64,000 nucleotides of DNA from Terriglobia bacterium (lineage in GTDB: Bacteria; Acidobacteriota; Terriglobia; Bryobacterales; Bryobacteraceae), in assembly GCA_020073305.1 (NCBI GenBank), contig JAIQFK010000002.1, positions 1-64,000 on the forward strand, read 5' to 3'. This document shows positions 1 through 64,000 of this stretch, one piece after another. The stretch's first letter is position 1, and every line of letters begins with the position of its first letter. The position numbers were made by a program, and so were the translations under genes. The notes under the pieces are model-generated. The model was given only the letters and a program-made list of their open reading frames with translations. It had not been told where the DNA came from and did not search any database.

Positions 1-180
1 TCCCACCCGCCGCTGCAAGCCTGCCGCTCCTTCCTTGCGGTAGGCATCGCGCCAGCGGTACAACACGCTGCGTTTGATCTGCAGTTCGTAGTGCAGCGCC
101 GTCACGCTTTCGCCGTTCAGAATCCGCTGCGCCACATTCTGTTTGAACTCTACGCCGAAGACACGGTATTTTCCAGACAA
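1..180 (-). CDS. IS3-family transposase OrfA, N-terminal 60 residues (partial)
   Basis: The frame opens with TTG at 180, preceded by GGAG seven bases upstream, and stays open for 60 codons to the window edge. The protein begins SGKYRVFGVEFKQNVAQRIL and continues with a helix-turn-helix segment containing LYRWRDAYRKEGAAGL. This is the layout of OrfA-type DNA-binding subunits of IS3-family transposases, which recognise the element ends. The catalytic DDE subunit (OrfB) would lie beyond the window. It sits just inside the IS150-like end at 248. The rare TTG start is supported by the ribosome binding site. Family assignment is by motif only. Confidence 0.65.
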   Translation of the reverse strand, partial: MSGKYRVFGVEFKQNVAQRILNGESVTALHYELQIKRSVLYRWRDAYRKEGAAGLQRRVG

Positions 181-248
181 TCCCGACTCCTTTCCATTCA
201 ATGAAAAGTGTCCCTAATTTCCGTGTCTCATTTTTGGGGTGCAGTCCA
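1..248 (-). mobile_element. IS3-family (IS150-like) insertion sequence, left end, cut by window edge
   Basis: Read on the minus strand, the element begins at 248 with TGGACTGCACCCC, which resembles the TGTACTGCACCC-type terminal repeat of the IS150 group as I remember it. A transposase reading frame starts 68 bases inside, at 180, and runs off the window. Only the left end is present, so length, right end and target duplication cannot be seen. The boundary at 248 is inferred from the terminal-repeat likeness alone. Confidence 0.6.
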
Positions 249-299
249 GTACACTCAAATCGAATTTCTGAAAGGCTCTGCCCGTAATTGAGTGTACTG
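247..299. repeat. 12-bp perfect inverted repeat abutting the IS end
   Basis: CAGTACACTCAA at 247-258 is repeated in inverted form at 288-299 with a 29-base spacer. The left arm overlaps the proposed IS boundary at 248. It may be the remnant end of another small element or the target in which the IS landed. The function is unknown. Confidence 0.5.
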
Positions 300-303
300 T
301 CCC

Positions 304-351
304 GATTTCGTCGGATTTCGTCGTCCCGATTTCGTCGGTCCGATTTCGTCG
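304..351. repeat. Four copies of GATTTCGTCG
   Basis: The decamer GATTTCGTCG starts at 304, 314, 328 and 342, so the spacing is 10, 14 and 14 bases. The cluster lies exactly where the DinB-like reading frame loses its homology. It looks like slippage-generated or element-derived repeat DNA. No coding sense is seen. Confidence 0.7.
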
Positions 352-616
352 CCCTCGGAGCAGACTTGACCGCGTCCATAAAATCACACCAATAATCCGG
401 CTCGGCCACCGCCAGATGCGAGACGCATTCCCGCACGCTCCACCGGTCCGCCCCGGGCCGGAAGTTGAGCTGCGCCGTCGACAGGCCGCGCACTTCATCG
501 CTCAGCCACTGCTCGGTCATCTGCAAATGCACAACCAAGTGCTGCCGGTCTTCCGCACTCATACTCCCGGCCGAGAGCCGCAGCGCCACCATCAATAAGA
601 CTAACGCGGGTTTCAT
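352..616 (-). pseudogene. DinB-like secreted protein, truncated next to the IS element
   Basis: From ATG at 616 the frame reads MKPALVLLMVALRLSAG, a signal-peptide-like start, then a DinB-superfamily segment with TEQWLSDEVRGLSTAQLNF and DRWSVRECVSHLAVAE. DinB-fold proteins are four-helix metal-binding enzymes usually of about 160-180 residues. Here the recognisable part stops near residue 86, at about 358. It runs straight into a cluster of GATTTCGTCG repeats and then the IS end at 248. The frame stays open by chance across the IS to the window edge. I infer a gene whose 3' half was replaced by repeat and IS DNA. No intact remainder is visible in the window. Confidence 0.55.
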
Positions 617-771
617 CGCCAGCCATGTTACCCGACCCGCCGCCATCCCACCCACGAAAAGTTGCCAGTAGGAACAAAACCAGGGCCAACCGCATCCGCG
701 TGTTTGAGTCCGGTTCAAGGATTACGTTCGCGAAAGACCAACGAACCGTTCTCTTGGCCTATCGCGCGGCT

Positions 772-800
772 TTACCGAGCCGCGACCAGAGGGAGCGGTA
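772..800 (+). repeat. Dispersed ~29-bp repeat (GAGCCGCGAC...GAGCGGT), copy 1
   Basis: TTACCGAGCCGCGACCAGAG followed by GGAGCGGTA. Related copies lie at 2349-2374, 26186-26214 (inverted) and 37360-37389 (inverted), always between genes. The shared core is GAGCCGCGAC, a short variable stretch, then GGAGYGGT. The rest of the 617-830 gap shows no convincing gene; the open frames across it have no recognisable content. Confidence 0.5.
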
Positions 801-830
801 CTTACGTTCGCCCTTGCGTTCATCGCGGCT

Positions 831-1178
831 TCACCGGCGGCCCACTTTGGGCCAACCCTCGCTCTTCTCCAGAGCGTGGAACGCCTTCGACACTTCCTTG
901 GCGAGCTTTATATTGAACGTGCCCTTCTCCTTGTATTCGCGCGCGAGGGCAGTCCAGAGATCGACAAATGCCTGAGTCTTCAACCGGAACTGCTTTTCCT
1001 TGTACTGTGCGTTCTCTCGTTCGAAAATGGGCCGGTCGAATTGGTCTTCGACGGCACGGCTGCCCGGCGCCCCTCTGTGCACATCGTTTAGGTAATGCTC
1101 ATGAGCCGGCGATTGGGCCCCCGCCGGAAAATGTGCAATGCAAACGAGCACAAATAGGCTGAGCATCATGTTTCTCAT
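831..1178 (-). CDS. Small secreted protein of unknown function
   Basis: The 115-residue frame begins MRNMMLSLFVLVCIAHFPAGAQS, a clear signal peptide with a predicted cut after AGA or AQS, so the product is likely periplasmic or exported. The mature part is hydrophilic and charge-rich, with segments such as FERENAQYKEKQFRLKTQA that favour helix. I do not recognise a family. It stands alone between repeat DNA and the decayed DinB gene. Its start is well placed because the signal peptide begins at the first ATG. It is supported mainly by the signal peptide and sensible composition; it could be a lineage-specific protein. Confidence 0.55.
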   Translation of the reverse strand: MRNMMLSLFVLVCIAHFPAGAQSPAHEHYLNDVHRGAPGSRAVEDQFDRPIFERENAQYKEKQFRLKTQAFVDLWTALAREYKEKGTFNIKLAKEVSKAFHALEKSEGWPKVGRR

Positions 1179-1302
1179 TCATGATTCTCCAAGTTGTTAG
1201 TGTCTTCAGCTCAACAAGGAGCAGCGAAGGTTCTGGGTATCAACAGTAAGATTGGCTACTTCCCGCTGTCAAGATCCCATCGAGATCATAGAATTTTTTT
1301 AT

Positions 1303-1403
1303 CGACGTCGGACGGGGACTGGCTCCACTGTCCCTAATCCCAACACTCGCCACCGACCAGGCCGCACGTCGTGGACAGTGGTGCCTGTCCCCACCTCCGG
1401 TCT
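1303..1403. repeat. ~100-bp palindromic repeat, copy A
   Basis: Arms of 20 bases, GGGGACTGGCTCCACTGTCC at 1314-1333 and its inverted partner at 1373-1392, differ at two positions and flank a GC-rich centre. Copy B starts 132 bases later in the same orientation and is nearly identical over 101 bases. Diverged copies with the same GGGGACWGGC arm ends lie at 2469-2567 and 19949-20047. The structure is that of a REP/BIME-type or miniature mobile element. With copy B it fills most of the gene-free stretch 1179-1555. Confidence 0.75.
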
Positions 1404-1434
1404 CTGATGACTTTGTAGGTGCCGCAAGCCCTCA

Positions 1435-1535
1435 CGACGTCGGACGGGGACTGGCTCCACTGTCCCTAATCCGAACACTCGCCACCGACCAGACTGCACG
1501 CCGTGGACAGTGGTGCCTGTCCCCGTCCCCGGTCT
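1435..1535. repeat. ~100-bp palindromic repeat, copy B
   Basis: A direct neighbour of copy A. The arms are 1446-1465 and 1505-1524. It differs from copy A at only a handful of positions, mostly in the centre and near the right end, which suggests recent tandem duplication or paired insertion. Confidence 0.75.
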
Positions 1536-1555
1536 GGGAATCTTCCGGGAGATGT

Positions 1556-1978
1556 TTACACCATCAGGTGCGGCGCCACGAGACTGATGAACTCGCGCGA
1601 CGTGATCACCTTGGTCTTTTTCCAGAACTCCGGAAAATGCCGCTGGTTACCAGTTATCAGATAGTCGGCGCCAGCCACATCGGCGCATTCCAGAAACTTG
1701 TTGTCGTCTGGGTCTTTGGTCACCTGAAGCGTGCGATCCGGGCTGATGGAATGTGAGTGGCTCCTGATGAGCTGCAGGAGCTGCTGCCGTAGGCCCTTGC
1801 GGACCTGAAGCTCCGGTCGCGAGAGCACTTCGCGGTACTCCGCGAGAATCGCAGGCGAGACATACAGCCTGGCCGGTTTGTTGATCGCGAGCAGCAGGAC
1901 CGTGCGTTGCAGTCCCTCCGGCTTCAGAGCCGCGCAGACGACGATGTTGGTGTGGATGACCAGCCGGAGCGGAATCAT
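1556..1978 (-). CDS. PIN-domain toxin of a toxin-antitoxin pair, with altered first catalytic residue
   Basis: A 140-residue protein of the PIN family (PIN_3-like RNase toxins, about 130-145 residues). The fold is recognisable from the N-terminal strand LVIHTNIVV, from AEYREVLSRP (conserved Glu46), and from TKDPDDNKFLECA followed by ADYLITGNQRHF, which carries the C-terminal acidic residues. PIN domains normally open with hhhDTNhhh, the Asp being the first metal ligand; here residue 9 is His (CAC instead of GAC), one base away. This may weaken or abolish RNase activity. The gene follows its antitoxin with a 4-bp overlap, the usual order for Phd/PIN pairs. Function as a toxin is by family; loss of activity is inference. 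Confidence 0.8.
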   Translation of the reverse strand: MIPLRLVIHTNIVVCAALKPEGLQRTVLLLAINKPARLYVSPAILAEYREVLSRPELQVRKGLRQQLLQLIRSHSHSISPDRTLQVTKDPDDNKFLECADVAGADYLITGNQRHFPEFWKKTKVITSREFISLVAPHLMV

Positions 1979-2274
1979 CCGCGCTTCGGTTTTCGAGCGC
2001 GGGCGGCTTTGATGATCTGGTCAATCCGGCGGGAGCTGAGCTTATCCGTACCCTTCCGCTTCGATTCTTCGCCGATAACCCGGAGCACTTCCGGTTCTGG
2101 TGCTGCCAGCCGCACATAGTCGCGGATGCTGAGCAGCACGGCTTTGGGCGTACCGCGCTTCTCGATGACCAGAGAGCGACCATCATCCTCCACCTGGCGC
2201 AGAAGTTTGCCAAAATTGGCGCGAGCCCGCAGAGCCGAGACTACGGTTGTCAGTTCGCTGCCACTCGTCCTCAT
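1975..2274 (-). CDS. Phd/YefM-family antitoxin
   Basis: A 99-residue protein starting MRTSGSELTTVVSALRARA, with the Phd/YefM DNA-binding N-domain (RANFGKLLRQVEDDGRSLVI, then EKRGTPKAVLLSIRDYVRL) and a C-terminal charged tail that would wrap the toxin. It both neutralises the downstream PIN protein and, by family precedent, represses its own promoter. An upstream in-frame GTG at 2289 is possible, but it lies inside the palindrome at 2280-2291, so I chose the ATG at 2274. The stop overlaps the toxin start by 4 bp, implying translational coupling. Confidence 0.85.
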   Translation of the reverse strand: MRTSGSELTTVVSALRARANFGKLLRQVEDDGRSLVIEKRGTPKAVLLSIRDYVRLAAPEPEVLRVIGEESKRKGTDKLSSRRIDQIIKAARARKPKRG

Positions 2275-2279
2275 ATTGC

Positions 2280-2291
2280 AAGTGTACACTT
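2280..2291. promoter_or_regulatory. Palindromic operator candidate of the Phd/PIN operon
   Basis: AAGTGTACACTT is a perfect 12-bp palindrome 5 bases upstream of the antitoxin ATG. Its core contains TGTACA, the hexamer reported for YefM operators, and it resembles Phd sites. Autoregulation is inferred. Confidence 0.55.
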
Positions 2292-2311
2292 AGCAAGATT
2301 GAACCGTACAG

Positions 2312-2340
2312 TCCAGACTCCGGAAAATGCCGCTGGTTGA
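2312..2340 (-). pseudogene. Duplicated scrap of a PIN toxin gene
   Basis: ACTCCGGAAAATGCCGCTGG plus TT at 2317-2338 is identical to 1627-1648 inside the PIN gene and encodes the same NQRHFPE segment on the minus strand. It sits upstream of the antitoxin, in the same orientation. It looks like the leftover 3' part of a second PIN gene or a recombination scar. Too short to function. Confidence 0.55.
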
Positions 2341-2348
2341 CGTTCGAA

Positions 2349-2374
2349 ACTGAGCCGCGACTGCAAGGAGCGGT
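2349..2374 (+). repeat. Dispersed ~29-bp repeat, copy 2
   Basis: ACTGAGCCGCGACTGCAAGG followed by AGCGGT, the same family as 772-800. It abuts the PIN-gene scrap, so the gene-free stretch 2290-2654 is almost entirely scraps and repeats. A partial copy of the ~100-bp repeat (GACGGTGGTGCCTGT) also lies near 2447. Confidence 0.5.
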
Positions 2375-2468
2375 CGTCGACAACAGAAATGCGAATGGCG
2401 ACTGACTAATCTCCACAGTCTCGCCCGACAGACCGCTCGTCTTAGACGGTGGTGCCTGTTGAGGTCCG

Positions 2469-2567
2469 AAAAACGGGGACTGGCTTCACCGTCCCAAGCC
2501 GCCTGATCCTGCGAATCACACAGCGCTGTACGCCGGCGTGTGGACGGTGTTGCCTGTCCCCGTTTTT
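2469..2567. repeat. ~100-bp palindromic repeat, copy C
   Basis: Arms of 26 bases at 2469-2494 and 2542-2567 start with AAAAACGGGGAC and differ at three positions. The long A/T ends give a stem finishing in a T run, so the element could also act as a bidirectional terminator. It lies about 90 bases upstream of the ATPase gene. Confidence 0.75.
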
Positions 2568-2654
2568 CTTCCTCCGTTCTGCCTCCTGGAGAGGTGAACT
2601 GCCGCTAGATCTGCTACAAATGTATGCAGGCCGACACTGTTTTCGGAGGCACGC

Positions 2655-4247
2655 TTGACACAGCAGCGCAATGAGATTCTGACCTCTCCAGCAGTGGACA
2701 AACTCGTGACGCTTGTCGAAGAGGCTACACGCGCGACGAAGGACTCACCGCGGCGTTTCATTGAGCCCGCTCGTGGTACGCTCGACCGGGCAAAATCGCG
2801 GAGGCACCACATCATATTTGGCCGGCGCGGCTCGGGAAAGACGTCCTTGCTCCGCAAGGCCGGTGCCGATCTGACGCTTCGGCGCACGCCCGTTGCCTTC
2901 ATTGATCTCGAGGCGTTCAAGGGCCACACGTATCCGGACGTCCTGATAAGTGTGCTGATCGAAACGATGACAGCCCTGGACGCGTGGTTAGGTTCTGCGG
3001 GATCGAATCCATCGTCGAAGACGTCATATTGGAAGCGTTTCTTTGGTAAGCCTGACCGTCCACCCCTAAAAAGGGAGAGGGTCAAGGCTGTAAGAGAGGC
3101 CCTTCAAAAAAACGTTGCGGAGCTTAGCTCACTGCTGCACGCAGAGGATGGAGCTCCACAGACCTCTAAAGAGAGTTCAGCAGTAAAGAACTCGACATCA
3201 AGCGCCACCGACGTGAAAGGGGCTTTATCTTATTTGGGCAGCTCGGCTTCGCTCGGAACAATGAATCAACGGGCGAATTCTAGTGAGCTCTCAAGCGAGG
3301 TCACTGAGCAGCGCAAGCGAGACAAAGCTGCCTTCCTCCATCGCCGAATCATCGATTTCCAGAAACTCTTTGAACAGATTGTTGAACTGTCGGGCTCAGA
3401 TGCCTATATCTTTCTCGACGACTTGTATCACATCGCACGGCGAGACCAGGCTCACGTCCTCGACTACTTCCACCGAATTCTGAAAGGCCGCTCCGTATGG
3501 CTCAAGGTCGGAACCATTCGGCATCGAACCGAGTGGTATCACCACGGCGATCCCCCAATAGGATTGAAGTTGGGCGACGACTGTGACGATATCGATCTTG
3601 ACATCACTCTCGAGAAGCACGAGCTTGCAAAACGATTCTTACTGCAGATACTGGACCAGCTGATCACAGAAGCGGGGTTGCCGGACCATAACTGCCTCCT
3701 GGCGGATGGGGGCACAGAGCGCCTCGTGCTGGCCAGTGGAGGCGTGGCCCGAGACTTCCTGACAATCTTCCGCAAAGCCATCGACGTGGCTCGAGAACGA
3801 GGGAAGACGTACCGGGGCGAGCGCATTAACGCGGAGGACGTGAATATGGCTGCGGGAGAGCATGACCCCTCAAAACGAGACGAACTCAAACGCGATACGA
3901 TCGGCGAGCGAGCCCGGTTAGAGCAGGCCCTCCGAGCAATCCAAGACTTTTGCCTTAACAACAAAGTGAACTGCTTTCTCGTCGAACGAGAGAGCGGGTC
4001 TCGGGGACAAGACCTGCTAGGTGAGCTTGTAGACCTTAGGTTCGTTCACGTTGTCGAATCCCGAACGACGGTTCGGGACGATCCCGGGAAGTTATACACC
4101 GGGTACATGCTGGATATCAGTCAATATACGGGCGAACGCCGCCGCCGGGAGCTCCAGATGATCGAATTCTGGAAGCGAGATGAAGTGGATCGGATACGGC
4201 GATCAAAGTACGTCCTAGATCTGGACAGCCTTTCCAGAGCTGTCTGA
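2655..4247 (+). CDS. P-loop ATPase, ORC/STAND-like (Sll1717-type), role unknown
   Basis: A 530-residue soluble ATPase. Walker A GRRGSGKTS lies at 56-64 and Walker B YIFLDD at 251-256, followed by DYFHRILKG and a sensor-like segment VWLKVGTIRHRTEWY (about 281-295). GGVARDFLTIF (about 360) resembles the sensor-2 region of ORC/Cdc6-type AAA ATPases. The C-terminal third looks like a winged-helix domain. The long low-complexity insert at about 165-225 (Ser/Thr-rich) is unusual. It recalls the Sll1717-type P-loop ATPases as I remember them, a family without a settled function. The TTG start at 2655 is chosen because GGAGG lies five bases upstream. It has no operon partner and sits in repeat-rich DNA, which fits a mobile or defence-type gene, but that is inference. 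Confidence 0.7.
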   Translation: MTQQRNEILTSPAVDKLVTLVEEATRATKDSPRRFIEPARGTLDRAKSRRHHIIFGRRGSGKTSLLRKAGADLTLRRTPVAFIDLEAFKGHTYPDVLISVLIETMTALDAWLGSAGSNPSSKTSYWKRFFGKPDRPPLKRERVKAVREALQKNVAELSSLLHAEDGAPQTSKESSAVKNSTSSATDVKGALSYLGSSASLGTMNQRANSSELSSEVTEQRKRDKAAFLHRRIIDFQKLFEQIVELSGSDAYIFLDDLYHIARRDQAHVLDYFHRILKGRSVWLKVGTIRHRTEWYHHGDPPIGLKLGDDCDDIDLDITLEKHELAKRFLLQILDQLITEAGLPDHNCLLADGGTERLVLASGGVARDFLTIFRKAIDVARERGKTYRGERINAEDVNMAAGEHDPSKRDELKRDTIGERARLEQALRAIQDFCLNNKVNCFLVERESGSRGQDLLGELVDLRFVHVVESRTTVRDDPGKLYTGYMLDISQYTGERRRRELQMIEFWKRDEVDRIRRSKYVLDLDSLSRAV

Positions 4248-4273
4248 GCGGACGGCAAACCGGAGGACTCCCC

Positions 4274-5086
4274 TCAATAAATCGTCTTCACCTTCGCCTG
4301 CGTCACCCCTCTCCCCAACCCCTCCAGATACGCCCGCGCCCCCGCCGCCATGAAGCCCATATCCGTCGGGGCTTGGAACAGTCCGAAACCCTGCTCCATG
4401 AATTTCTGTGCCTGCTCCGGCGTCGCCGCGGGCCGTCCAACTACCTTGCCGTGCTTCTTCGCCGCCGCGACCACTTTGCCGATCGCTTCGCGCAGCCGCG
4501 GATCGTCCTGATTGCCGCGCAGCCCGAGCGAATACGAAAGATCGCTCGTGCCGATGAACATCACGTCGATGCCGGGCGTGGCCGCAATCGCCTCCACGTT
4601 CTCCACGGCGCGCGCCTCTTCGATGATCACGATCACCACCACGTTGCTGTCCGCCGAATCGGGGTAACCATCCGAGCCGCCCGGCCAGGTGAACCGCGCC
4701 AGCACCGGGCCCGAGCCTCTGCGCCCCGCTGGAGGATAGCGGCACGCCGCCGCGGCCTGTGCCGCCAGCTCCGGCGTGCTGGTGAACGGAAACATCACGC
4801 CGCACACGCCCGCATCCAGCACCCGCTTCGCCATCCAGATTTCATTCACCGGCACGCGCGCGAACGGCATCGCCTTCAAGCCGCGCGTGGCCAGGATCAT
4901 TGTGCGCAGCGTTTCGAGCGTGATGGGCGAATGTTCCATCTCGATCCACAGAAAATCGAAGCCCATCGCCGCGGTTTGCGCCGCCACCTCCACGCTCGCC
5001 GCCGTAATCGTCGCCGCCACCACCGGCTCGCCCGCGCGCAGTTTTTTCTTTACCGGATTTTCCCAAGCCTGATTGAGTTCGCTCAT
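4274..5086 (-). CDS. HpcH/HpaI-type aldolase (2-oxo acid aldolase)
   Basis: A 270-residue class II, metal-dependent aldolase of the HpcH/HpaI family, which cleaves or forms 4-hydroxy-2-oxo acids to give pyruvate and an aldehyde. The family signature is clear: MGFDFLWIEMEHSP with the metal-binding Glu, then ARVP, AGVCGVMFPF, EEARAVENVEAIAA and DVMFIGTSDLSYSLG. Start MSELNQAW at 5086 is preferred over an upstream ATG because it overlaps the stop of the upstream glycosidase-like gene as ATGA, a typical coupling. Length matches the family. The exact substrate cannot be told; sugar-acid degradation is plausible given the neighbour. Confidence 0.85.
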   Translation of the reverse strand: MSELNQAWENPVKKKLRAGEPVVAATITAASVEVAAQTAAMGFDFLWIEMEHSPITLETLRTMILATRGLKAMPFARVPVNEIWMAKRVLDAGVCGVMFPFTSTPELAAQAAAACRYPPAGRRGSGPVLARFTWPGGSDGYPDSADSNVVVIVIIEEARAVENVEAIAATPGIDVMFIGTSDLSYSLGLRGNQDDPRLREAIGKVVAAAKKHGKVVGRPAATPEQAQKFMEQGFGLFQAPTDMGFMAAGARAYLEGLGRGVTQAKVKTIY

Positions 5087-7341
5087 TGTTTGATCAGCCA
5101 CACTTCCGACACCTGGCAGCCGCGCCCGCTCCCGCCCAGCCCGGGCTCGCCCCGCCACGTCAGATCCAGTTCACCATGTTCCGTGGCTTCGCGGGGAATC
5201 GCAAACTCGAGCGTCCGCAACGGCGTCGGCTTTTCCATCAGCGGATGCACCTCCCATTTTTCGCCCGCCGTCAGCCGGATCTTGCGGCGCGGATTTTCGC
5301 CCGCATACACCACGCGGATTTTGTAGCGTGCCTGCGGATCGAGCCCCGCATAGTGCATACGCAGCGGCGCCTCGTAAAGCGCTTCGGCGTGATCCCACCA
5401 GGATCGCCGGCGCGTACCCGACGGACCGAAACCCACGATCGTGCCTTCACCGCGCACCAGGTGCGGCTGGCGCGTGGTGTCGCCCAGATCGTCATAAAAA
5501 CCGCCGGGGCCCGGATCGGTCCAGTCGAGAATTTCGGCGATGCCTTTGAGTCGCTCCGATTCTTCAGCAACTTTTCGGATCTCGTCGAAGCGCATCTTCA
5601 GCCACAGGCGATTGTTCAGCGGCGCGTCGATGGTATCCAGGTTCGCGCCCCGGTCCACCGCGATCGCCTTGTAGCGCGGAACGCTCAACTGCATGCGGAT
5701 GCTCTGGAACAGCGCCTCCGCCAGCTCGAACACGCGCGCCCGCAGGTCCGTGGCAACTTTTGACGTGGCTGCCTGGTCGAGCACGCGCTCGGCCTCGGCC
5801 ATCGCCCGCTCGGCTCCGTCGTGCGACGCATGGCGCAGAGCATTCATCGCCTTCGACTCGAGATCCGTCTCATAAGCGAGGCGCTGGCGCGTGTACTCGT
5901 CGTAATACGTGCGGTACAGCGCCTGCTGGAAACGCCAGTTGGCGAGCATCTGCGGCGTGGCGGCCTGCTCCAGTTCGCGGAAGTGCGCGAAGGTTGCATC
6001 CACGCCATGATTCGCGGCGAGCCGGCCCACCCAGTTGTGCTCCAGCTCCCCAAGGCCGCGCGCGAAACTCTCGCCATGGCGCTCACTAACGAAGTAGCGG
6101 CCATACTGTCGCAGAATTTCTTCGACGCTCGCGTCCGGATTCCAGCCCAGCGCACTCCAGATCATCTTGTTGACGTCATCGTTGCAGCCTTCCGAGTAGG
6201 TCAGGAAGCCGATCGTATACGGTGCGGTCCGCCGGAAGATTTCCGCTTCGCCGAAAGGCCGCGGATTGATGCCCTCGCGCCCTTCGGTCATGGCATAGGC
6301 CGCGTCCCAATCCGGCACCGGGTACTGGCACTGGCGGCTGTGAGTGATGTCGGGGTAGTGGCGGATCGGGTAACGTTTCGGAACAGCCGCGCGCAATTCG
6401 GGCAGGCTCACGCGAACCTGCGGACCGTAAACCACACCCGAGAGCCAAGCAGGCTCGCCGCGCAGGATCGCGTAGAACTCGTCGAGCCACTGCTGGTTGA
6501 AGCCCTGCGGCGACATCCACATTTGGGCCTTCGGATGGGAGCGATGTAACAGCTCCGTTTCTTTTTCGAGAAACGCCATCAGGACTTTTGGAGGACTGTG
6601 CCCGGGATCGCCGCCAGGAACGAAGACCGCGTCGACGCGCGGCAGTTTGCTGAATACTTCACCCCACTCCCGAAGCTCCGCCGCCACCGTTTGTGGATTT
6701 GCGTAATCCAACTCCATGGCCGGAAACCAGATCCAGACGTCCAAGCCATATTCATTGGCCAGCCGCGACATCTCGGTCATCATGCGCATCGGCGGCAGCG
6801 GAAAGTGCGGGCTGTCAGGCTCATCATCCGAGCGCGGCGGGATCAACTCGATGGCATTGGTTCCAAAGACGGCGAGGTCACGGATGTATTGGTCCCAAAC
6901 AGGCACCGACCAGCCGTCGTAGGAGTTGGTTTTTGGCCGGTACCCAAGTTGATGGCCGCGCAGGGGATAACGCGGTGCGCTGGTTTCGCCGAAGCCATCA
7001 GGAATGGTGACCGCGCCTTTTTCCATCCGCATTTCCCGGAGCAACCGGCCGACGCCAAACAAGACGCCGCGCGCATCGTTGCCCGTGATTCGGACTGAGG
7101 CGTTTCCGACCTCGATCCGAAACCCCTCTGGCGTCCGCGCGGGTTGGGAAAGTACCTCAATACGAACGCCTTGCCCTGAATTCGTGACAGGCCAGCGAAT
7201 ACCGGTCCGCTTCTCGACCTCTTCCACCAGCATGGCGACCGCCTTCTGATGCGGAGAAACGGCGACCACCGCGTTGCTCAAGTCGAGCGCGAAAGCGGTT
7301 AGGCGGAGCGTGAAAAACAAAGCCACTGCCAGGCCGCGCAT
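5083..7341 (-). CDS. Secreted glycosidase-like protein, GH20/GH67-type N-terminal fold
   Basis: A 752-residue exported protein. Starting at 7341 it reads MRGLAVALFFTLRLTAFA, a signal peptide; the longer frame upstream adds only non-coding-like residues. An N-terminal alpha/beta domain (about 20-125; VVAVSPHQKAVAMLVEEVEK, ARGVLFGVGRLLREM) resembles the zincin-like domain preceding GH20/GH67 catalytic barrels. The centre has barrel-like strands (NAIELIPPRSDDEP, VDAVFVPGGDPGH, MWMSPQGFNQQW). A helical region and a C-terminal beta domain follow. I cannot assign catalytic residues or substrate. It is coupled by 4-bp overlap to an HpcH-type aldolase, suggesting glycan or uronic-acid breakdown followed by sugar-acid cleavage. 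Confidence 0.6.
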   Translation of the reverse strand: MRGLAVALFFTLRLTAFALDLSNAVVAVSPHQKAVAMLVEEVEKRTGIRWPVTNSGQGVRIEVLSQPARTPEGFRIEVGNASVRITGNDARGVLFGVGRLLREMRMEKGAVTIPDGFGETSAPRYPLRGHQLGYRPKTNSYDGWSVPVWDQYIRDLAVFGTNAIELIPPRSDDEPDSPHFPLPPMRMMTEMSRLANEYGLDVWIWFPAMELDYANPQTVAAELREWGEVFSKLPRVDAVFVPGGDPGHSPPKVLMAFLEKETELLHRSHPKAQMWMSPQGFNQQWLDEFYAILRGEPAWLSGVVYGPQVRVSLPELRAAVPKRYPIRHYPDITHSRQCQYPVPDWDAAYAMTEGREGINPRPFGEAEIFRRTAPYTIGFLTYSEGCNDDVNKMIWSALGWNPDASVEEILRQYGRYFVSERHGESFARGLGELEHNWVGRLAANHGVDATFAHFRELEQAATPQMLANWRFQQALYRTYYDEYTRQRLAYETDLESKAMNALRHASHDGAERAMAEAERVLDQAATSKVATDLRARVFELAEALFQSIRMQLSVPRYKAIAVDRGANLDTIDAPLNNRLWLKMRFDEIRKVAEESERLKGIAEILDWTDPGPGGFYDDLGDTTRQPHLVRGEGTIVGFGPSGTRRRSWWDHAEALYEAPLRMHYAGLDPQARYKIRVVYAGENPRRKIRLTAGEKWEVHPLMEKPTPLRTLEFAIPREATEHGELDLTWRGEPGLGGSGRGCQVSEVWLIKQ

Positions 7342-7500
7342 CTGCCGGATTCTAGCACGCAGCCCCGAATTGGGGCGGCTTACGCAGTGCAGTTGCGCCT
7401 GCGGGTTTTGACGCAAGCGGTTGTGAATGACAAATTGCTTGTTTTGTTCGTATTGCGCGTGGCAACCGGCGTGCGCGCGCAATTCTGTAAGGGGGTGCGC

Positions 7501-7869
7501 ATGCGGCTCATCAAGTTATTTGGGTTTGTTTTTATCTTTTTGTTTGCAATGCGGCTGGCCAGCGCCGCCAAGGACCCCAGCGAGGTCCTTCCTACGCCGA
7601 TACTGCGATCGGTCGATCCGGACAGCATTAAGGCGGGGGAGTTTGCGACCGTTTTGGGCGAGAATCTGGACAAATCACGCGTGTCTGAACTCTATCTGAC
7701 TAATGGTACCGTCGACGCCAAGGTGCATATCGTGGAACAGACATCCACGACCATCAAGTTCAAAGTGCCGGAGAAAGTGGTGCCTGGCCGTTACAGAATG
7801 ATGGTGTTGCTGGTTGGCGATCCACCGCGACTCATCGAAGAGCCGGCGCGCGTAACCGTGGTGGAATAA
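7501..7869 (+). CDS. Exported single IPT/TIG-domain protein
   Basis: A 122-residue protein starting at ATG 7501 after GGGGGTG, beginning MRLIKLFGFVFIFLFAMRLA with cleavage likely at ASA. The mature part is one immunoglobulin-like IPT/TIG domain: PTPILRSVDPDSIKAGEFAT, then VLGENLD, a beta-rich centre and GRYRMMVLLVGDPP. Such domains mediate carbohydrate or protein contacts at the cell surface. An upstream in-frame start at 7387 would destroy the signal peptide position and is rejected. It ends one base before the convergent PIG-L gene. No partner is evident. Confidence 0.65.
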   Translation: MRLIKLFGFVFIFLFAMRLASAAKDPSEVLPTPILRSVDPDSIKAGEFATVLGENLDKSRVSELYLTNGTVDAKVHIVEQTSTTIKFKVPEKVVPGRYRMMVLLVGDPPRLIEEPARVTVVE

Positions 7870-8688
7870 TCACTCCTGATTGAAGCCCGTGGAGGTCCGC
7901 AAGGCCTCCACGTAGTGCCCGTCCTTCTTGGTGATGTGGCTCCTATACTCAGCTTTTGTCTTCTCGAGGGTTGCAGGATCCCAGTCCGGCCGGTAATGGT
8001 GGATGGAGGGCTCCCACTGGCTGACGTGCGCCATTAGAGCATCTACTTTCTTTTCAACCACGCTGTCGATATTCACCCAGTAGTTAGCCTCCTTCTCGGT
8101 AACGTAATAATAGTATTCCTGCGGAACCAGCCAGGGCTCGAGGCCTTCGTGCAATTGCTGATTCGGGAAGTACAGGTGCCATTCCGCGGCGCGGATCGCA
8201 TCGATGGTGTTATTGGCAGCCATGCGGTGGTCGGTTTTGTGCCAGCGAACGTATTCCGTTCCGGGGTCGATGGAGAGCACGACTTCGGGGCGGATTTTCC
8301 GGATGATGCCTGTGACTTCCTCCACCAGATCGCGCGTGTTGGCGTATTCGAGCATGCCATCGTGGTACTCGAGCCACTTGATGTGGTCTTTCGGGATACC
8401 CAGGATGCGGCAGGCGTCTTCTTCTTCGTGCATGCGGATGCGAGCCAGGCGCTCGCTGGTCATTTCGGGATCGTAGGAGCCCTTATCGTCGTTGGTGTAG
8501 ATGACGATGCGGATGTTGTTTCCGTTCTTGGCAAGAAGCGCCAGGGTTCCCGCGCAACCGAACGCGTCGTCGTCGGGATGCGGCGTAAACAGAAGGATGG
8601 TCTTGCCGTGAAGGTCTTCGAGCCGGGTCTTCGGCTGAGCGGAAAGCAGTGCAGTGAAGATGGATGCCAGAATCAGAATTCGCGTCAT
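7870..8688 (-). CDS. Secreted PIG-L/LmbE-family deacetylase
   Basis: A 272-residue zinc-dependent de-N-acetylase of the PIG-L (LmbE) family, which removes acetyl groups from GlcNAc-containing substrates. The metal motif HPDDD follows ILLFTPHPDDDAFGCAGTLA, and the third ligand region appears in WHKTDHRMAA. Start at 8688 (MTRILILASIFTALLSA) gives a signal peptide and has AAAGG seven bases upstream; the frame could start six bases earlier. The precise substrate is unknown; exported members act on cell-wall or environmental glycans. It stands alone, convergent with the IPT/TIG gene. Confidence 0.85.
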   Translation of the reverse strand: MTRILILASIFTALLSAQPKTRLEDLHGKTILLFTPHPDDDAFGCAGTLALLAKNGNNIRIVIYTNDDKGSYDPEMTSERLARIRMHEEEDACRILGIPKDHIKWLEYHDGMLEYANTRDLVEEVTGIIRKIRPEVVLSIDPGTEYVRWHKTDHRMAANNTIDAIRAAEWHLYFPNQQLHEGLEPWLVPQEYYYYVTEKEANYWVNIDSVVEKKVDALMAHVSQWEPSIHHYRPDWDPATLEKTKAEYRSHITKKDGHYVEALRTSTGFNQE

Positions 8689-8796
8689 CAACATACCTTT
8701 CGGGAATTCCCGTCCGTCTAAGATACCGCACTCCGAGACGCCACCGGGAAGATCCCCGCTTGCAAACTGAGGCGGCGGGAAGTAAAGTTGCACATT

Positions 8797-9267
8797 ATGG
8801 CTTTCTGTCCGAACTGCGGCAGTCAGGTGGACGGGCGTTTTTGCGCCAAATGTGGGTCAGCGGTCGGAGGAGCAGCTGGTATTGGATCAGAGGTAGCGCC
8901 GGCGCCGGTTCAAGGAGCAGTGGCGGCGACGCCCGCGGGCTTGACCGACAATGTGGCCAGCGCGCTGTGCTATGCGCTGGGCCTGATCACGGGCATTCTG
9001 TTCCTGGTGCTGGCGCCGTACAACCAGAACCGCAAAATCCGTTTCCATGCGTTTCAATCCATTTTCATGCACGTGGGGGCCATCGGGGTTTGGATTGTGT
9101 TCCTGATTCTGTCGGCGGTTTCCGGCGGCCTGTTGATCTTCGTGATGCCGCTGGTCTGGCTGGGATTTTTTGTATTGTGGCTTATATTAATTATAAAGGC
9201 GTACCAAGATCAGAAGCTGGTTTTGCCGATTATCGGGCCTCTGGCTGAAAAACAGGCCGGAAATTGA
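8797..9267 (+). CDS. Zinc-ribbon membrane protein, DUF4870-like (first of two paralogues)
   Basis: A 156-residue protein. An N-terminal double CxxC zinc ribbon (CPNCGSQVDGRFCAKCG) is followed by a Pro/Ala linker and a Tic20/DUF4870-like domain with about three membrane helices: DNVASALCYALGLITGILFL, a central helix and FFVLWLILIIKAYQ. The signature RKIRFHAFQSI between helices is typical. ATG 8797 is preferred to a TTG nine bases upstream. The next gene encodes a clear paralogue, so this is a tandem duplication. The function is unknown; such proteins may be small-solute or stress-related membrane proteins. Confidence 0.75.
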   Translation: MAFCPNCGSQVDGRFCAKCGSAVGGAAGIGSEVAPAPVQGAVAATPAGLTDNVASALCYALGLITGILFLVLAPYNQNRKIRFHAFQSIFMHVGAIGVWIVFLILSAVSGGLLIFVMPLVWLGFFVLWLILIIKAYQDQKLVLPIIGPLAEKQAGN

Positions 9268-9302
9268 CGGCTGATTTGGCCCGGGCCCCACGGGCGACAA
9301 TT

Positions 9303-9704
9303 ATGGCGGTATGTCCAAGTTGCGGCGCTGCGATCGAGGGCGGCGTGTGCCCGCACTGCGCCGCATCGGGGGAACGGCCGGCGGGTCCCGCGATTGACGA
9401 TAACATTGCGAGCGCGCTGTGTTACTTGCTGCTGGGGGTGACCGGCACGCTGCTGCTATTGCTCGAGCCCTATCGCCACAACCGCCGGGTCCGATTTCAC
9501 GCATTCCAGGCGATTTTTGTGAATCTGGCCATCATTGTGGTCTGGTTCGCGATTTCGCTGCTCGGAAGGAACATGGCCCTTTTGATCAGTCCCGTGTTTC
9601 TTCTGGTCGTGCTGGTGTTGTGGGTGGTGCTCATCTGGACGGCGTGGCAGAATGAACGTATTGTGCTGCCGCTGATCGGCCACATGGCCGAAAAGCAGGC
9701 CTAA
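9303..9704 (+). CDS. Zinc-ribbon membrane protein, DUF4870-like (second paralogue)
   Basis: A 133-residue paralogue of the preceding gene: CPSCGAAIEGGVCPHC at the N-terminus, a shorter linker, then DNIASALCYLLLGVTGTLLL, RRVRFHAFQAI and two further membrane helices, ending in the same AEKQA motif as its neighbour (AEKQAGN there). ATG 9303 begins MAVCPSCG; the longer frame from 9264 overlaps the upstream stop and adds unsupported residues. The two genes probably form one transcript. Confidence 0.75.
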   Translation: MAVCPSCGAAIEGGVCPHCAASGERPAGPAIDDNIASALCYLLLGVTGTLLLLLEPYRHNRRVRFHAFQAIFVNLAIIVVWFAISLLGRNMALLISPVFLLVVLVLWVVLIWTAWQNERIVLPLIGHMAEKQA

Positions 9705-9744
9705 CAGTTTGTATCCGCAGCCTGAGTTCCCGCGTCTGAATAGC

Positions 9745-10755
9745 GTGAAGTTCCTTTGGTTACTGCTGCTACCCGCCGTGCTGGGAGCCGATTCGGCGCC
9801 CAAAGTCAGCTCGATCGATTACTACGGGCTGCGAAAAATTCCCGCGAACCGGATTCAGAAAATTGTGGGGGTGAGCGCAGGAGACCCGCTTCCGCCTTCC
9901 AAAGGCGATCTGGAAGACCGGCTGGAGAAAATACCGGGAGTGGTGCTGGCCCGGGTGCAGGTGGTGTGCTGCGAGGGCGGAGGCGGCATGCTGTTCGTCG
10001 GCATCGAAGAAAAAAGCGCTCCTCACCTCGCGCTGCGCAGCGCGCCGGCGGGAGCCGCGACGCTGCCGGCTGCGATTGTCGAGTCGTATCGCGAATTAGT
10101 GCAGGCCGTGGAGGCCGCGGCGCGGCGGGGGAGCACGGCCGAAGATCTGACGCAGGGCCACCCTCTGGCCGCCGACCCGGATGCCCGCGCCATCGAGCAG
10201 AACTTTGTGGACTTCACGGCCCACCATCTGGCGCAGATCCGCGAGGTGCTTCGCAACTCCGCCGACGAAGAACAGCGCAGCATGGCGGCAACTCTAATCG
10301 GCTACGCACCGGACAAAAAGGCAGTGGTGAACGATCTTGAATACGCCATGCAGGACCCGGACGAAGATGTGCGGGCGAGCGCCGTTCGTGCCCTCGAAGC
10401 GATCGCCATCCTTGCGATGAAGAAGCCCGAACTGGACATTCAGATCTCGCCGACATGGCTTGTGGAAATGCTGAACTCCATCGTGCTCAGTGATCGCACC
10501 GAGGCGACCCGTGCGCTGCTCGATCTCACGGATTCGCGTCCAGAGGCGACGTTAGCCGCTTTGCGCGAGCGGGCGCTGCCGTCACTCGTGGAGATGGCGC
10601 AGTGGAATAGCCTGCGCCATGCGCTACCGGCATTTATTCTGCTGGGGCGCGTGGGCGGTATCGACGAGCAACAGATCCAGGAGAGATGGGCGAGGGGCGA
10701 CCGAGGGGCGCTGGTCCTGCAAGTAGCGGGATCGGCGAAGAAGAAGCGACGGTAA
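9745..10755 (+). CDS. Exported POTRA-like plus HEAT-repeat protein
   Basis: A 336-residue protein. GTG 9745 gives a clean signal peptide (KFLWLLLLPAVLGA). Residues of about 20-85 look like a POTRA domain as in BamA/FtsQ: VSSIDYYGLRKIPANRIQKI, GDPLPPSKGDLEDRLEKIPG and VLARVQVVC. The rest is helical with HEAT-like repeats (DEEQRSMAATLIGYAP, DPDEDVRASAVRALEAI). No beta-barrel or membrane helix follows, so it is a soluble periplasmic protein, perhaps a scaffold. The POTRA-HEAT pairing is uncommon to my knowledge. It follows the twin zinc-ribbon genes on the same strand and may share their transcript. A TTG start at 9709 is less likely. Confidence 0.6.
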   Translation: MKFLWLLLLPAVLGADSAPKVSSIDYYGLRKIPANRIQKIVGVSAGDPLPPSKGDLEDRLEKIPGVVLARVQVVCCEGGGGMLFVGIEEKSAPHLALRSAPAGAATLPAAIVESYRELVQAVEAAARRGSTAEDLTQGHPLAADPDARAIEQNFVDFTAHHLAQIREVLRNSADEEQRSMAATLIGYAPDKKAVVNDLEYAMQDPDEDVRASAVRALEAIAILAMKKPELDIQISPTWLVEMLNSIVLSDRTEATRALLDLTDSRPEATLAALRERALPSLVEMAQWNSLRHALPAFILLGRVGGIDEQQIQERWARGDRGALVLQVAGSAKKKRR

Positions 10756-10785
10756 GAAGCGGCGCCACAGCGGGCGCTGCGACAA

Positions 10786-11055
10786 CTACTGGATCTCGTC
10801 CGGGAGAAGGGTCTGTCCCGCCGCCAACGCTCGTTCCGGCTGGTGCGCGACCATGGCTGCCTTCTCGCGGGCGAGGGTGGTCTTATTTCTGCTGCCTCGC
10901 GGCCGGCCGCGTTTTTTCGTGGCCGCTACCAGAATGGCGGGAGGGCGGCCACGCCGCCGCCCGCGGCTGAGCGCGAGAAGTTCCAGGCTGACGATGACTT
11001 CTTCAATCTGATTGCGTTCCTGGCGGAGCGCTGCCAGGATTTTGTTTACATCCAT
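10786..11055 (-). CDS. Small basic protein with AT-hook-like motif
   Basis: An 89-residue protein: an N-terminal coiled helix (MDVNKILAALRQERNQIEEV), then two Gly-Arg-Pro motifs (RRRGRPP and KRGRPRGSRNK) that match the AT-hook core used to bind the minor groove of AT-rich DNA. The C-terminus is acidic and featureless. The layout suggests a nucleoid-associated or regulatory DNA-binding protein. I believe similar short proteins are frequent in Solibacter-type genomes, but this is from memory. Convergent with the POTRA/HEAT gene. Confidence 0.55.
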   Translation of the reverse strand: MDVNKILAALRQERNQIEEVIVSLELLALSRGRRRGRPPAILVAATKKRGRPRGSRNKTTLAREKAAMVAHQPERALAAGQTLLPDEIQ

Positions 11056-11374
11056 TTTGCCTCCGAGATTTTATGATTGCGGATCCAATTATTATTTAAA
11101 CCTTAGGATACCCAGTCGTCAATCGAAATGTGGATAATATGTCTGTCATTTCCTCAAAATTCTGCCCACATATTTTCAGTCAATTAAGGAGAATACCCGG
11201 TGGATTTTCAGTGGAAAAAACGCCGGATTGTTAACTTGTTTGCGTCGAAGTCGCGTTGCGGCTGCTGCGTGGTGCAGTTCACACATGCAACGTGATTCGA
11301 CATCAGGCAATAGTCACACCTTCGCGGCCCCAGGTTTCCCTATGGGAGGAGAGATGGAGGGACTTGCGAGGAAA
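11056..11374. other. Gene-free stretch, AT-richer than its surroundings
   Basis: It holds the likely promoter of the AT-hook gene on its left side. AAATGTGG near 11125 and CCACATATTT near 11165 could pair. A 31-codon frame starts at GTG 11200 after AAGGAG and ends at 11295; it is not strong enough to call. Nothing else is seen. Confidence 0.4.
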
Positions 11375-11803
11375 CTAGCCGGCCCGCTTGCTGCTCGCTC
11401 GCCGGGGCCTCGGCTTGTTCTTGACCATGAGATTGAGCGCCACGGCAGCGCGGATGAGCTCCTTCAAGGCCGCCTCATCGACCTTGCCGCCTTCGTGGAT
11501 GTCGATGGCGCGCCTGACATTCCCGTCGAGGCTGGAGTTGAATAGACTTGCCGGGTCCTTCAACGCAGCTCCCTTGGCAAAGGTCATCTTGACGACGTTT
11601 TTGTACGTCTCTCCCGTGCAGACGATGCCGCCGTGGGAGAAGGTGGGAGTCCCCATCCACTTCCACTCTTCGACGATCTCCGGGTCTGCCTCGTGTACGA
11701 TTGCGCGCACTTTGGCGAGCGTCTTCCCGCGCCAGTCTCCAAGTTCTTTGATCTTCTTGTCGATTAATGCAGAGGCAGATTCCACCGGGACGGGCTTTTT
11801 CAT
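11375..11803 (-). CDS. DUF1801-family protein
   Basis: A 142-residue protein of the DUF1801 (YdhG-like) family, small alpha/beta proteins of unknown biochemical role. The family core is visible: LAKVRAIVHEADPEIVEEWK, GTPTFSHGGIVCTGETYKNV, VKMTFAKGAALKDPASLFN and RRAIDIHEGGKVDEAALKEL. The start MKKPVPVESA has no rival. A second DUF1801 protein lies at 17067-17531, on the far side of the island described below; the two are distinct in sequence. No operon partner. Confidence 0.75.
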   Translation of the reverse strand: MKKPVPVESASALIDKKIKELGDWRGKTLAKVRAIVHEADPEIVEEWKWMGTPTFSHGGIVCTGETYKNVVKMTFAKGAALKDPASLFNSSLDGNVRRAIDIHEGGKVDEAALKELIRAAVALNLMVKNKPRPRRASSKRAG

Positions 11804-11903
11804 GTCAGCTCCAACTCTCGCACCCTATTTTAGCTGCGCTCAGCGTGACCTGCACCCTCCGCAAGTGAAGGCCTACTCTGGCTCGATAGCAGATCGGCAA
11901 GAT

Positions 11904-11925
11904 GGTAGTGGGTCAGTTTCCGAGT
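11904..11925 (+). repeat. 22-bp repeat, left copy, bounding the cassette island
   Basis: GGTAGTGGGTCAGTTTCCGA plus GT occurs here and, inverted and without mismatch, at 16503-16524. The two copies enclose the reverse-transcriptase remnant and the GNAT-methyltransferase-TPR cassette. They may be IS-end relics; the flanks do not match further. Confidence 0.65.
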
Positions 11926-11984
11926 AGCCGACGATCCACCCGGAGCGGCAAGGCACTTCGACAGATAGCGCGTTACCGGTCAAC

Positions 11985-12545
11985 GTGCGGGTTGCCGGTC
12001 ACAAGCCGACTTATCGTTCCTAATCCGGCCCTAGTTCCCGGATGGGTCGACCCGCTGCCAGCGGTATCGCCTGCTAGCCCGATGGCCCCCAAGCTCTAAG
12101 AGAGCCGCACATCGACGGTGCGATGTTTCCGCTGCCGCCACATAGGCGTCCTCAGTTGCAATCGGACCCCCGCAGGCGGGGTAAATCAGCATTTCGGGCG
12201 TTTCGCAGGAGCCGAAATAGTTGCTCCAGCCAAGCATATACAGAGCCAGTTCTTCCATCGTCGTTCCCATGCTGACGCCCTTCGCCCGTCGCGCGATCTC
12301 CCGGCTTTGCTACTTGAACTGGTCCAAGGCCTTCGACGCAGTGACGCGCTTAACCTCCTGTCGGACGTCTCATGCCGTAAAGAACAGCCCTGTGGCTCGA
12401 ACAGCGCCTGCCCAATGCCGCGTTCTCTGGAGTGCTTGCGGGCGGGCCGTTGGGGAACACCTCTAAGCGAACCTAGTGTATTTTCTGTTCCTCTCGCGGA
12501 CCGATACCGAACGTTATTCTCCGGCGCATAGTTCGGAATCGGCAT
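11985..12545 (-). pseudogene. Decayed group II intron reverse transcriptase/maturase (3' part)
   Basis: Reading down from 12545, YAPENNVRYRSARGTENTLG matches the region around the RT YADD box (YADD is now YAPE). After frameshifts, a stretch ending GLFFTA at about 12374 and KRVTASKALDQFK (about 12351-12313) follow, then an in-frame stop at 12310-12312. Next come REIARRAKGVSMGTTMEELA and LYMLGWSNYFGSCETPEML, the maturase X-domain signature (GWxxYFGxCxTP). A further frame carries AGDTAGSGSTHPG, like the usual LtrA C-terminus. At least two frameshifts and a stop make it non-functional. The N-terminal RT domains and an intact intron domain V were not found nearby. Confidence 0.65.
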
Positions 12546-12561
12546 TTTTTGCTTCTTCTGT

Positions 12562-12822
12562 TCAGCGGCCTCGCCGGATCAGTTTGGCCACGGACAATTT
12601 TAGACGGACCTTGCCGAACTGAATCTCTTGAAGGCGATAGTTAGCCCGGATGACCTGCTTTGCGATCGCCGCCAAATGCTCATAAGAGACCAGTTGTCCA
12701 TCGAGCAGCGTATTGTTCAAGTAAGCAATTTTGGCGGCGTTGAGCCTAGCCTGAAGCTGCTCAAAGAGGGCCTTGGTCTCATCGAGGCCAAGCGTTGTCA
12801 GGTCCGTTGCTACATCCGGCAT
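12562..12822 (-). CDS. Small hypothetical helical protein in the island
   Basis: An 86-residue protein, MPDVATDLTTLGLDETKALF at the start and a basic C-terminus (KLSVAKLIRRGR). It is predicted mostly helical, with no signal peptide, membrane helix or recognisable motif. It lies back-to-back with the GNAT gene, with 82 bases between the two starts, so the two may share a control region. I do not recognise a family. It could be a regulator or a small partner of the divergent cassette; that is speculation from position. Confidence 0.45.
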   Translation of the reverse strand: MPDVATDLTTLGLDETKALFEQLQARLNAAKIAYLNNTLLDGQLVSYEHLAAIAKQVIRANYRLQEIQFGKVRLKLSVAKLIRRGR

Positions 12823-12904
12823 CCTTTCATTTTACCGGCTTCTCGGGCAGCCTTGCTCACCAGAACATTTTGGGGTATTACTGTTTGTTGCGCTGTTTAT
12901 CGCG

Positions 12905-13354
12905 ATGTTCGAGGTGTCCTCGGCAAATACCGGCGACGTATACGCGATTCAACAAATCTATACAGCCCTTAGGCGGCCGAAGCGGACGCGTCTGAGCCTC
13001 GACGAATACCTAGTCGCCCGAGGTGACGGACAGGTTGTTGGCTGTGCCGGCGTGCAATTAATCACAGTGGGTTCCGTCTGCGAAGGGTATCTATACGGCT
13101 TGGCCGTTCGGAAGGAACATCAGCGCAAAGGAATTGGCGCGGCCCTGACTGAAGCGCGGATCGATAGGGTTCGAAAAAGCCACGGAACTCGGGCTACGGC
13201 GCTTGCCATGTTCTGGAACGTCGCCTTCTTCCGTGGTCTCGGCTTCGCCACGATTCGCCGCTCGGAACTTTCGCCTGCGATTCTCGCCCTCGATGATTTT
13301 GTCGATGCCCGCTACCGGCGTTCAGCGGTGATGGTGCGGAGCGTCGTTTTATGA
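12905..13354 (+). CDS. GNAT-family N-acetyltransferase, first gene of the cassette
   Basis: A 149-residue GNAT acyltransferase. The acetyl-CoA motif A is plain: YLYGLAVRKEHQRKGIGAAL with the Q/RxxGxG/A pyrophosphate loop (QRKGIG), preceded by the strand VVGCAGVQLI. C-terminal part FFRGLGFATIRRSELSP fits motif B. ATG 12905 (MFEVSSANTGDVYAIQQIY) matches the normal GNAT start; the frame further upstream is not supported. The stop overlaps the methyltransferase start by 4 bp (ATGA), so the two are translationally coupled. The substrate is unknown. The coupling raises the idea of DNA or nucleoside acylation as in Mom-like GNAT enzymes, but no such motif is demonstrated. Confidence 0.75.
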   Translation: MFEVSSANTGDVYAIQQIYTALRRPKRTRLSLDEYLVARGDGQVVGCAGVQLITVGSVCEGYLYGLAVRKEHQRKGIGAALTEARIDRVRKSHGTRATALAMFWNVAFFRGLGFATIRRSELSPAILALDDFVDARYRRSAVMVRSVVL

Positions 13355-14406
13355 TTGCCTCAATCCATCAGGAAATCCATCCAATTCACGTTCGCGGACG
13401 CACCTGGCAGGCGTTATCGTTGCGCCATCAGCGAAGACTAGTCGATCGCGCCTTCGAGTTCTGGCGGAGCGAAGGCTTCCCGGTCTACAGGCTCTCGGGA
13501 GACGCGATGGCAGGCGAGTTCCAAGCCTTGTCAAGCCATCCCCTGAAGCGTTTCGCGGAGCCTGGTTTTAGTGGTTCGAACGTTTGTTTGCGCGTTGCCA
13601 ATAGTTACCATCCCCAGATGTGGGCGGTGAAGGTCAGCAGGTATTTGAGTCCGATGGACGTTTTTCTAGACGACTACCTGCTTCGAAAGGCCCTGCAGCG
13701 TGCGTGGACCGTGTGGCCCGACCGCTTCGGCGCCAACCCTGCGACTTTGCGCCGCATGTTGAAAACATTTCCAGGAGCAGCTAGCGTTTCTAACTTCCGT
13801 CCCACCGCCGCCCGGAATATCATCGCAGCCTTGTCGGACGACGGGGATACGATTCTCGATTTCTCGGCAGGCTACGGCGGGCGCCTCATGGGCGCGTTGT
13901 CGCTGCAGCGGTCTTACATTGGCATCGAGCCTTGCGAGCGACAGGTCGACGGGTTGGAGCGCGCTCTCTCGTTCCTTCGGGAACGCAACCTGACGCGGGG
14001 TCAGGCCGATATCGTCCGTGGCTGTGCGGAGGATGTCCTGCCCACCATGCCGAGCCGCAGTTTCGATCTAGTATTTTCCAGTCCACCCTACTACGATTGG
14101 GAGAAGTATTCCGATGAACCGACGCAGAGCTTTATTCGCCACCACCCATACGAGAATTGGCTGAGCGGGTTTCTGCGGCCCGTCATCCACGACAGCTACC
14201 GGGTATTACGGCCTTCAGGACACCTGGCGATCAATATTTCCGGCCGACTGCGAAGGCCGTCGTTCGAGGAAGTCAGGGGAATTGCACGTCAGGCCGGATT
14301 CCGGTTCCGCTTCCCCATTGCTCTTGGCTTGGCGCGTGTTCCTTATATGCACCCGCGACTGGGACCAAGGAAGGAGGAACAGTTGCTGGTATGGAGGAAG
14401 TCTTGA
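13351..14406 (+). CDS. DNA-methyltransferase-like protein (SPPY-type), second gene of the cassette
   Basis: A 351-residue SAM-dependent methyltransferase. Motif X-like FRPTAARN is at 149-156, motif I DFSAGYGG at 170-177, the acidic residue of motif II in YIGIEP (189-194), and the catalytic motif IV SSPPYY at 243-248, the hallmark of amino-methylating (N6-A or N4-C) DNA methyltransferases. It is followed by EKYSDEPTQSF and YRVLRPSGHLAINISG, also typical. The 145-residue N-terminus is unassigned and could hold the target-recognition function. No restriction endonuclease gene is adjacent. Coupled to the GNAT by 4-bp overlap and followed two bases after its stop by a TPR/membrane gene. A ribosomal or small-molecule methyltransferase is less likely given SPPY. 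Confidence 0.75.
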   Translation: MIASIHQEIHPIHVRGRTWQALSLRHQRRLVDRAFEFWRSEGFPVYRLSGDAMAGEFQALSSHPLKRFAEPGFSGSNVCLRVANSYHPQMWAVKVSRYLSPMDVFLDDYLLRKALQRAWTVWPDRFGANPATLRRMLKTFPGAASVSNFRPTAARNIIAALSDDGDTILDFSAGYGGRLMGALSLQRSYIGIEPCERQVDGLERALSFLRERNLTRGQADIVRGCAEDVLPTMPSRSFDLVFSSPPYYDWEKYSDEPTQSFIRHHPYENWLSGFLRPVIHDSYRVLRPSGHLAINISGRLRRPSFEEVRGIARQAGFRFRFPIALGLARVPYMHPRLGPRKEEQLLVWRKS

Positions 14407-14408
14407 GC

Positions 14409-15353
14409 ATGTCGCGCGGACTTTGCCTGCCATTTCTTCTCCTGGCCGCGGCATCTGCGGTATTCTGCCAGACGAACGCCAATCTTGACCTGGCCGATAC
14501 TTATGAGCAGCTGAAGAGATGGCCTGAGGCAGAGAAGTATTTCCAGGAGGCCGCGAAGGATTCGGACCTCGCAGTCAGGCGGCAGGCGCTGGCCGGTATT
14601 GTCAGGGTCCACACTGCCGCGAATGGCCAACATCAGGAGTTGGCCGGCGCCCGATACTACAATAATGCCGGCGTCCTCGACAAGGCCGAAGAGCAGTACG
14701 TTACAGCGCTGAAGTCCGATTCACAGGACGTGAGAAATTTGGCGAATTCCGCCTTGCAGGACGTGCAGAGCGAACTGTGGCTCAAGCGAAGATTCGACCG
14801 GGTACTCCAGTGGGTTGCCTACCTGGCGTTCGTGATCGGCGTGTTTTCCGTGATCGTCCTAATTTGGACGGCGATTCGAGTGAAGAACAGCGTGGAACTG
14901 CGCGCATTCATTGAGGTGGGCGAGCATGTCAGCGGTAAGGCAGCGTACTGGCTTGCGTACGTGCGCGCGCGAATCGCATCGGTCTCCGCCCCCCTCCCCG
15001 CCGCTATTTCACCGCTCTCCGCGGAGTTGTTGTTTCACGCTGCGCTGCCGGAATTTCGCGATGAACTTCCAGAACCGCAAAACGAACTGGAGGTGAGCGG
15101 CGTGAAGATCCCGTTCGCATCCCTGGTCAACGTTCTCGTCAAACCGAAGGTCCGGATATCCGGCGGGTGGATCGCTCCGGCTGCGGCCGCCGACGGAACC
15201 GCATTCGGAGCCATTTCACGTCCGTCGTCTCTTGGCAAAGAGCGCGGTCCCACCGTTTTCATGCGGCCGCTTCGCGCGGCCACTTTGGACCAGGATCTCG
15301 AGGCTTTCGCCTATGATGTTTATATAAAGGCGGTGGAAGCCCATGCCTCTTAG
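14409..15353 (+). CDS. Signal-peptide/TPR/single-pass membrane protein, third gene of the cassette
   Basis: A 314-residue protein. ATG 14409 lies two bases after the methyltransferase stop and gives a signal-peptide-like start (MSRGLCLPFLLLAAASAVFC). TPR-like helices follow (LADTYEQLKRWPEAEKYFQE and YNNAGVLDKAEEQYVTAL), then a membrane helix VLQWVAYLAFVIGVFSVIVL near 135-160, and a cytoplasmic-looking C-terminal domain of about 150 residues with no recognised fold. The longer frame upstream of 14409 is antigenic noise inside the methyltransferase gene. Its role may be to anchor or assemble a complex at the membrane. Confidence 0.65.
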   Translation: MSRGLCLPFLLLAAASAVFCQTNANLDLADTYEQLKRWPEAEKYFQEAAKDSDLAVRRQALAGIVRVHTAANGQHQELAGARYYNNAGVLDKAEEQYVTALKSDSQDVRNLANSALQDVQSELWLKRRFDRVLQWVAYLAFVIGVFSVIVLIWTAIRVKNSVELRAFIEVGEHVSGKAAYWLAYVRARIASVSAPLPAAISPLSAELLFHAALPEFRDELPEPQNELEVSGVKIPFASLVNVLVKPKVRISGGWIAPAAAADGTAFGAISRPSSLGKERGPTVFMRPLRAATLDQDLEAFAYDVYIKAVEAHAS

Positions 15354-16344
15354 TCCCTTGCAAACCCGTAACGCTGATGCGTTACGGAACTTCGTTGCCG
15401 GCCGGGAACAACTGCGGTCGTACCTGACCAGTGGGAACGGAGATTCCTTGAAGATGGCGAGAGAGAGTTTCAATGAGGCGACCAAATTCGATCCACGATT
15501 CCAATTGGCCGTCTTTTACCGCTCGGTGGTCGCATCCGAACTCCGCGATGCCGATGCTGCCATCCAGGGTTTCGAAGAACTCTTGAAAGCCAGCACTGAT
15601 TTTCGCGCAGAGGTCTTGCTGCAATTAGCGTACGCGCACATCAAACGTTATCGGGACGACGACTACTTCAAAGCCGAGCAGTTCCTCACCGATGGCCGGC
15701 GCGCGGCGAAGGATCACGGCCAAAAAGAGCTCGTCGTCATGGCGGACGCACTCAAAGTCTTTCTCTACTCCGTAATGGGAGGACGTTTGTCAAACCGGAG
15801 CAGCCGGCTTGGCTACCTCGAGCAGGCCGTGAGGCTGGGCGAAGGTCTGCTGATCGATCAAACGGAGTTTGAGAATGGCATACCAACCGAAGCGCGATTT
15901 GAAGTCCTGAATGGTCTCGGTATTGCCTACACACGGAAGGGTGAGAAGATGCCGGCATCCAGGCAAGAGTTCTGGACCACGGCCGAGGCGCGGTTGAAGG
16001 AGGCGTTAGACCTGCGGCCGACCTCCGTGCGCGCCATGCAGAATATGGGTCTGCTCCAGGGAATGCAAGGTTTCGAGGCACTTCATGACGGCAAGAGCGA
16101 CCAAGCGGGGGTGTTCTTTCAGCAGGCCAGAGACCGGTACCGGGAATCCCTGGATCTGAATCCGAACGACCAGTACCCACATTACCGCATGTCCCAGCTT
16201 AGTGCGGTAGCGGGCGACTGGGAGGAGGCGAGACGCTACTTCGCCAGTGGACAGAAACAGAACGGCGCGGTGAAACCGGAAGAATGGTCCAAGCTCCAGG
16301 CCGCGATCGATCGTCACGATGCCTCCGGAATCGACTGGTTATAA
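15343..16344 (+). CDS. Cytoplasmic TPR-repeat protein, fourth gene of the cassette
   Basis: A 333-residue protein built of TPR units: ARESFNEATKFDPRFQLAVF, a second unit with AAIQGFEELLK, AEARLKEALDLRPTSVRAMQ, and RYRESLDLNPNDQYPHYRMS before the end. It has no signal peptide. The start overlaps the preceding gene by 11 bp, so all four cassette genes are tightly packed and probably co-translated. TPR proteins serve as scaffolds; the neighbouring TPR/membrane protein is the obvious partner. The final segment (WEEARRYFASGQKQ) is another repeat. No enzymatic motif is seen. Confidence 0.7.
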   Translation: MPLSPLQTRNADALRNFVAGREQLRSYLTSGNGDSLKMARESFNEATKFDPRFQLAVFYRSVVASELRDADAAIQGFEELLKASTDFRAEVLLQLAYAHIKRYRDDDYFKAEQFLTDGRRAAKDHGQKELVVMADALKVFLYSVMGGRLSNRSSRLGYLEQAVRLGEGLLIDQTEFENGIPTEARFEVLNGLGIAYTRKGEKMPASRQEFWTTAEARLKEALDLRPTSVRAMQNMGLLQGMQGFEALHDGKSDQAGVFFQQARDRYRESLDLNPNDQYPHYRMSQLSAVAGDWEEARRYFASGQKQNGAVKPEEWSKLQAAIDRHDASGIDWL

Positions 16345-16502
16345 GGTCCGGCCGGTGACACGAACTGCCACGACAGGCCGATTCCAATACTCCGACTTAA
16401 TCAGCCCGGATTACTCCCGATAAACGCGGTTGCGTCCTGGAATGGACTTGGCCGGTTAGTCGGCATCTCGTACAAGGTCCCGCTTCGGGCGAGTCACGCG
16501 GA

Positions 16503-16524
16503 ACTCGGAAACTGACCCACTACC
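16503..16524 (-). repeat. 22-bp repeat, right (inverted) copy
   Basis: ACTCGGAAACTGACCCACTA plus CC is the exact reverse complement of 11904-11925. It lies about 160 bases past the last cassette gene. The surrounding 16345-16632 stretch has no gene. Confidence 0.65.
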
Positions 16525-16632
16525 GGAAAGATGGTGGCAACCCGCGCGCGGGCTTAATAGGGATGATTGGAATCATGTTGAATGCATGACTACCGCAAAT
16601 TCAAGGTCAGCGTCAACGGGAGGACAGGTCCC

Positions 16633-17022
16633 TCAGGAACGAGGACGGCCGAAAAACAAAACGTAGCCGTCAGCGTCCTTGAGTTCGAATCCACGCAGGC
16701 CATCATTGGTGTCTTTGAGTGGTTCGGAAAGCTCGACATTGCGCGACGAGAATTCTGCTGCCAACGCGTCAGGATCGGGGACATTGAGGTACGCGTCCCA
16801 ACGCGCCCCGGGTTCTCGTTTAGGGTTCGGAAGCGGATCGACACCGACGTCCTTGAACATGATCATCGCGGCGCCCCGCTGGACAATGCCGAAGAAGATG
16901 TGGTCAGCGGGCCCTTGAAACGTGATGTCGAACCCGAGACGGTCGCGATAAAACGACAGCGCGGCGGGGACATTCTTGACGATGAAGAACGGCGCAATGC
17001 CGGAAATTTCTGGTTTAGTCAT
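16633..17022 (-). CDS. VOC-superfamily (glyoxalase/bleomycin-resistance-like) protein
   Basis: A 129-residue single VOC domain. MTKPEISGIAPFFIVKNVPA begins the first beta-alpha-beta unit, with YRDRLGFDITFQGP and a central ARWDAYLNVPDPDALAAEF. It ends GFELKDADGYVLFFG, the usual C-terminal strand with a Glu that can bind metal. Start at 17022 was chosen because the upstream extension is the shadow of the next gene. VOC proteins include glyoxalases, dioxygenases and drug-binding proteins; the substrate is unknown. It is 44 bases downstream of a DUF1801 gene on the same strand. Confidence 0.8.
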   Translation of the reverse strand: MTKPEISGIAPFFIVKNVPAALSFYRDRLGFDITFQGPADHIFFGIVQRGAAMIMFKDVGVDPLPNPKREPGARWDAYLNVPDPDALAAEFSSRNVELSEPLKDTNDGLRGFELKDADGYVLFFGRPRS

Positions 17023-17066
17023 GTGAGTTTCCACCGCCCGTTTTCCCGAACCTTCACCACGGCCTG

Positions 17067-17531
17067 CTACGGGACCCAGCCGGGCAGGGCGGCCGCCTGC
17101 CGGATCCACGTCGCCAACTGCGCCTCGTCGAGCTGATCGTGCTCGTGGATGTCGAGGTAGCGCACTTCCTTGTGCTTGGACTCGCTCGGGGGGACAGGAC
17201 GCAGCGATGTGCCGCGGAGGAAAGCCACCTTGACGTAGTTCGTGAAGGTATGGAAGTTGAGGAACCACCCCTGGCCCTCGACTCCGTAGAAGGGCGAGTT
17301 CCATTTGACCGCCTTGCGCACGCCGGGGACGGTGCGCGCGATGAGCGCGTCGAGGCGGCGCCCGACGTCGCTTTTCCAGCTCGGCATGGCCGTGATGTAG
17401 GCCTGCACGGGGACGTCGCCGTCGGCCTTCGCGATCTGAGGGTTGCCGCCTGCGAGGAGGGTCGGCTTAGCCACTGCGGGGCCCTTGGTTGCGGCGGACT
17501 TCGCCGACTTCTTGGACGTCTTGCCGGCCAT
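17067..17531 (-). CDS. DUF1801-family protein with basic N-terminal extension
   Basis: A 154-residue protein. Its first 35 residues are Lys/Ala/Pro-rich (MAGKTSKKSAKSAATKGPAV), like the tails of DNA-associated proteins; the DUF1801 domain follows with VQAYITAMPSWKSDVGRRLD, VRKAVKWNSPFYG, FTNYVKVAFLRG and VRYLDIHEHDQLDEAQLATW. ATG 17531 is preferred over a GTG-type start nine codons upstream. It probably forms a transcript with the following VOC gene. The function of DUF1801 is unknown. Confidence 0.75.
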   Translation of the reverse strand: MAGKTSKKSAKSAATKGPAVAKPTLLAGGNPQIAKADGDVPVQAYITAMPSWKSDVGRRLDALIARTVPGVRKAVKWNSPFYGVEGQGWFLNFHTFTNYVKVAFLRGTSLRPVPPSESKHKEVRYLDIHEHDQLDEAQLATWIRQAAALPGWVP

Positions 17532-17576
17532 TGTGTTCACTCCAACTAATCGACTCACTTACGTTACGCCAAATCC

Positions 17577-17690
17577 CGCCTCACCGGCAACGCGGCGGCG
17601 GGCAACGCATGCAACATCGCCGACATGGCCGCGCTCCTCGAGGCCGTGCGCAATGCGGGCGCGAACAACGTGGTCATCCTCGGCGCCAGA
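17577..17690 (+). pseudogene. Fragment of a GH5-like cellulase-family gene
   Basis: A plus-strand stretch encodes GNAAAGNACNIADMAALLEA, then VRNAGANNVVILGA, which strongly resembles the region of GH5-type glycoside hydrolases around the conserved AVRxAGANNVVxxGG segment. It loses all resemblance after about 17690, where the minus-strand small membrane protein begins. Only about 38 codons remain, so it is a relic of a lost gene. Confidence 0.5.
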
Positions 17691-17718
17691 CCTTTGTGTG
17701 AAGGCGGGCGCGAGGCGG

Positions 17719-17952
17719 CTAGGGGGTATCTGCAGCATCTTGTTGGGCGGATCTTTTCGAAATCAGTCTTCGAAGGACATGGCCTTTCCACATCCACAAT
17801 CCCGAAAGGACCATTGCAGGAAGGAAGACATACCGAGTTGGGGCGGCGTAGTCTGGAAGTTTTTCAAACGGACTATAAATATAACCGAGTATCGGAATGC
17901 TAAAGACGATGTGAATCCAGCGAAAAATCGAACGTTTGGTGGCATCTTTCAT
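17719..17952 (-). CDS. Small membrane protein
   Basis: A 77-residue protein with two hydrophobic segments, IFRWIHIVFSIPILGYIYSP and YVFLPAMVLSGLWMWKGHVL, joined by FEKLPDYAAPTR, and a basic C-terminus. Small two-helix proteins of this kind often follow ArsR/SRPBCC gene sets, and this one ends the ArsR-VOC-SRPBCC series on the same strand, 19 bases after the SRPBCC gene. The function is unknown. Start at 17952 is the first ATG of the frame. Confidence 0.65.
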   Translation of the reverse strand: MKDATKRSIFRWIHIVFSIPILGYIYSPFEKLPDYAAPTRYVFLPAMVLSGLWMWKGHVLRRLISKRSAQQDAADTP

Positions 17953-17971
17953 GATTAATCTTGTCCTCGAT

Positions 17972-18523
17972 TCACGACTTTTGAGCCGCCTGAGGCGGCC
18001 GGTTGGGCGTTTCGATACCGAACTGCTTAGCGTACTCCGCGTTCAATCGCTGCCAGCCGCCGAACTTCATCGCCTCACCACCAACGATAGGGCCGATGGG
18101 AGTTCCGCTGAGGAGGCGATCCAGAACGTCGAAACAAATGTGCCAGCCCGCGGCGCCCCACGAGATGAAGCGGCGATCAATGTTGTGCCACAGCGTCAGG
18201 CGCGTTCCGCTACCAGAGGCTTCGAGTTCCCAGCGGATATCGCCGTACTCAAGCACACTGGGAGCGTCGGCTCGTGTCACTTTTGTTTCCAAAGCCTGCG
18301 GCGTTCCTACCCAAGTGAGATTCACCGTTCCCACCGTGCCCAGGCTCTCATCGGCTACAAAGGGCGCCCACTCGCGCAGATGCGCCGGGTCGGTAAGCGC
18401 CTGCCAGACTTTTTCCGGCGGGTGGCGCAGTTCTCTGACGAGAATGAGCGTCCACTTCTCTCCGTCCTTCCGTATCTGCGCCCCGCGGGCCGGACCCGGT
18501 TCGTACTGTTCGCGACTGGTCAT
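17972..18523 (-). CDS. SRPBCC/AHSA1-domain protein
   Basis: A 183-residue protein of the START-like SRPBCC superfamily (AHSA1-type), which binds hydrophobic ligands or client proteins in a deep pocket. Visible core: LILVRELRHPPEKVWQALTD, HLREWAPFVADESLGTVGTV, VLEYGDIRWELEASGSGTRL, then LTLWHNID, and GGWQRLNAEYAKQFG near the end. Member of the ArsR-VOC-SRPBCC-membrane protein series (19322 down to 17719), a common bacterial arrangement in which the ArsR protein controls the set. The biochemical role is unknown. Confidence 0.85.
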   Translation of the reverse strand: MTSREQYEPGPARGAQIRKDGEKWTLILVRELRHPPEKVWQALTDPAHLREWAPFVADESLGTVGTVNLTWVGTPQALETKVTRADAPSVLEYGDIRWELEASGSGTRLTLWHNIDRRFISWGAAGWHICFDVLDRLLSGTPIGPIVGGEAMKFGGWQRLNAEYAKQFGIETPNRPPQAAQKS

Positions 18524-18540
18524 CTTCTTCTCCCTCCGCC

Positions 18541-18933
18541 CTACCAGCGCATCAACTGCGTGACCTGAATGAGATTGCCGCAGGTGTCCTTCAGCATGGC
18601 GATCTTGGAGGCCGTCACGTCCGTTGGTGGCATGGTGAACTCGGCGCCGCGCGCTTTCATACGCTCGTAATCGGCCTGCAAGTCGTCGGTGTAGAACATG
18701 GCCGCGGGCTGGCCCTGTTGAAAGATCGCCTGCTGATACGCTTTGGCTGCGGGGTTGTCGTTGAGAGCCAGTTGCAGTTCAGTGCCGTCCAGCTCCTCGG
18801 GCGAGGCCACGGTCAGCCAGCGAAATGGGCCCTGGCTGAAATCGGTCTTCTTGGCAAAGCCCAGTACCTCCGTATAGAAGCGCAGGGCCTTGTCCTGGCC
18901 GTCCACATATACGCTGGTCACTTTGATTTTCAT
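18541..18933 (-). CDS. VOC-superfamily protein
   Basis: A 130-residue VOC domain protein: KVTSVYVDGQDKALRFYTEV, LGFAKKTDFSQGPFRWLTVA, AAMFYTDDLQADYERMKARG, and a final strand with CGNLIQVTQL. It overlaps the upstream ArsR gene by 4 bp (ATGA) and precedes the SRPBCC gene by 17 bases, so translation is coupled. Such proteins are often annotated as glyoxalase/bleomycin-resistance-like; no substrate can be inferred. Confidence 0.85.
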   Translation of the reverse strand: MKIKVTSVYVDGQDKALRFYTEVLGFAKKTDFSQGPFRWLTVASPEELDGTELQLALNDNPAAKAYQQAIFQQGQPAAMFYTDDLQADYERMKARGAEFTMPPTDVTASKIAMLKDTCGNLIQVTQLMRW

Positions 18934-19322
18934 TTCGTTTCTCCTTTGCCAGGTTCGCGGTTTGGGCCGCGTCTTCTTTTCCTGGTCTTCCTTTTCGTGG
19001 GTGTTGACTGATCCATGCGGTCGAGGTGGCGTTCGAGAGCATCCACGTGAGCGGACCAGAACCGGCGGAACGGAGCCAGCCAGGCATCCACCTCATGAAG
19101 TGGTTCAGGTTTCAGCCGGTAGAGACGGCGCTGTGCGTCCACCGTGGATTCCACGAAACCGGCCTCGCGCAGCACTCGCAGGTGCTTGGACACGGCCGGC
19201 TGCGGCATACGAAGTTGACGCTCGATCTCTCCAACCGACTGTTGTGACGAAACCAGGAGGCTCAGTATCGCGCGGCGGTTCGGCTCCGCAATGATGTCGA
19301 ACACAGATTCCACTCTCTTCAT
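18930..19322 (-). CDS. ArsR-family transcriptional regulator
   Basis: A 130-residue winged-helix regulator. ATG 19322 gives MKRVESVFDIIAEPNRRAIL, the typical ArsR opening; recognition region QQSVGEIERQLRMPQPAVSK followed by HLRVLREAGFVES and the wing VDAQRRLYRLKPEPL. The C-terminal tail is very basic. No metal-binding Cys pair is present, so it is of the non-metal ArsR type commonly paired with SRPBCC proteins. A palindrome lies directly on its start codon (19321-19340), consistent with autorepression. It heads the operon. Confidence 0.85.
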   Translation of the reverse strand: MKRVESVFDIIAEPNRRAILSLLVSSQQSVGEIERQLRMPQPAVSKHLRVLREAGFVESTVDAQRRLYRLKPEPLHEVDAWLAPFRRFWSAHVDALERHLDRMDQSTPTKRKTRKRRRGPNREPGKGETK

Positions 19323-19340
19323 ATACTCCACAGAGTATAT
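19321..19340. promoter_or_regulatory. Operator candidate for the ArsR regulator
   Basis: ATATACTCCACAGAGTATAT has perfect 7-bp arms (ATATACT/AGTATAT) around a 6-base centre and abuts the regulator's start codon. A further GTATAT half-site lies near 19351. Position and symmetry suggest autoregulation; not tested. Confidence 0.55.
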
Positions 19341-19517
19341 TCTTGTCAAGGTATATAAAGGGGTCCAGGCAACGGTTGCAGCCGGCGTGCGGGGATGCAC
19401 CGTCTGATGCGTTTTTGGTGGGTGCGATTCAGGGGGCAGTGGTCGTCAGAATCGGCGTCTCCGCTCGGGTCCGCGGGGGGCAGAATGGGATTTGAGGTCT
19501 CCGTCCCTGGTTTCTGC

Positions 19518-19865
19518 TCATGCACCGGCGGGGTAGCGCTGCGTGGCAAAACCTACGACCGCGCCGAGAATGCTGCCCGGGAGCATGATCTGGAAATAAT
19601 AGTGCGTTCCATTGGGCTGCGGCATGGCGGCGACCAGGAAGGCGAGGAACATGCCGACGGCCAATCCAAAAAGAACCCCTAGCGGCAGGGAATTTACCTT
19701 CTTGGCAAAATAGCCGATGCAAATTCCGGTAATGAGGCCTTTGACGGTGGAACCGATGACGATTCCCACAAGCGCCGCGCGCGCTTCCGGCGTGAACCAG
19801 GCCGTTAACCCATCGAAGATTCCTAAAAAACCGCCCAACAGTAATCCGAATACCGGTTTGTTCAT
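19518..19865 (-). CDS. Small polytopic membrane protein
   Basis: A 115-residue protein with about four hydrophobic, glycine-rich segments: VFGLLLGGFLGIFDGLTAWF, AALVGIVIGSTVKGLITGIC, LPLGVLFGLAVGMFLAFLVA and a last one with GSILGAVVGFATQ. The pattern of GxxxG motifs suggests tight helix packing. No family recognised. It lies alone between the ArsR operon and the kinase gene, with copy D of the palindromic repeat upstream. Confidence 0.65.
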   Translation of the reverse strand: MNKPVFGLLLGGFLGIFDGLTAWFTPEARAALVGIVIGSTVKGLITGICIGYFAKKVNSLPLGVLFGLAVGMFLAFLVAAMPQPNGTHYYFQIMLPGSILGAVVGFATQRYPAGA

Positions 19866-19948
19866 TCGCGTCTCCTTTTCATGGGCGGCGAGTGCCGCGC
19901 TATGGTTCTATTACACGTTTTCCGAGGAGTCTTTAAAAGCTTGTGGAA

Positions 19949-20047
19949 GAAAAATGGGGACAGGCAGCGCCGTCCACGCGCCGCCGGAGTTTACGGACCA
20001 CCGAGCGCGCCGCCGGCTTGGGACGGCGAAGCCAGTCCCCATTTTTC
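19949..20047. repeat. ~100-bp palindromic repeat, copy D, overlapping a kinase gene
   Basis: Arms of 27 bases at 19949-19975 and 20021-20047 differ at three positions and begin GAAAAATGGGGAC. The right half lies inside the reading frame of the kinase at 19991-20983 and supplies its last 18 codons and TAA stop. Confidence 0.75.
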
Positions 20048-20983
20048 GACATAAAACAGCACGATTCGCATGACGAGATAGGCCGCTACCAACAGGACCA
20101 GAGTCTGATTGCGAGTCACCAGACGGCCCAGGCGTTCGAGAGCGGACTCGCGGTAGGCGAGGACCGGTTCGCCGGCTAGAAAGCGTTCCAGCTCGGCCGA
20201 AAGCTCGAGAACACCGGCGTATCGGAGCGAGCGGTCTTGAGCTGCGGCTTTGCGGGAGATGGCCTGGAGCCGCTTGGGGACCGGCGATGGAGCGGCCAGC
20301 GCCTTCAGCGTCATACCTAGCGAATAGACGTCGCTGCGGGCGTCGACCTGATTGATGGCGCCGGCGGCCTGCTCGGGAGCCATGTAGCCGGGCGTACCGA
20401 TCACCGTGCCGCTGGCCGTATCGCTGCCCGCGACGGAACCGGCAGCTGAATGCTCCCGTGCGAGGCCGGCGATCTTGGCGACTCCCCAATCGAGCACGAG
20501 CACTTCGCCGAATGGGCCCACCATGATGTTTTCGGGTTTGATATCCCGGTGAATTACGCCCTGGGAATGCGCGAACGCGACGGTTTCGCAGATACGCAAA
20601 AAGACGCGCAGGCGCTCGGGGAGGCTGGCGCTGGTCCTGGCGTAAGCGTCCAGGCGCGTGCCCTCCACCAGCTTCATGGCGTAGAAGATGCGGCCGTCGG
20701 GAAGCGTACCCAGATCGTGGACGGGCACGATGCCGGGGTGCTCGAGACGGGCGAGGATGCGGGCCTCATCGGCCATCCGGGGTGCGGCCTCGCGGTCGGG
20801 ATCGACTACGTTCAAGACCTTGAGGGCGACCCGCCGGTCGAGTTGGGTGTCGCGGCCGACATAAACGGTTCCCATGCCGCCGCGGCCGATTTCGCCGAGC
20901 AGCTCGTAGCGGGTGGCGCTGAAGTCCGGGGCAACGACGGCCTGGCGCAAGTGGTCGATGACCTTGTCGGGCAGATAATCCAT
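19991..20983 (-). CDS. Membrane-anchored Ser/Thr protein kinase, Hanks type
   Basis: A 330-residue bacterial eukaryotic-like kinase. Glycine loop GRGGMG at 33-38, ATP-anchoring Lys55 (VALKV), catalytic loop HRDIKPEN at 145-152, then DWG at 165-167 where most kinases have DFG, and GTPGYMAPEQ (196-205) for the activation segment. A C-terminal membrane helix lies at about 294-312 and the remaining 18 residues come from copy D of the palindromic repeat, so the original C-terminus, possibly a sensor region, was lost. It starts directly after the stop of an ECF sigma factor gene (TGAATG), a pairing common in acidobacteria and planctomycetes, implying phosphorylation control of that sigma factor or shared signalling. 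Confidence 0.9.
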   Translation of the reverse strand: MDYLPDKVIDHLRQAVVAPDFSATRYELLGEIGRGGMGTVYVGRDTQLDRRVALKVLNVVDPDREAAPRMADEARILARLEHPGIVPVHDLGTLPDGRIFYAMKLVEGTRLDAYARTSASLPERLRVFLRICETVAFAHSQGVIHRDIKPENIMVGPFGEVLVLDWGVAKIAGLAREHSAAGSVAGSDTASGTVIGTPGYMAPEQAAGAINQVDARSDVYSLGMTLKALAAPSPVPKRLQAISRKAAAQDRSLRYAGVLELSAELERFLAGEPVLAYRESALERLGRLVTRNQTLVLLVAAYLVMRIVLFYVEKWGLASPSQAGGALGGP

Positions 20984-21733
20984 TCAGGCCTCGATTCCCA
21001 GCACGGCGCGCACCTCATTGCGGAACTCTTTATCGGTAGCGGTGGTTTCGCGGATGCGTTCGAGGACGAGCTGCCGGAGCCGGCGCCGCATGGCCGCCAG
21101 ATGATTGGTGACGGCGGTCGCGGTGATCCCGAATTCGAGAGCCAGCATCTCGTAGGTCAGCTTTTCGCCGTCATCGCGGAGGTCGTAGCGCTCGAAGAGG
21201 CGGTAGGAAAGCTGCTTGCCGCGCTCGTGAGATTCGCGTTGAAGGTCGTCGAGAGCCAGGCTGAAGAGATTGCGGACCCACTCACGATGGAAGTACTCCT
21301 CGCGTGACAGCTCGGGCGAAGCGATGTCGTGATGCCGGATCTCGCCTTCCGCGGTTTCAAAATCCAGTGAGACCACGAGGGCATCGCCACCGCGTTTGAT
21401 ACGGGATGCGGCCTTGTTTTCATTGGAGAGGAAGGCGTCGAGGCACGCACGCAGATAGGTGCGGAAGCGGGCCTTCGAGGGATCGTAGGAGGTGAAGAAT
21501 TCCTTTTCCAGGGCGCGCGTAAAGAAGGCCTGCGTGAGGTCCTTCGCGTCTTCATTGGACTGGTTCCAGCGGACACGCACGTACTTATAGACGGGCTTCC
21601 AGTAGGCGGCGATCAGGGTTTCCGAAGCGCAGGCGCGGAGAGCCGGATCCTCGCTCCGAATGCCGATGATGGCGGAGCGCCGGGTTTCAGGAAAGCGAGC
21701 CTGATTGCCGGCGAGGGTGGTGTCGGGATCCAT
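20984..21733 (-). CDS. ECF-type sigma factor linked to a protein kinase
   Basis: A 249-residue sigma-70 superfamily protein of the ECF class associated with Ser/Thr kinases. Region 2 includes LIAAYWKPVYKYVRVRWNQS and DAKDLTQAFFTRALEK; the region 4 helix-turn-helix is LTYEMLALEFGITATAVTNH followed by LAAMRRRLRQLVLE. It is longer than the usual 180-200 residues because of a linker with DFETAEGEIRHHDIASPELS between the regions. No anti-sigma factor gene is adjacent; the neighbouring kinase likely takes that role. Its stop is contiguous with the kinase start. Confidence 0.85.
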   Translation of the reverse strand: MDPDTTLAGNQARFPETRRSAIIGIRSEDPALRACASETLIAAYWKPVYKYVRVRWNQSNEDAKDLTQAFFTRALEKEFFTSYDPSKARFRTYLRACLDAFLSNENKAASRIKRGGDALVVSLDFETAEGEIRHHDIASPELSREEYFHREWVRNLFSLALDDLQRESHERGKQLSYRLFERYDLRDDGEKLTYEMLALEFGITATAVTNHLAAMRRRLRQLVLERIRETTATDKEFRNEVRAVLGIEA

Positions 21734-21787
21734 AGGGCGGCGTTGCGGGAACAGACGATTCTCGCATGGCGGGTGAGGCGTGCGCCG

Positions 21788-23509
21788 CTACGAAGCCAGT
21801 TCGAGTTCGATCTTTTTTTGCGCGGGATCGAGCTTCAGAATGCGGAAGCTGCGGATCTGGCCGGAGCGCGCCGGCTCGCGCTTGCCGGTGCCGGACGCGC
21901 CATGCTGTCCGTGTTTCCACTTGTTAGCCAGCATGGAACTGAGAGTGGAGAGATCGGCTTTCTGCGGTTCAGCGGCTTCGACCGCTTTCGACTCGGCAGC
22001 GGCAATGTTGCAGTAGGCCTGGATGCCTTCGCCCAGTTCGACCAGCGCCTTGCCGCGGGAAATGTCGGCCACGCGCCCGCTGACGAGATCGCCCTCCTTG
22101 TGCTCGGCGATGTACTCGTCCATGGTGGTGGGCTGGAGCTGCTTGAGACCGAGGCGGATGCGCCGCTTGGCGCGATCCACTTCGAGAACCGCGGCGCGCA
22201 CGGCCTGGCCTGCCTTGAGCACGTCCTGCGGATGATTGATGCGCTTTTCGGCGCTGATATCGCCGATGTGAATCATCCCTTCGAGCGCTTCATCGAGCTG
22301 CACAAAGGCGCCGAACTTGGTCAGACTCGTGACCGGCCCTTCGACGATGCTCCCAACGGGAAACCGCTTTTCGGCCTGATCCCAGGGATCGCCGAGCGCC
22401 TGTTTGAGGCCGAGCGCGATGCGCCGCTCGCCCACGCTGACGCCGAGCACGACGACCTCGACCGAATCGCCCGGCTTGACGACATCGGCGGGCTTGCGGA
22501 CTTTCTTGGACCAGGAAAGCTCGGAGAGATGAATCAGGCCCTCAATGCCGGACTCGATCTCAACGAACGCGCCGAAATCGATGACGCGGCTGACCGTACC
22601 GCGCACGCGGTCGCCAGCTTTGAATTTTTCGGCGGCCAGCGTCCAGGGGTCGGGTTGGAGCTGCTTCAGCCCAAGTGAAATCCGGCGGCCCCGCTTGCCG
22701 GCACCCTGGAGCTCGATTTTGAGGATCTGCACATCGATCTGGTCGCCTGGTTTCAGCAGGTCGGAGGGCTTATTGACGCGGCCCCAGGAGATGTCGGTGA
22801 CATGGAGCAGGCCATCGATGCCGCCGATATCCACGAACGCGCCGAAGTCGGTGAGAGATCGCACGGTGCCGGGCACAACCATGCCCTCCTTCAGCTCCGC
22901 CAGGCGCAACTCGCGCGCTTGGGCCTCTTGTTGTTCGAGCACAGCGCGGCGGTCGACGACCACGTCTTCATCGGCCACATCCACCTTGATGATCAGACAC
23001 GTGATTTCCTGGCCGATCAGTTTTTCCATCTCCGCGGCATCTTTGGCGCCACTGCGCGAAGCGGGCATGAAAGCGCGCACGCCGACATCCACGCTCAATC
23101 CGCCTTTCACCACCGCGGAGACGACGCCGGCGATGGCGCGCTTCTCCTGGAACGCCTTCTCGAGGCCAGCCCAATCCTTAGGCCGCTGCACCTTGAGCTT
23201 GGAAAGCCGGTAGTAGCCCTGCTCATCGCGGCCGGTGATGCCGACGCGAAGCTGGTCGCCGGGATGAATATCGATCTGGCCGTTCTTATCGCGGAATTCG
23301 GAGGCCGGAATGACGCCTTCGATCTTCATTCCGATGTTGACGAACACGGAGTCGCCCGAGACGGCGATCACCGTTCCCGCGCGCCCCTCGCCGCGGCTGT
23401 CGGCTGGGGAAGCGTGCGACTGCTCGAACTGGGAGAGGATGTCGCCGAAGGTAGAGTTTGGTTCCGCGCTGGTGGCTTCCTGATCGCGGCCCGCTGCTGG
23501 ATTGGACAT
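21788..23509 (-). CDS. rpsA: Ribosomal protein S1, six S1 domains
   Basis: A 573-residue protein with six S1 RNA-binding domains, the number of canonical bS1. Domain cores visible in order: GTVIAVSGDSVFVNIGMKIE, VVSAVVKGGLSVDVGVRAFM, GTVRSLTDFGAFVDIGGIDG, GTVSRVIDFGAFVEIESGIE, GPVTSLTKFGAFVQLDEALE and GRVADISRGKALVELGEGIQ. bS1 binds mRNA on the small ribosomal subunit and helps start translation. Start at 23509 (MSNPAAGRDQ) is preferred over an upstream frame start. N-terminal 45 residues are acidic and less conserved. It is monocistronic, divergent from the sensor kinase gene. Confidence 0.9.
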   Translation of the reverse strand: MSNPAAGRDQEATSAEPNSTFGDILSQFEQSHASPADSRGEGRAGTVIAVSGDSVFVNIGMKIEGVIPASEFRDKNGQIDIHPGDQLRVGITGRDEQGYYRLSKLKVQRPKDWAGLEKAFQEKRAIAGVVSAVVKGGLSVDVGVRAFMPASRSGAKDAAEMEKLIGQEITCLIIKVDVADEDVVVDRRAVLEQQEAQARELRLAELKEGMVVPGTVRSLTDFGAFVDIGGIDGLLHVTDISWGRVNKPSDLLKPGDQIDVQILKIELQGAGKRGRRISLGLKQLQPDPWTLAAEKFKAGDRVRGTVSRVIDFGAFVEIESGIEGLIHLSELSWSKKVRKPADVVKPGDSVEVVVLGVSVGERRIALGLKQALGDPWDQAEKRFPVGSIVEGPVTSLTKFGAFVQLDEALEGMIHIGDISAEKRINHPQDVLKAGQAVRAAVLEVDRAKRRIRLGLKQLQPTTMDEYIAEHKEGDLVSGRVADISRGKALVELGEGIQAYCNIAAAESKAVEAAEPQKADLSTLSSMLANKWKHGQHGASGTGKREPARSGQIRSFRILKLDPAQKKIELELAS

Positions 23510-23554
23510 GAGACGGTATTTTAATTGTGGCACAATCGCGGAGGAGTATCACGC

Positions 23555-24808
23555 TTGGATTGGCGGGAAGGCACGGTGCGCTGGATGAAGTGGGTGCGTC
23601 CGCAGGACATCATCATGGTGGTGCTGTTTGCGGCGATGGCGGTGGCGAGTCCCACACTGGACGTTTCCGAAGGCGGCCTGTTGTTTGTGCTCGCGGTGCT
23701 GCAGATTGCCGGGCCGAAGCTGCCGTTTCTGCGCTCACCGCGGGGCAAGGTTGGTTGGATCACCCTCGAGCTGATCTTCGCGTACCTGCTGATCGGGTAC
23801 GACGGCGGGCTGGTCAGCAACTTCTATCCCATTCTGCTTCTCCCCATCATCTCGGCAGCGACGTATCTGGGCGTGGTGGGGACGCTCCTGTTCACCTTGC
23901 TGTCCTGCGGTGCATACATTTCGTTCGTGTGGTTCGTCGACTTTAGCCAGTGGATCATCGAGCCGGAGGGAATCCGTGTACTGATTCTTCGGCTGACTTT
24001 TCTCGCCGTTGCCGGAAACCTGGTGAACGTGCTAGCCGAGGCGCTGCGCGTGCAGTCGGCAAATTACCGCGGAGCTGCGGAGGGACTGGCGGAGGCCAAC
24101 CGCCAGCTCAGTGCAGCCGAGGCGGCCGTGCGGCGTTCGGAACGCCTGGCGGCTCTTGGGCAATTGTCGGCGGGGCTGGCGCACGAACTGCGGAACCCGC
24201 TGGGAACGATGAAGGCATCGGCGGAGATGCTGACGCGCAACGTGGGGTCCGAGAATGAAACTGCGCGCGAGATGGCGGGATTCATTTCGAGCGAAGTGGA
24301 CCGGACGAATTCGCTGGTGACGCGGTTCCTGCAATTTGCGCGGCCCCTGAAACCGAGGGTGGCGACGACGGACGTAACCGAGATCCTCGATCGCGCTGTG
24401 GAGCTGGTGGAGCGCGATGCTCCGCAGTATCACGTGACCGTGTATAAGAACTACTCGCCGGACCTGGGGCCGTTTCCGCTCGACGCCGAGCTGATGGAAC
24501 GCGTATTCTACAACCTGCTGCTCAACGCGGCGCAAGCCAGTCCGGCGGGCGGCGCCATCACGGTCAAGACACGTCCAGCCGACGGGATGGCGGAGGTGTC
24601 GGTGATCGATCGCGGGCAGGGTGTCGAGAAGAAAGACCTGGAGCAAATCTTCAATCCGTTCTTCACGACCAAGCCGGAGGGATCGGGATTGGGGCTCGCC
24701 ATCGTTTCCAAGATCGTGGACGAGCATGGCGGTAGAATGGCAGTCGAAAGCGAGCCTGGAAAGGGCAGCGTGTTCCGGGTTTACCTCCCCCTTCAGCGAA
24801 AGACATGA
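23555..24808 (+). CDS. Sensor histidine kinase, NtrB-like
   Basis: A membrane sensor of about 417 residues. Five to six hydrophobic helices in the first 165 residues (e.g. IIMVVLFAAMAVA, ILLLPIISAATYLGVVGTLL), a short coiled linker, then HisKA with the phospho-accepting His in GQLSAGLAHELRNPLGTMKA (about residue 210) and HATPase with NLLLNAAQASPAGG, DRGQGV and PEGSGLGLAIVSKIV. It shows no periplasmic sensor domain, so the membrane part may sense directly. TTG 23555 is chosen because GAGGAG precedes it by 8 bases; ATG 23585 is possible. The downstream response regulator overlaps by 4 bp. Confidence 0.9.
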   Translation: MDWREGTVRWMKWVRPQDIIMVVLFAAMAVASPTLDVSEGGLLFVLAVLQIAGPKLPFLRSPRGKVGWITLELIFAYLLIGYDGGLVSNFYPILLLPIISAATYLGVVGTLLFTLLSCGAYISFVWFVDFSQWIIEPEGIRVLILRLTFLAVAGNLVNVLAEALRVQSANYRGAAEGLAEANRQLSAAEAAVRRSERLAALGQLSAGLAHELRNPLGTMKASAEMLTRNVGSENETAREMAGFISSEVDRTNSLVTRFLQFARPLKPRVATTDVTEILDRAVELVERDAPQYHVTVYKNYSPDLGPFPLDAELMERVFYNLLLNAAQASPAGGAITVKTRPADGMAEVSVIDRGQGVEKKDLEQIFNPFFTTKPEGSGLGLAIVSKIVDEHGGRMAVESEPGKGSVFRVYLPLQRKT

Positions 24809-26175
24809 AGCAACGCATCCTGGTGGTGGACGACGAGGAAAAACTGCGCCGCGTCATCGAGCTGCAGCTTGCAACCGCCGGTTTCGAGGTGGATAAGGCG
24901 GGCTCGGCCGAAGAAGCGCTCAAGGTGGTGGATCGCGCCGACTTAGTGGTGACGGATTTGAAGCTGCCCGGCATGGACGGGCTGGAACTGCTGGCTGCCA
25001 TCCGGCGGCAGAACATGCAGGCGCCGGTGATCGTGATGACGGCGTTCGGGACGATTGAAGTGGCCGTGGAAGCGATGAAGGCGGGCGCGGTGGACTTTCT
25101 GCTGAAGCCTTTCTCGCTCGATCATCTGATGGCGGTGGTCGAAAAAGCGCTTGAGGTACGGGCGCTGCGCGACGAGAACCGCGAGTTACGCGCGGAACTC
25201 GGGAAGCGCTACCAGTTCGACAACATTATTGGGCGGAGCCCGGTGATGCAGGAGGTTTTTGCCACCATCGAGCGAGTGGCGCCCACGCGGGCGACGGTTC
25301 TGTTAGCGGGCGAGAGCGGGGTGGGCAAGGACCTGATTGCGCGCGCCATTCACTTCCACTCGCCGCGGCGCGACCGGCCGTTTGTGAAGATCAACTGCAC
25401 GGCGCTTCCCGAAAACCTGATGGAGAGCGAGTTATTCGGCTACGAAAAGGGAGCCTTCACGGGAGCCAACACGACCAAGCCGGGCAAGTTCGAGCAGGCC
25501 GACACTGGCACGGTGTTTCTCGACGAGATCGGGGATGTACCGGCGACGATTCAAGTGAAGTTACTGCGGATTCTGCAGGAACGGGAATTCGAACGCCTGG
25601 GGAGCAACAAGACCCGCCACATCGATGTGCGCGTGATCGCGGCGACGAATCAGGACTTACGCGCTGCTCTCGAGCAGGGTACTTTTCGCGAAGACTTGTA
25701 CTACAGACTCAACGTCGTGCCCATCAACATCGCGCCGTTGCGGGACCGCATGCACGATATACCGTTTCTGGCGGAACATTTTCTGAAGAAGTACGCGGAC
25801 GAAGCCGGCAATCGAGTACAAGCCATCACGCCCGCGGCCATGAGTAAGTTGGAGAGTTATCACTGGCCGGGGAATGTGCGCGAGTTAGAGAACGTAATCG
25901 AGCGCAGCGTGGTTATGTGCACGGGCGACCGGCTGGATGCGGCGGACATCAAGCTGGACAACGCACCGAGGCCGCGCGGCGCCGCGGGAGAGTTCGGGGT
26001 GCCGCCGGGAATGACGCTCGATCAATATGAACAGGAGATCATCCGCGCAGCATTGAAGCGGGCGAACGGCAACAAGAGCCAGACTGCGCGGAGCCTAGGG
26101 CTGACGCGCAACGCGCTGCGCTACCGTTTGACACAGATGGGGCTGGAGACGGAAGGGGAGCAGGGGCAGGAGTAA
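24805..26175 (+). CDS. NtrC-family sigma-54-dependent response regulator
   Basis: A 456-residue regulator with three domains: receiver (phospho-acceptor Asp51 in VVTDLKLPG, Lys101 in LLKPF), AAA+ sigma-54 interaction domain (Walker A GESGVGKD 169-176, GAFTGA 216-221, which contacts sigma-54, and [10 protein letters not shown]), and a Fis-type helix-turn-helix at the end ([20 protein letters not shown]). It would drive sigma-54 promoters after phosphorylation by the upstream kinase, with which it overlaps by 4 bp. No target promoter is apparent in the window; the regulated process is unknown. Confidence 0.93.
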
Positions 26176-26185
26176 CGGTGCGCGC

Positions 26186-26214
26186 AACCGCTCCTTACAG
26201 TCGCGGCTCAGTTA
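26186..26214 (-). repeat. Dispersed ~29-bp repeat, copy 3 (inverted)
   Basis: AACCGCTCCTTACAGTCGCG followed by GCTCAGTTA, the reverse complement of the copies at 772 and 2349. It lies between the response regulator and the GNAT gene. Confidence 0.5.
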
Positions 26215-26241
26215 AGAAGTGAGCAGGGGAATGGATCCGAA

Positions 26242-26634
26242 GTGATCGAATATCGAGTCGGAAATAATCTGGACTTAGATCAGGTGATCGAACTTTACCG
26301 GGCGTCTACCTTGGGGGAGCGGAGGCCGGTGGATGAGCGCGAGCGGATGGGGAAGATGCTGCGGAACGCGAACCTGGTGATCACGGCGTGGGATGGCGAA
26401 CTGCTGGTGGGCATTTCGCGGTCGCTCACGGATTTCGCGTATGCGACTTACCTTTCGGACCTGGCGGTGCGGGAGTCCTACCAGCGGCAAGGGATCGGGA
26501 AAGAGCTGGTGCGGCGCACCAAGGAGGAATCCGGTCCGGGTGCGACGGTTATTCTACTCTCAGCGCCGAAGGCCGTGGACTACTACCCGCACATCGGCAT
26601 GACTCATCATCCACAGGCGTGGATCTTGCGTTGA
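26242..26634 (+). CDS. GNAT-family N-acetyltransferase
   Basis: A 130-residue GNAT protein: VIELYRASTLGERRPV near the start, VGISRSLTDFAYATYLSDLA, then the acetyl-CoA motif VRESYQRQGIGKELVRRTKE. The end AVDYYPHIGMTHHPQAWIL matches the C-terminal part of a common subclass that acts on small molecules or proteins. The start is GTG 26242; the same frame gives MIEYRVGNNLD. It ends exactly where the convergent oxidoreductase gene ends, with no spacer. Substrate unknown. Confidence 0.8.
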   Translation: MIEYRVGNNLDLDQVIELYRASTLGERRPVDERERMGKMLRNANLVITAWDGELLVGISRSLTDFAYATYLSDLAVRESYQRQGIGKELVRRTKEESGPGATVILLSAPKAVDYYPHIGMTHHPQAWILR

Positions 26635-28269
26635 CTACTTGGGCGACGACCAGACCGAAGTGGCTCGGCGTTCGTCGGCCGGCACCATCCCCGACTTCAA
26701 GATGGCGCGCGCGGCGTTGTAGCCGGGAGCGCCCATGACGCCGCCGCCCGGATGCGCGCCGGAGCCGCATAAATAAAGGCCGCCGACGGGCATGCGGTAG
26801 CGCGCCCATCCGGCCACCGGCCGCATGACAAACATCTGATCGAGACTCATCTCGCCGTGGAAAATATTGCCTCCGGTGATGCCAAAGCGGCGTTCAAGAT
26901 CGAGCGGCGAGAGCACCTGGCGGGCCACGACGAGAGATCGGAAGTTGGGCGCGTACTCTTCGATGAGGTCGAGGATGTGGTCGGCGTAGGGCTCGCGGAT
27001 GTCATCCCACTTGAGACCGTTCAGCGTGTAGGGAGCATACTGAATGAAGATTCCCATGATGTGATGGCCGGGCGGAGCCAGGGAGGGATCGTACATGGTG
27101 GGCATGGTCATCTCGAGCATCGGCCGCTCGGAAGGCCTGCCGTACTTGGCATCATCCCAGGCGCGTTCGATGTATTCGATGGACGGGCAGATGTGCATGG
27201 TGGCGCGGTGCTGCGGCCCGGCGCCCGGCATGGCTTTGAAGTCCGGGACTCCGGAAAGCGCCAGGTTGATTTTGAGCGACGTGCCTTCGATGCGGAACCG
27301 CCGAATGGATTCGCGGAATTCGGGGTCGAGGTCGCCATCGCCAAGCAATTTCAAAAAGGTCACGTGCGGGTCGACGTTTGACGCCACGATGGGAGCGTGG
27401 ATTTCCTCGCCACCCTCGAGCACAACTCCCTGCACGCGCCCCCCGCTCACCAGGATGCGCTCGACCGGAGCGTTCACGCGTACCTCCGCGCCTTTGCTTT
27501 GGGCGGATCGCGCGATGGATTCAGAGATGGCGCCCATGCCGCCGCGCACGAATCCCCACAGACCGCGCTTGCCGCCGACACCGCCCATGCAGTGATGGAG
27601 CAGGATGTAGGCGGTGCCGGGAGAGCGCGGGCCGCCGTTGGCGCCGATCACGCCATCGGTCGCCAGCGTGACTTTGACTTCCGGCGATTCAAACCATTCG
27701 TCCAGGAAGTCAGCGGCGCTCTGCGTGAAGATCTTGACCAGGCCCACGATTTCGGAGCGGCTAAGCTTGCGGAAGCGGGCGGCGAGCTTGATGTAATCAA
27801 TGAAATCCACCACGCTGCCTGGGGGAAAGTCAGGCGGCGAGGTGAGCAACAGACCTTCCACCACCTGCGCCAGTTTCTCCAGGTGCTGCTCAAACACCGG
27901 ATAGGTTTCGGCGTCGCGTTTCGAGAACTTGGCGATTTCGTCCAGCGTTTTCCGGTCATCCTGCCACATGAAGAAATGGCGGCCGTCCGGAAAGACGGAG
28001 AAGAAGGCGGGGTCCTTGGGATCGACGAGGTAGCCGAACCGTTCCAGCTCGAGCTCGCGCACGATGCGGTCCTGGAGCAGGCTGGAGAGATAGGCCGCGG
28101 TGGAGACGCGAAAGCCGGGCCAGATTTCCTCGGTGACCGAACAACCACCCACCAACTCGCGGCGCTCGAGCACCAGCACTTTGCGGCCGGCGCGCGCCAG
28201 GTAGGCCGCGGTGACCAGCCCGTTGTGGCCGCCGCCCACGATCACCACATCAAATCGATTTCCGTTCAT
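26635..28269 (-). CDS. FAD-dependent oxidoreductase of the phytoene desaturase/PYROXD2 type
   Basis: A 544-residue flavoprotein. N-terminal dinucleotide-binding fold DVVIVGGGHNGLVTAAYLAR with the Glu at the end of the second strand (VLVLERRELVGGCSV). Later family marks include IARSAQSKGAEVRVNAPVER, GGGVMGAPGYNAA and LYLCGSGAHPGGGV at the C-terminus, the FAD-closing motif of phytoene-desaturase-like and PYROXD2-like proteins. Substrate is unknown; no other carotenoid genes are near, so carotenoid synthesis is not supported. It lies 15 bases downstream of glgB on the same strand. Confidence 0.85.
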   Translation of the reverse strand: MNGNRFDVVIVGGGHNGLVTAAYLARAGRKVLVLERRELVGGCSVTEEIWPGFRVSTAAYLSSLLQDRIVRELELERFGYLVDPKDPAFFSVFPDGRHFFMWQDDRKTLDEIAKFSKRDAETYPVFEQHLEKLAQVVEGLLLTSPPDFPPGSVVDFIDYIKLAARFRKLSRSEIVGLVKIFTQSAADFLDEWFESPEVKVTLATDGVIGANGGPRSPGTAYILLHHCMGGVGGKRGLWGFVRGGMGAISESIARSAQSKGAEVRVNAPVERILVSGGRVQGVVLEGGEEIHAPIVASNVDPHVTFLKLLGDGDLDPEFRESIRRFRIEGTSLKINLALSGVPDFKAMPGAGPQHRATMHICPSIEYIERAWDDAKYGRPSERPMLEMTMPTMYDPSLAPPGHHIMGIFIQYAPYTLNGLKWDDIREPYADHILDLIEEYAPNFRSLVVARQVLSPLDLERRFGITGGNIFHGEMSLDQMFVMRPVAGWARYRMPVGGLYLCGSGAHPGGGVMGAPGYNAARAILKSGMVPADERRATSVWSSPK

Positions 28270-28284
28270 GAGATAAGTTTGACC

Positions 28285-30465
28285 CTATGCGCGCCGCCGG
28301 AACGCAACCACCGCCAGCGGGGGAAGCGTAATGGATATACTGTCCGGGCGGCCGTGACGCTCCACCGGTCGGGATGGATTGCCGCCGGGGTTGATCACAT
28401 TGCCGCCGCCGAAACTTTCCGCGTCGGAATTGAAGACCTCATCGTAAATCCCGGCGGCGGGCACACCGAAACCGTAGTCCTTGCGCACCACCGGCGTGAA
28501 ATTGCAGCAGAAGAGAAGAAAATCGTTGGGGTCCGCGGCTCTTCGCAAGAAGGCGATGACGGAATTTTCGACATCGTGAAAATCCACCCACTCGAATCCG
28601 GAGTAATGAAAATCCACCTGATACAAAGCGCGGTTCTCGCGGTAGAACTGGTTCAACTCGCGCACAAAATTCTGTAGCTTGCGATGGTAGTCGAACTCCA
28701 GCAGGTCCCAGGGAATGGAAGACGCAGCGTTCCACTCTTCATACTGCCCGATTTCCGAACCCATGAACAGCAGCTTTTTCCCCGGATGCGCGTACATGTA
28801 GGCCAGGAAGGCGCGAACATTGGCGTAGCGCTGCCACTCATCGCCCGGCATCTTGCTCAACAGCGAGCGCTTGCCATGGACCACTTCATCGTGGGAGATG
28901 GGTAGCACGAAATTCTCAGTGAACGCGTAGAGCATGCTGAAGGTGATGCTGTTGTGGTGATGCTTGCGGTAGACAGGCTCTTTGCTGAAGTACTCCAGCA
29001 TGTCGTGCATCCAGCCCATGTTCCACTTCATGGTGAAGCCGAGGCCGTTGAGGTAGACGGGCCGCGACACCCCGGAGAACGCGGTGGACTCTTCGGCGAT
29101 GGTGACGGCGCCCGGGACCTGGTGCGACAGTTCGTTGAACCGCCGGATAAAGTCGATGGCTTCGAGATTCTCGTTCCCGCCGTACTGATTGGGAATCCAC
29201 TGGCCCTCCTCGCGCGAATAGTCGAGATAGAGCATGGAAGCGACGGCGTCTACGCGCAGGCCGTCGATGTGGTACTTCTTGAGCCAAAACAGGGCGTTGG
29301 AGATGAGAAACTCGCGCACCTCGTTGCGTCCGTAGTTGAAGATGAGCGTGCCCCAGTCGTGGTGCTCGCCTTTGCGGGGGTCGGCGTGCTCGTAGAGGGC
29401 GCTGCCGTCGAAATAAGCCAGCCCGTGCGCGTCTTTGGGGAAGTGCGCGGGAACCCAATCGACGATCACAGCGATTCCCTTCTGATGACAGCGGTCGATC
29501 AGATACATGAAATCGTCGGGCGTTCCGAAGCGCGCGGTGGGGGCGTAGTAGCCGATCAACTGGTACCCCCAGGAGCCGGAGAACGGATGCTCCATCATGG
29601 GCAGCATCTCCAGGTGGGTGTAGCCCATGCCCGCGGCGTAATCCACCAGGGTCTCGGCCATTTGCCGGTACGTCAGGCTTTCCCCGCGCGGGCCGCGCAT
29701 CCAGCTTTCCAGATGCACCTCGTAGACGGAGACGGGTTCGTGCAGCCAGTCTTTCGTTGCGCGAGCGTTCATCCAGCCGGCGTCGGCCCACTGATACTTG
29801 TCGAGGTTCGCGACCAGGGAGGCGGATTTGGGAGGCAATTCGCTGAAGAAGGCGTAAGGATCGGCTTTGAGCTGGCGGTAACCGCGCAGGCGTGAACGCA
29901 CGTTGTACTTGTACGCGCAGCCCTCGCACGCTCCGGGTAGAAAGATCTCCCAGACGCCGCCGTCGCGAAGCCGCATGGGGTGGCGGCGCGTGTCCCAGTC
30001 GTTGAAATCGCCGACCAGCGTGACCGTTTCGGCGTTCGGCGCCCAGACGGCGAATCGTGTGCCGTGAACCCCTTCCACTTCGACGAGGTGCGCGCCCAGC
30101 ATCGTGTACGTCTCGAAATTGGTGCCCTCGCCGTGGAGATGAAGCTCGAAACTGGAAAGCAGCGGAGGAAAGCGGTAAGGGTCCTCGAACTCCTGCGAGC
30201 CGCCTCCTTGGAGATGCACCCGGATGCGATACGGCTGTTGTTCGCCCTCCAGCCGGGCCATGTAAAAACCTTCTTTGTGCCGTTTGACCATGGGAAAGGC
30301 GGCCGGCCCCATAAGGACCTCCGCGGATTCCGCCTGCGGCAGAAAGGCACGAACCTCCCAGCACGGATGGGTCTGGTCACGCTTTTGAACGCTATGCGGC
30401 CCGAGCACCCGGAAGGCGTCTCCGTGATAGCCACCCACAACTGCCTCGATGTCCGTAACGGTCAT
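28285..30465 (-). CDS. glgB: 1,4-alpha-glucan branching enzyme
   Basis: A 726-residue GH13 enzyme that makes the alpha-1,6 branches of glycogen. Order: GlgB N-domain, CBM48 (RFAVWAPNAETVTLVGDFND), GH13 barrel with GYTHLEMLPMMEHPFSGSWG, nucleophile Asp in DGLRVDAVASMLYLDY, acid/base Glu in TIAEESTAF, and HDEVVHGKRSLL, then a C-terminal beta domain. Length is standard. No other glycogen genes are adjacent, and the neighbouring oxidoreductase is probably unrelated. Divergent from the adenosine deaminase gene. Confidence 0.95.
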   Translation of the reverse strand: MTVTDIEAVVGGYHGDAFRVLGPHSVQKRDQTHPCWEVRAFLPQAESAEVLMGPAAFPMVKRHKEGFYMARLEGEQQPYRIRVHLQGGGSQEFEDPYRFPPLLSSFELHLHGEGTNFETYTMLGAHLVEVEGVHGTRFAVWAPNAETVTLVGDFNDWDTRRHPMRLRDGGVWEIFLPGACEGCAYKYNVRSRLRGYRQLKADPYAFFSELPPKSASLVANLDKYQWADAGWMNARATKDWLHEPVSVYEVHLESWMRGPRGESLTYRQMAETLVDYAAGMGYTHLEMLPMMEHPFSGSWGYQLIGYYAPTARFGTPDDFMYLIDRCHQKGIAVIVDWVPAHFPKDAHGLAYFDGSALYEHADPRKGEHHDWGTLIFNYGRNEVREFLISNALFWLKKYHIDGLRVDAVASMLYLDYSREEGQWIPNQYGGNENLEAIDFIRRFNELSHQVPGAVTIAEESTAFSGVSRPVYLNGLGFTMKWNMGWMHDMLEYFSKEPVYRKHHHNSITFSMLYAFTENFVLPISHDEVVHGKRSLLSKMPGDEWQRYANVRAFLAYMYAHPGKKLLFMGSEIGQYEEWNAASSIPWDLLEFDYHRKLQNFVRELNQFYRENRALYQVDFHYSGFEWVDFHDVENSVIAFLRRAADPNDFLLFCCNFTPVVRKDYGFGVPAAGIYDEVFNSDAESFGGGNVINPGGNPSRPVERHGRPDSISITLPPLAVVAFRRRA

Positions 30466-30487
30466 GCGAGCCTATATTATTGCAGGG

Positions 30488-31408
30488 ATGTCGTTATATC
30501 ACGAACTTGTTAAGGCGGAACTGCATTTACATCTGGAAGGCTCCATCACCCAGGGCACCATGCGAGAGCTGGCGCCGGACGTCTCCGCCGACGAAATTCG
30601 TGACAGATTCCGGTTCTGCAGCTTCGCGGGTTTTCTGGAATGTTTCAAGTGGGTGGTGGAGCGGCTGCGTTCGCCTGAGGCCTATACGCTGATTACGCGG
30701 CGCCTGGTGGAGGCTCTGGAACAGCAGAATGTACGTTATGCCGAAGTCACGTTGTCCGCGGGGACCGTGCTCTGGAAAGGCCAGGATTTTCGGCCCATTT
30801 ACGAGGCGGTGCGGCGGGAAGCGTTGCAATCTCAAGTTGAGGTGCGGTGGAATCTGGATGCCGTCCGCCATTTCGGGGCGGAGCACGCGATGCAGGTGGC
30901 GCAACTGGCGGCCGAGCGAGTGGGCCATGGCGTCGTGTCGTTCGGGATCGGGGGCGACGAACAGCGTGGTCCGGCTGAGTGGTTTGGTGACGTCTATCGT
31001 TACGCGCGCGCCAGCGGATTGCGATTGACCGCGCACGCGGGGGAGACAACGGGACCAGAGTCGGTATGGGGCGCGCTAAAGCTGGGCGCCGAACGGATCG
31101 GGCACGGCATCCGCGCGGTGGAGGACCCGGTGCTGATGGGTCACCTGCGCGATCACAACATCCCGCTCGAAATCTGCATTTCGAGCAATGTCGCGACGGG
31201 TGCGGTGGACTCACTGGCGGCGCATCCGGTGAGGCGGCTCTATGATGCCGGTGTGCCGATTGTGCTGAATACGGATGATCCCGGGCTGTTCGACACGACG
31301 CTCGAACGGGAGTACGAGATCGCGGCCAGGGAGTTTGGTTTCTCGGAAGAGGAGCTTCGCGTGATCGCTGGGAACGGGTTCAGGTATGCGTTTTCGGGCA
31401 AATTGTAG
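30488..31408 (+). CDS. Adenosine deaminase family protein
   Basis: A 306-residue metal-dependent deaminase. Zn-binding HLHLEGS near the N-terminus, TAHAGET (third His and catalytic Glu region), ERIGHGIRA and the final LNTDDPGLF with the metal Asp; all catalytic residues of the family are seen. Family members deaminate adenosine, adenine or 6-aminodeoxyfutalosine (menaquinone route); the sequence alone does not decide. It is somewhat shorter than classic adenosine deaminases. ATG 30488 (MSLYHELVKAELHLH) fits; an upstream start would overlap glgB. Convergent with the Fe-S oxidoreductase gene. Confidence 0.85.
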   Translation: MSLYHELVKAELHLHLEGSITQGTMRELAPDVSADEIRDRFRFCSFAGFLECFKWVVERLRSPEAYTLITRRLVEALEQQNVRYAEVTLSAGTVLWKGQDFRPIYEAVRREALQSQVEVRWNLDAVRHFGAEHAMQVAQLAAERVGHGVVSFGIGGDEQRGPAEWFGDVYRYARASGLRLTAHAGETTGPESVWGALKLGAERIGHGIRAVEDPVLMGHLRDHNIPLEICISSNVATGAVDSLAAHPVRRLYDAGVPIVLNTDDPGLFDTTLEREYEIAAREFGFSEEELRVIAGNGFRYAFSGKL

Positions 31409-31415
31409 CGCCCGC

Positions 31416-33257
31416 CTAATCCCGAATCGCTGCCGCCGCAATCTGTGCGATGTCCAACAGCTTCGGCGGCTTCTCAGACACGGCAGGAAGAGCATCGCGG
31501 AACATCGAGTGGCAGAAGGGACAGGCCACGCCGACGGTTGCCGCTCCGGTGGCCGCGAGTTCTTTGGCGCGCGCCACGTTGACGCGCTGGCCCTTTTCTT
31601 CACCGAGAAACATTTGCCCGCCACCGGCGCCGCAACAGAACGAGCGTTCGCGCGCCCGCGGCGGATCGGTCTGATCGCCAAAATGCGCCAGCACGGCTCG
31701 CGGCTCATCGTAGATATTTCGATAGCGGCCGAGGTAGCAAGGATCGTGATAGACGATGGTCTCGCGAGCGCCGTCCGCTGCGGGAAGCCGATCCCTGTTC
31801 CGCGCCAGCAATTCGCTGTGATGCTCGATCTGGAAGGACGCTCCGAATTCCTTCCAATCCTCGCCGATGGTCCGCACGCAGTGGGGACAGATGGAGACCA
31901 TCTTCTTGACGCCGCTTTCATTGATGTGCTGGATGTTGGGTTCGGCGAGCTGCGAGAACAGGTAATCGTTGCCGAGGCGGCGAATGGGGTCGCCGTTGCA
32001 CTTTTCCTTTCGCAAGACGCCGAAGCCGATGCCCAGGTGGCGCAGAACGCGAACCAACGCGAGAATGATCTCGCGCCCGTGCGGATCGTAGGCGCCCATG
32101 CAGCCCAGCCAGAGGCAGTATTCCTGCGTCCCGTCATAGATGGGCAGAGAATTCTTTTCGATGAACTTCTGCCGCTCGCTCGAAGGGAATCCGAGTGAAT
32201 TGCCGTTGCGTTCCAGCGTCAGGAACAGCTTGGTCCCGTATTCGTCCTCCCATTTGCCGGTGTTCACAGCGCCGCGCCGCAATCCGATAATGACGGGCAA
32301 GTGCTGAATGCCGACCGGGCAGGAGTATTCGCAGCCTCCGCAGGTGGTGCACTGAAACGCGGCTTCGCTGGAAATGTGCGGGCCGAGCAGAGGCTGGTCC
32401 GACCGGGGCCCGACCTCGTTGAGATAGCTCCTCAGGCCCAGGATGATCTCCTTCGGGTTGAGAACTTTTCCGGTGTTATAGGCCGGGCAGAACTCGGTGC
32501 ACCGGCCGCACTCCACGCAGGTGTATGCCTGGAGGGCGACCAGCTTGGTGACGTCTTTTCCGGTGTCGAGGCCGAAATCCTCGTCGTCCGCGAGCGGGGG
32601 GATCTGGCTGAATCCGTCGCGGCGCGCGAAGACGGTCAGCGGGCTCAGCACCAGGTGCAAATGCTTGGTATGCGGGACCAGCGGCAGAAAGAGCAGCAGG
32701 GTAAGGGTGTGCAGCCACCAGTTGATTTTGGCGGCGAGTGTGCCTTCTTCGATCCCAAACGCGGCGAGATAGGTCACCATCAACAGGAAAATCAGAAGTG
32801 CAATCACGCCCGATTCCGGCGATACCTTCCCCAACCATACCGGCCGCACCAGAAATCGCCGGACGGCGAGACCGGCGATGGATACGGCGACGGCCACCGC
32901 AAACACGGCAACAAAACCGAAGTAGATGCTGCCGGCAAGATTGTCCTGTGGAATCAAAACCAGGCCGTAGCCCGATGCGACGTGGTTGACGGTGACGAGC
33001 GCGAACGCGCAAAATCCCCAGAACACAAAGGCATGGGCGAGCCCGGCAAGGGGCCGGTCGAAGATGACCTTGCCTTGCAGCAGCACCTCCCAGATGAAGC
33101 GGGCAAAACGAGGGGCCAGCGGCCGGAGGTTCCAGGCCTTTTCCGGCTTCGCCGCGCGGATGGCATGCGCAACTTTGCGAAATCGAAACCAGAAAGCTGA
33201 AGTGGACGCAACGATCAGCAGCGTCAGAATGAGCACCTCGGCGAGGGATGGCTGCAT
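31416..33257 (-). CDS. Membrane Fe-S oxidoreductase with CCG domains (HdrD/GlpC-like)
   Basis: A 613-residue protein. N-terminal half has about five to six membrane helices resembling a cytochrome-b/NarI-like domain (LAGLAHAFVFWGFCAFALVT, ESGVIALLIFLLMVTYLAAF). Two [4Fe-4S] motifs follow (CVECGRCTEFCPAYN; CTTCGGCEYSCPVG) and then two CCG domains (CLWLGCMGAY, ICPHCVRTIG; YHDPCYLGRYRNIYDEPRA, CCGAGGGQMF) typical of HdrB/D and GlpC-type proteins. It likely moves electrons between a soluble donor and membrane quinones. The donor is unknown; ETF genes were not seen in the window. ATG 33257 was selected as the start of the first membrane helix. Confidence 0.85.
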   Translation of the reverse strand: MQPSLAEVLILTLLIVASTSAFWFRFRKVAHAIRAAKPEKAWNLRPLAPRFARFIWEVLLQGKVIFDRPLAGLAHAFVFWGFCAFALVTVNHVASGYGLVLIPQDNLAGSIYFGFVAVFAVAVAVSIAGLAVRRFLVRPVWLGKVSPESGVIALLIFLLMVTYLAAFGIEEGTLAAKINWWLHTLTLLLFLPLVPHTKHLHLVLSPLTVFARRDGFSQIPPLADDEDFGLDTGKDVTKLVALQAYTCVECGRCTEFCPAYNTGKVLNPKEIILGLRSYLNEVGPRSDQPLLGPHISSEAAFQCTTCGGCEYSCPVGIQHLPVIIGLRRGAVNTGKWEDEYGTKLFLTLERNGNSLGFPSSERQKFIEKNSLPIYDGTQEYCLWLGCMGAYDPHGREIILALVRVLRHLGIGFGVLRKEKCNGDPIRRLGNDYLFSQLAEPNIQHINESGVKKMVSICPHCVRTIGEDWKEFGASFQIEHHSELLARNRDRLPAADGARETIVYHDPCYLGRYRNIYDEPRAVLAHFGDQTDPPRARERSFCCGAGGGQMFLGEEKGQRVNVARAKELAATGAATVGVACPFCHSMFRDALPAVSEKPPKLLDIAQIAAAAIRD

Positions 33258-33307
33258 GATTCTTTTGATTAGACTAACACCAGCAAGCGTGGATGCCACC
33301 TGTTCGC

Positions 33308-33313
33308 TACAAT
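33308..33313 (+). promoter_or_regulatory. Likely -10 box upstream of the UDP-glucuronate decarboxylase gene
   Basis: TACAAT lies within CGCTACAATGAT (33305-33316). The same 12 bases recur at 55207-55218 upstream of purA. No good -35 box is visible, so this is a weak call. Confidence 0.35.
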
Positions 33314-33340
33314 GATTAACTTCTCTGGAGATCAGACACT

Positions 33341-34267
33341 TTGCGCATTATTGTATCGGGGGCTGCTGGCTTCATCGGCTCCCATATGTGCGACCGACTG
33401 CTGGCCGAGGGTCACACGGTGGTGGGCCTGGATAACTTTCTGACGGGCGCCGAGCGCAATTTGGCGCATCTGAAAGGCCATCCCGGGTTTCAATTGATCC
33501 GCCAAGACGTCACGCAGCCGTTTGCCATCAACGGGCAAATTGACGCGGTGCTGCACATGGCGTCGCCCGCGAGCCCCAAAGATTACCTCGAGCACCCCAT
33601 CGAGACGCTGGATGTCGGCTCGGCGGGGACGCGCATCATGCTGGAGCTGGCAAGATCGCACCACGCCCGTTTTCTTCTGACGTCAACTTCCGAAAGCTAC
33701 GGCGACCCGCTGGTGCATCCTCAGGTCGAGACGTACTGGGGCAACGTGAATCCCGTGGGGCCGCGGTCCTGCTACGACGAAAGCAAGCGTTTCGCGGAAG
33801 CGCTCACCATGGCGTACCACCGCACCCACGAGATGCGCACCAACATCGCGAGAATCTTCAATACGTACGGCCCGCGCATGAAACTGAACGACGGCCGGGT
33901 GGTGCCGGCCTTCCTTGACCAGGCGCTGCGCGGGGAACCGATGACGGTTTTTGGAGACGGTTCGCAGACACGCAGCTTCTGCTATGTAAGCGACCTGGTA
34001 GACGGCTTGTGCCGGCTCATGGAGTCGGACGAACGATATCCGGTCAACCTGGGCAACCCGCAGGAGATGACCATTCTCGAATTTGCGGAGCGCATCCGGC
34101 GTTTGACGGGAACGAAATCACAGATTGTTCACAGGCCGCTGCCGCAAGATGATCCCAAGCAGCGGAAGCCGGATATCGGCAAGGCGCAGAGCATCCTCGG
34201 CTGGCAGCCGCGCGTGGCGCTCGAAGACGGCCTGCGCCAGACCATCGAGTACTTTCGCTGCGCGTAG
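33341..34267 (+). CDS. UDP-glucuronate decarboxylase (UDP-xylose synthase)
   Basis: A 308-residue extended short-chain dehydrogenase/reductase. NAD-binding GAAGFIGSH near the N-terminus, [10 protein letters not shown], catalytic [25 protein letters not shown] and [17 protein letters not shown] match UXS/UDP-glucuronic acid decarboxylases, which make UDP-xylose for surface polysaccharides. Starts with TTG 33341, preceded by GGAG twelve bases upstream. Residues are complete. Other NAD-sugar epimerases remain possible, but the YGDPLVHPQ and MKLNDGR segments fit UXS best. Monocistronic. Confidence 0.85.
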
Positions 34268-34608
34268 GCGCCAGTGGGCGGCACTCGATTCATCTCAGAG
34301 CCGCTAATCCAGCGTTCGCACCCCCGCCTCTCGAACACCAGAAGCAGCCACTTGCCCCTGCCGGGTAGCCTTTGGTTAGCTTTTCTTCATGGTTTGGCAG
34401 CGTAGAATACGGCAAAACTCGGTTTCTGCGTGTGGATCTGGCAGTTTCGGATTCACCTGTGCGGAATTGCCGGGAAGACAACAAAATAACAAAGCAAATA
34501 GTGTTACAGGAATTGCTGACCATGCTGTAAAATAACAATGACCCTAGTATTGGAAAATACAATTCCTACCTTCGCGCCTAGCCTGACTGCCACAGACGGC
34601 AGCCCAAC
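34268..34608. other. Gene-free stretch upstream of the LssY-like gene
   Basis: The right two-thirds are noticeably AT-richer (AACAAAATAACAAAGCAAAT near 34480; TGTAAAATAACAATG near 34530) and probably contain the promoter for the following gene. No hairpin, repeat copy or gene was recognised. Confidence 0.4.
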
Positions 34609-36114
34609 GTGTCCAGATTACAGGTAAGAGTTCTTGCGCGCACCTTCGCTGCTGCGAGCGCCTTAATTCTGGCGATGCCAGCCATGGCTGACATCCCAGC
34701 GGAAACGGTTTTGGAAGTGCGCCTCCTCACGGCTCTCTCGTCCTATAGCTCTAAGACAGGAGCCCGTGTCGAAGCTCAGGTGGTTGCTCCGGCGTGTCCG
34801 CGGGGTATTCCTGCCGGAGCGACCGTAAGCGGGATTGTCAAGCGTGTGCACAAAGTCGGTCTGGGGCTAATCCATGAATGCGCCAGACTGGACATCGAGT
34901 TCAGCGAACTGCACCTGCCTGGCGGCGAAAGCTATGCGATGCGAGCGCGGCTGCTCGGCGTGGCAAACGCTCGGGAGCGCGTGGACCGGCACGGATCGAT
35001 CCGAGGCATCCGGGCGACGGCCAGTCTTTCGAACCGCATGAGTTCGCGCCTGTTTTTTGGCATTGATGACCACCCGTTCCTGGTGATTCCACTGTTCGTG
35101 CTTGAAACAGCAGTGTTTCAGTTTCCTGATCCCGAGATCAGCTACGGTCCGGGTACGGAGATGTCGCTGCAACTAGAGGATGCCATCCCTGCGGGCGAAC
35201 TGCCGGGATGCGCTGACACGGAACCCCAGGCGCGTCCTGATGAGTCCGCGGAGCTTGAAGAACTGGTTGGTGGCCTGCCCGCCTGGACTTACACGAGACG
35301 CAGATCTACGCCGATGGATCCGACAAATCTGGTCTTTCTGGGTTCCCGGGAGGCAGTAGACCGTGCCTTTGACGCAGCGGGCTGGACGGGATCGGAGTCC
35401 ATTTCGGTAGCGGCCGGGATGCGCATGGTGCGCGCCATCGCGGAGGGTAACGGATATGCGGGTGCACCCATGCGAACCTTGTTGCTGGACGGAGCCGAAC
35501 CTGACATTAGCCGGCAAAAGGCACTGAATACCTTCTCGAAACGCGATCACCTGCGAATGTGGAAGCGGCCGAATTCGTTCCGGGGCCAAACGGTGTGGGC
35601 AGCAGCGGCTACCAAGGACATAGCCGTCGCCTTCTCGGTTCGTTCGTTCGGCTTCACACATGAGATTCAGAATGATGTGGACCTGGAGCGCGACAAGGTC
35701 GTCAGCGATATGGTGTTCACGGGCTGCGTCGACTCGGTGTCCTACGTCAGGCGTCCGGAAGTCGCCACGGATCTCCTCCTGGATGGCAGGAAGGGCTTGA
35801 CCACCGACGCCCGCCTTGCCGTGGTCGCATTGAACTCCTGCGAAACTCCCCGGTTGGGTTCGGCGACAGCCACGGAGAAGCCGCCGGTGCCCCTGGCCGT
35901 CCGGTGGGTGCGGCGCGTCACGTTGACCGCTCGCAACCACATCCTTCGCGATCACATGCTGTGGAAGAGGGGCGAAGCGGGCTGGATGGCTTACCGGATG
36001 GCCCGCTACTTTGTCCAGGAGCGGTTGAACCAGCGGCGCGCGCTAGCCGCCGCCAGGGTTCAAGCTCCTTCCGAGCGGCAGGATGAATCGCGTGGCGGTC
36101 TCGCAGGCAAATGA
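34609..36114 (+). CDS. Exported LssY C-terminal-domain protein
   Basis: A 501-residue protein with signal peptide LARTFAAASALILAMPAMAD. The C-terminal half carries the LssY_C domain: PTNLVFLGSREAVDRAFDAA, SKRDHLRMWKRPNSFRGQTV, then WAAAATKDIA and DLERDKVVSDMVFTGCVD. The N-terminal half is beta-rich (ARVEAQVVAPACPRGIPAGA) and resembles TrbI/VirB10-type or pilus-assembly barrel pieces only weakly. LssY_C is usually found in membrane phosphatase proteins; here it is in an exported one. GTG 34609 is the start, with a poor ribosome binding site. Confidence 0.65.
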   Translation: MSRLQVRVLARTFAAASALILAMPAMADIPAETVLEVRLLTALSSYSSKTGARVEAQVVAPACPRGIPAGATVSGIVKRVHKVGLGLIHECARLDIEFSELHLPGGESYAMRARLLGVANARERVDRHGSIRGIRATASLSNRMSSRLFFGIDDHPFLVIPLFVLETAVFQFPDPEISYGPGTEMSLQLEDAIPAGELPGCADTEPQARPDESAELEELVGGLPAWTYTRRRSTPMDPTNLVFLGSREAVDRAFDAAGWTGSESISVAAGMRMVRAIAEGNGYAGAPMRTLLLDGAEPDISRQKALNTFSKRDHLRMWKRPNSFRGQTVWAAAATKDIAVAFSVRSFGFTHEIQNDVDLERDKVVSDMVFTGCVDSVSYVRRPEVATDLLLDGRKGLTTDARLAVVALNSCETPRLGSATATEKPPVPLAVRWVRRVTLTARNHILRDHMLWKRGEAGWMAYRMARYFVQERLNQRRALAAARVQAPSERQDESRGGLAGK

Positions 36115-36139
36115 TACAAGCGGCTAAGGCGCCCGGCCG

Positions 36140-37318
36140 CTATTCCAGCTGATTCCCAGGCAGCACTCTCTCGTACATTGCGTAGACGTGCGAGAACACT
36201 TTCTCCCACGATGCGGAGCACGCATGATGCCGCGCGGCTTCGCGCATGCGCGCATGCAGACAGGGATCGCTCTTGAGAGCCAGGACGCGTTCGGCGAATT
36301 CTTGCGGCGTGGCAGCGACGAAGCCGGTTTGCCCCTGGCTGACCTGGTGCTGCGGGCCGCCACCCGGCGAAACGATCACCGGGACGCCGGATGCCATCGC
36401 CTCCAAAATGACAAGGCCGAAGGTGTCGGTGGTCGAGGGAAACAGGAAAACATCCATGTCGGCGAATGCCCGGGCGAGTTCGGACCCTCGCAGAGTCCCT
36501 AGAAACTCAGCGTGGCGAAGATTGGCCTTGAGCCAGCTCTCTTCGCTCCCGCGGCCAACGAGCACCAGTCGAAAGTCCCGCATCCCCAGCTTCAAGAGAG
36601 TCTGTTCGATCTCCGCAAGCACGCGCACGTTCTTCTCCGGCGTGATCCGTCCGACATAGCCGAGCGTGAACGGGCCGTCTCGACGGGCCCGCTGCCGGGG
36701 ATGAAACCGCTCGACGTCCACACCGTGGCCCATGAGCACCGCCGGCTTTGCGGTCGACCGCTCGAGCAGCTCAACGGTCGCCTGGTTGGGGGCCATTAGC
36801 AGCCGAGCCATGCCATAGAAAAGCATGAGCGCACGCATGGATCCGCTCTCCGCCGCGCTGCTGATCGAGCGGCGCAGGTTTTCGGGGGCCCAATGGAGCG
36901 ACCGGTACAGACGTTTCTGAGCGTATTCCTGCAGGTTCGTGTGCCATGAGGCCACCAGAGGCACGCGCAGATCATGAGCCACCCAGGCTCCGAGAATGCC
37001 CACATCACCCGGCCCGGTGATGTGCACCAAGTCGGCTTTGAACGAACCTAATTCGCTTAACGCAAGATCTTTGTAGCGGGTAAGGAAGGGGTCGCAGCGC
37101 AGCTCGCGGTCGAGCGGAAAGGCTAGAGGGCTGCGCCAGAGCTCAAGAGTCGTGACGGAACCCTCAGACTTGAGCTCGGTGGCTCGTCCGGCGTGCACGC
37201 TGAAGAAGGGAAGCTCGTGGCGCCTCGCAAAGTATTGGAATTCCCGGCTGACGGTGCCAACGCCGTTGGGCTCGTAAAATGCATCAGTAAAAAACGCAAC
37301 GCGTGGAATGTGACCCAA
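36140..37318 (-). CDS. Glycosyltransferase, GT4 family
   Basis: A 392-residue GT-B transferase. N-domain DAFYEPNGVGTVSREFQYFA, with DLVHITGPGDVGILGAWVAH; C-domain FTLGYVGRITPEKNVRVLAE, FLGTLRGSELARAFADMDVF, and the nucleotide-sugar motif TDTFGLVILEAMASGVPVIV with GGGPQHQVSQG. It would transfer a sugar from an NDP-sugar to a lipid or glycan acceptor, in the manner of mannosyl- or glucosyltransferases. No sugar operon surrounds it. The two stretches at each side are short. Confidence 0.9.
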   Translation of the reverse strand: MGHIPRVAFFTDAFYEPNGVGTVSREFQYFARRHELPFFSVHAGRATELKSEGSVTTLELWRSPLAFPLDRELRCDPFLTRYKDLALSELGSFKADLVHITGPGDVGILGAWVAHDLRVPLVASWHTNLQEYAQKRLYRSLHWAPENLRRSISSAAESGSMRALMLFYGMARLLMAPNQATVELLERSTAKPAVLMGHGVDVERFHPRQRARRDGPFTLGYVGRITPEKNVRVLAEIEQTLLKLGMRDFRLVLVGRGSEESWLKANLRHAEFLGTLRGSELARAFADMDVFLFPSTTDTFGLVILEAMASGVPVIVSPGGGPQHQVSQGQTGFVAATPQEFAERVLALKSDPCLHARMREAARHHACSASWEKVFSHVYAMYERVLPGNQLE

Positions 37319-37359
37319 TGGACCTCGTGGAGAGCCCTTAGGAGGCTTGTCGAAAAACG

Positions 37360-37389
37360 CTGACCACTCCCTTCGGTCGCGGCTCAGAA
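37360..37389 (-). repeat. Dispersed ~29-bp repeat, copy 4 (inverted)
   Basis: CTGACCACTCCCTTCGGTCG followed by CGGCTCAGAA, matching the reverse complement of the family at 772-800. It lies between the glycosyltransferase and the reductase gene. Confidence 0.5.
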
Positions 37390-37445
37390 TCCGCCGCAGC
37401 GGTCACTCTGCGCAGTTTTTCAACGATCTCAGTGTAGCAAACAGG

Positions 37446-38312
37446 TCATGCGCGCACATCACGTTTCCGATAGCGCAGGTAGAGGTGATCCCCGCACTGC
37501 CTGACGCTAAAGAGTTCGAGCCATGGCGCGGCGCCGGGCAGGAACTCGATCCCAGCGATCATGCCCGGACGCACGCTTTCCGGAGTACGTCCGGCGAGCT
37601 GTGGAGCGAGGGTCAGGAAGAATTCATCCACCAGCCCCTCTGCCACGAGGCTGCCGAACAGGGTCGGACCGCCTTCATGCAGCAGCAGACGAACGTTGTA
37701 CTCACTCGAGAGCAGTTCCAGCAGGGCGCCGGCGGGCAACCGCGAGCCTGGCGCTTGAATCACGCGAACTTCCGTTGACGGCAGCGATGCGGCGCCGGCG
37801 GCAGCCAGGCGCGCCCGGCCCTCTTCCGTCGTAAGGATGACCGTGCGCACATCCGGGGTTCGGAAAACGGCTCTTCGCAAATCGACGTTGCCTCTGCCGG
37901 TGACGATCACGGTCAGTGGATACCGTGGCTTGTGAAGGATCTCACGGCGGTAAAGCGCGTAGGAGTCGCTGGCGGCACGGTAGATGGACTCGGCGACAAA
38001 CAGATGCGACTGGCTGACCTCGTCCAATGTCGCTGCGCCTACCATCACCGCGTCGGCTGACGCGCGCAGCAGCCCCATAATGAAGCGGTCACCGGAATTG
38101 AAGCCGCTGATATCGCCGCCGCCCGCCTTTCCCGGCACCGCGAAGCTGACAATGCCGTCCAGTGTGCTGACGAAATTTCCGATTACGTGAGGCCGGTCGC
38201 TGCCGGAGCCCGGGAAGCAAAGATCGCCTCCGTAGAGGGTTCGGAGACCTTCCGGGAGCGCGGGCGGGCTAGCCGGCACCTGCCGGTCCAACAGGGTCCG
38301 GATCAGTTCCAT
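37446..38312 (-). CDS. RibD C-terminal/dihydrofolate-reductase-like protein
   Basis: A 288-residue protein with the RibD_C reductase fold. Substrate/NADPH strands and loops seen: VIGNFVSTLDGIVSFAVPGK, DRFIMGLLRASADAVMVGAA, then TLDEVSQSHL, RYPLTVIVTGRGNVDLRRA, LLHEGGPTLFGSLVAEGLVD and EFFLTLAPQLAGR. Such enzymes reduce pyrimidine intermediates of flavin synthesis or other small NADPH-linked substrates. It lacks the RibD deaminase half and no riboflavin genes are near, so the substrate is unresolved. Confidence 0.8.
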   Translation of the reverse strand: MELIRTLLDRQVPASPPALPEGLRTLYGGDLCFPGSGSDRPHVIGNFVSTLDGIVSFAVPGKAGGGDISGFNSGDRFIMGLLRASADAVMVGAATLDEVSQSHLFVAESIYRAASDSYALYRREILHKPRYPLTVIVTGRGNVDLRRAVFRTPDVRTVILTTEEGRARLAAAGAASLPSTEVRVIQAPGSRLPAGALLELLSSEYNVRLLLHEGGPTLFGSLVAEGLVDEFFLTLAPQLAGRTPESVRPGMIAGIEFLPGAAPWLELFSVRQCGDHLYLRYRKRDVRA

Positions 38313-38418
38313 GAGAACTCAGGCATGTGTCTTGGCGAGAATGTACCACACCTCCGGACCGGCTTGGCCCCTAAATGAAGCCACGCGGGGCGCCGATAGA
38401 TGTAATGGGGGATGCGTT

Positions 38419-38751
38419 GTGGTGCGCGGTCTGGTGATGTTGGCCTGCTTAGGCCTTTCGCTCTACGTGATGAGCCGCATCGGCGAGCCGATTACGGGGG
38501 CCTGGGCGTGCTCGTCACTCCGCGACAGGGAACAGTCATCGCACCCGTGCGCCGCGGAGCCCGGGCTCGAGTTGAATGCGGACCATACTTACGAGTGGGG
38601 ACGCGAGACCGGAACGTGGCAATACAGCCGTGGGGCGCTCTGGTTTTCGCGGCTGCGGGCCACAGGTCGCTTGAGTCCCGACGGAAAACTCGTCACCGAG
38701 TTTGACCGGAACGGCAAACACTACGTGCTGACGTTTTATAAATGGCGCTGA
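38419..38751 (+). CDS. Small protein with N-terminal membrane segment
   Basis: A 110-residue protein. GTG 38419 follows GGGGA by seven bases and gives a hydrophobic start (RGLVMLACLGLSLYVMS), likely a signal anchor or signal peptide. The remainder (GAWACSSLRD, HTYEWGRETGTWQYSRGALW, PDGKLVTEFDRNGKHYVLTF) is a small beta-rich domain resembling lipocalin-like or META-type exported domains, but no family is certain. Its last 16 bases overlap the end of the convergent MoaD-like gene. Confidence 0.5.
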   Translation: MVRGLVMLACLGLSLYVMSRIGEPITGAWACSSLRDREQSSHPCAAEPGLELNADHTYEWGRETGTWQYSRGALWFSRLRATGRLSPDGKLVTEFDRNGKHYVLTFYKWR

Positions 38752-39029
38752 CCGTGCGCCGCCTGCGCGCCGCCCTTAATTGCGGCGATGAAATGCACTT
38801 CGCTCGACGGCGAGACCGGCTCGATCAACCCCATGGGTGTGACCTCGCCATCCACGGCCACGGAAATGTTCGGTCGCAGCTTTCCTTGATCCAGTAACCG
38901 CTCGCGTATTCCAGGCCATGCTTGCTCCAGATTGTCGATCACCTGGCGCACAGTGCCTCCCTCTACCTCCACGCTGGATCGTCCGCCGGTAAGGCTCTGC
39001 AGCAGCGTCGGAATAAAGACCGTGGGCAA
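38736..39029 (-). CDS. MoaD/ThiS-like small protein of the molybdenum hydroxylase operon
   Basis: A 97-residue beta-grasp protein: TVFIPTLLQSLTGGRSSVEV, GTVRQVIDNLEQAWPGIRER and ISVAVDGEVTPMGLIEPVSP, then EVHFIAAIKGG at residues 78-87. In the MoaD/ThiS family the C-terminal GG becomes a thiocarboxylate sulfur donor; here ten more residues follow the GG, so either trimming is needed or the protein works otherwise. The start is TTG 39029 (or TTG 39035, overlapping the upstream stop), with AAGGG nearby. It follows the Mo-subunit gene with coupling, pointing to a role in molybdenum cofactor synthesis or maturation of this enzyme. Confidence 0.65.
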   Translation of the reverse strand: MPTVFIPTLLQSLTGGRSSVEVEGGTVRQVIDNLEQAWPGIRERLLDQGKLRPNISVAVDGEVTPMGLIEPVSPSSEVHFIAAIKGGAQAAHGQRHL

Positions 39030-39031
39030 GC

Positions 39032-41281
39032 TCAATCCCTTTGGCTCCAGATCGCTTGCATGATGGCGGGCGGATTCATGGGCAGCCGGTTCATGCGCAC
39101 TCCGGCCGCGCGATAAATGGCGTTGGCGATGGCGCCGGGCGGCGGCACGATGTTGGCTTCCCCTACTCCGCGGGCACCGAACGGGTGCCCCGGATTGGGC
39201 ACCTCGACAATGACGGTGTCGATCATGGGCAGATCGAGCGCTGTTGGCATGCGGTAATCGAGCAGGCTGGAATTCGTCATCGATCCCGCATCGTTCATAA
39301 AGTATTCTTCGTTGAGCGCCCAGCCGATACCCTGGACGCTGCCGCCCTGCATTTGGCCCTCGACGTAGCTGGGATGAATGGCCTTCCCGGCATCCTGCAC
39401 CGACGTGAAACGCAGGATCGTCACTTTGCCGGTTTCGGGATCGACCTCGACATCCGCGATGCAGCCGGAGAAGGAGCCACCCACGCCGCGCGGATTCACG
39501 GCGCCGCGGCCAACTACCGGCCCGCCCGTCTGATCGAGCTTTGCCGCGAGTTCCTGAAACGTCATCCGCTTGTCGCCGGATTGGAATACACCGCGATCGA
39601 GAGCAACGGACGCCGCCTCGGTCTCCCATATTTTGGCGGCGCGTTCTTTCATTTGCCGCACGACATCCTGAGCGGCCTCATACGCAGCCCACCCCGTTGC
39701 AAAGGTTGTGCGGCTGCCTCCGGTTACCGCGGTGAAGCCAACCGAGTCGGTATCCACGACGGTCGGGTGTACGTCTTCGGCGGGAATTCCGAGCACTTCG
39801 GCGGCTTGCATGGCGATGGACGTGCGCGTGCCGCCGATATCGGTCGAGCCCTCCACCAGATTCACCGTTCCGTCCGCACTCACACTAATGGTGCAACTGG
39901 AAGGCAACCCGACGTTGAACCAGAAGCCGATCGCGACGCCACGTCCGCGATGGGGCCCGCCGAGCGGCGCCGTATAGTGCGGGTGGTTCTTCATGGCTTC
40001 GATCACCTCGACGCAGCCGATGCGGCGGTACTTCGGCCCGTCAGCGCGCCTGGTTCCCTCTTTGGCGGCATTCTTGAGACGGAAATCGAGCGGGTCGATC
40101 CCGAGCTTTTCTGCAATTTCGTCCACCACGCTTTCGGCGGCGAAGGCGGCGTTGGTCGCGCCTGGCGCGCGGTAGGCCGCGGTGCTGGGCTTGTTGACCA
40201 CCACGTCGAAACCATCGATGACCACATTGGCGATGTCGTAGGCAGCAAACACGCACATCGCGCCCGGAGCGACCATCGCGCCCGGATATGCGCCTGCTTC
40301 GTAGGCCAGGTAAGCCTGGGCCGCCGTAATTCGACCATCTTTACGCGCGCCAATTTTCACTTTCATGTGAGAGCCCGGTGTCGGCCCGCTGCCCTCGAAG
40401 ACGTCTTTGCGCGACATCACGATCTTGACGGGCTTGCCGGTCTTCTTGGAGAGCAGGGCGGCCACCGGCTCGAGATAGACCGGAATCTTGCCGCCGAATC
40501 CGCCACCGATTTCCATGGGTGTGACTCTGACGCGTGATACAGGAACATCCAGGAGGCAGGCGGTCACGTCGCGCACCGAGAACGAGCCCTGGGTGCTGCA
40601 CCACACCAAAATACGGCCGTCGTTATTCCACAGCGCCGTGGCGTTGTGCGGCTCGATGTAACCCTGGTGAACCGTCGCCGTATTGAACTCGCGCTCAACC
40701 ATCACTTCCGCCTGCGCAAACCCGGCCTCGATATCGCCCATCGCGTAACGGAAGTGCTCGGCGACATTGCTTACACGGCCGGTTTGTTCACCGAATTCTT
40801 TGGTCTTGAGGTCGTCGTGAAGAATAGCCGCGCCATCCTGCATGGCTTCCGGCGCGGTTAGGACGCAAGGAAGGACCTCATAATCCACCTCGATCAATCC
40901 CGCGGCTTCTTCAGCCACGTGGACACTGGTGGCCGCAACGGCGGCGATGGCGTGCCCTTTATAGAGAACCTTCCCCTTGGCGAGCACGTTCCCCCGCGCG
41001 TAGCTCAGCGGTGTGTCACCTTCGCCGAGATCGACCATACGCTCCGGCACTTCAGGAAAATCGCCGGCGGTCACAACAGCTTTGACTCCGGGGAGTTGCT
41101 CGGCCTTGCTCGTGTCGATGCGGCGGATGCGGGCGTGCGCGTGCGGGCTGCGCAGGATGTGCCCGTAGAGCAATCCGGCCATCTGGAAATCTGCGCCGTA
41201 GAGAGCGCGGCCGGTCACTTTGTCCACGCCGTCGTGCCGGATCGGGCGTGTGCCGACGACCGTGTACTCTTGCGTCTTCAT
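39032..41281 (-). CDS. Molybdenum hydroxylase large (Mo-binding) subunit, XdhA/CoxL family
   Basis: A 749-residue xanthine-dehydrogenase-family subunit. Domain marks: RHDGVDKVTGRALYGADF near the start, PMEIGGGFGGKIPVYLEPVA, KPSTAAYRAPGATNAAFAAE and the C-terminal GARGVGEANIVPPPGAIANA with the catalytic Glu. The active-site loop is not the AYXCSFR type of true CO dehydrogenase, so a purine or aromatic/heterocyclic aldehyde hydroxylase is more likely. It forms an operon FAD subunit - 2Fe-2S subunit - Mo subunit - MoaD-like, with 4-bp overlaps at both ends. The substrate cannot be told. Confidence 0.9.
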   Translation of the reverse strand: MKTQEYTVVGTRPIRHDGVDKVTGRALYGADFQMAGLLYGHILRSPHAHARIRRIDTSKAEQLPGVKAVVTAGDFPEVPERMVDLGEGDTPLSYARGNVLAKGKVLYKGHAIAAVAATSVHVAEEAAGLIEVDYEVLPCVLTAPEAMQDGAAILHDDLKTKEFGEQTGRVSNVAEHFRYAMGDIEAGFAQAEVMVEREFNTATVHQGYIEPHNATALWNNDGRILVWCSTQGSFSVRDVTACLLDVPVSRVRVTPMEIGGGFGGKIPVYLEPVAALLSKKTGKPVKIVMSRKDVFEGSGPTPGSHMKVKIGARKDGRITAAQAYLAYEAGAYPGAMVAPGAMCVFAAYDIANVVIDGFDVVVNKPSTAAYRAPGATNAAFAAESVVDEIAEKLGIDPLDFRLKNAAKEGTRRADGPKYRRIGCVEVIEAMKNHPHYTAPLGGPHRGRGVAIGFWFNVGLPSSCTISVSADGTVNLVEGSTDIGGTRTSIAMQAAEVLGIPAEDVHPTVVDTDSVGFTAVTGGSRTTFATGWAAYEAAQDVVRQMKERAAKIWETEAASVALDRGVFQSGDKRMTFQELAAKLDQTGGPVVGRGAVNPRGVGGSFSGCIADVEVDPETGKVTILRFTSVQDAGKAIHPSYVEGQMQGGSVQGIGWALNEEYFMNDAGSMTNSSLLDYRMPTALDLPMIDTVIVEVPNPGHPFGARGVGEANIVPPPGAIANAIYRAAGVRMNRLPMNPPAIMQAIWSQRD

Positions 41282-41763
41282 GCGTTCACCTCCTGCATTT
41301 GTTCGGCGGCCTGCTTTACCGCCCGGATGATTTTGTCATACCCAGTGCAGCGGCAAAGATTGTTGGCGAGCCATAAACGGATTTCGTCCTCGCTGGGGTT
41401 GGGCTGCTGATCGAGCAGCGCTTTAGCCGCCACGATAAACCCGGGCGTACAGATACCGCACTGCAACGCGGCGTTTTCCAGGAAGGAGCGCTGCAGCGGA
41501 TGCAACTCGCTACCCCTGGCGATGCCTTCAATGGTCGTGATCTGGCAACCCTGGGCCTCCACCCCCAGCACGAGACACGAGGTCACCACCCGGTCGTCCA
41601 TCAGGACCGTGCAAGCGCCGCAGTTACCGTCGTTGCAGCCTTCCTTGGTGCCGGTCAGGCCCAGTAAGTCGCGCAGGCACTCCAGCAGGCTCTGGCGCGG
41701 CTCGCACAGAAATTCTTGCGGCTCTCCGTTGATGGTAGTTTGGACACGAACCTTGGTGTGCAT
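41278..41763 (-). CDS. Molybdenum hydroxylase [2Fe-2S] subunit
   Basis: A 161-residue ferredoxin-type subunit with two [2Fe-2S] centres. The plant-type centre is in GCNDGNCGACTVL with the fourth Cys in SCLVLG; the second, helical centre uses CGICTPGFIV and NLCRCTGYDKII. It passes electrons from the Mo site to the FAD subunit. Length is typical of separate small subunits (CoxS/XdhC-like). Stop overlaps the Mo-subunit start by 4 bp (ATGA). Confidence 0.93.
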   Translation of the reverse strand: MHTKVRVQTTINGEPQEFLCEPRQSLLECLRDLLGLTGTKEGCNDGNCGACTVLMDDRVVTSCLVLGVEAQGCQITTIEGIARGSELHPLQRSFLENAALQCGICTPGFIVAAKALLDQQPNPSEDEIRLWLANNLCRCTGYDKIIRAVKQAAEQMQEVNA

Positions 41764-41764
41764 G

Positions 41765-42634
41765 TTAGTTCTTCCCCCTGGCTCTCAACACGGCGGCCTC
41801 GAGCGCGCGCCGCGTGAGAACCGCGCATAGATGGCTCCTGTAATCCGCTGTACCGCGCATGTCGGTAATGGGCTTGGCGCTCTTGCGCGCGATTTCGGCG
41901 GCTGCGGCGATGCTGGCTTCGTCAACCGGACTGCCGGCCAGCGCTTCTCCGGCTTCGCGTACGTAGAGCGGCGTCGGCGCAACCGAGGACAGCGCGACGC
42001 GCGCCGATCGGAATCTTCCGTTTTCCAAAACCACCTCGACGCCGGCTCCCGCCACCGCAATATCCATTTCATTGCGCGGAATGAAGCGCAGGTATCGCGC
42101 GCCGGAATGGGGCGCCGGCGGCGGCAAGTGCAGCGACACCAGCAACTCGCCGGGTTGAAGCACCGTTCGCCCAGGGGCGGTGCAAAAATCTTCCACCGCG
42201 ATCTCGCGCGAGCCCCGCGGTCCGGCGATACGGCAGGTGCCGTGCAGCGCAATCAGTAAGGGCACCGAGTCGGCGCTGGGCGCGGCGTTGCAAAGATTGC
42301 CGCCGATCGAGGCCCGGCCCTGAATCTGCGTGCCGCCGATCAGAGAGGCGACCTCGGCCAGTGCGGGGTATGCGCCGGTGACATTCTTGTCTTTATAAAT
42401 TCGATAGCACGGAACGGAGGCTCCCAGGGTCAGCCCGCGCGCCGCGTCGTAACTGATGGCATTCAACTCGGGGATGTGCTTGGCATCCACGACGAGGTCC
42501 GTTTCCTTGCGTCCGGCACGAAGTTGCACCAGCAAGTCGGTGCCGCCGGCAAGCAGGCGCGCGCCGGGGTGCGCGGTCAGCAACCCGACAGCCTCGGACA
42601 AAGACGCTGGGGCGGCGTAATCAAACCACTTCAC
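41765..42634 (-). CDS. Molybdenum hydroxylase FAD-binding subunit
   Basis: A 289-residue subunit of the CO dehydrogenase flavoprotein (CoxM) fold. FAD motifs: ARLLAGGTDLLVQLRAG and TQIQGRASIGGNLCNAAPSA, with ARYLRFIPRNEMDIAVAGAG in the C-terminal half. It takes electrons from the 2Fe-2S subunit and passes them to the acceptor (oxygen, NAD or quinone; not decidable). The first gene of the operon. Its stop is one base before the next start. The promoter probably lies within 42635-42686, before the hairpin. Confidence 0.92.
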   Translation of the reverse strand: MKWFDYAAPASLSEAVGLLTAHPGARLLAGGTDLLVQLRAGRKETDLVVDAKHIPELNAISYDAARGLTLGASVPCYRIYKDKNVTGAYPALAEVASLIGGTQIQGRASIGGNLCNAAPSADSVPLLIALHGTCRIAGPRGSREIAVEDFCTAPGRTVLQPGELLVSLHLPPPAPHSGARYLRFIPRNEMDIAVAGAGVEVVLENGRFRSARVALSSVAPTPLYVREAGEALAGSPVDEASIAAAAEIARKSAKPITDMRGTADYRSHLCAVLTRRALEAAVLRARGKN

Positions 42635-42686
42635 AGAAGAGTCTCCTTGGAAGTAAATTAACAGCGTATAACGAAAAAGGCACTGG

Positions 42687-42795
42687 TTGTAGCGCAGGCC
42701 TACGGCGGTTTTTGCCGGAGACCTGCGGGTTCTTCTTCGATCGCCGCAAAAAGCCTCAGGTCCCCGCCAAAACCAGGCGTGGGCCTGCGCTACAA
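42687..42795. repeat. Inverted repeat with 14-bp perfect arms
   Basis: TTGTAGCGCAGGCC at 42687-42700 and its exact reverse complement at 42782-42795 enclose 81 bases that are themselves partly symmetrical (GACCTGCGGG near 42720, CAGGTCCCCG near 42757). It separates the Mo-hydroxylase promoter from the end of the hox operon and covers the hoxW stop at 42790-42792. Likely a mobile-repeat relic that may act as a terminator. Confidence 0.6.
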
Positions 42796-43227
42796 AATCT
42801 CAACTGTCAGATTGAGTAACTCAGCCACTTTCCGGGCGGCGGCGCGCGCGCCCGCTTCGGCTACTGGCGTCAGCGCGCCGCCTGCCGCGAAATCTTCGGC
42901 GGGCACGCGGCACAAGTAAGCTGCACCCTGAAACCCGTATAGCCGCTCGGCAAGCATCACGAGCTCGTTGGGCGTCATCGTGTGGGTGATCGGTGCGCGC
43001 TGCGCATTTGGCGTGAGACGCTCCAGCCGAACCGCACTCGCCTCCACGTCCGCATCCACGAACACCACGGTCGTGGCGTGCGCCATCTCTTCAGCAAGCT
43101 CGGGAGTGAGCTGGTGCACGCGCCTCACGTCCACCTCCGGCCGCGCGCCGAGAAGATCCGCCACGCGGTGCGCCACGCCGTCATCGCCGCGCAGCGTGTT
43201 GCCCACGGCGACGACAAGGGCGGCCAC
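42790..43227 (-). CDS. hoxW: [NiFe] hydrogenase maturation protease
   Basis: A 145-residue HycI/HoxW-type endopeptidase. ALVVAVGNTLRGDDGVAHRV contains the Ni-sensing Asp; VVFVDADVE carries the next conserved acidic residue, and THTMTPNELVMLAERLYG the conserved His. It clips the C-terminal tail of HoxH after nickel is inserted. Last gene of the hox operon, 3 bases after hoxH. Its stop lies in the right arm of an inverted repeat, so the natural C-terminus may have been altered. The symbol is by position and family. Confidence 0.85.
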   Translation of the reverse strand: MAALVVAVGNTLRGDDGVAHRVADLLGARPEVDVRRVHQLTPELAEEMAHATTVVFVDADVEASAVRLERLTPNAQRAPITHTMTPNELVMLAERLYGFQGAAYLCRVPAEDFAAGGALTPVAEAGARAAARKVAELLNLTVEIL

Positions 43228-43230
43228 GTT

Positions 43231-44655
43231 CTATCCCCTCTCGACGCGATCGAGCAGCTCGCCGGAGCGCCGGCGAATTTCGATGATCAGCGGCATCTGA
43301 CCCAGGGCGTGCGTCGAACAAGAAAGGCAGGGATCGTAGCAGCGGATGGCTGCCTCGACGCGATTCAGCATGCCTTCGCGCAACTGGCGTGGCAGAACGA
43401 AATGCTTCGCCGTCTGCTCCACGGCCTGGTTCATGGCCAGATTGTTCTGCGACGTAGCGATCAGCAGGTTCGCCTTGCGGATTAACCCATCGGCATCCAC
43501 GAAGTAGTGATGGAACAGCGTGCCGCGCGGCGCTTCGCAGGAGCCGATGCCCTCGCGCCGGTTCGGAATGGCCTTGGTGCGCACGTCTTCGCTCAGCAAC
43601 TCCGGATCGGCAACCAGCTCTTCGATTCGTTCCACGGCATGCAGCATCTCAATCAGCCGCGCCAGGTGGTAGTGAAACGACTGGCACACCGCTCCCTTGG
43701 CGCGATGCTTAAACTCGCGCAGCTCGCGGTCGGCTCGCGGAGTGCCGGCCGAGGTAGCCACGTTCAGCCTCGCCAGAGGCCCCACGCGATACTTGCCGCC
43801 GGGATAGCCGAGCGGTTTGTAGTAGGGAAATTTCATGAACGACCACTCTTCGCTCGCCTCGCCCAGGTAGGTGTGGTAGCGCAGCGGGTCGAGGCCGTCC
43901 GCCACCGTGTTGCCTTCGCTGTCCGAGATGCGGATCCGGCCGTCATAAAATTCGAGCGCGCCATCGTCGTTCACGGTGCCGAGGAACAGCGACGGGAAGT
44001 TCCCGATATGTTCGATCTCCTCACGAAACGAGTCGATGAGCGACTTCATGCGGTCGAGCGCGATTCCCATCGATTCCAGCGCCTCCGGCACCCAGGCGGC
44101 AATCTCGTCCCGCACGACGGCAGTAACCGCTGTCTGTACGCCGCCCGGCACGCTCCATCCCGGATGGATGCGCTTACCGCCCACGAGTTCGATGACCTTC
44201 TGCCCGAACTGCCGCAGCCGGATTCCACGCCGCGCAAAGCCGGCATCCCGCTCGATGACGCCAAAGATGTTCCGTTTGTCCACCGTGGCATCCATGCCCA
44301 GCAGGAGATCCGGAGACGACAGGTGGAAAAAGCTCAGGGCATGCGACTGGAGCACCTGTGCGTGGTTCACGATGCGCCGCTGCTTGACCGCCGCCGGAGG
44401 CACTTCGACACCCAGCAGCGCGTCGCCCGCCTTCGAACTCGCCACGACGTGGCTCACCGGGCAGATGCCGCAGACCCGCGCCATCAGGCCCGGCATCTCG
44501 TGCAGAGGACGGCCCTCGCAAATCTTCTCGAAACCGCGAAAGTCGGTCACGTGGAACTGCGCGGACTCGACATCGCCTGCGTCGTTCACCCAGATTGAGA
44601 TCTTGGCGTGACCCTCGATCCGCGTCATCGGATGAATGAGTATCCGTTCCGGCAT
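43231..44655 (-). CDS. hoxH: NAD-linked [NiFe] hydrogenase large subunit
   Basis: A 474-residue [NiFe] catalytic subunit. L1 motif RVCGICPVSH near residues 61-70 and L2 motif DPCLSCSTH close to the C-terminus hold the four nickel Cys; the remaining tail after the His (ALGQMPLIIEIRRRSG...) is the part removed by the protease encoded next. N-terminus LIHPMTRIEGHAKISIWVND is typical. Group 3d (bidirectional) is assigned from the complete HoxEFUYH set rather than from the sequence alone. Contiguous with hoxY. Confidence 0.93.
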   Translation of the reverse strand: MPERILIHPMTRIEGHAKISIWVNDAGDVESAQFHVTDFRGFEKICEGRPLHEMPGLMARVCGICPVSHVVASSKAGDALLGVEVPPAAVKQRRIVNHAQVLQSHALSFFHLSSPDLLLGMDATVDKRNIFGVIERDAGFARRGIRLRQFGQKVIELVGGKRIHPGWSVPGGVQTAVTAVVRDEIAAWVPEALESMGIALDRMKSLIDSFREEIEHIGNFPSLFLGTVNDDGALEFYDGRIRISDSEGNTVADGLDPLRYHTYLGEASEEWSFMKFPYYKPLGYPGGKYRVGPLARLNVATSAGTPRADRELREFKHRAKGAVCQSFHYHLARLIEMLHAVERIEELVADPELLSEDVRTKAIPNRREGIGSCEAPRGTLFHHYFVDADGLIRKANLLIATSQNNLAMNQAVEQTAKHFVLPRQLREGMLNRVEAAIRCYDPCLSCSTHALGQMPLIIEIRRRSGELLDRVERG

Positions 44656-45198
44656 TTATCCGAACCTCTTCACTTCGCCCGCTGGCTCGCGTCCCTCAAG
44701 CAGATCCACCAGGCATGCGTGGATGGCATCCGCCGAAGGCGGGCAGCCCGTGAGGTAATAATCCACCTTCACCACTTCGTGCACCGGCCGAACCCTGGCC
44801 AGCAGTTTGGGCACCACGTCATTGCCGGACGGTATGCCCACCACTACGGTCGCCAGCTCCTTGTAGGCGCGGTTCAGGACGTCCTCGACACCGAACGCAT
44901 TTCGCATTGCGGTCACGTTGCCCGTCACCGCACAATCGCCGAGGGAGATCAGAATCTTAGTGCGCTTACGGATCTCGTGGATCGTTTCCAGGTGCTCCTC
45001 GTTGGCCACGGCTCCTTCCACCAGCGTGATGTCGGCCTCGGGAAAATCCTTGAGGTCGGTGAGCGGGCATGCGCAAAACTCCACGCGAGCCGCCAGATCG
45101 ATCAGCCGCTCATCCAGGTCGAGGAACGACATGTGACAGCCTGAGCAGCCGCCCAGCCACGCCGTCGCCAGACGCGGTTTTTTCGTCACTCGATCCAT
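44656..45198 (-). CDS. hoxY: NAD-linked [NiFe] hydrogenase small subunit
   Basis: A 180-residue small subunit carrying the [4Fe-4S] cluster nearest to the NiFe site: [26 protein letters not shown] and [13 protein letters not shown] provide the four Cys. ATG 45198 overlaps the hoxU end by 13 bp; the longer frame upstream is the shadow of hoxU. It lacks the extra C-terminal cluster domain of membrane-bound hydrogenases, as expected for soluble group 3 enzymes. Confidence 0.9.
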
Positions 45199-45902
45199 TG
45201 TTTCTTCTCCCGGGCCGTCACAATGTACTTCAGGAACGTGCGGTCCTTGCGCATCTCGCCCACGGCTTTGCCCTTGGCAAACAGCGCGCCGGTGGGACAC
45301 ACCTGGACGCACTTCCCGCAGCTCGTGCAACTGTCGGACGCGCCCCAGGGCTCCCCGAGATCGGAGATCACGCGCGAGTTCGTGCCGCGCCCGAGCATAT
45401 CCCAGGTATGCGCGCCCTCCACTTCGTCGCACACGCGAATGCAGCGCGTGCACAGGATGCAGCGGTTATGGTCCAGGCCGAAGCGCTCGTGCGTCAGATC
45501 CACGGGCAGCGACGGGAACTGATAGCGCACGCGCACGTGATCGATGCCCAATTCCGTGGCCAGTTCCTGCAACTCACAGTCGCCATTCATCACACACACC
45601 GAGCAGATATGATTGCGCTCGGCGAACAGCAGCTCGACAATCAGCCGGCGGTGCGCCCGCAGTTTCGGCGTATCGGTGTGCACCACCATCCCTTCTTCCA
45701 CGGGCGTGAGACAGGATGCCTGCAGCTTTTTCTGACCCTCGATCTCCACCAGGCACAGTCGGCACGCTCCGACGTCCGAAATGCCACCGATGTGGCAGAG
45801 ACGGGGGATGCGGATGCCCTTGTTCCAGGCCACACTGAAAATAGTCTCGCCGGCGACGCCGGTTAACATCTTGCCGTCGATCTCCAGTGTCTTGACGCTC
45901 AT
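45186..45902 (-). CDS. hoxU: Hydrogenase diaphorase Fe-S subunit
   Basis: A 238-residue subunit homologous to the N-terminus of NuoG. It has a [2Fe-2S] centre ([20 protein letters not shown]), a His/Cys-ligated cluster region ([16 protein letters not shown]) and two [4Fe-4S] clusters ([27 protein letters not shown]). It moves electrons between HoxFE and HoxYH. Overlaps hoxF by 4 bp and hoxY by 13 bp, so translation is tightly coupled. Confidence 0.92.
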
Positions 45903-47545
45903 GCCGGCACCCCCGCCTCAATGCGGCAGTGTCCCGCGGGACAGCGCCGCTCCCGGATATGCGCCTCGTATTCCTGGCGGAAATAACGCAGCGTGCTCAT
46001 CACCGGATTGGGAGCCGTCTGCCCCAGCCCGCACAGGCTGGTCTCCCGCAACAACCCGGACAGTTCTTCGAGCATGGCGAGATCGTCCTCGCTCGCGTCG
46101 CCCAGCGTCATACGCCGCAGAATATCGTGCATCTGCACGGTGCCCGCACGGCAAGGGATGCATTTGCCGCACGATTCGTCCATGCAGAATTCCATAAAGA
46201 ATCGCGCGACGTCGACCATGCAGGAGGCGTTGTCCATGACGATCAGTCCGCCGGAGCCCATGATGGACCCGATGCGCGCCAGCGATTCGTAATCTACCGG
46301 CGTGTCCAGAAACTGCTCGGGAATGCATCCGCCGGAAGGGCCGCCGGTCTGGGCCGCTTTGAACTTGCCCTCCGGAATGCCGCCGCCGATATCGAAGAGA
46401 ATCGTGCGCAGCGCCGTCCCCATGGGGACTTCGATCAAACCCGTGTTGGCGATCTTGCCGGCCAGCGCGAACACCTTGGTCCCCTTGCTCGAGGGCGTGC
46501 CGATCGACGCAAACCAGGCGCCGCCTTTTTCGATGATGGGCGGGATGTTGGCGAACGTCTCCACGTTGTTGATCAGCGTGGGCTGGTTCCACAGGCCGCT
46601 TTCCGGCGGGTACGGCGGGCGTTGTCGCGGCTGGCCGCGCTTGCCCTCGATGGACGCAATCAGTGCGGTTTCTTCGCCGCACACAAACGCGCCCGCGCCG
46701 ATGCGCAAGTCGATGCGAAACCCAAACCCGCTCTCCAGAATGCGCGAGCCCAGCAAGTGCTCGCGCTCGGCCTGTTTGATGGCCGTTTGCAGGCGCTGGA
46801 TGGCCAGCCCATATTCGCCGCGCACGTAAATGTAGCCTTGCTGCGCGCCCACGGCATAGCCCGCAATCGCCATGCCCTCCAGCACGCGATGGGGATCGCC
46901 CTCCAGCACGCTGCGATCCATGAACGCGCCCGGATCGCCTTCGTCGGCGTTGCACACGATGTATTTGGTGGGCGAGATCTGCTTGGAAACCAGCTCCCAC
47001 TTGAGACCGGTGGGATAGCCCGCGCCGCCGCGCCCGCGCAAGCCGCTGGTCTTGACCTCCTCGATCACCTCGGGCGGCTTCAGCTCGGTGAGCGCGCGGG
47101 CGAGCGACTGGTAACCTCCGGCAGCAATGTAGTCCGTGAGCTTCTCCGGATCCACGCGCCCGCTGTTGGCCAGCACGATGCGCACCTGCTGAGTGAAGAA
47201 TGGCGCATTCAAATCGATTTGGCGATCCGCTAGCGGGCGGCGATCAAGCGGGTTTCCGCTCGCCAGAGCCGGAGCGTCAGACGGCGTGACGTTGCCGTAA
47301 AGCGCAGTGCCCGACGCCGCCATCACCAGCGGCCCGCGGCTGCACATTCCCATGCAACCGGTGCCGCACACTTCCACTTTGTCTAAGCGCCCCTGCGACT
47401 TGACCTGCTCGGTGATGGCGTTGCGCAAGCCCTCAGCGCCGCACGAGATGCAACCGGCAGCCGTGCAGCAGTAAATGCGCTCGTCCAACGCCTGCTGGCG
47501 CGCCGTTTCGTCGGCTTGTGTTTGGTTCAGCTCTTCGATAGTCAT
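45899..47545 (-). CDS. hoxF: Hydrogenase diaphorase FMN/NAD-binding subunit
   Basis: A 548-residue subunit homologous to NuoF with a fused thioredoxin-like N-domain. The N-terminal 2Fe-2S centre is [11 protein letters not shown] and [13 protein letters not shown] and FMN sites are in [20 protein letters not shown] and [15 protein letters not shown]; the C-terminal [4Fe-4S] is [12 protein letters not shown]. It reduces NAD+ with electrons from H2 or the reverse. Fully sized, no lesions. Overlaps hoxU by 4 bp and follows hoxE by one base. Confidence 0.93.
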
Positions 47546-47546
47546 G

Positions 47547-48083
47547 TCAGCCTATCCGGTCCAGTTCAGCTCCCAGGCTCGCTTTGGTCACGCGCGCCAG
47601 GATCTTTCCATCTGCGATCACCGCCGGCGCCAGGCCACACGAGCCGATACAGCGGGCCGTCTGCACGCTGACTTTGGAACCTGCGCCGCAGCGGCGCTGG
47701 AGCACTTCCACCAGGCCCAGCGCTCCGGCCACGTAGCAGGCTGTTCCGAGACACACCACCATGGTGTGCTCGCCCTTGGGTTCGAGCGAAAAGAAATGGT
47801 AGAAGCTCGCCACACCCAGCACGCGGCTCGGCGGCAGGCGCAGCTTGCGCGCGATCGTCTTCAGGCGCTCCGGGGAAAGAAATCCGTAGAGTTCCTGGGC
47901 GGTGTGCAGAACTTCAATCAGCGCATCGCCCGAGTATTGGTGGCGGGACATGGCGCGTTCCAGCAGCTTGTCCCGGTTGTCCTTCACCGCCGCCGGCAGC
48001 GGCTTCTCCGTTTCTGCAATTGGCGTAGGGTCCCCCCTCCCGGAAAATGCGGCGATCTGAATCGCGAACCTCCATTCTTCCAC
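47547..48083 (-). CDS. hoxE: Hydrogenase NuoE-like Fe-S subunit
   Basis: A subunit of about 178 residues homologous to Nuo[21 protein letters not shown] and [20 protein letters not shown] are family-typical; the [2Fe-2S] Cys are in [13 protein letters not shown] and [13 protein letters not shown]. The start is uncertain: GTG 48083 is used here to keep the expected N-terminal length; ATG 48182 would add about 33 unusual residues, and ATG at SRHQYS would be too short. First gene of hoxEFUYHW. Divergent from the ECF sigma gene. Confidence 0.85.
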
Positions 48084-48133
48084 AGTAGCTGTCCACCGCC
48101 AATCTCCTAAAAGGGATATGCCGGGAGACCACC

Positions 48134-48162
48134 GTAACTTTTGACCCTGCCAGCCGGTTATA
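48134..48162 (+). promoter_or_regulatory. Possible ECF-type promoter of the sigma factor gene
   Basis: GTAACTT (48134-48140), a 16-base spacer, then GTTATA (48157-48162), 11 bases before the ATG. It has the spacing and AAC core expected for ECF promoters and would allow autoregulation. Weak evidence. Confidence 0.3.
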
Positions 48163-48173
48163 CCTGTTAGAAG

Positions 48174-48731
48174 ATGGCGCATGGGCGACCATTGTTAGAG
48201 GCTGACGACAACCCGACTGACGAACGGCTTCTGATCGAAGCCGCCCAGCGAGATCCTCGCCGCTTCGCCGAGCTTTACGAGCTTAACTTCGAACGGGTGT
48301 ATGCGTTCATCGCCCGGCGGGTTCGCAACCGCGAAGAGGCGGAGGACCTGACGTCAGAGGTGTTTCACCAAGCGTTGGCCAATATTCAGCGCTTCCAGTG
48401 GCGCGGCGCGCCCTTTGCAGCGTGGCTGTACCGGATGGCTGCCAACGCGATCGTGGACCGGTGGCAGAGTGTGTCCAAGGAAGACGTGGATCCCAGGCGG
48501 GACGCCACGGATCAGGCGAGTCTGGATGAAATCGAACAACACGCGATGCTCTACCAGCTCGTCGACAGTCTTCCGCCAGATCAGCGCCGCGTCATCATTC
48601 GAAGATTTGTGGAGCAAAAAAGTACGCGTGAAGTAGCCGAGGAACTCGGGCGCAGCGAAGGCGCCGTGAAACAGCTTCAGTTGCGAGCCCTCGAGAATCT
48701 GCGAGAGCGCATGGGGGGCGCCCATGGCTAA
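48174..48731 (+). CDS. ECF-type RNA polymerase sigma factor
   Basis: A 185-residue sigma factor. Region 2: RFAELYELNFERVYAFIARR, VRNREEAEDLTSEVFHQALA, then WRGAPFAAWLYRMAANAIVD; region 4: LPPDQRRVIIRRFVEQKSTR and EVAEELGRSEGAVKQLQLRA, a standard helix-turn-helix. Its stop overlaps the next gene by 8 bp. The next gene sits where an anti-sigma factor normally is but encodes a double-VOC protein (see there). It is divergent from the hox operon, though a regulatory link is not shown. Confidence 0.92.
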   Translation: MAHGRPLLEADDNPTDERLLIEAAQRDPRRFAELYELNFERVYAFIARRVRNREEAEDLTSEVFHQALANIQRFQWRGAPFAAWLYRMAANAIVDRWQSVSKEDVDPRRDATDQASLDEIEQHAMLYQLVDSLPPDQRRVIIRRFVEQKSTREVAEELGRSEGAVKQLQLRALENLRERMGGAHG

Positions 48732-49707
48732 GCCGTCTCTCATCGATCAGCTCGACCAGGCGATCCAGGCGATGCTGGCCGGCGCTACGGCCCCGCGCCC
48801 GGCCGTCGACCCACGCCTCGAATCACTCGTGGGCGTGGCCGCAGAGTTGCGTGATCTTCCGCGCGAAAGTTTCAGAGCACGTCTTAAATCCGACTTGGAA
48901 AGGAAAGCATCTATGGCAGCCGCGGCAGTCAACCCGATCCCGCAGGGATTTCACAGCCTCACACCCTATCTCATCGTGGAAGGGGCGGACCGGTTCCTCG
49001 AGTTCATGAAACAAGCCTTTGGCGCGGAGCAGAGGCTCCGCGTGCCCAAGCCCGACGGCAAGATCATGCATGCCGAGGTCAGGATCGGCGACTCACCCGT
49101 GGAGCTGGCCGACGCCAACGAACAGTATCCGCCGAGGCCCACGGCGATCCATCTGTACGTCAGCGACGCCGACGCGGTTTACCAGCGCGCGATCCAGGCG
49201 GGCGCTACCTCCACCCACGAGCCCGTGGATCAGCCATACGGCGACCGTGAGGCCGGGGTGAAAGACCCCTTCGGTAACTATTGGTACATCGCCACGCATA
49301 AGCTGGCGGGTGAGGGCAAATTCATTCCCGAGGGCCTTCGTACCGTCAACATTTACCTGCATCCGACGGGAACGGGGGAAATGATCGAATTTCTGAAGCG
49401 TGCGTTCAATGCCGAAGAAGCGGCGCGCCACGAATCGCCCGAAGGGACCATTGCGCACGCCAAGATTCAGATCGGCGATTCGATCCTCGAGATGGGCGAG
49501 GCGCATGGCCCCTATGAGCCCATGCCCACGGGAATCCATCTTTACGTGGCGGATGCGGATGCCGTCTATGCCCAGGCGATCCAGGCGGGCGCCACGTCCA
49601 TCTCCGAGCCGGCGGACCAGCCTTATGGCGATCGTTTCGCGCACGTAAAGGATCCGTCCGGCAACTCCTGGTTTATCGCCACGCACATCAAAGATGTACA
49701 GTTCTAG
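48724..49707 (+). CDS. Double VOC-domain protein coupled to an ECF sigma factor
   Basis: A 327-residue protein. The first 65 residues (SLIDQLDQAIQAMLAGATAP, LVGVAAELRDLPRESFRARL, KSDLERK) look like the short helical start of sigma-operon partners. Two PhnB-like VOC domains follow, about 70-195 and 205-325, each with PxLxVxGADxFLEFMKQAFG-type or HPTGTGEMIEFLKRAFN starts and a DPFGNYWYIATH or DPSGNSWFIATH ending; they are clear internal duplicates. Overlap of 8 bp with the sigma gene implies co-translation. VOC modules bind small ligands, so a ligand-responsive regulator of the sigma factor is an attractive but unproven reading. Confidence 0.75.
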   Translation: MAKPSLIDQLDQAIQAMLAGATAPRPAVDPRLESLVGVAAELRDLPRESFRARLKSDLERKASMAAAAVNPIPQGFHSLTPYLIVEGADRFLEFMKQAFGAEQRLRVPKPDGKIMHAEVRIGDSPVELADANEQYPPRPTAIHLYVSDADAVYQRAIQAGATSTHEPVDQPYGDREAGVKDPFGNYWYIATHKLAGEGKFIPEGLRTVNIYLHPTGTGEMIEFLKRAFNAEEAARHESPEGTIAHAKIQIGDSILEMGEAHGPYEPMPTGIHLYVADADAVYAQAIQAGATSISEPADQPYGDRFAHVKDPSGNSWFIATHIKDVQF

Positions 49708-49777
49708 CCGCGTGTCCCCATTTTTCAATATTCGCGTGTATTCGCGGCCTTAACCTTTCTGATATATTTCGTTCTGG

Positions 49778-51202
49778 GTGGAAAACGCCAACCTGAACGC
49801 ATGGCTGGTTCATAAGTCGGGGCGGCTGGCGGGCACGCGTCACTCGCTGCGGGATGACGTCACGCGCATCGGCCGCAGCGCCGAAAACGACGTCATCATC
49901 ACCGATGCAGCCATCGTATCGGGGCACCACGTCGAGATCCGTAAACAAGGTACGACATACCGCCTCTGCGATCTCAACAGCACCAACGGAACCTACCTGA
50001 ACGGCCAGCGCGTTGCCGAAGAAGTGTTGCTCGACCCCCCATGCGTCATCCGCATGGGCGCTGATGGTCCGGAGCTGAGTTTCGTCCTGGAGGATGCCCC
50101 ACCGGTCGACTTGAATCAAACCATCCTGGCTCCCTCGGCTCCCCTGGTTATCGCTCCCGAAGAAGAGACCGAGCCGGTTGGCATGAGCAAGGTTCATGAT
50201 GACCTGCTTTCCGAAGCTGTCGAGCGAGCCCGTGTGGCGCGGCGCATGGGTACCGGCGATTCCACGGTTGTCATCATGCGCCAGATGCTGGACACCGCAC
50301 TGCACCGGACCGGCCGGAAATTCAAGGCGGTCATCGCCGTGCTTGTGTGCGCCCTGGCCGGCACCAGCGCATACGGCTTCTGGAAGATCCAAGGGCTCAA
50401 GAAAGAAAAAGGCCAAATCGACGGGCAGATCCAGCAGGTGGAAGTCATGCTGGCACACGCGAAGGAGGACGCCCCCGAGACCGATCAGCTCATTGACCAG
50501 CTCGACCAATATCAAGACGAGGCCGTGGCGTTGCAGAGCAACCTCCTCTACCGCGTGGCTTCATTCGAACACGAGGAAGCTATCAAACACGAAATCCGCA
50601 CTTTGATGAAAGAGTTCGGCGCCGAAACATACAGCATCCCGCCGGAGTTTGTGGCCAGCGTCAAGCACTTCATCGAACAAAATCAGGGACCCGACCGCTC
50701 GAACATGGAACGCGCGTTGGGCCAAGCCAGCAAGCAGATGGATGTGATGCGCCGGATTTTCGAGGAGAACAATCTGCCGCCCGACTTGGCTTACATCGTA
50801 TTGGTTGAAAGTGCGCTCACGAGCGGCAGTGTCAGCTCGGCCGGCGCGGTTGGCCTTTGGCAGTTCACGCCCGTCACAGCCAGAGGGTACGGATTGAGAG
50901 TGGGCAACGGCGTGGATGAGCGGCTGGACACCGCCAAGTGTACGCGCGCCGCGTGCAAGTATATTCGCGACCTGATTCTGGATTTCGGCGCCGGCAGTTC
51001 CGTCATGCTGGCCCTGGCGGCGTACAACCTGGGTCCGGCGAAGGTCAAGACCGCCATCCGCAAGGTCAACGACCCAATTAAGCAGCGAAACTTCTGGTAC
51101 CTGTACCGCGCTCGAGCCGTGCCTCCGGAAACGCGCGAATACGTGCCCAAAGTCATCGCCGTCATGCTCATCGGCCGCAACCCGGAACACTACGGTTTGT
51201 AG
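49778..51202 (+). CDS. FHA-domain/membrane/lytic transglycosylase fusion
   Basis: A 474-residue fusion. FHA domain at about 25-105 (TRIGRSAENDVIITD, GHHVEIRKQGTTYRLCDLNS and TNGTYLNG), which binds phospho-threonine; Glu/Pro-rich linker; membrane helix about 183-201; coiled coil about 205-265; SLT lytic transglycosylase domain about 325-440 with catalytic Glu344 (VLVESAL), GAVGLWQFTPVTARGYG and LALAAYNLGPAKV. It would place a murein-cleaving domain outside and a phospho-sensing domain inside, linking kinase signalling to wall remodelling. GTG 49778 is the start. FHA-SLT fusion is not an arrangement I know as standard. Confidence 0.85.
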   Translation: MENANLNAWLVHKSGRLAGTRHSLRDDVTRIGRSAENDVIITDAAIVSGHHVEIRKQGTTYRLCDLNSTNGTYLNGQRVAEEVLLDPPCVIRMGADGPELSFVLEDAPPVDLNQTILAPSAPLVIAPEEETEPVGMSKVHDDLLSEAVERARVARRMGTGDSTVVIMRQMLDTALHRTGRKFKAVIAVLVCALAGTSAYGFWKIQGLKKEKGQIDGQIQQVEVMLAHAKEDAPETDQLIDQLDQYQDEAVALQSNLLYRVASFEHEEAIKHEIRTLMKEFGAETYSIPPEFVASVKHFIEQNQGPDRSNMERALGQASKQMDVMRRIFEENNLPPDLAYIVLVESALTSGSVSSAGAVGLWQFTPVTARGYGLRVGNGVDERLDTAKCTRAACKYIRDLILDFGAGSSVMLALAAYNLGPAKVKTAIRKVNDPIKQRNFWYLYRARAVPPETREYVPKVIAVMLIGRNPEHYGL

Positions 51203-51228
51203 CGCGTAATCTGCTTCAAGAGGGAAGA

Positions 51229-52182
51229 ATGAATTACTTATCCCTGTTCCTCGCCATCCCGACGTTGGCTTTCGCCGCCGGGCAACCTGTTTTTCGCAAC
51301 GCCGACCGGCTCGACAAACTCGTGCGCGACGTCGCGGCTTCCGCCGTGGATCGCTTCGGAAAGGGCGGCCTTACCGCGGACAAAATCTCCATCACCATCA
51401 TCGATCTTGCCGATCCGAAAAATCCCGTCCGCGCAAGCTACCGGGGCCAGGAGCCCACGTATCCGGCGAGCGTGGTCAAGCTGTTCTATCTGGTTGCCGC
51501 CCATCACCAGATGGAGGAGGGCATCCTCCAGCGGACTCCCGAGCTTGAGCGCGCCCTGCACGACATGATCGTCGACTCCTCGAACGACGCGACGCACTTT
51601 GTGGTCGACATGCTCAGCGGCACGACAAGCGGTCCTGAACTCGGCGAGGCCGCGCTCCGCGACTGGATGGACAAGCGCAATTGGATCAACCACTACTTTG
51701 CGGCGCTCGGCTACGACAAGATCAACGTCAATCAGAAAACGTGGTGCGAGGGCCCTTACGGTCGCGAGCGCCAGGGTCTGGGGCCGGACTTCGAAAACCG
51801 CAACAAGCTGACCACTGACGCCGTCGCGCGGCTGTGGTACGAGATCGTGACCGGACGCGCCGCATCCCCAGAGGGCACGCGACAGATGGTGAGTCTGCTG
51901 CATCGCGATCCCTTCGCCAAATCGGAAGATCCGGACGATCAAGCTACCGCATACACGGGAAAGTCGCTGCCGCCGGGCTCGCAATATTACTCCAAGGCCG
52001 GCTGGACTTCAGACACGCGCCACGACACCGCCTACATCCGGCTGCCCAATGGCGCGGAGTACATCCTGGCGGTTTTCACGGTCGACAACAGCAAGCAGAC
52101 CGAAATTCTTCCGTTCGTCTCTCAACGGGTGGCGCAGGAATTCGCGGTCTCGACCATCGCGGGCGGGCACGTGGTTCACTAG
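51229..52182 (+). CDS. Exported class A beta-lactamase-like serine hydrolase
   Basis: A 317-residue secreted protein. Signal peptide MNYLSLFLAIPTLAFAAGQP; active-site SxxK as SVVK at 81-84 (YPASVVKLFYLVAA), SxN as SSN at 117-119 (VDSSND), and K[T/S]G-like KAG at 256-258 (SKAGWTSDTRHDTA). These are the three motifs of penicillin-interactive enzymes, but the Omega-loop Glu166 motif is not evident, so beta-lactam hydrolysis is uncertain; a peptidase or esterase role is possible. It follows the FHA-SLT gene by 26 bases and precedes the M64 peptidase by 5, suggesting one transcript concerned with the envelope. Confidence 0.8.
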   Translation: MNYLSLFLAIPTLAFAAGQPVFRNADRLDKLVRDVAASAVDRFGKGGLTADKISITIIDLADPKNPVRASYRGQEPTYPASVVKLFYLVAAHHQMEEGILQRTPELERALHDMIVDSSNDATHFVVDMLSGTTSGPELGEAALRDWMDKRNWINHYFAALGYDKINVNQKTWCEGPYGRERQGLGPDFENRNKLTTDAVARLWYEIVTGRAASPEGTRQMVSLLHRDPFAKSEDPDDQATAYTGKSLPPGSQYYSKAGWTSDTRHDTAYIRLPNGAEYILAVFTVDNSKQTEILPFVSQRVAQEFAVSTIAGGHVVH

Positions 52183-52187
52183 AGACT

Positions 52188-53573
52188 ATGCGCTGCCTGT
52201 TTGTTCTACTGGCTGCCGCGGCAGTCTCAGCGTCGGCCGAGTCCCCTAGCCCGCGCATCCTGCGGGTCGATTACGTGCACACGGGCGCTGCTTCTGAAGA
52301 GCAGTTCGCGCTCGACGGTATCTCGCTGGAGGGCGACTGGCCGGGGCCGCTCGACCGCTGGATCGATGAGACCAATCTCGGCCCATACCGTTTTCAGGTG
52401 CTGGATCGCGCCTCGCGGCGCGTCATCTATTCCCGCGGTTTCGCCAGTGTTTTCGGCGAATGGCAGGAAACCGACGAGGCCAAGCAGTTGCGGCGCGCCT
52501 TTCACGAGAGCGTCCGCTTTCCGGCGCCCGCATCACCCGTGCGACTGGTGATCCAGAGCCGCGGGCCGGCCAACGAGTTTCGTGACCTGTGGTCGGTGAT
52601 GATCGACCCGTCAGATCCCGCCATCGACCGGAGCGGTCCGCCGAAAGTGAAAGTCTGGGCGGTCATCGAGAACGGTGCGCCTCGGGACAAGGTCGACCTC
52701 TTGCTGCTCGGCGATGGATACACGGCGGCGGAGGTGGACAAGTGGCATCGCGATGCGCGCCGCACCGCCGAATTGCTGTTCGCGGCATCGCCTTTCAAGG
52801 AACACCGGCAGGACTTCAACGTCTGGGCCATCGACACTCCAGCGGAAGAGAGCGGCGTGTCGCGCCCCTCCGATGCCGTCTACCGCCGTTCGCCGCTCGG
52901 CGCCTCTTATGATGCCTTCGGGTCGGAGCGCTACATTCTCACCTTCGATAACAAACGGCTGCGGGAAATCGCGTCGGCAGCGCCGTACGAGTTCATTGAA
53001 ATCGTGGTGAACGGCCGCAAATACGGCGGCGGCGGAATTTTCAACTCGTTTGCGACCGTGGCCGCCGATAATGCGTTCACACCGTATGTTTTCGTACACG
53101 AATTCGGGCACCATTTCGCAGGATTGGCGGACGAATATTACACCTCTGACGTGGCTTACTCGAGCGACGCGAAACGGCCCGAACCGTGGGCGCCCAACGC
53201 CACCGCCGACCCGCTTGCCGCGAAATGGCATCAACTGCTGAGCCCAGGCGTCGAGCTTCCCACGCCTTGGCCCAAGCAGGAATTCGAGCAGATGGAGAAG
53301 CAGATCCAGGAGCGCCGCCGTCAGATCCGCGCGCAGCACCGTCCCGAAGAGGAGATGGAGGCGCTGTTCGCCGAGGAACGCGGCCACGACACCCGGCTCC
53401 TCGCCTCAGGCCCAAGTGCTAGCAAAATCGGGGCTTTTGAGGGTGCCGAGTACCAGTCGCACGGCTATCACCGGCCTCAGCAGGACTGCATCATGTTCAC
53501 GCGCGACGAAGTCGGCTTTTGCGCCGTCTGCCGCCGCGCCATCGAACGGATCATCGCGATGTACGCTAAGTGA
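52188..53573 (+). CDS. Exported M64-family metallopeptidase
   Basis: A 461-residue secreted zinc peptidase. ATG 52188 gives a signal peptide (CLFVLLAAAAVSASA) five bases after the previous stop. The M64 (IgA-peptidase-like) core has DKVDLLLLGDGYTAAEVDKW, KYGGGGIFNSFATVAADNAF and the zinc motif HEFGH at 304-308 followed by LADEYY, Asp315 being the probable third ligand. An Arg/Glu-rich coiled stretch (QEFEQMEKQIQERRRQIRAQ) is inserted before the Cys-containing end FCAVCRRA. Host-protein cleavage known from pathogens does not follow; environmental protein degradation is likelier. Confidence 0.85.
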   Translation: MRCLFVLLAAAAVSASAESPSPRILRVDYVHTGAASEEQFALDGISLEGDWPGPLDRWIDETNLGPYRFQVLDRASRRVIYSRGFASVFGEWQETDEAKQLRRAFHESVRFPAPASPVRLVIQSRGPANEFRDLWSVMIDPSDPAIDRSGPPKVKVWAVIENGAPRDKVDLLLLGDGYTAAEVDKWHRDARRTAELLFAASPFKEHRQDFNVWAIDTPAEESGVSRPSDAVYRRSPLGASYDAFGSERYILTFDNKRLREIASAAPYEFIEIVVNGRKYGGGGIFNSFATVAADNAFTPYVFVHEFGHHFAGLADEYYTSDVAYSSDAKRPEPWAPNATADPLAAKWHQLLSPGVELPTPWPKQEFEQMEKQIQERRRQIRAQHRPEEEMEALFAEERGHDTRLLASGPSASKIGAFEGAEYQSHGYHRPQQDCIMFTRDEVGFCAVCRRAIERIIAMYAK

Positions 53574-53594
53574 AGAGCAGCTTCAATTTACCCC

Positions 53595-53624
53595 TTGCTT
53601 TTTCCCCTTTTGTTCGCCCATAAT
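53595..53624 (+). promoter_or_regulatory. Likely sigma-70 promoter of lexA
   Basis: TTGCTT (53595-53600), an 18-base spacer and CATAAT (53619-53624), 8 bases before the ATG. The leader is therefore very short. No SOS box of the E. coli or Bacillus type is obvious. Confidence 0.45.
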
Positions 53625-53632
53625 CATTTCAA

Positions 53633-54250
53633 ATGGCACTCACCAAGCGGCAGAAGGAAGTCGTTGATTTCATCGCGAAGTTCGTCGACGACAATGGCTA
53701 CAGTCCCAGCTATGAGGAGATCGCGCACGGGCTCAACCTCGCGTCGCTCGCCACCGTCCACAAGCACATTTCCGCGCTCGAAGCCAAAAACTACCTCAAA
53801 CGTGGATTCAACCGCAGCCGCTCGCTCGATCTGGGTCCTCGATACGTGCAGGAGCACCGGCGTCAGCGGGAACTGGAGGTGCCGCTGTTGGGGAGAATTG
53901 CGGCCGGCCGGCCGGTGGAGGCGATTGAGCAGCGCGCGACGCTCAGCTTCGCCGACTTTGCGGGCAACCGGGACACATACGCCCTGGAAGTCCGCGGCGA
54001 TTCGATGATTGAAGATCACATCTGCGACGGCGACATGATTCTGGTGGAACGCACCGCTGACGTTCGGGACGGGGATATCGTGGTCGCGCTGGTTTCCGGC
54101 GTGGAAACCACGCTCAAACGGATCTACCGCGAGGCCGGCGACCGCATCCGTCTGCAGCCGGCCAACTCATCGCTTCAGCCGATCTTTGTGCCGGCGTCGG
54201 AAGTCCAGATACAGGGACGGCTTCTGGCCGTGCTTCGGAAGTACAAATGA
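53633..54250 (+). CDS. lexA: SOS repressor LexA
   Basis: A 205-residue LexA. N-terminal winged helix: MALTKRQKEVVDFIAKFVDD, then YSPSYEEIAHGLNLASLATV; self-cleavage site Ala91-Gly92 in GRIAAGRPVEA; catalytic Ser124 in VRGDSMIEDHI and Lys162 in GVETTLKRIY. Complete, so it can be cleaved on RecA activation. The winged-helix region differs from E. coli at the recognition helix (SLATVHKHISAL), so the operator may differ too. Its target genes are not apparent in the window. Confidence 0.95.
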   Translation: MALTKRQKEVVDFIAKFVDDNGYSPSYEEIAHGLNLASLATVHKHISALEAKNYLKRGFNRSRSLDLGPRYVQEHRRQRELEVPLLGRIAAGRPVEAIEQRATLSFADFAGNRDTYALEVRGDSMIEDHICDGDMILVERTADVRDGDIVVALVSGVETTLKRIYREAGDRIRLQPANSSLQPIFVPASEVQIQGRLLAVLRKYK

Positions 54251-54258
54251 GTCTGCGA

Positions 54259-54555
54259 TTACGCTAGCGCGCTTTCCGCTTTGCCATCGCGAATTTCTTG
54301 CTCGGCCCGAAGCCAGTCTTCTTGAGCCGATCCGCCGGTAAACCCTCGTGCTTCCCAATACGAATACGCAAGGCGGGCTATGGCCTCCTGGGCAACGGTC
54401 GTTTCCGGCATGGCCGTGCGCTTCGAATCCGCGGAGGACATCTCAGGAGTTGAAAATTCCGAGCTCTTGGTGCGCGTTGCGCGGCGTTTGACGGGACTTG
54501 CAGCAGCGGCGGCGCCCGTGGGATCGGAGTAAATGGTGTGATGCTTTCTGGTCAT
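54259..54555 (-). CDS. DUF2934-domain protein
   Basis: A 98-residue protein. ATG 54555 follows GGGGGAA and begins MTRKHHTIYSDPTGAAAAAS. The C-terminal half is a DUF2934 module, IARLAYSYWEARGFTGGSAQ followed by EDWLRAEQEIRDGK, a helical domain common in acidobacteria and proteobacteria, function unknown. The N-terminal linker is Ser/Thr/Lys-rich and probably disordered. Convergent with lexA, nine bases apart. Confidence 0.75.
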   Translation of the reverse strand: MTRKHHTIYSDPTGAAAAASPVKRRATRTKSSEFSTPEMSSADSKRTAMPETTVAQEAIARLAYSYWEARGFTGGSAQEDWLRAEQEIRDGKAESALA

Positions 54556-54651
54556 TGAAGATTCCCCCTTCTTTGCCTTCCTGCCTATTTTATCAAAGCC
54601 TCGGTCTTCTTCCGAGAAAAAACTTTTATGGGGACGATAAGCCCGCACCCG

Positions 54652-55113
54652 CTATGCAACCGGAGCGAACGGCTGTTCTGCAACCTTCATTTCCCACGCG
54701 AGGTGATTCAAATAAAACAGCAGCAACGGCTCGGGATACGATCCGCGAAATTTCTCGAAAGCGCGCGCAGCCCAACCTTCGGTCAAATAGTGGCTGGCAT
54801 CGATGTCTTTCTCAAAAAATCCGTTCTGGTTGGGAATGCCCAAAAACTCGAGCACCGCGGCAATCATGTCCAGATGCGAGACCAGCACGGCCTGTGCGAA
54901 ATCCTTGGCGAATTCTTCGTCGTTCTCGTTGATGCGCTCCCACAAACGGGGGGTGGCTTTGCGCAGGTGCTCGGTGTTGAGTTTCACGAGATGAGTTCGC
55001 GTCTTCAACGCGTCGTAGAGCTGATAGGTCTTCAGCTTCCCCAGCGAAATCCCACGAACGATTTGTGCGAAACCTGCTTCTCCGAGTTTCTGATACACCT
55101 CGCAAAGCTGCAT
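54652..55113 (-). CDS. Uncharacterised helical protein
   Basis: A 153-residue soluble protein. MQLCEVYQKLGEAGFAQIVR, then YQLYDALKTRTHLVKLNTEH, PRLWERINENDEEFAKDFAQ, AVLVSHLDMIAAVLEFLGIP, and AARAFEKFRGSYPEPLLLFY. It is rich in amphipathic helices and lacks signal or membrane segments. I do not recognise the family with confidence. ATG 55113 is chosen; the longer frame adds residues from a repeat-like upstream stretch. Divergent from purA. Confidence 0.6.
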   Translation of the reverse strand: MQLCEVYQKLGEAGFAQIVRGISLGKLKTYQLYDALKTRTHLVKLNTEHLRKATPRLWERINENDEEFAKDFAQAVLVSHLDMIAAVLEFLGIPNQNGFFEKDIDASHYLTEGWAARAFEKFRGSYPEPLLLFYLNHLAWEMKVAEQPFAPVA

Positions 55114-55209
55114 GCTCGCAGCGTAACACAGGCGGCTGGGAGCCAATGCCGCTCCTGGAGCTGGGCGCGTGTTACCTACCGATTACGGGCGTGGACGCTC
55201 GCCACGCGC

Positions 55210-55215
55210 TACAAT
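55210..55215 (+). promoter_or_regulatory. Likely -10 box of purA
   Basis: TACAAT inside CGCTACAATGAT (55207-55218), 14 bases before the ATG. The same 12-mer occurs upstream of the gene at 33341. A clear -35 box is missing. Confidence 0.35.
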
Positions 55216-55229
55216 GATCGGGTTTGGTC

Positions 55230-56516
<1,287 letters not shown>

Positions 56517-56630
56517 TCGTGGGGCCAAGCTTTCAGAGGCCGCTGGAAAACTCACTTTAAGTATCGCTTGCTTACGCGCGCGGCTCGGTAACTGCTCCGC
56601 ATCTACGAGAGCGTTTTTCAGCAACCTCGT

Positions 56631-57893
56631 TCAGCCTGCTTTCGCGAAATACCGGTTGGGCAGAAGCCAGTACACCAGGCCAACCGAGAGCGGGTGCATC
56701 AGACCCGCCATAAAAAACACCGGCGCGTAGGAAAAATGCTGGACGATGTACCCGGTGCCGATGTTCGCCAGGATGCCGCCGATCGCGCCGCCCATTCCCG
56801 AAAATCCTGATGCGGTCCCCACCTCGTTGCCGCGGAACAGATCGGTCGGGAGCGTCTGAATGTTGGAGACAAAAAACGCGTGGCCGGTTGTGATGCAACA
56901 GGTGGCGGCGATGGCCATCCATGCCTGGGGCACGAGCGGCGCCAGGATCGCCGTGGGCATGATCAAGGCGCCCAACAGCATGACGAACTTCCGCGCATCC
57001 GGCAGTTTCCATCCAGCGCGCATCAGCCGGCCTGAAAGCCAGCCTCCGAAAAAGTATCCGCCGCCGGCTACGGTGAACGGCACCCAGGCGTAGTCGCCCA
57101 CCATCTTGAGATCGAAGCCGCGCTCCTTTCTCAAGTATTCCGGCAGCCAGAAGATGATGAAGTAGATCACCGGGTCGGTGAAGAATCGGGCCAGAATCAG
57201 CGTGTAGCACTCGCGCATGCGGATCACTTTTCGCCAGTCGATCTTCGAGCGAACGGCGGTGGCTTCTTCCGGCGGTTCGACCTGGTCTTTGATGACGGCA
57301 TATTCTTCGGCGCACAGCAGGCGGTTCCGGTGCGGCGGCTGATAGAAGAACAGCCACGCCGCGAGCCAAGCCAGGCCGAGCGCTCCGGTGAACAGGAATG
57401 CGAACCGCCAGCCGTAACGCAACGTCAGGTACGCCACCATGGGCGGCGCGATGGCCGATCCCAGCGACGACCCCGCATTGAAGATCCCGACCCCGAGCGC
57501 CCGCTGATGCGGCGGAAACCATTCGCCAACTGCTTTGGCCGCCGCCGGCCAATTTCCCGGTTCGCCCAAGCCGAGAAGGAAACGGACAGCGGTCAACGAC
57601 CACCTGCCCACGACCACGGCGTGCAGCACGGCTGCAATCGACCAAGTCGAGATGAAGAGCGCGAACCCGCGCCGTGTGCCCAGCCGGTCCACCAGATATC
57701 CCGAGCCCGCGTACATGACGGCGTAGGCCACGAAGAAGGCCGTGATCACGTAGGAGTAGTCCTGCTCGGTCATGTGGAACTCAGTCCTCAGGTCGCGCGA
57801 TACGATCGAAAGCGCCAGGCGGTCCGCGTAGTTGATCATCGTCGACAAGAACAGCAGGATGGCGATGATCCAGCGGAGCTTGGGGATCTTCAC
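56631..57893 (-). CDS. MFS transporter, anion:cation symporter type (hexuronate/sugar-acid-like)
   Basis: A 420-residue protein with twelve predicted helices. Family marks: MINYADRLALSIVSRDLRTE, SYVITAFFVAYAVMYAGSGY, LVDRLGTRRGFALFISTWSI, FLLGLGEPGNWPAAAKAVGE and YLRKERGFDLKMVGDYAWVP. These fit the ACS family, which includes hexuronate, galactonate and glucarate transporters driven by protons. The central loop is charged. No catabolic operon is next to it; the aldolase at 4274 is far away. Convergent with purA. Confidence 0.85.
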   Translation of the reverse strand: MKIPKLRWIIAILLFLSTMINYADRLALSIVSRDLRTEFHMTEQDYSYVITAFFVAYAVMYAGSGYLVDRLGTRRGFALFISTWSIAAVLHAVVVGRWSLTAVRFLLGLGEPGNWPAAAKAVGEWFPPHQRALGVGIFNAGSSLGSAIAPPMVAYLTLRYGWRFAFLFTGALGLAWLAAWLFFYQPPHRNRLLCAEEYAVIKDQVEPPEEATAVRSKIDWRKVIRMRECYTLILARFFTDPVIYFIIFWLPEYLRKERGFDLKMVGDYAWVPFTVAGGGYFFGGWLSGRLMRAGWKLPDARKFVMLLGALIMPTAILAPLVPQAWMAIAATCCITTGHAFFVSNIQTLPTDLFRGNEVGTASGFSGMGGAIGGILANIGTGYIVQHFSYAPVFFMAGLMHPLSVGLVYWLLPNRYFAKAG

Positions 57894-57930
57894 TGGAGTT
57901 TCCCGAAAGAGAGATGTTGGTGTGCCGTCA

Positions 57931-59610
57931 TCAAGAAGTAAATCCGAACGATTTCATCGTAATGCCGAGGATGCGCGAATCCGGTTGAGGGGGTATGTAG
58001 GGAGGTGCGATGTGAAACTCGACTTTGACATTCCCGGCGGGTCCTGGCGGCGCCGGCCACTCGACGGATTGGCATCCTGGAACGGTGAAATCGTGCTGGC
58101 GGAGTGGCTGCGCGTTCAGCAGCACACGCAACGAGATGGCGTGCCCCCTGCCGATCTGCTCCGGAAGCACGCAGGCAACGACTTCAAAATTGCGCGCGCT
58201 CGCGGGCCGGAGCACGACGGCTCTGGCATCGGGCTTCATCCACCGGAAGTCGTCTTCCAGCGCATACCAGCCGTCGATCAACTGTCCCGCGGGCGTGGTG
58301 ATATCCATGCGGAGATATGGCAAAGCGGGTCCTGGCGCATGCTGCACGATGTCGAGCCGGCCATCGCGGCGGTTCCAGTGCAGCCAGGCCGCGTCGCCTT
58401 TTTGAATGAGTTCCACCGAGCCTGGGTAATCGATGTGCTGTGCAGTGATTGTGGTATTCCGATAGACAGTTCGCAGCGCTCCTACGACTCCCCAGTCGTG
58501 AAACTCCTCCGGTAGAGCGTCGTATACAAACAGGCGCGGGCTGGGATTGAGCCGGGCGAAGTTTTCGATGGCCCCGACGTAAGCGCGATTTCTTAGCTCA
58601 CGCTGCAGATTGATCCGGCGCAGTTCGCGGAAATAAACGAAGTCCCAGGGAATCCACAGGACCAGCAGCAGCAACGTGGCCCAGCGATAATGGCCATCGG
58701 CGAGGCTCGCCAGCATGAGGGCCGCGCCCGCCAGCGGAACATACCAATAAACCGCGTACAGACGTCCCGGCAACAGCAGTAGCGGAATCAACAACAGGCA
58801 CATCGCCGCCAGGCCGAACCAAAGCCGCCGGTCGCGAATGAACAACGGCAGAGCAAGCAACAGCAACCCGGCGTACGGCAGCAGAAAGAGTTGCGATGAA
58901 TAAAATCGAATCGTGCCGGCTTGCGCGCCCAGCCCCAGTTGCATCTCATACCGGGTTCCCCTGTGCACCGGAAGCACGGCAGCCTGCACGCCGAACAGCA
59001 GCGACACGGCAAAAAAGGGGATCAGCCGTTTCCAGCGCCGCTGCCCCAACCACAGCTCGTAGCAGGCCAGCATCGCTGGCAGCATGACGGCGAGCTCTTT
59101 GGATTTATACGCCAGCCAGAATGAAATCAGGCTGAGGATCCAGCGATCGCAGGCGTAAAGCAAGACGGCGAGCAGAGAGAAGGTGGCGCAAAGAATGTCG
59201 AAAACATACATCGGTTTCCACCACGCATCGATCAGCGCGGCATGATAGCCGAAGAAGAAGGCGCCCGCCGCGGCTCCCAGCGGCCCGATGCCGAGCTTGC
59301 GGATGAGCAGCCATACCAGCCAGATGTTGAGGAAGTGCAGGGCGTGCAAGACGGCAACATATTTGGGGAAATCGAGGCCGAACGCATTCTCGAGCGCGTG
59401 GTAATAGAATGCTCCGACCGGGCGAAAGTTAGCAGGAGACAGACGCGGTGTGGCCAGATATTCCAGAAACTCGCTGGCGGAAACGCCGCGGGCCCAGCCC
59501 AACGTATCGAGGTCGTCATCCTGGAAAAAGCCCTTGTAGGCCGCCCGGTTCAGCAGGAGGAAGATTGCAAGCGCCGCTATGGTGAGGGCCCAGCCGGCCC
59601 GTTTGCTCAT
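57931..59610 (-). CDS. Polytopic membrane glycosyltransferase-like protein (GT-C type)
   Basis: A 559-residue protein. Membrane helices fill about residues 5-350, and a soluble C-terminal domain of about 200 residues faces the outside. The first outer loop has GFFQDDDLDTLGWARGVSAS with acidic residues at the place where GT-C enzymes (GT39/GT83-like) keep their catalytic Asp; FRPVGAFYYHALENAFGLDF follows. The sugar donor would be a polyprenyl-phosphate sugar. ATG 59610 is chosen over the overlapping GTG. The start overlaps the upstream glycosyltransferase stop by one base (TGATG), so the two genes are coupled and likely act on the same glycan. Confidence 0.65.
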   Translation of the reverse strand: MSKRAGWALTIAALAIFLLLNRAAYKGFFQDDDLDTLGWARGVSASEFLEYLATPRLSPANFRPVGAFYYHALENAFGLDFPKYVAVLHALHFLNIWLVWLLIRKLGIGPLGAAAGAFFFGYHAALIDAWWKPMYVFDILCATFSLLAVLLYACDRWILSLISFWLAYKSKELAVMLPAMLACYELWLGQRRWKRLIPFFAVSLLFGVQAAVLPVHRGTRYEMQLGLGAQAGTIRFYSSQLFLLPYAGLLLLALPLFIRDRRLWFGLAAMCLLLIPLLLLPGRLYAVYWYVPLAGAALMLASLADGHYRWATLLLLVLWIPWDFVYFRELRRINLQRELRNRAYVGAIENFARLNPSPRLFVYDALPEEFHDWGVVGALRTVYRNTTITAQHIDYPGSVELIQKGDAAWLHWNRRDGRLDIVQHAPGPALPYLRMDITTPAGQLIDGWYALEDDFRWMKPDARAVVLRPASARNFEVVACVLPEQIGRGHAISLRVLLNAQPLRQHDFTVPGCQSVEWPAPPGPAGNVKVEFHIAPPYIPPQPDSRILGITMKSFGFTS

Positions 59611-60749
59611 CACGAACTATTGTAGAGGCGGGCGGATTCGGCGGGCACGACCAAATGTTCCAACTCGGCGAGGAATTGCCGGGCCACTCGCGGCGCGTCA
59701 AACTGCTGGACCCCGGCCACTCCGGCGGCCGCAATGGCGCCGCGCGCATCAGGCTGCCGGTAGAGTGATTCGATTCCCGCGGCCAGCGCCTGGTGGCTGT
59801 CCGGCTCTACCAGTAGAGCGTGCGGAACCACCTCGGGCACCGCCGCAGCGCGCGCCGCGACGATGGGTCTGGCTGCCGCCATGGCTTCCAGAAATACGAT
59901 CCCGAAACCCTCCTGCACACTCGGCAGACAGAACACGTTGCAGCGGTTGTACTCGCGGGCAAGCGCTTGCCGGTCGAGAGTTCCCAGCCACGTCACGTCT
60001 TCGCCGAGCCCGAGCGACTGCCGCAAGCGCTCGAGACCTTTGCTCTCCGGGCCTTCGCCGGCAATCCGCACATGAAGCTGAGGAATACGCGGCTTCAACT
60101 CCGCCACCGCACGTAGCAACAGATCTACGCGCTTCCGCCGGTAGAGCCGGCAAACGCAGAGGACGACAAAGCGCCCCGCATCGGGCACGCCGCCTTCCAG
60201 CCGAAACACCTCGCGCCACCGAGCCAGATCGATCAGCTCCGGAATCACGGCGGGCCGCTGTTCGAGACCGTAGAAGTGCATCAGCCGGCCGGCCGAATAG
60301 TGGCTGGTGGTCACGATACGGTCCGCGTGGCGGACGTTATGGGCTTCGCGCCGCGCCTGCAGAGACATGGTCGCGCGCGCCAAACCGCGCTCGTATTGCA
60401 TCTCGTCGGCGATTACTCCCTTGATCGAAGCCAGATGTGGGCGTCCGGTGCGACCCGCAATCCGGTAGCCGTCGAGGTCAAAGCCCACCGTGACGTCATA
60501 GGGGTCCCATCGCCGGAAACGCAAACCGGCATTGAACAGCAGGCGTTCCGCGGTTTTGACGGGCAGATGTTTCTTGGGCGCAACCAGATCGATTTGGACG
60601 CCCATCGTTTTCAATGCATCGGCCAGCGTCTTGATGGCGACGAATGTGCCGCTCCCCTCACGCACATTGAGGGGAGTCGACGTGATGAAGGCCACCCGCA
60701 GCGGCGAATCTCTCGGGCCTCTGGCTCCCATGAGACCAACATCGCACAT
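59610..60749 (-). CDS. Glycosyltransferase, GT4 family
   Basis: A GT-B transferase of about 379 residues. N-domain PLRVAFITSTPLNVREGSGT, HADRIVTTSHYSAGRLMHFY; C-domain FVVLCVCRLYRRKRVDLLLR, LHVRIAGEGPESKGLERLRQ and the donor motif SVQEGFGIVFLEAMAAARPI. ATG 60749 (MCDVGLMG) is used; ATG 60731 is equally plausible and the further upstream frame is not supported. Coupled with the following GT-C-type protein, suggesting an exported polysaccharide or glycolipid. Divergent from the MFS gene. Confidence 0.85.
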   Translation of the reverse strand: MCDVGLMGARGPRDSPLRVAFITSTPLNVREGSGTFVAIKTLADALKTMGVQIDLVAPKKHLPVKTAERLLFNAGLRFRRWDPYDVTVGFDLDGYRIAGRTGRPHLASIKGVIADEMQYERGLARATMSLQARREAHNVRHADRIVTTSHYSAGRLMHFYGLEQRPAVIPELIDLARWREVFRLEGGVPDAGRFVVLCVCRLYRRKRVDLLLRAVAELKPRIPQLHVRIAGEGPESKGLERLRQSLGLGEDVTWLGTLDRQALAREYNRCNVFCLPSVQEGFGIVFLEAMAAARPIVAARAAAVPEVVPHALLVEPDSHQALAAGIESLYRQPDARGAIAAAGVAGVQQFDAPRVARQFLAELEHLVVPAESARLYNSS

Positions 60750-60818
60750 TGGCGGGGTGCGCCGAACGATGCCGCGCGGCAACAAACACACAGATATAAT
60801 GAGCAAGACACCCGCGGC

Positions 60819-62024
60819 ATGCCTCCCAAGACAGGTCTGCTCGAATCGACGCCCCAGGCAGCGCTCGCCCCGTTAGTGCGGGCAACTTTCCTCACCTTCC
60901 TCCTATTCTGCCTTGGCCATTTTTTTATCGACCTGTACTCCGGCGCGTTGGGTGCACTGCAGCCGCTGCTCGTCGACCAGTTCCACATGAACTTCACCGA
61001 GGCCGGCATTCTAGCGGGAGTTCTCTCGTTTTCTTCCTCCGTGTTGCAGCCCGCGTACGGATATCTCTCCGACCGGTTCCATTCGCGCCTGTTCACGGCT
61101 CTGGCTCCCGCAGTAGCGGGAATTTTCATCTCGGCACTCGGCTGGGCGCCAGGTTACCCCGCACTGCTCGCGATGGTGTTCCTGGGCGGAGCCGGCATCG
61201 CGTCGTTTCACCCTCAGGCCGCCTCGCGCGCCACCGAGGGCATCGAACAGCACCGCGGCCGCGCCATGGCTATCTTCATCAGTTCCGGCACGCTGGGCCT
61301 GGCACTGGGCCCCTCGTTTTTCTCAGCCGTGGCCGTGCGCGTGGGCCTTCCACAAACCTCGTGGGCCGCTCTGCCCGGTATCGCACTCTCGCTCGTACTG
61401 CTGGCGTTTCTGCGGCCGCCCGCCCGCGATGCGCAAAAGCGGCCCCGCTTCGACTGGGCGTCGCTCCACGCGGTCAGGAAGCCCATGACCATTCTGTTCT
61501 TCCTGGTGTTCATCCGCTCCATCGTGCAGGTCACGTTCACGCAGTTTTTGCCGCTGTATCTGCACACGCAGCGCGGCTATTCGCTCGCAAATTCCAGCCT
61601 CCACCTCACGCTGTACCTGGGGTTCGGCGCGCTAGGCGGCTTTCTGGGCGGGAATCTCGCCGACCGGTTTGGCGGCCGGCGCGTGATCCTCATCTCGATG
61701 ATCGGCTCGGTCCCGTTTCTTGCCGCGTTCGTCTTCACCACCGGGATCGTCTCCACCATCAGCCTGGTAGTGGGCGGCCTGATCCTGCTGTTTACGACTC
61801 CCGTCAATGTCCTGATGGGCCAGCAACTCGCACCCACCCAAACCGGGACGGTATCCGCCCTCTTGATGGGCTTCGCGTGGGGCACATCCGGCATACTGTT
61901 CATTCCGCTGACCGGATGGATCTCGGACCTTTTCTCGATGCAGACGGCGTTCATCGGGCTGGTAGTGTTTCCGGTGGCTGGGTTCTTCCTGGCGTTGAAA
62001 TTGCCTCGCGAGCAGCGCGTTTAA
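60819..62024 (+). CDS. MFS efflux transporter, fosmidomycin-resistance (Fsr) type
   Basis: A 401-residue transporter with twelve helices. [60 protein letters not shown] and [20 protein letters not shown] are typical of the Fsr/fosmidomycin-resistance group, drug:proton antiporters. ATG 60819 ([10 protein letters not shown]) is chosen; the long upstream frame is antisense to the glycosyltransferase. Ends 2 bases before queC, so co-transcription with the queuosine genes is likely, but no functional link is known. The substrate is unproven. Confidence 0.8.
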
Positions 62025-62026
62025 AC

Positions 62027-62728
62027 ATGAGCAGCGCGTTTAAAGCCGTCTGCCTGTTGAGCGGCGGTCTCGATTCCTCGGTTTGCCTGGCTCTGGCGCG
62101 GAGCCAGGGTTTCGAGTGCTATGCGCTGTCGTTCGATTACGGCCAGCGGCATCGCGTGGAACTCGAATCGGCTGCGCGCGTGGCGCTGAGCCTGGGCGCC
62201 GCGCAACATCTGGTAGTGCCCATCGACCTGCGTGTGTTTGGCGGATCCGCTCTCACCAGCGACCTGGCGGTTCCGAAAGGACGCTCGGCCAGCCAAATGA
62301 CCGCCGAGATCCCCGTCACTTACGTGCCCGCGCGCAACACTGTTTTTCTCTCGCTGGCGCTGGCGTGGGCCGAAGTGCTGGGCTCCCCCAACATTTTCAT
62401 CGGTGTGAATGCGCTGGATTACTCCGGCTACCCCGACTGCCGCCCCGAATATATCGAAGCCTACGAGTGCATGGCCAATCTCGCAACCAAAGCCTGCGTG
62501 GAGGGGCGCATGGGCCTGAAGATTCACACCCCGTTGATCTGCTTATCAAAAGCTGAGATCGTAAAACTGGGAGCGCAGTTAGGCCTCGACTTCAGCCTGA
62601 CGCATAGTTGCTACGATCCCGATGAATCCGGGCGCCCTTGCGGCCAGTGCGATTCCTGCCTGCTGCGCCGCAAGGGATTTGAAGAGGCGGGTGTGAGGGA
62701 CCCGTTGAACCAGGTTTTTGGGTTCTAG
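62027..62728 (+). CDS. queC: 7-cyano-7-deazaguanine synthase
   Basis: A 233-residue ATP-dependent enzyme that converts 7-carboxy-7-deazaguanine to preQ0 for queuosine tRNA modification. ATP PP-loop [15 protein letters not shown] near residue 11, then [54 protein letters not shown] and the zinc site [20 protein letters not shown]. Length and residues are complete. Followed after 42 bases by queE with a hairpin in between. Confidence 0.95.
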
Positions 62729-62750
62729 GTGTTAGCTAACACCTGGAACC
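62721..62750. repeat. Near-perfect 30-bp palindrome spanning the queC stop
   Basis: AGGTGTTAGCTAACACCT at 62727-62744 is a perfect 18-bp palindrome; including GGTTCT and GGAACC it extends to 30 bp with one mismatch. The queC TAG stop lies in its left half. A further half-copy, AGCTAACACCTGC, follows at 62755. It could form a strong hairpin in the mRNA between queC and queE, tuning queE expression or stability. Confidence 0.7.
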
Positions 62751-62770
62751 TAGCAGCTAACACCTGCACT

Positions 62771-63442
62771 ATGAAGATCGCCGAAATCTACTTTTCGATT
62801 CAAGGCGAGGGCTCGCTGATCGGCGTGCCGTCGGTGTTCGTGCGCACGAGCGGCTGCAACCTGCGCTGCTCGTGGTGCGATACGCCGTACACTTCGTGGC
62901 AGCCGGAAGGCGATGAGCTCTCGCTAGAGGAGATTCTCGAACAGGTGGGCGCGCACCCCGCACGGCACGTTGTCGTGACTGGTGGCGAGCCCATGATCGC
63001 GCCGGACATCGTGGCCCTCACGGAGCAACTGCGCGCCCGCAGCCTGCACATCACCATCGAAACCGCGGGTACGGTGTTCGTGCCCGTGGCGTGCGATTTG
63101 ATGAGCATCAGTCCCAAGCTCTCCAATTCGACACCCGAAGGCCGCTTGGCGCTCCAGCATGAACGGCTGCGATTCCAACCGGATATCTTGTGCCGGCTCA
63201 TGGCGGCGTACCCTTACCAGCTCAAATTCGTGGTGGTGGATTCCAAGGATCTCGACGAGATTGAACCGATGCTGAAGCGGATTCAGGCTGACCGCAGCCG
63301 AGTGATCCTGATGCCCGAGGGCGTCGAGTCGGAGGAACTGCGAGAGCGCGGCATCTGGCTGGCCGAAATCGCCAAGAGCCACGGATTCCGTTTCAGCCCG
63401 CGCCTGCACGTGGATCTGTGGGGCAACCGCCGCGGCGTGTAG
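62771..63442 (+). CDS. queE: 7-carboxy-7-deazaguanine synthase
   Basis: A 223-residue radical SAM enzyme that makes 7-carboxy-7-deazaguanine. Radical SAM motif CNLRCSWCDT (CxxxCxxC) with FSIQGEGSLIGVPSVFVRTS before it, then VVVTGGEPMI, IETAGTVFVPVACDLMSISP, SPKLSNSTP, and FSPRLHVDLWGNRRGV at the end, all QueE-like. ATG 62771 follows the palindromic stretch; the frame upstream of it reads through the hairpin and is rejected. Part of a queC-queE pair; queD and queF were not seen. Confidence 0.95.
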   Translation: MKIAEIYFSIQGEGSLIGVPSVFVRTSGCNLRCSWCDTPYTSWQPEGDELSLEEILEQVGAHPARHVVVTGGEPMIAPDIVALTEQLRARSLHITIETAGTVFVPVACDLMSISPKLSNSTPEGRLALQHERLRFQPDILCRLMAAYPYQLKFVVVDSKDLDEIEPMLKRIQADRSRVILMPEGVESEELRERGIWLAEIAKSHGFRFSPRLHVDLWGNRRGV

Positions 63443-63517
63443 ATCGCTTCATCGTTTCCCAACGCCACCCCGACCTGACCTATACTTTCCTTTTCACATC
63501 CTTGGGAGGCACCATCC

Positions 63518-64000
63518 ATGAATCGCCGCCAGTTCCTTACTGCCAGCACCGGGCTTGCGCTTGCCGCGGGCCGCGGGCTCGCCGTGCCGTACGCTGACCA
63601 GAAGCCACGCCGCGTGGGGCTGATCGGCAGCGGATGGTATGGGAAGTCGGACATCCTGCGGCTCATTCAGATTGCGCCGGTCGAGATCGTCTCGCTTTGC
63701 GACGTCGATAAACAGATGCTGGCTGAGGCCGCCGACCTGGTCGCGTCGCGCCAGCGTTCGAAGAAGAAGCCGCGCCTGTTTCACGACTATCGCGACATGC
63801 TCAAGCAGAAGGACCTCGATATCGTCGAGGTGGCGACCCCCGACCACTGGCACGCGCTAGCCATGATCGCCGCCGTCCAGAGCGGCGTCGACGTCTATGT
63901 GCAGAAGCCCATCAGCGTCGACGTTATTGAAGGCCAGGCCATGCTGGCCGCGGCGCGCAAGCACCAGCGCGTGGTCCAGGTGGGAACGCAGCGGCGCAGC
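63518..64000 (+). CDS. Gfo/Idh/MocA-family oxidoreductase with Tat-like signal (partial)
   Basis: The first 161 residues of an NAD(P)-dependent sugar oxidoreductase, cut by the window edge. MNRRQFLTASTGLALAAGRG is a Tat-type signal (RRQFL) for export in folded form, then the Rossmann strand RRVGLIGSGWYGKSDILRLI, LCDVDKQMLAEAADL, VEVATPDHWHALAMIAAVQS and the conserved QKPIS (EKP-like). Exported members of this family are numerous in Solibacter-type genomes. GGGAGG precedes the ATG by 8 bases. The catalytic half is missing from the window, so the substrate cannot be judged. Confidence 0.88.
   Translation, partial: MNRRQFLTASTGLALAAGRGLAVPYADQKPRRVGLIGSGWYGKSDILRLIQIAPVEIVSLCDVDKQMLAEAADLVASRQRSKKKPRLFHDYRDMLKQKDLDIVEVATPDHWHALAMIAAVQSGVDVYVQKPISVDVIEGQAMLAAARKHQRVVQVGTQRRS

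Follow-up and report, generated by a model that had tools for sequence, protein, structure and literature searches.

A rare and patchily spread bacterial cassette of a phage-type methyltransferase and two TPR proteins

The described systems which come closest to the cassette presented here are phage thymine hypermodification, the type II and orphan methyltransferases, Mom momylation and MADS. Hypermodification of thymine in phages is reportedly carried out with TET/JBP, ADDT and PLP enzymes and acetyltransferases. With the type II and orphan methyltransferases of the family PF01555 the methyltransferase of the cassette, MT1, has in common motif I, an SPPY motif and the match to PF01555 itself. 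In Mom momylation a GNAT enzyme takes part in DNA modification, according to PMC7824862. In the titles and abstract openings of the literature searched neither the cassette nor a related phage gene set, called HYD-PALP-MT1 in the following, is described, and no PADLOC system matched the cassette.

The cassette is contained in the window, by which the whole analysed stretch of 64 kb from a Terriglobia bacterium is meant. Its features are the following.

11904..11925, (+) strand: left 22-bp inverted repeat, exact
12187..12321, (-) strand: group II intron reverse transcriptase remnant, maturase domain (GIIM PF08388 3.6e-7, one in-frame stop)
12562..12822, (-) strand: P0005, protein of 86 aa whose gene diverges from that of the GNAT, with homologues in L010 (49% identity) and L143
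12905..13354, (+) strand: GNAT acyltransferase, 149 aa (PF00583 4e-12; orthologue only in L010, 39%)
13351..14406, (+) strand: MT1, 351 aa, phage-type SAM-dependent amino-methyltransferase
14409..15353, (+) strand: TPR-TM (P0003), with an N-terminal hydrophobic segment, TPR-like helices and one predicted TM helix (138-156)
15343..16344, (+) strand: TPR (P0004), soluble-type TPR protein
16503..16524, (-) strand: right 22-bp inverted repeat, exact complement of the left copy

The five genes P0005, GNAT, MT1, TPR-TM and TPR occupy positions 12562-16344 and lie inside the inverted repeats, with the maturase fragment placed between the left repeat and P0005. GNAT and MT1 overlap by 4 bp, MT1 and TPR-TM are separated by a gap of 2 bases, and TPR-TM and TPR overlap by 11 bp; the likeliest start of the GNAT gene is the ATG at 12905, from which the reading frame runs to 13354. 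Positions and junctions were in agreement with those given in an initial annotation of this DNA, which had also seen exact inverted 22-bp repeats around the unit, a dead intron reverse transcriptase and a GNAT enzyme as the first of four genes on one strand, all of which could be confirmed by the data listed above. The two methylase motifs it had named for the second gene are both present in MT1, as SPPY and as a motif I-like DFSAGYGGR. Its designation of the last two genes as TPR proteins held above cut-off for the last gene, TPR-TM remaining below with a best value of 6e-5, and the membrane anchor it had assigned to one of them corresponds to the TM helix predicted in TPR-TM. It had further stated that an endonuclease partner is missing, and indeed nuclease families are absent among the matches listed for the five cassette proteins (for MT1 the best 25 of 36 PADLOC rows). 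P0005 had no family match in Pfam, phage, PADLOC and further profile libraries.

Compared with type II restriction-modification systems the cassette has no restriction partner and its methyltransferase is linked to two TPR genes; compared with the type II enzymes MT1 has a helical N-terminal domain which is common to the phage proteins. The likeness to phage thymine hypermodification is that PLP-type enzymes, 2OG oxygenases and, weakly, GNAT enzymes recur beside MT1, whereas an SPPY methylase is included here and no ADDT or TET/JBP gene is found in the cassette. Mom resembles the cassette in having a GNAT enzyme with a putative DNA-modification partner, but no Mom match was obtained, the window GNAT matching only generic GNAT and phage acetyltransferase models from libraries in which a Mom model may be absent, and GNAT is in line with MT1 in only two of the eight cassettes described below. 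The Mad2 methylase model of MADS matched MT1 with 1e-11, on par with other methylase models; the other four cassette proteins had no PADLOC match of any kind, so that further mad genes are absent.

Co-occurrence of the genes in other genomes had been set in advance as a test of whether they belong together. A scan of species genomes with the MT1 alignment yielded at least 50 loci, and MT1 was found together with TPR genes at eight cassette loci, which are the window, L010, L011, L012, L013, L014, L015 and, from a search of class genomes, L143. Such recurrence in further genomes puts the grouping beyond chance. In L010, an Acidobacteriales bin, P0005, GNAT, MT1, TPR-TM and TPR are arranged in an order identical to the window, again with a 4 bp overlap between GNAT and MT1, and the MT1 proteins share 54% identity. 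L143 has P0005, MT1, TPR-TM and TPR on a single strand. MT1 with TPR genes is also present in L011 (Verrucomicrobia), L012 (Acidobacteria) and L013-L015 (Bacteroidota), five loci at which the TPR genes are opposite in strand to MT1, convergent with it in L011-L013 and L015 and divergent in L014. MT1, TPR-TM and TPR are adjacent at seven of the eight loci (window, L010, L012-L015, L143); L011 has a TPR gene and, replacing TPR-TM, a 750-aa protein with a TPR model match of 1e-19 and a hydrophobic segment (KD 2.63) at residue 37. These three genes are the core of the cassette. GNAT, tried as a further core part, was rejected on account of its single orthologue in L010 and is regarded as accessory because it is found at two of the eight loci, the window and L010. 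From the four-gene unit proposed initially the methyltransferase and the two TPR genes were therefore retained as conserved over the eight loci, and GNAT was removed.

In single-sequence searches with the window proteins TPR-TM reached L010 and, weakly, L012, and TPR reached L010-L013 and L015; the TPR protein of L014 was linked via L143 (2e-48) and L015 (3e-32). The TPR-TM proteins of L013-L015 were picked first by eye and position and later backed by profile-profile comparison of the Acidobacteria and Bacteroidota groups (probability 94.8, E 5e-8). The TPR model found L143, which was not among its seeds, with 5e-87, the next match being 1e-12 (six genomes, five of them those of the seeds).

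The TPR-methylase cassette is rare and patchy. MT1 of the window used alone was found in at least 1 of 396 phylum genomes, this being its own. The MT1 model found at least 4 of 399 class genomes (the window, apparently L012, L143, and a phage-type locus that lacks TPR genes), at least 4 of 300 genomes of one family (L143 and three others) and at least 1 of 236 genomes of the L011 class (L011 itself). In two Bacteroidota orders the TPR model found at least 1 of 300 and at least 1 of 296 genomes, each time the query genome. All these counts come from scoring a few candidates in each genome. Among 72,556 plasmid records one had a weak MT1 match and none a match to P0004.

The cassette is apparently mobile, judging from its repeats and patchy spread and from the integrase gene that lies close to the L012 cassette. 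The 22-bp repeats are the sole exact inverted 18-mer pair (18 bases or more) in the window, and no third copy with up to 3 mismatches was found in its own 6.98-Mb assembly. At the window cassette neither a transposase nor a clear target duplication was found, candidate target site duplications beside the repeats giving no confident reading. With the flanking glyoxalase as query for an empty site, none of the 40 other genomes in a set of 41 gave a match at E 1e-25, and Rfam gave no family at threshold anywhere in the window. Third-position GC amounts to 0.62-0.69 in the cassette and to 0.73-0.90 in nine of the ten neighbours tried, with 0.65 in the glyoxalase neighbour, and this offset is a weak sign of foreign origin. 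In L010 a candidate island end, a tRNA-like 3' fragment, is located at 744-775; a second match was obtained only with 3 mismatches, and ARAGORN reported no tRNA there.

Judged by its sequence MT1 is a full-length member of a phage methylase family. Its profile matches are DNA-methylase families, with PF01555 at 1e-12 (49 bits, cut-off 26.7) and phrog_12517 at 7.7e-21. Relatives were found in 23 of 50,697 phage records with a best identity of 29%, and viral relatives at tblastn 1e-3 numbered at least 584. The structure model has a pLDDT of 93.6, and its near-full-length fold matches are viral proteins including pithovirus N4-cytosine-type methylases (TM 0.68-0.75); Gp294 of Bacillus phage G matched the fold in part. 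A maximum-likelihood tree was computed for 50 MT1s, to which a set of 113 had been thinned with all eight cassette rows retained; in it the eight cassette MT1s form one clade (100/97) separate from 24 phage MT1s. Distances of MT1 correlated with those of TPR-TM (r 0.75, 6 of 5000 permutations). The values for MT1 and soluble TPR (r 0.34, 289 of 5000) and for TPR and TPR-TM (r 0.32, 362 of 5000) count against the reading preferred below.

A TM helix is predicted in seven of seven TPR-TM proteins, with a basic C-side as judged by eye, and their N-terminal hydrophobic stretch is above threshold in four of the seven and was assigned by eye in the rest. The soluble TPR proteins had no hydrophobic segment above threshold in eight of eight cases, the window and seven homologues. 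In the TPR-TM model, with a pLDDT of only 66, the predicted C-terminal domain resembles TolB-N, FlgT and XCC0632 (Z 8.5-9.1, rmsd 3.1-3.4, about 103 residues); Foldseek gave an E of about 0.03 for the TolB-N-like domain, and the TPR rows tie in Z.

Some phage contigs carry HYD, PALP or MT2 after MT1, the genes overlapping or nearly touching. HYD is an Asp/Arg-hydroxylase-like 2OG oxygenase (PF05118) in which the residues H-D...H, presumably the iron ligands, are invariant in five of five sequences; PALP is a PLP-type enzyme (PF00291) and MT2 a second methylase (PF01555). Examples are the MAG contig L040 and the loci L108, L130 and L128, the last of which has all of them and an additional 2OG oxygenase. 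In L003, L108, L128, L130 and others MT1 comes after a clamp loader gene, and L003 and L130 have a DNA polymerase further along. When viral loci were selected by MT1, 11 of 83 had HYD, PALP, MT2, ThiS or a phage GNAT within 5 kb, with strong matches in 6 of the 11, many of the 83 contigs being short. When they were selected by HYD (the best 80 of 204 loci), an MT1-family gene was present within the available sequence in 59, in 46 of them over at least 70% of the model, PALP in 60, MT2 in 18, a weakly GNAT-like gene in 6 and any partner in 79, all on the HYD strand. Those of the best 80 of 204 which have at least 4 kb on both sides contained MT1 in 38 of 38 and PALP in 31 of 38 cases.

As the HYD seeds had been taken from MT1 loci, a control was run with 80 loci chosen by an SbcD-like (gp47-type) gene, an anchor itself taken from an HYD phage. 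HYD and MT1 were both present in 21 of these, HYD without MT1 in 12, MT1 without HYD in none, and neither in 47. With a cut of 7.5 kb downstream, chosen once the distance had been seen, 22 loci pass, and HYD, PALP and MT1 are all present in 17 and all absent in 5 (Fisher 3.8e-5, a value which overstates independence because 15 of the 22 have DNA in common with the HYD set). The other seven comprise three loci with all three genes and four with none, and the full-flank result of 38 in 38 and these seven independent loci agree in direction. A second route ties HYD to DNA hypermodification, since in mycobacteriophage LilMcDreamy a HYD homologue (5e-44) adjoins an amino acid:DNA transferase gene (PF18724 2.7e-12); the 7.7 kb examined there contained neither MT1 nor PALP. 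HYD, PALP and MT1, sometimes with MT2 or GNAT, look like an undescribed DNA hypermodification pathway. By full-length alignments and the tree MT1 of the cassette belongs to the MT1 family of this set, and the window differs from it in having neither HYD nor PALP. GNAT-like genes overlapping MT1 in the phage-type loci L016 and L017 are of a different family and weakly assigned, and the idea that HYD begins with a GNAT domain was discarded, since this part showed no relation to the window GNAT and a weak one to the phage GNAT (probability 14).

Partner enzymes are also seen in bacterial cassettes. PALP overlaps MT1 in L011, MT2 overlaps TPR-TM in L013, and L143 has HYD and MT2, while no such enzyme is in line with MT1 in L012, L014 and L015, three of the eight. 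HYD or PALP with MT1 is restricted to two of the eight cassettes (PALP in L011, HYD in L143). This restriction, the three cassettes lacking such an enzyme in line, the opposite strand of the TPR genes at five loci, the low share of MT1-selected viral loci with a partner (11 of 83) and the confinement of clear defence neighbours to L143 count against the preferred reading. This reading, held tentatively and with somewhat less than even confidence, is that of a mobile, membrane-tethered cassette for nucleic-acid modification, probably of DNA, which has kinship with phages and finds its likeliest use in phage conflict. MT1 and a tailoring enzyme, GNAT in the window, would modify bases, most likely in DNA. 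TPR-TM would cross the inner membrane with its TPRs outside and the TolB-N-like domain inside, and the soluble TPR protein would connect this domain to the enzymes in a putative physical complex which holds MT1 at the inner membrane. DNA, either self or entering, would be marked at the membrane with a chemistry common to phage hypermodification. If this were true, a nuclease-free methylase-based system with a core kept in three phyla would act at the membrane. The phage set is all-or-none in the judgeable control loci, and both the set and the cassette predict modified bases which should be detectable by mass spectrometry. A more far-reaching version, which is doubtful, would be a new nuclease-free anti-phage system in which bacteria share phage hypermodification, anchored to the membrane via a TPR relay and tailoring DNA at entry with swapped partners. 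GNAT, PLP-type enzyme, 2OG oxygenase and second methylase may be the exchangeable parts, and the chemistry may thus vary between cassettes.

A DNA-hypermodification or anti-phage module had already been proposed in the initial annotation, and a clustering of the methyltransferase with rRNA or small-molecule enzymes had been set in advance as an outcome that would refute it. The result is mixed. By sequence MT1 groups with DNA methylases including those of phages, and some phages place it beside hypermodification-type enzymes, which argues for the proposal; against it, the solved folds nearest to the MT1 catalytic domain are the tRNA methylases Trm11, TrmN and Trm14 (Z 18.5, with many ties). 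These folds and an S1 RNA-binding domain at the C-terminus of the L012 TPR protein would fit a cassette which modifies RNA, be it tRNA or other, for instance guarding translation in infection, with the TPR proteins as a membrane scaffold. We consider this unlikely, since the sequence families of MT1 are those of DNA methylases with no THUMP domain match in Pfam, the phage relatives belong to a block of DNA replication genes, where they come after the clamp loader gene, and HYD adjoins the amino acid:DNA transferase. The fold ranks are moreover tied across many enzyme types, and fold searches were rejected as a discriminator because they do not tell DNA enzymes from RNA enzymes.

It is distinctly unlikely that MT1 is an orphan methylase protecting or regulating a mobile element and that the TPR genes are unrelated household passengers. 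Inverted repeats, intron remnant, the integrase near L012 and the rare and patchy occurrence are consistent with such an element, but the linkage of MT1 with TPR genes persists over eight loci, among them named members of three phyla, and across differing strand arrangements. A guard system, in which MT1 marks host DNA and a membrane TPR effector damages the membrane if mark or enzyme is lost, could make use of the TM helix predicted in all seven TPR-TM proteins and would accord with the lack of a nuclease among the matches listed; it is nevertheless very unlikely, as no known effector fold was recognized and the TPR-TM domain resembles TolB-N and FlgT.

Clear defence neighbours were seen at one locus only, L143, which adjoins GajB-like (1e-47) and BilC-like (4e-7) genes. 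In L014 a GNAT gene (PF00583 4.5e-6) is located on the other strand beside the TPR gene, and in L013 a protease-nuclease fusion (PF13365, PF01223) lies about 4 kb off.

Some phages with T4-type replication genes carry a gene set composed of an Asp/Arg-hydroxylase-like 2OG oxygenase (HYD), a PLP-type enzyme (PALP) and the phage-type methyltransferase MT1, with or without the second methylase MT2 and a GNAT-like gene (phage contig L128:831-5076, MAG contig L040:3-3179, loci L161 and L204, and others). The HYD-PALP-MT1 set was all-or-none as a unit in the phage loci that could be judged, and the whole set appears to form a so far undescribed pathway of DNA hypermodification. In seven of the eight MT2 methylases inspected motif IV reads S-x-P-D in place of (D/N/S)PP(Y/F), the exception being the Bacteroidota locus L013 with SPPY. 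This observation included:
L143:5677-6420, MT2 of a bacterial cassette locus
L108:6561-7211, MT2 of a phage contig
L128:4408-5076, MT2

In Mycobacterium phage LilMcDreamy (L245:855-3759) a HYD homologue adjoins both an amino acid:DNA transferase (PF18724) and a gene named queuine tRNA-ribosyltransferase, the latter with a weak Tet_JBP match (0.002).

Near the L143 cassette lie JAB-like, E2-like and E1-like genes (L143:397-1292 and L240:12873-14342), a combination resembling ubiquitin-like defence operons; the JAB-like gene matched PF14464 below cut-off and the other two were assigned by eye. The TPR protein of the acidobacterial L012 cassette (L012:1615-2970) ends C-terminally in an S1 RNA-binding domain (PF00575, 2.4e-14), and a phage-type integrase gene is close by. 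Immediately ahead of the L010 cassette, a fragment resembling a tRNA 3' end (L010:744-775) may be an attachment site.

In the window, two similar small same-strand genes, DUF1801-like when read by eye, lie either side of the repeat-bounded unit (11375-11803 and 17067-17558), and positions 1303-1507 hold a direct repeat with a 132-base period.
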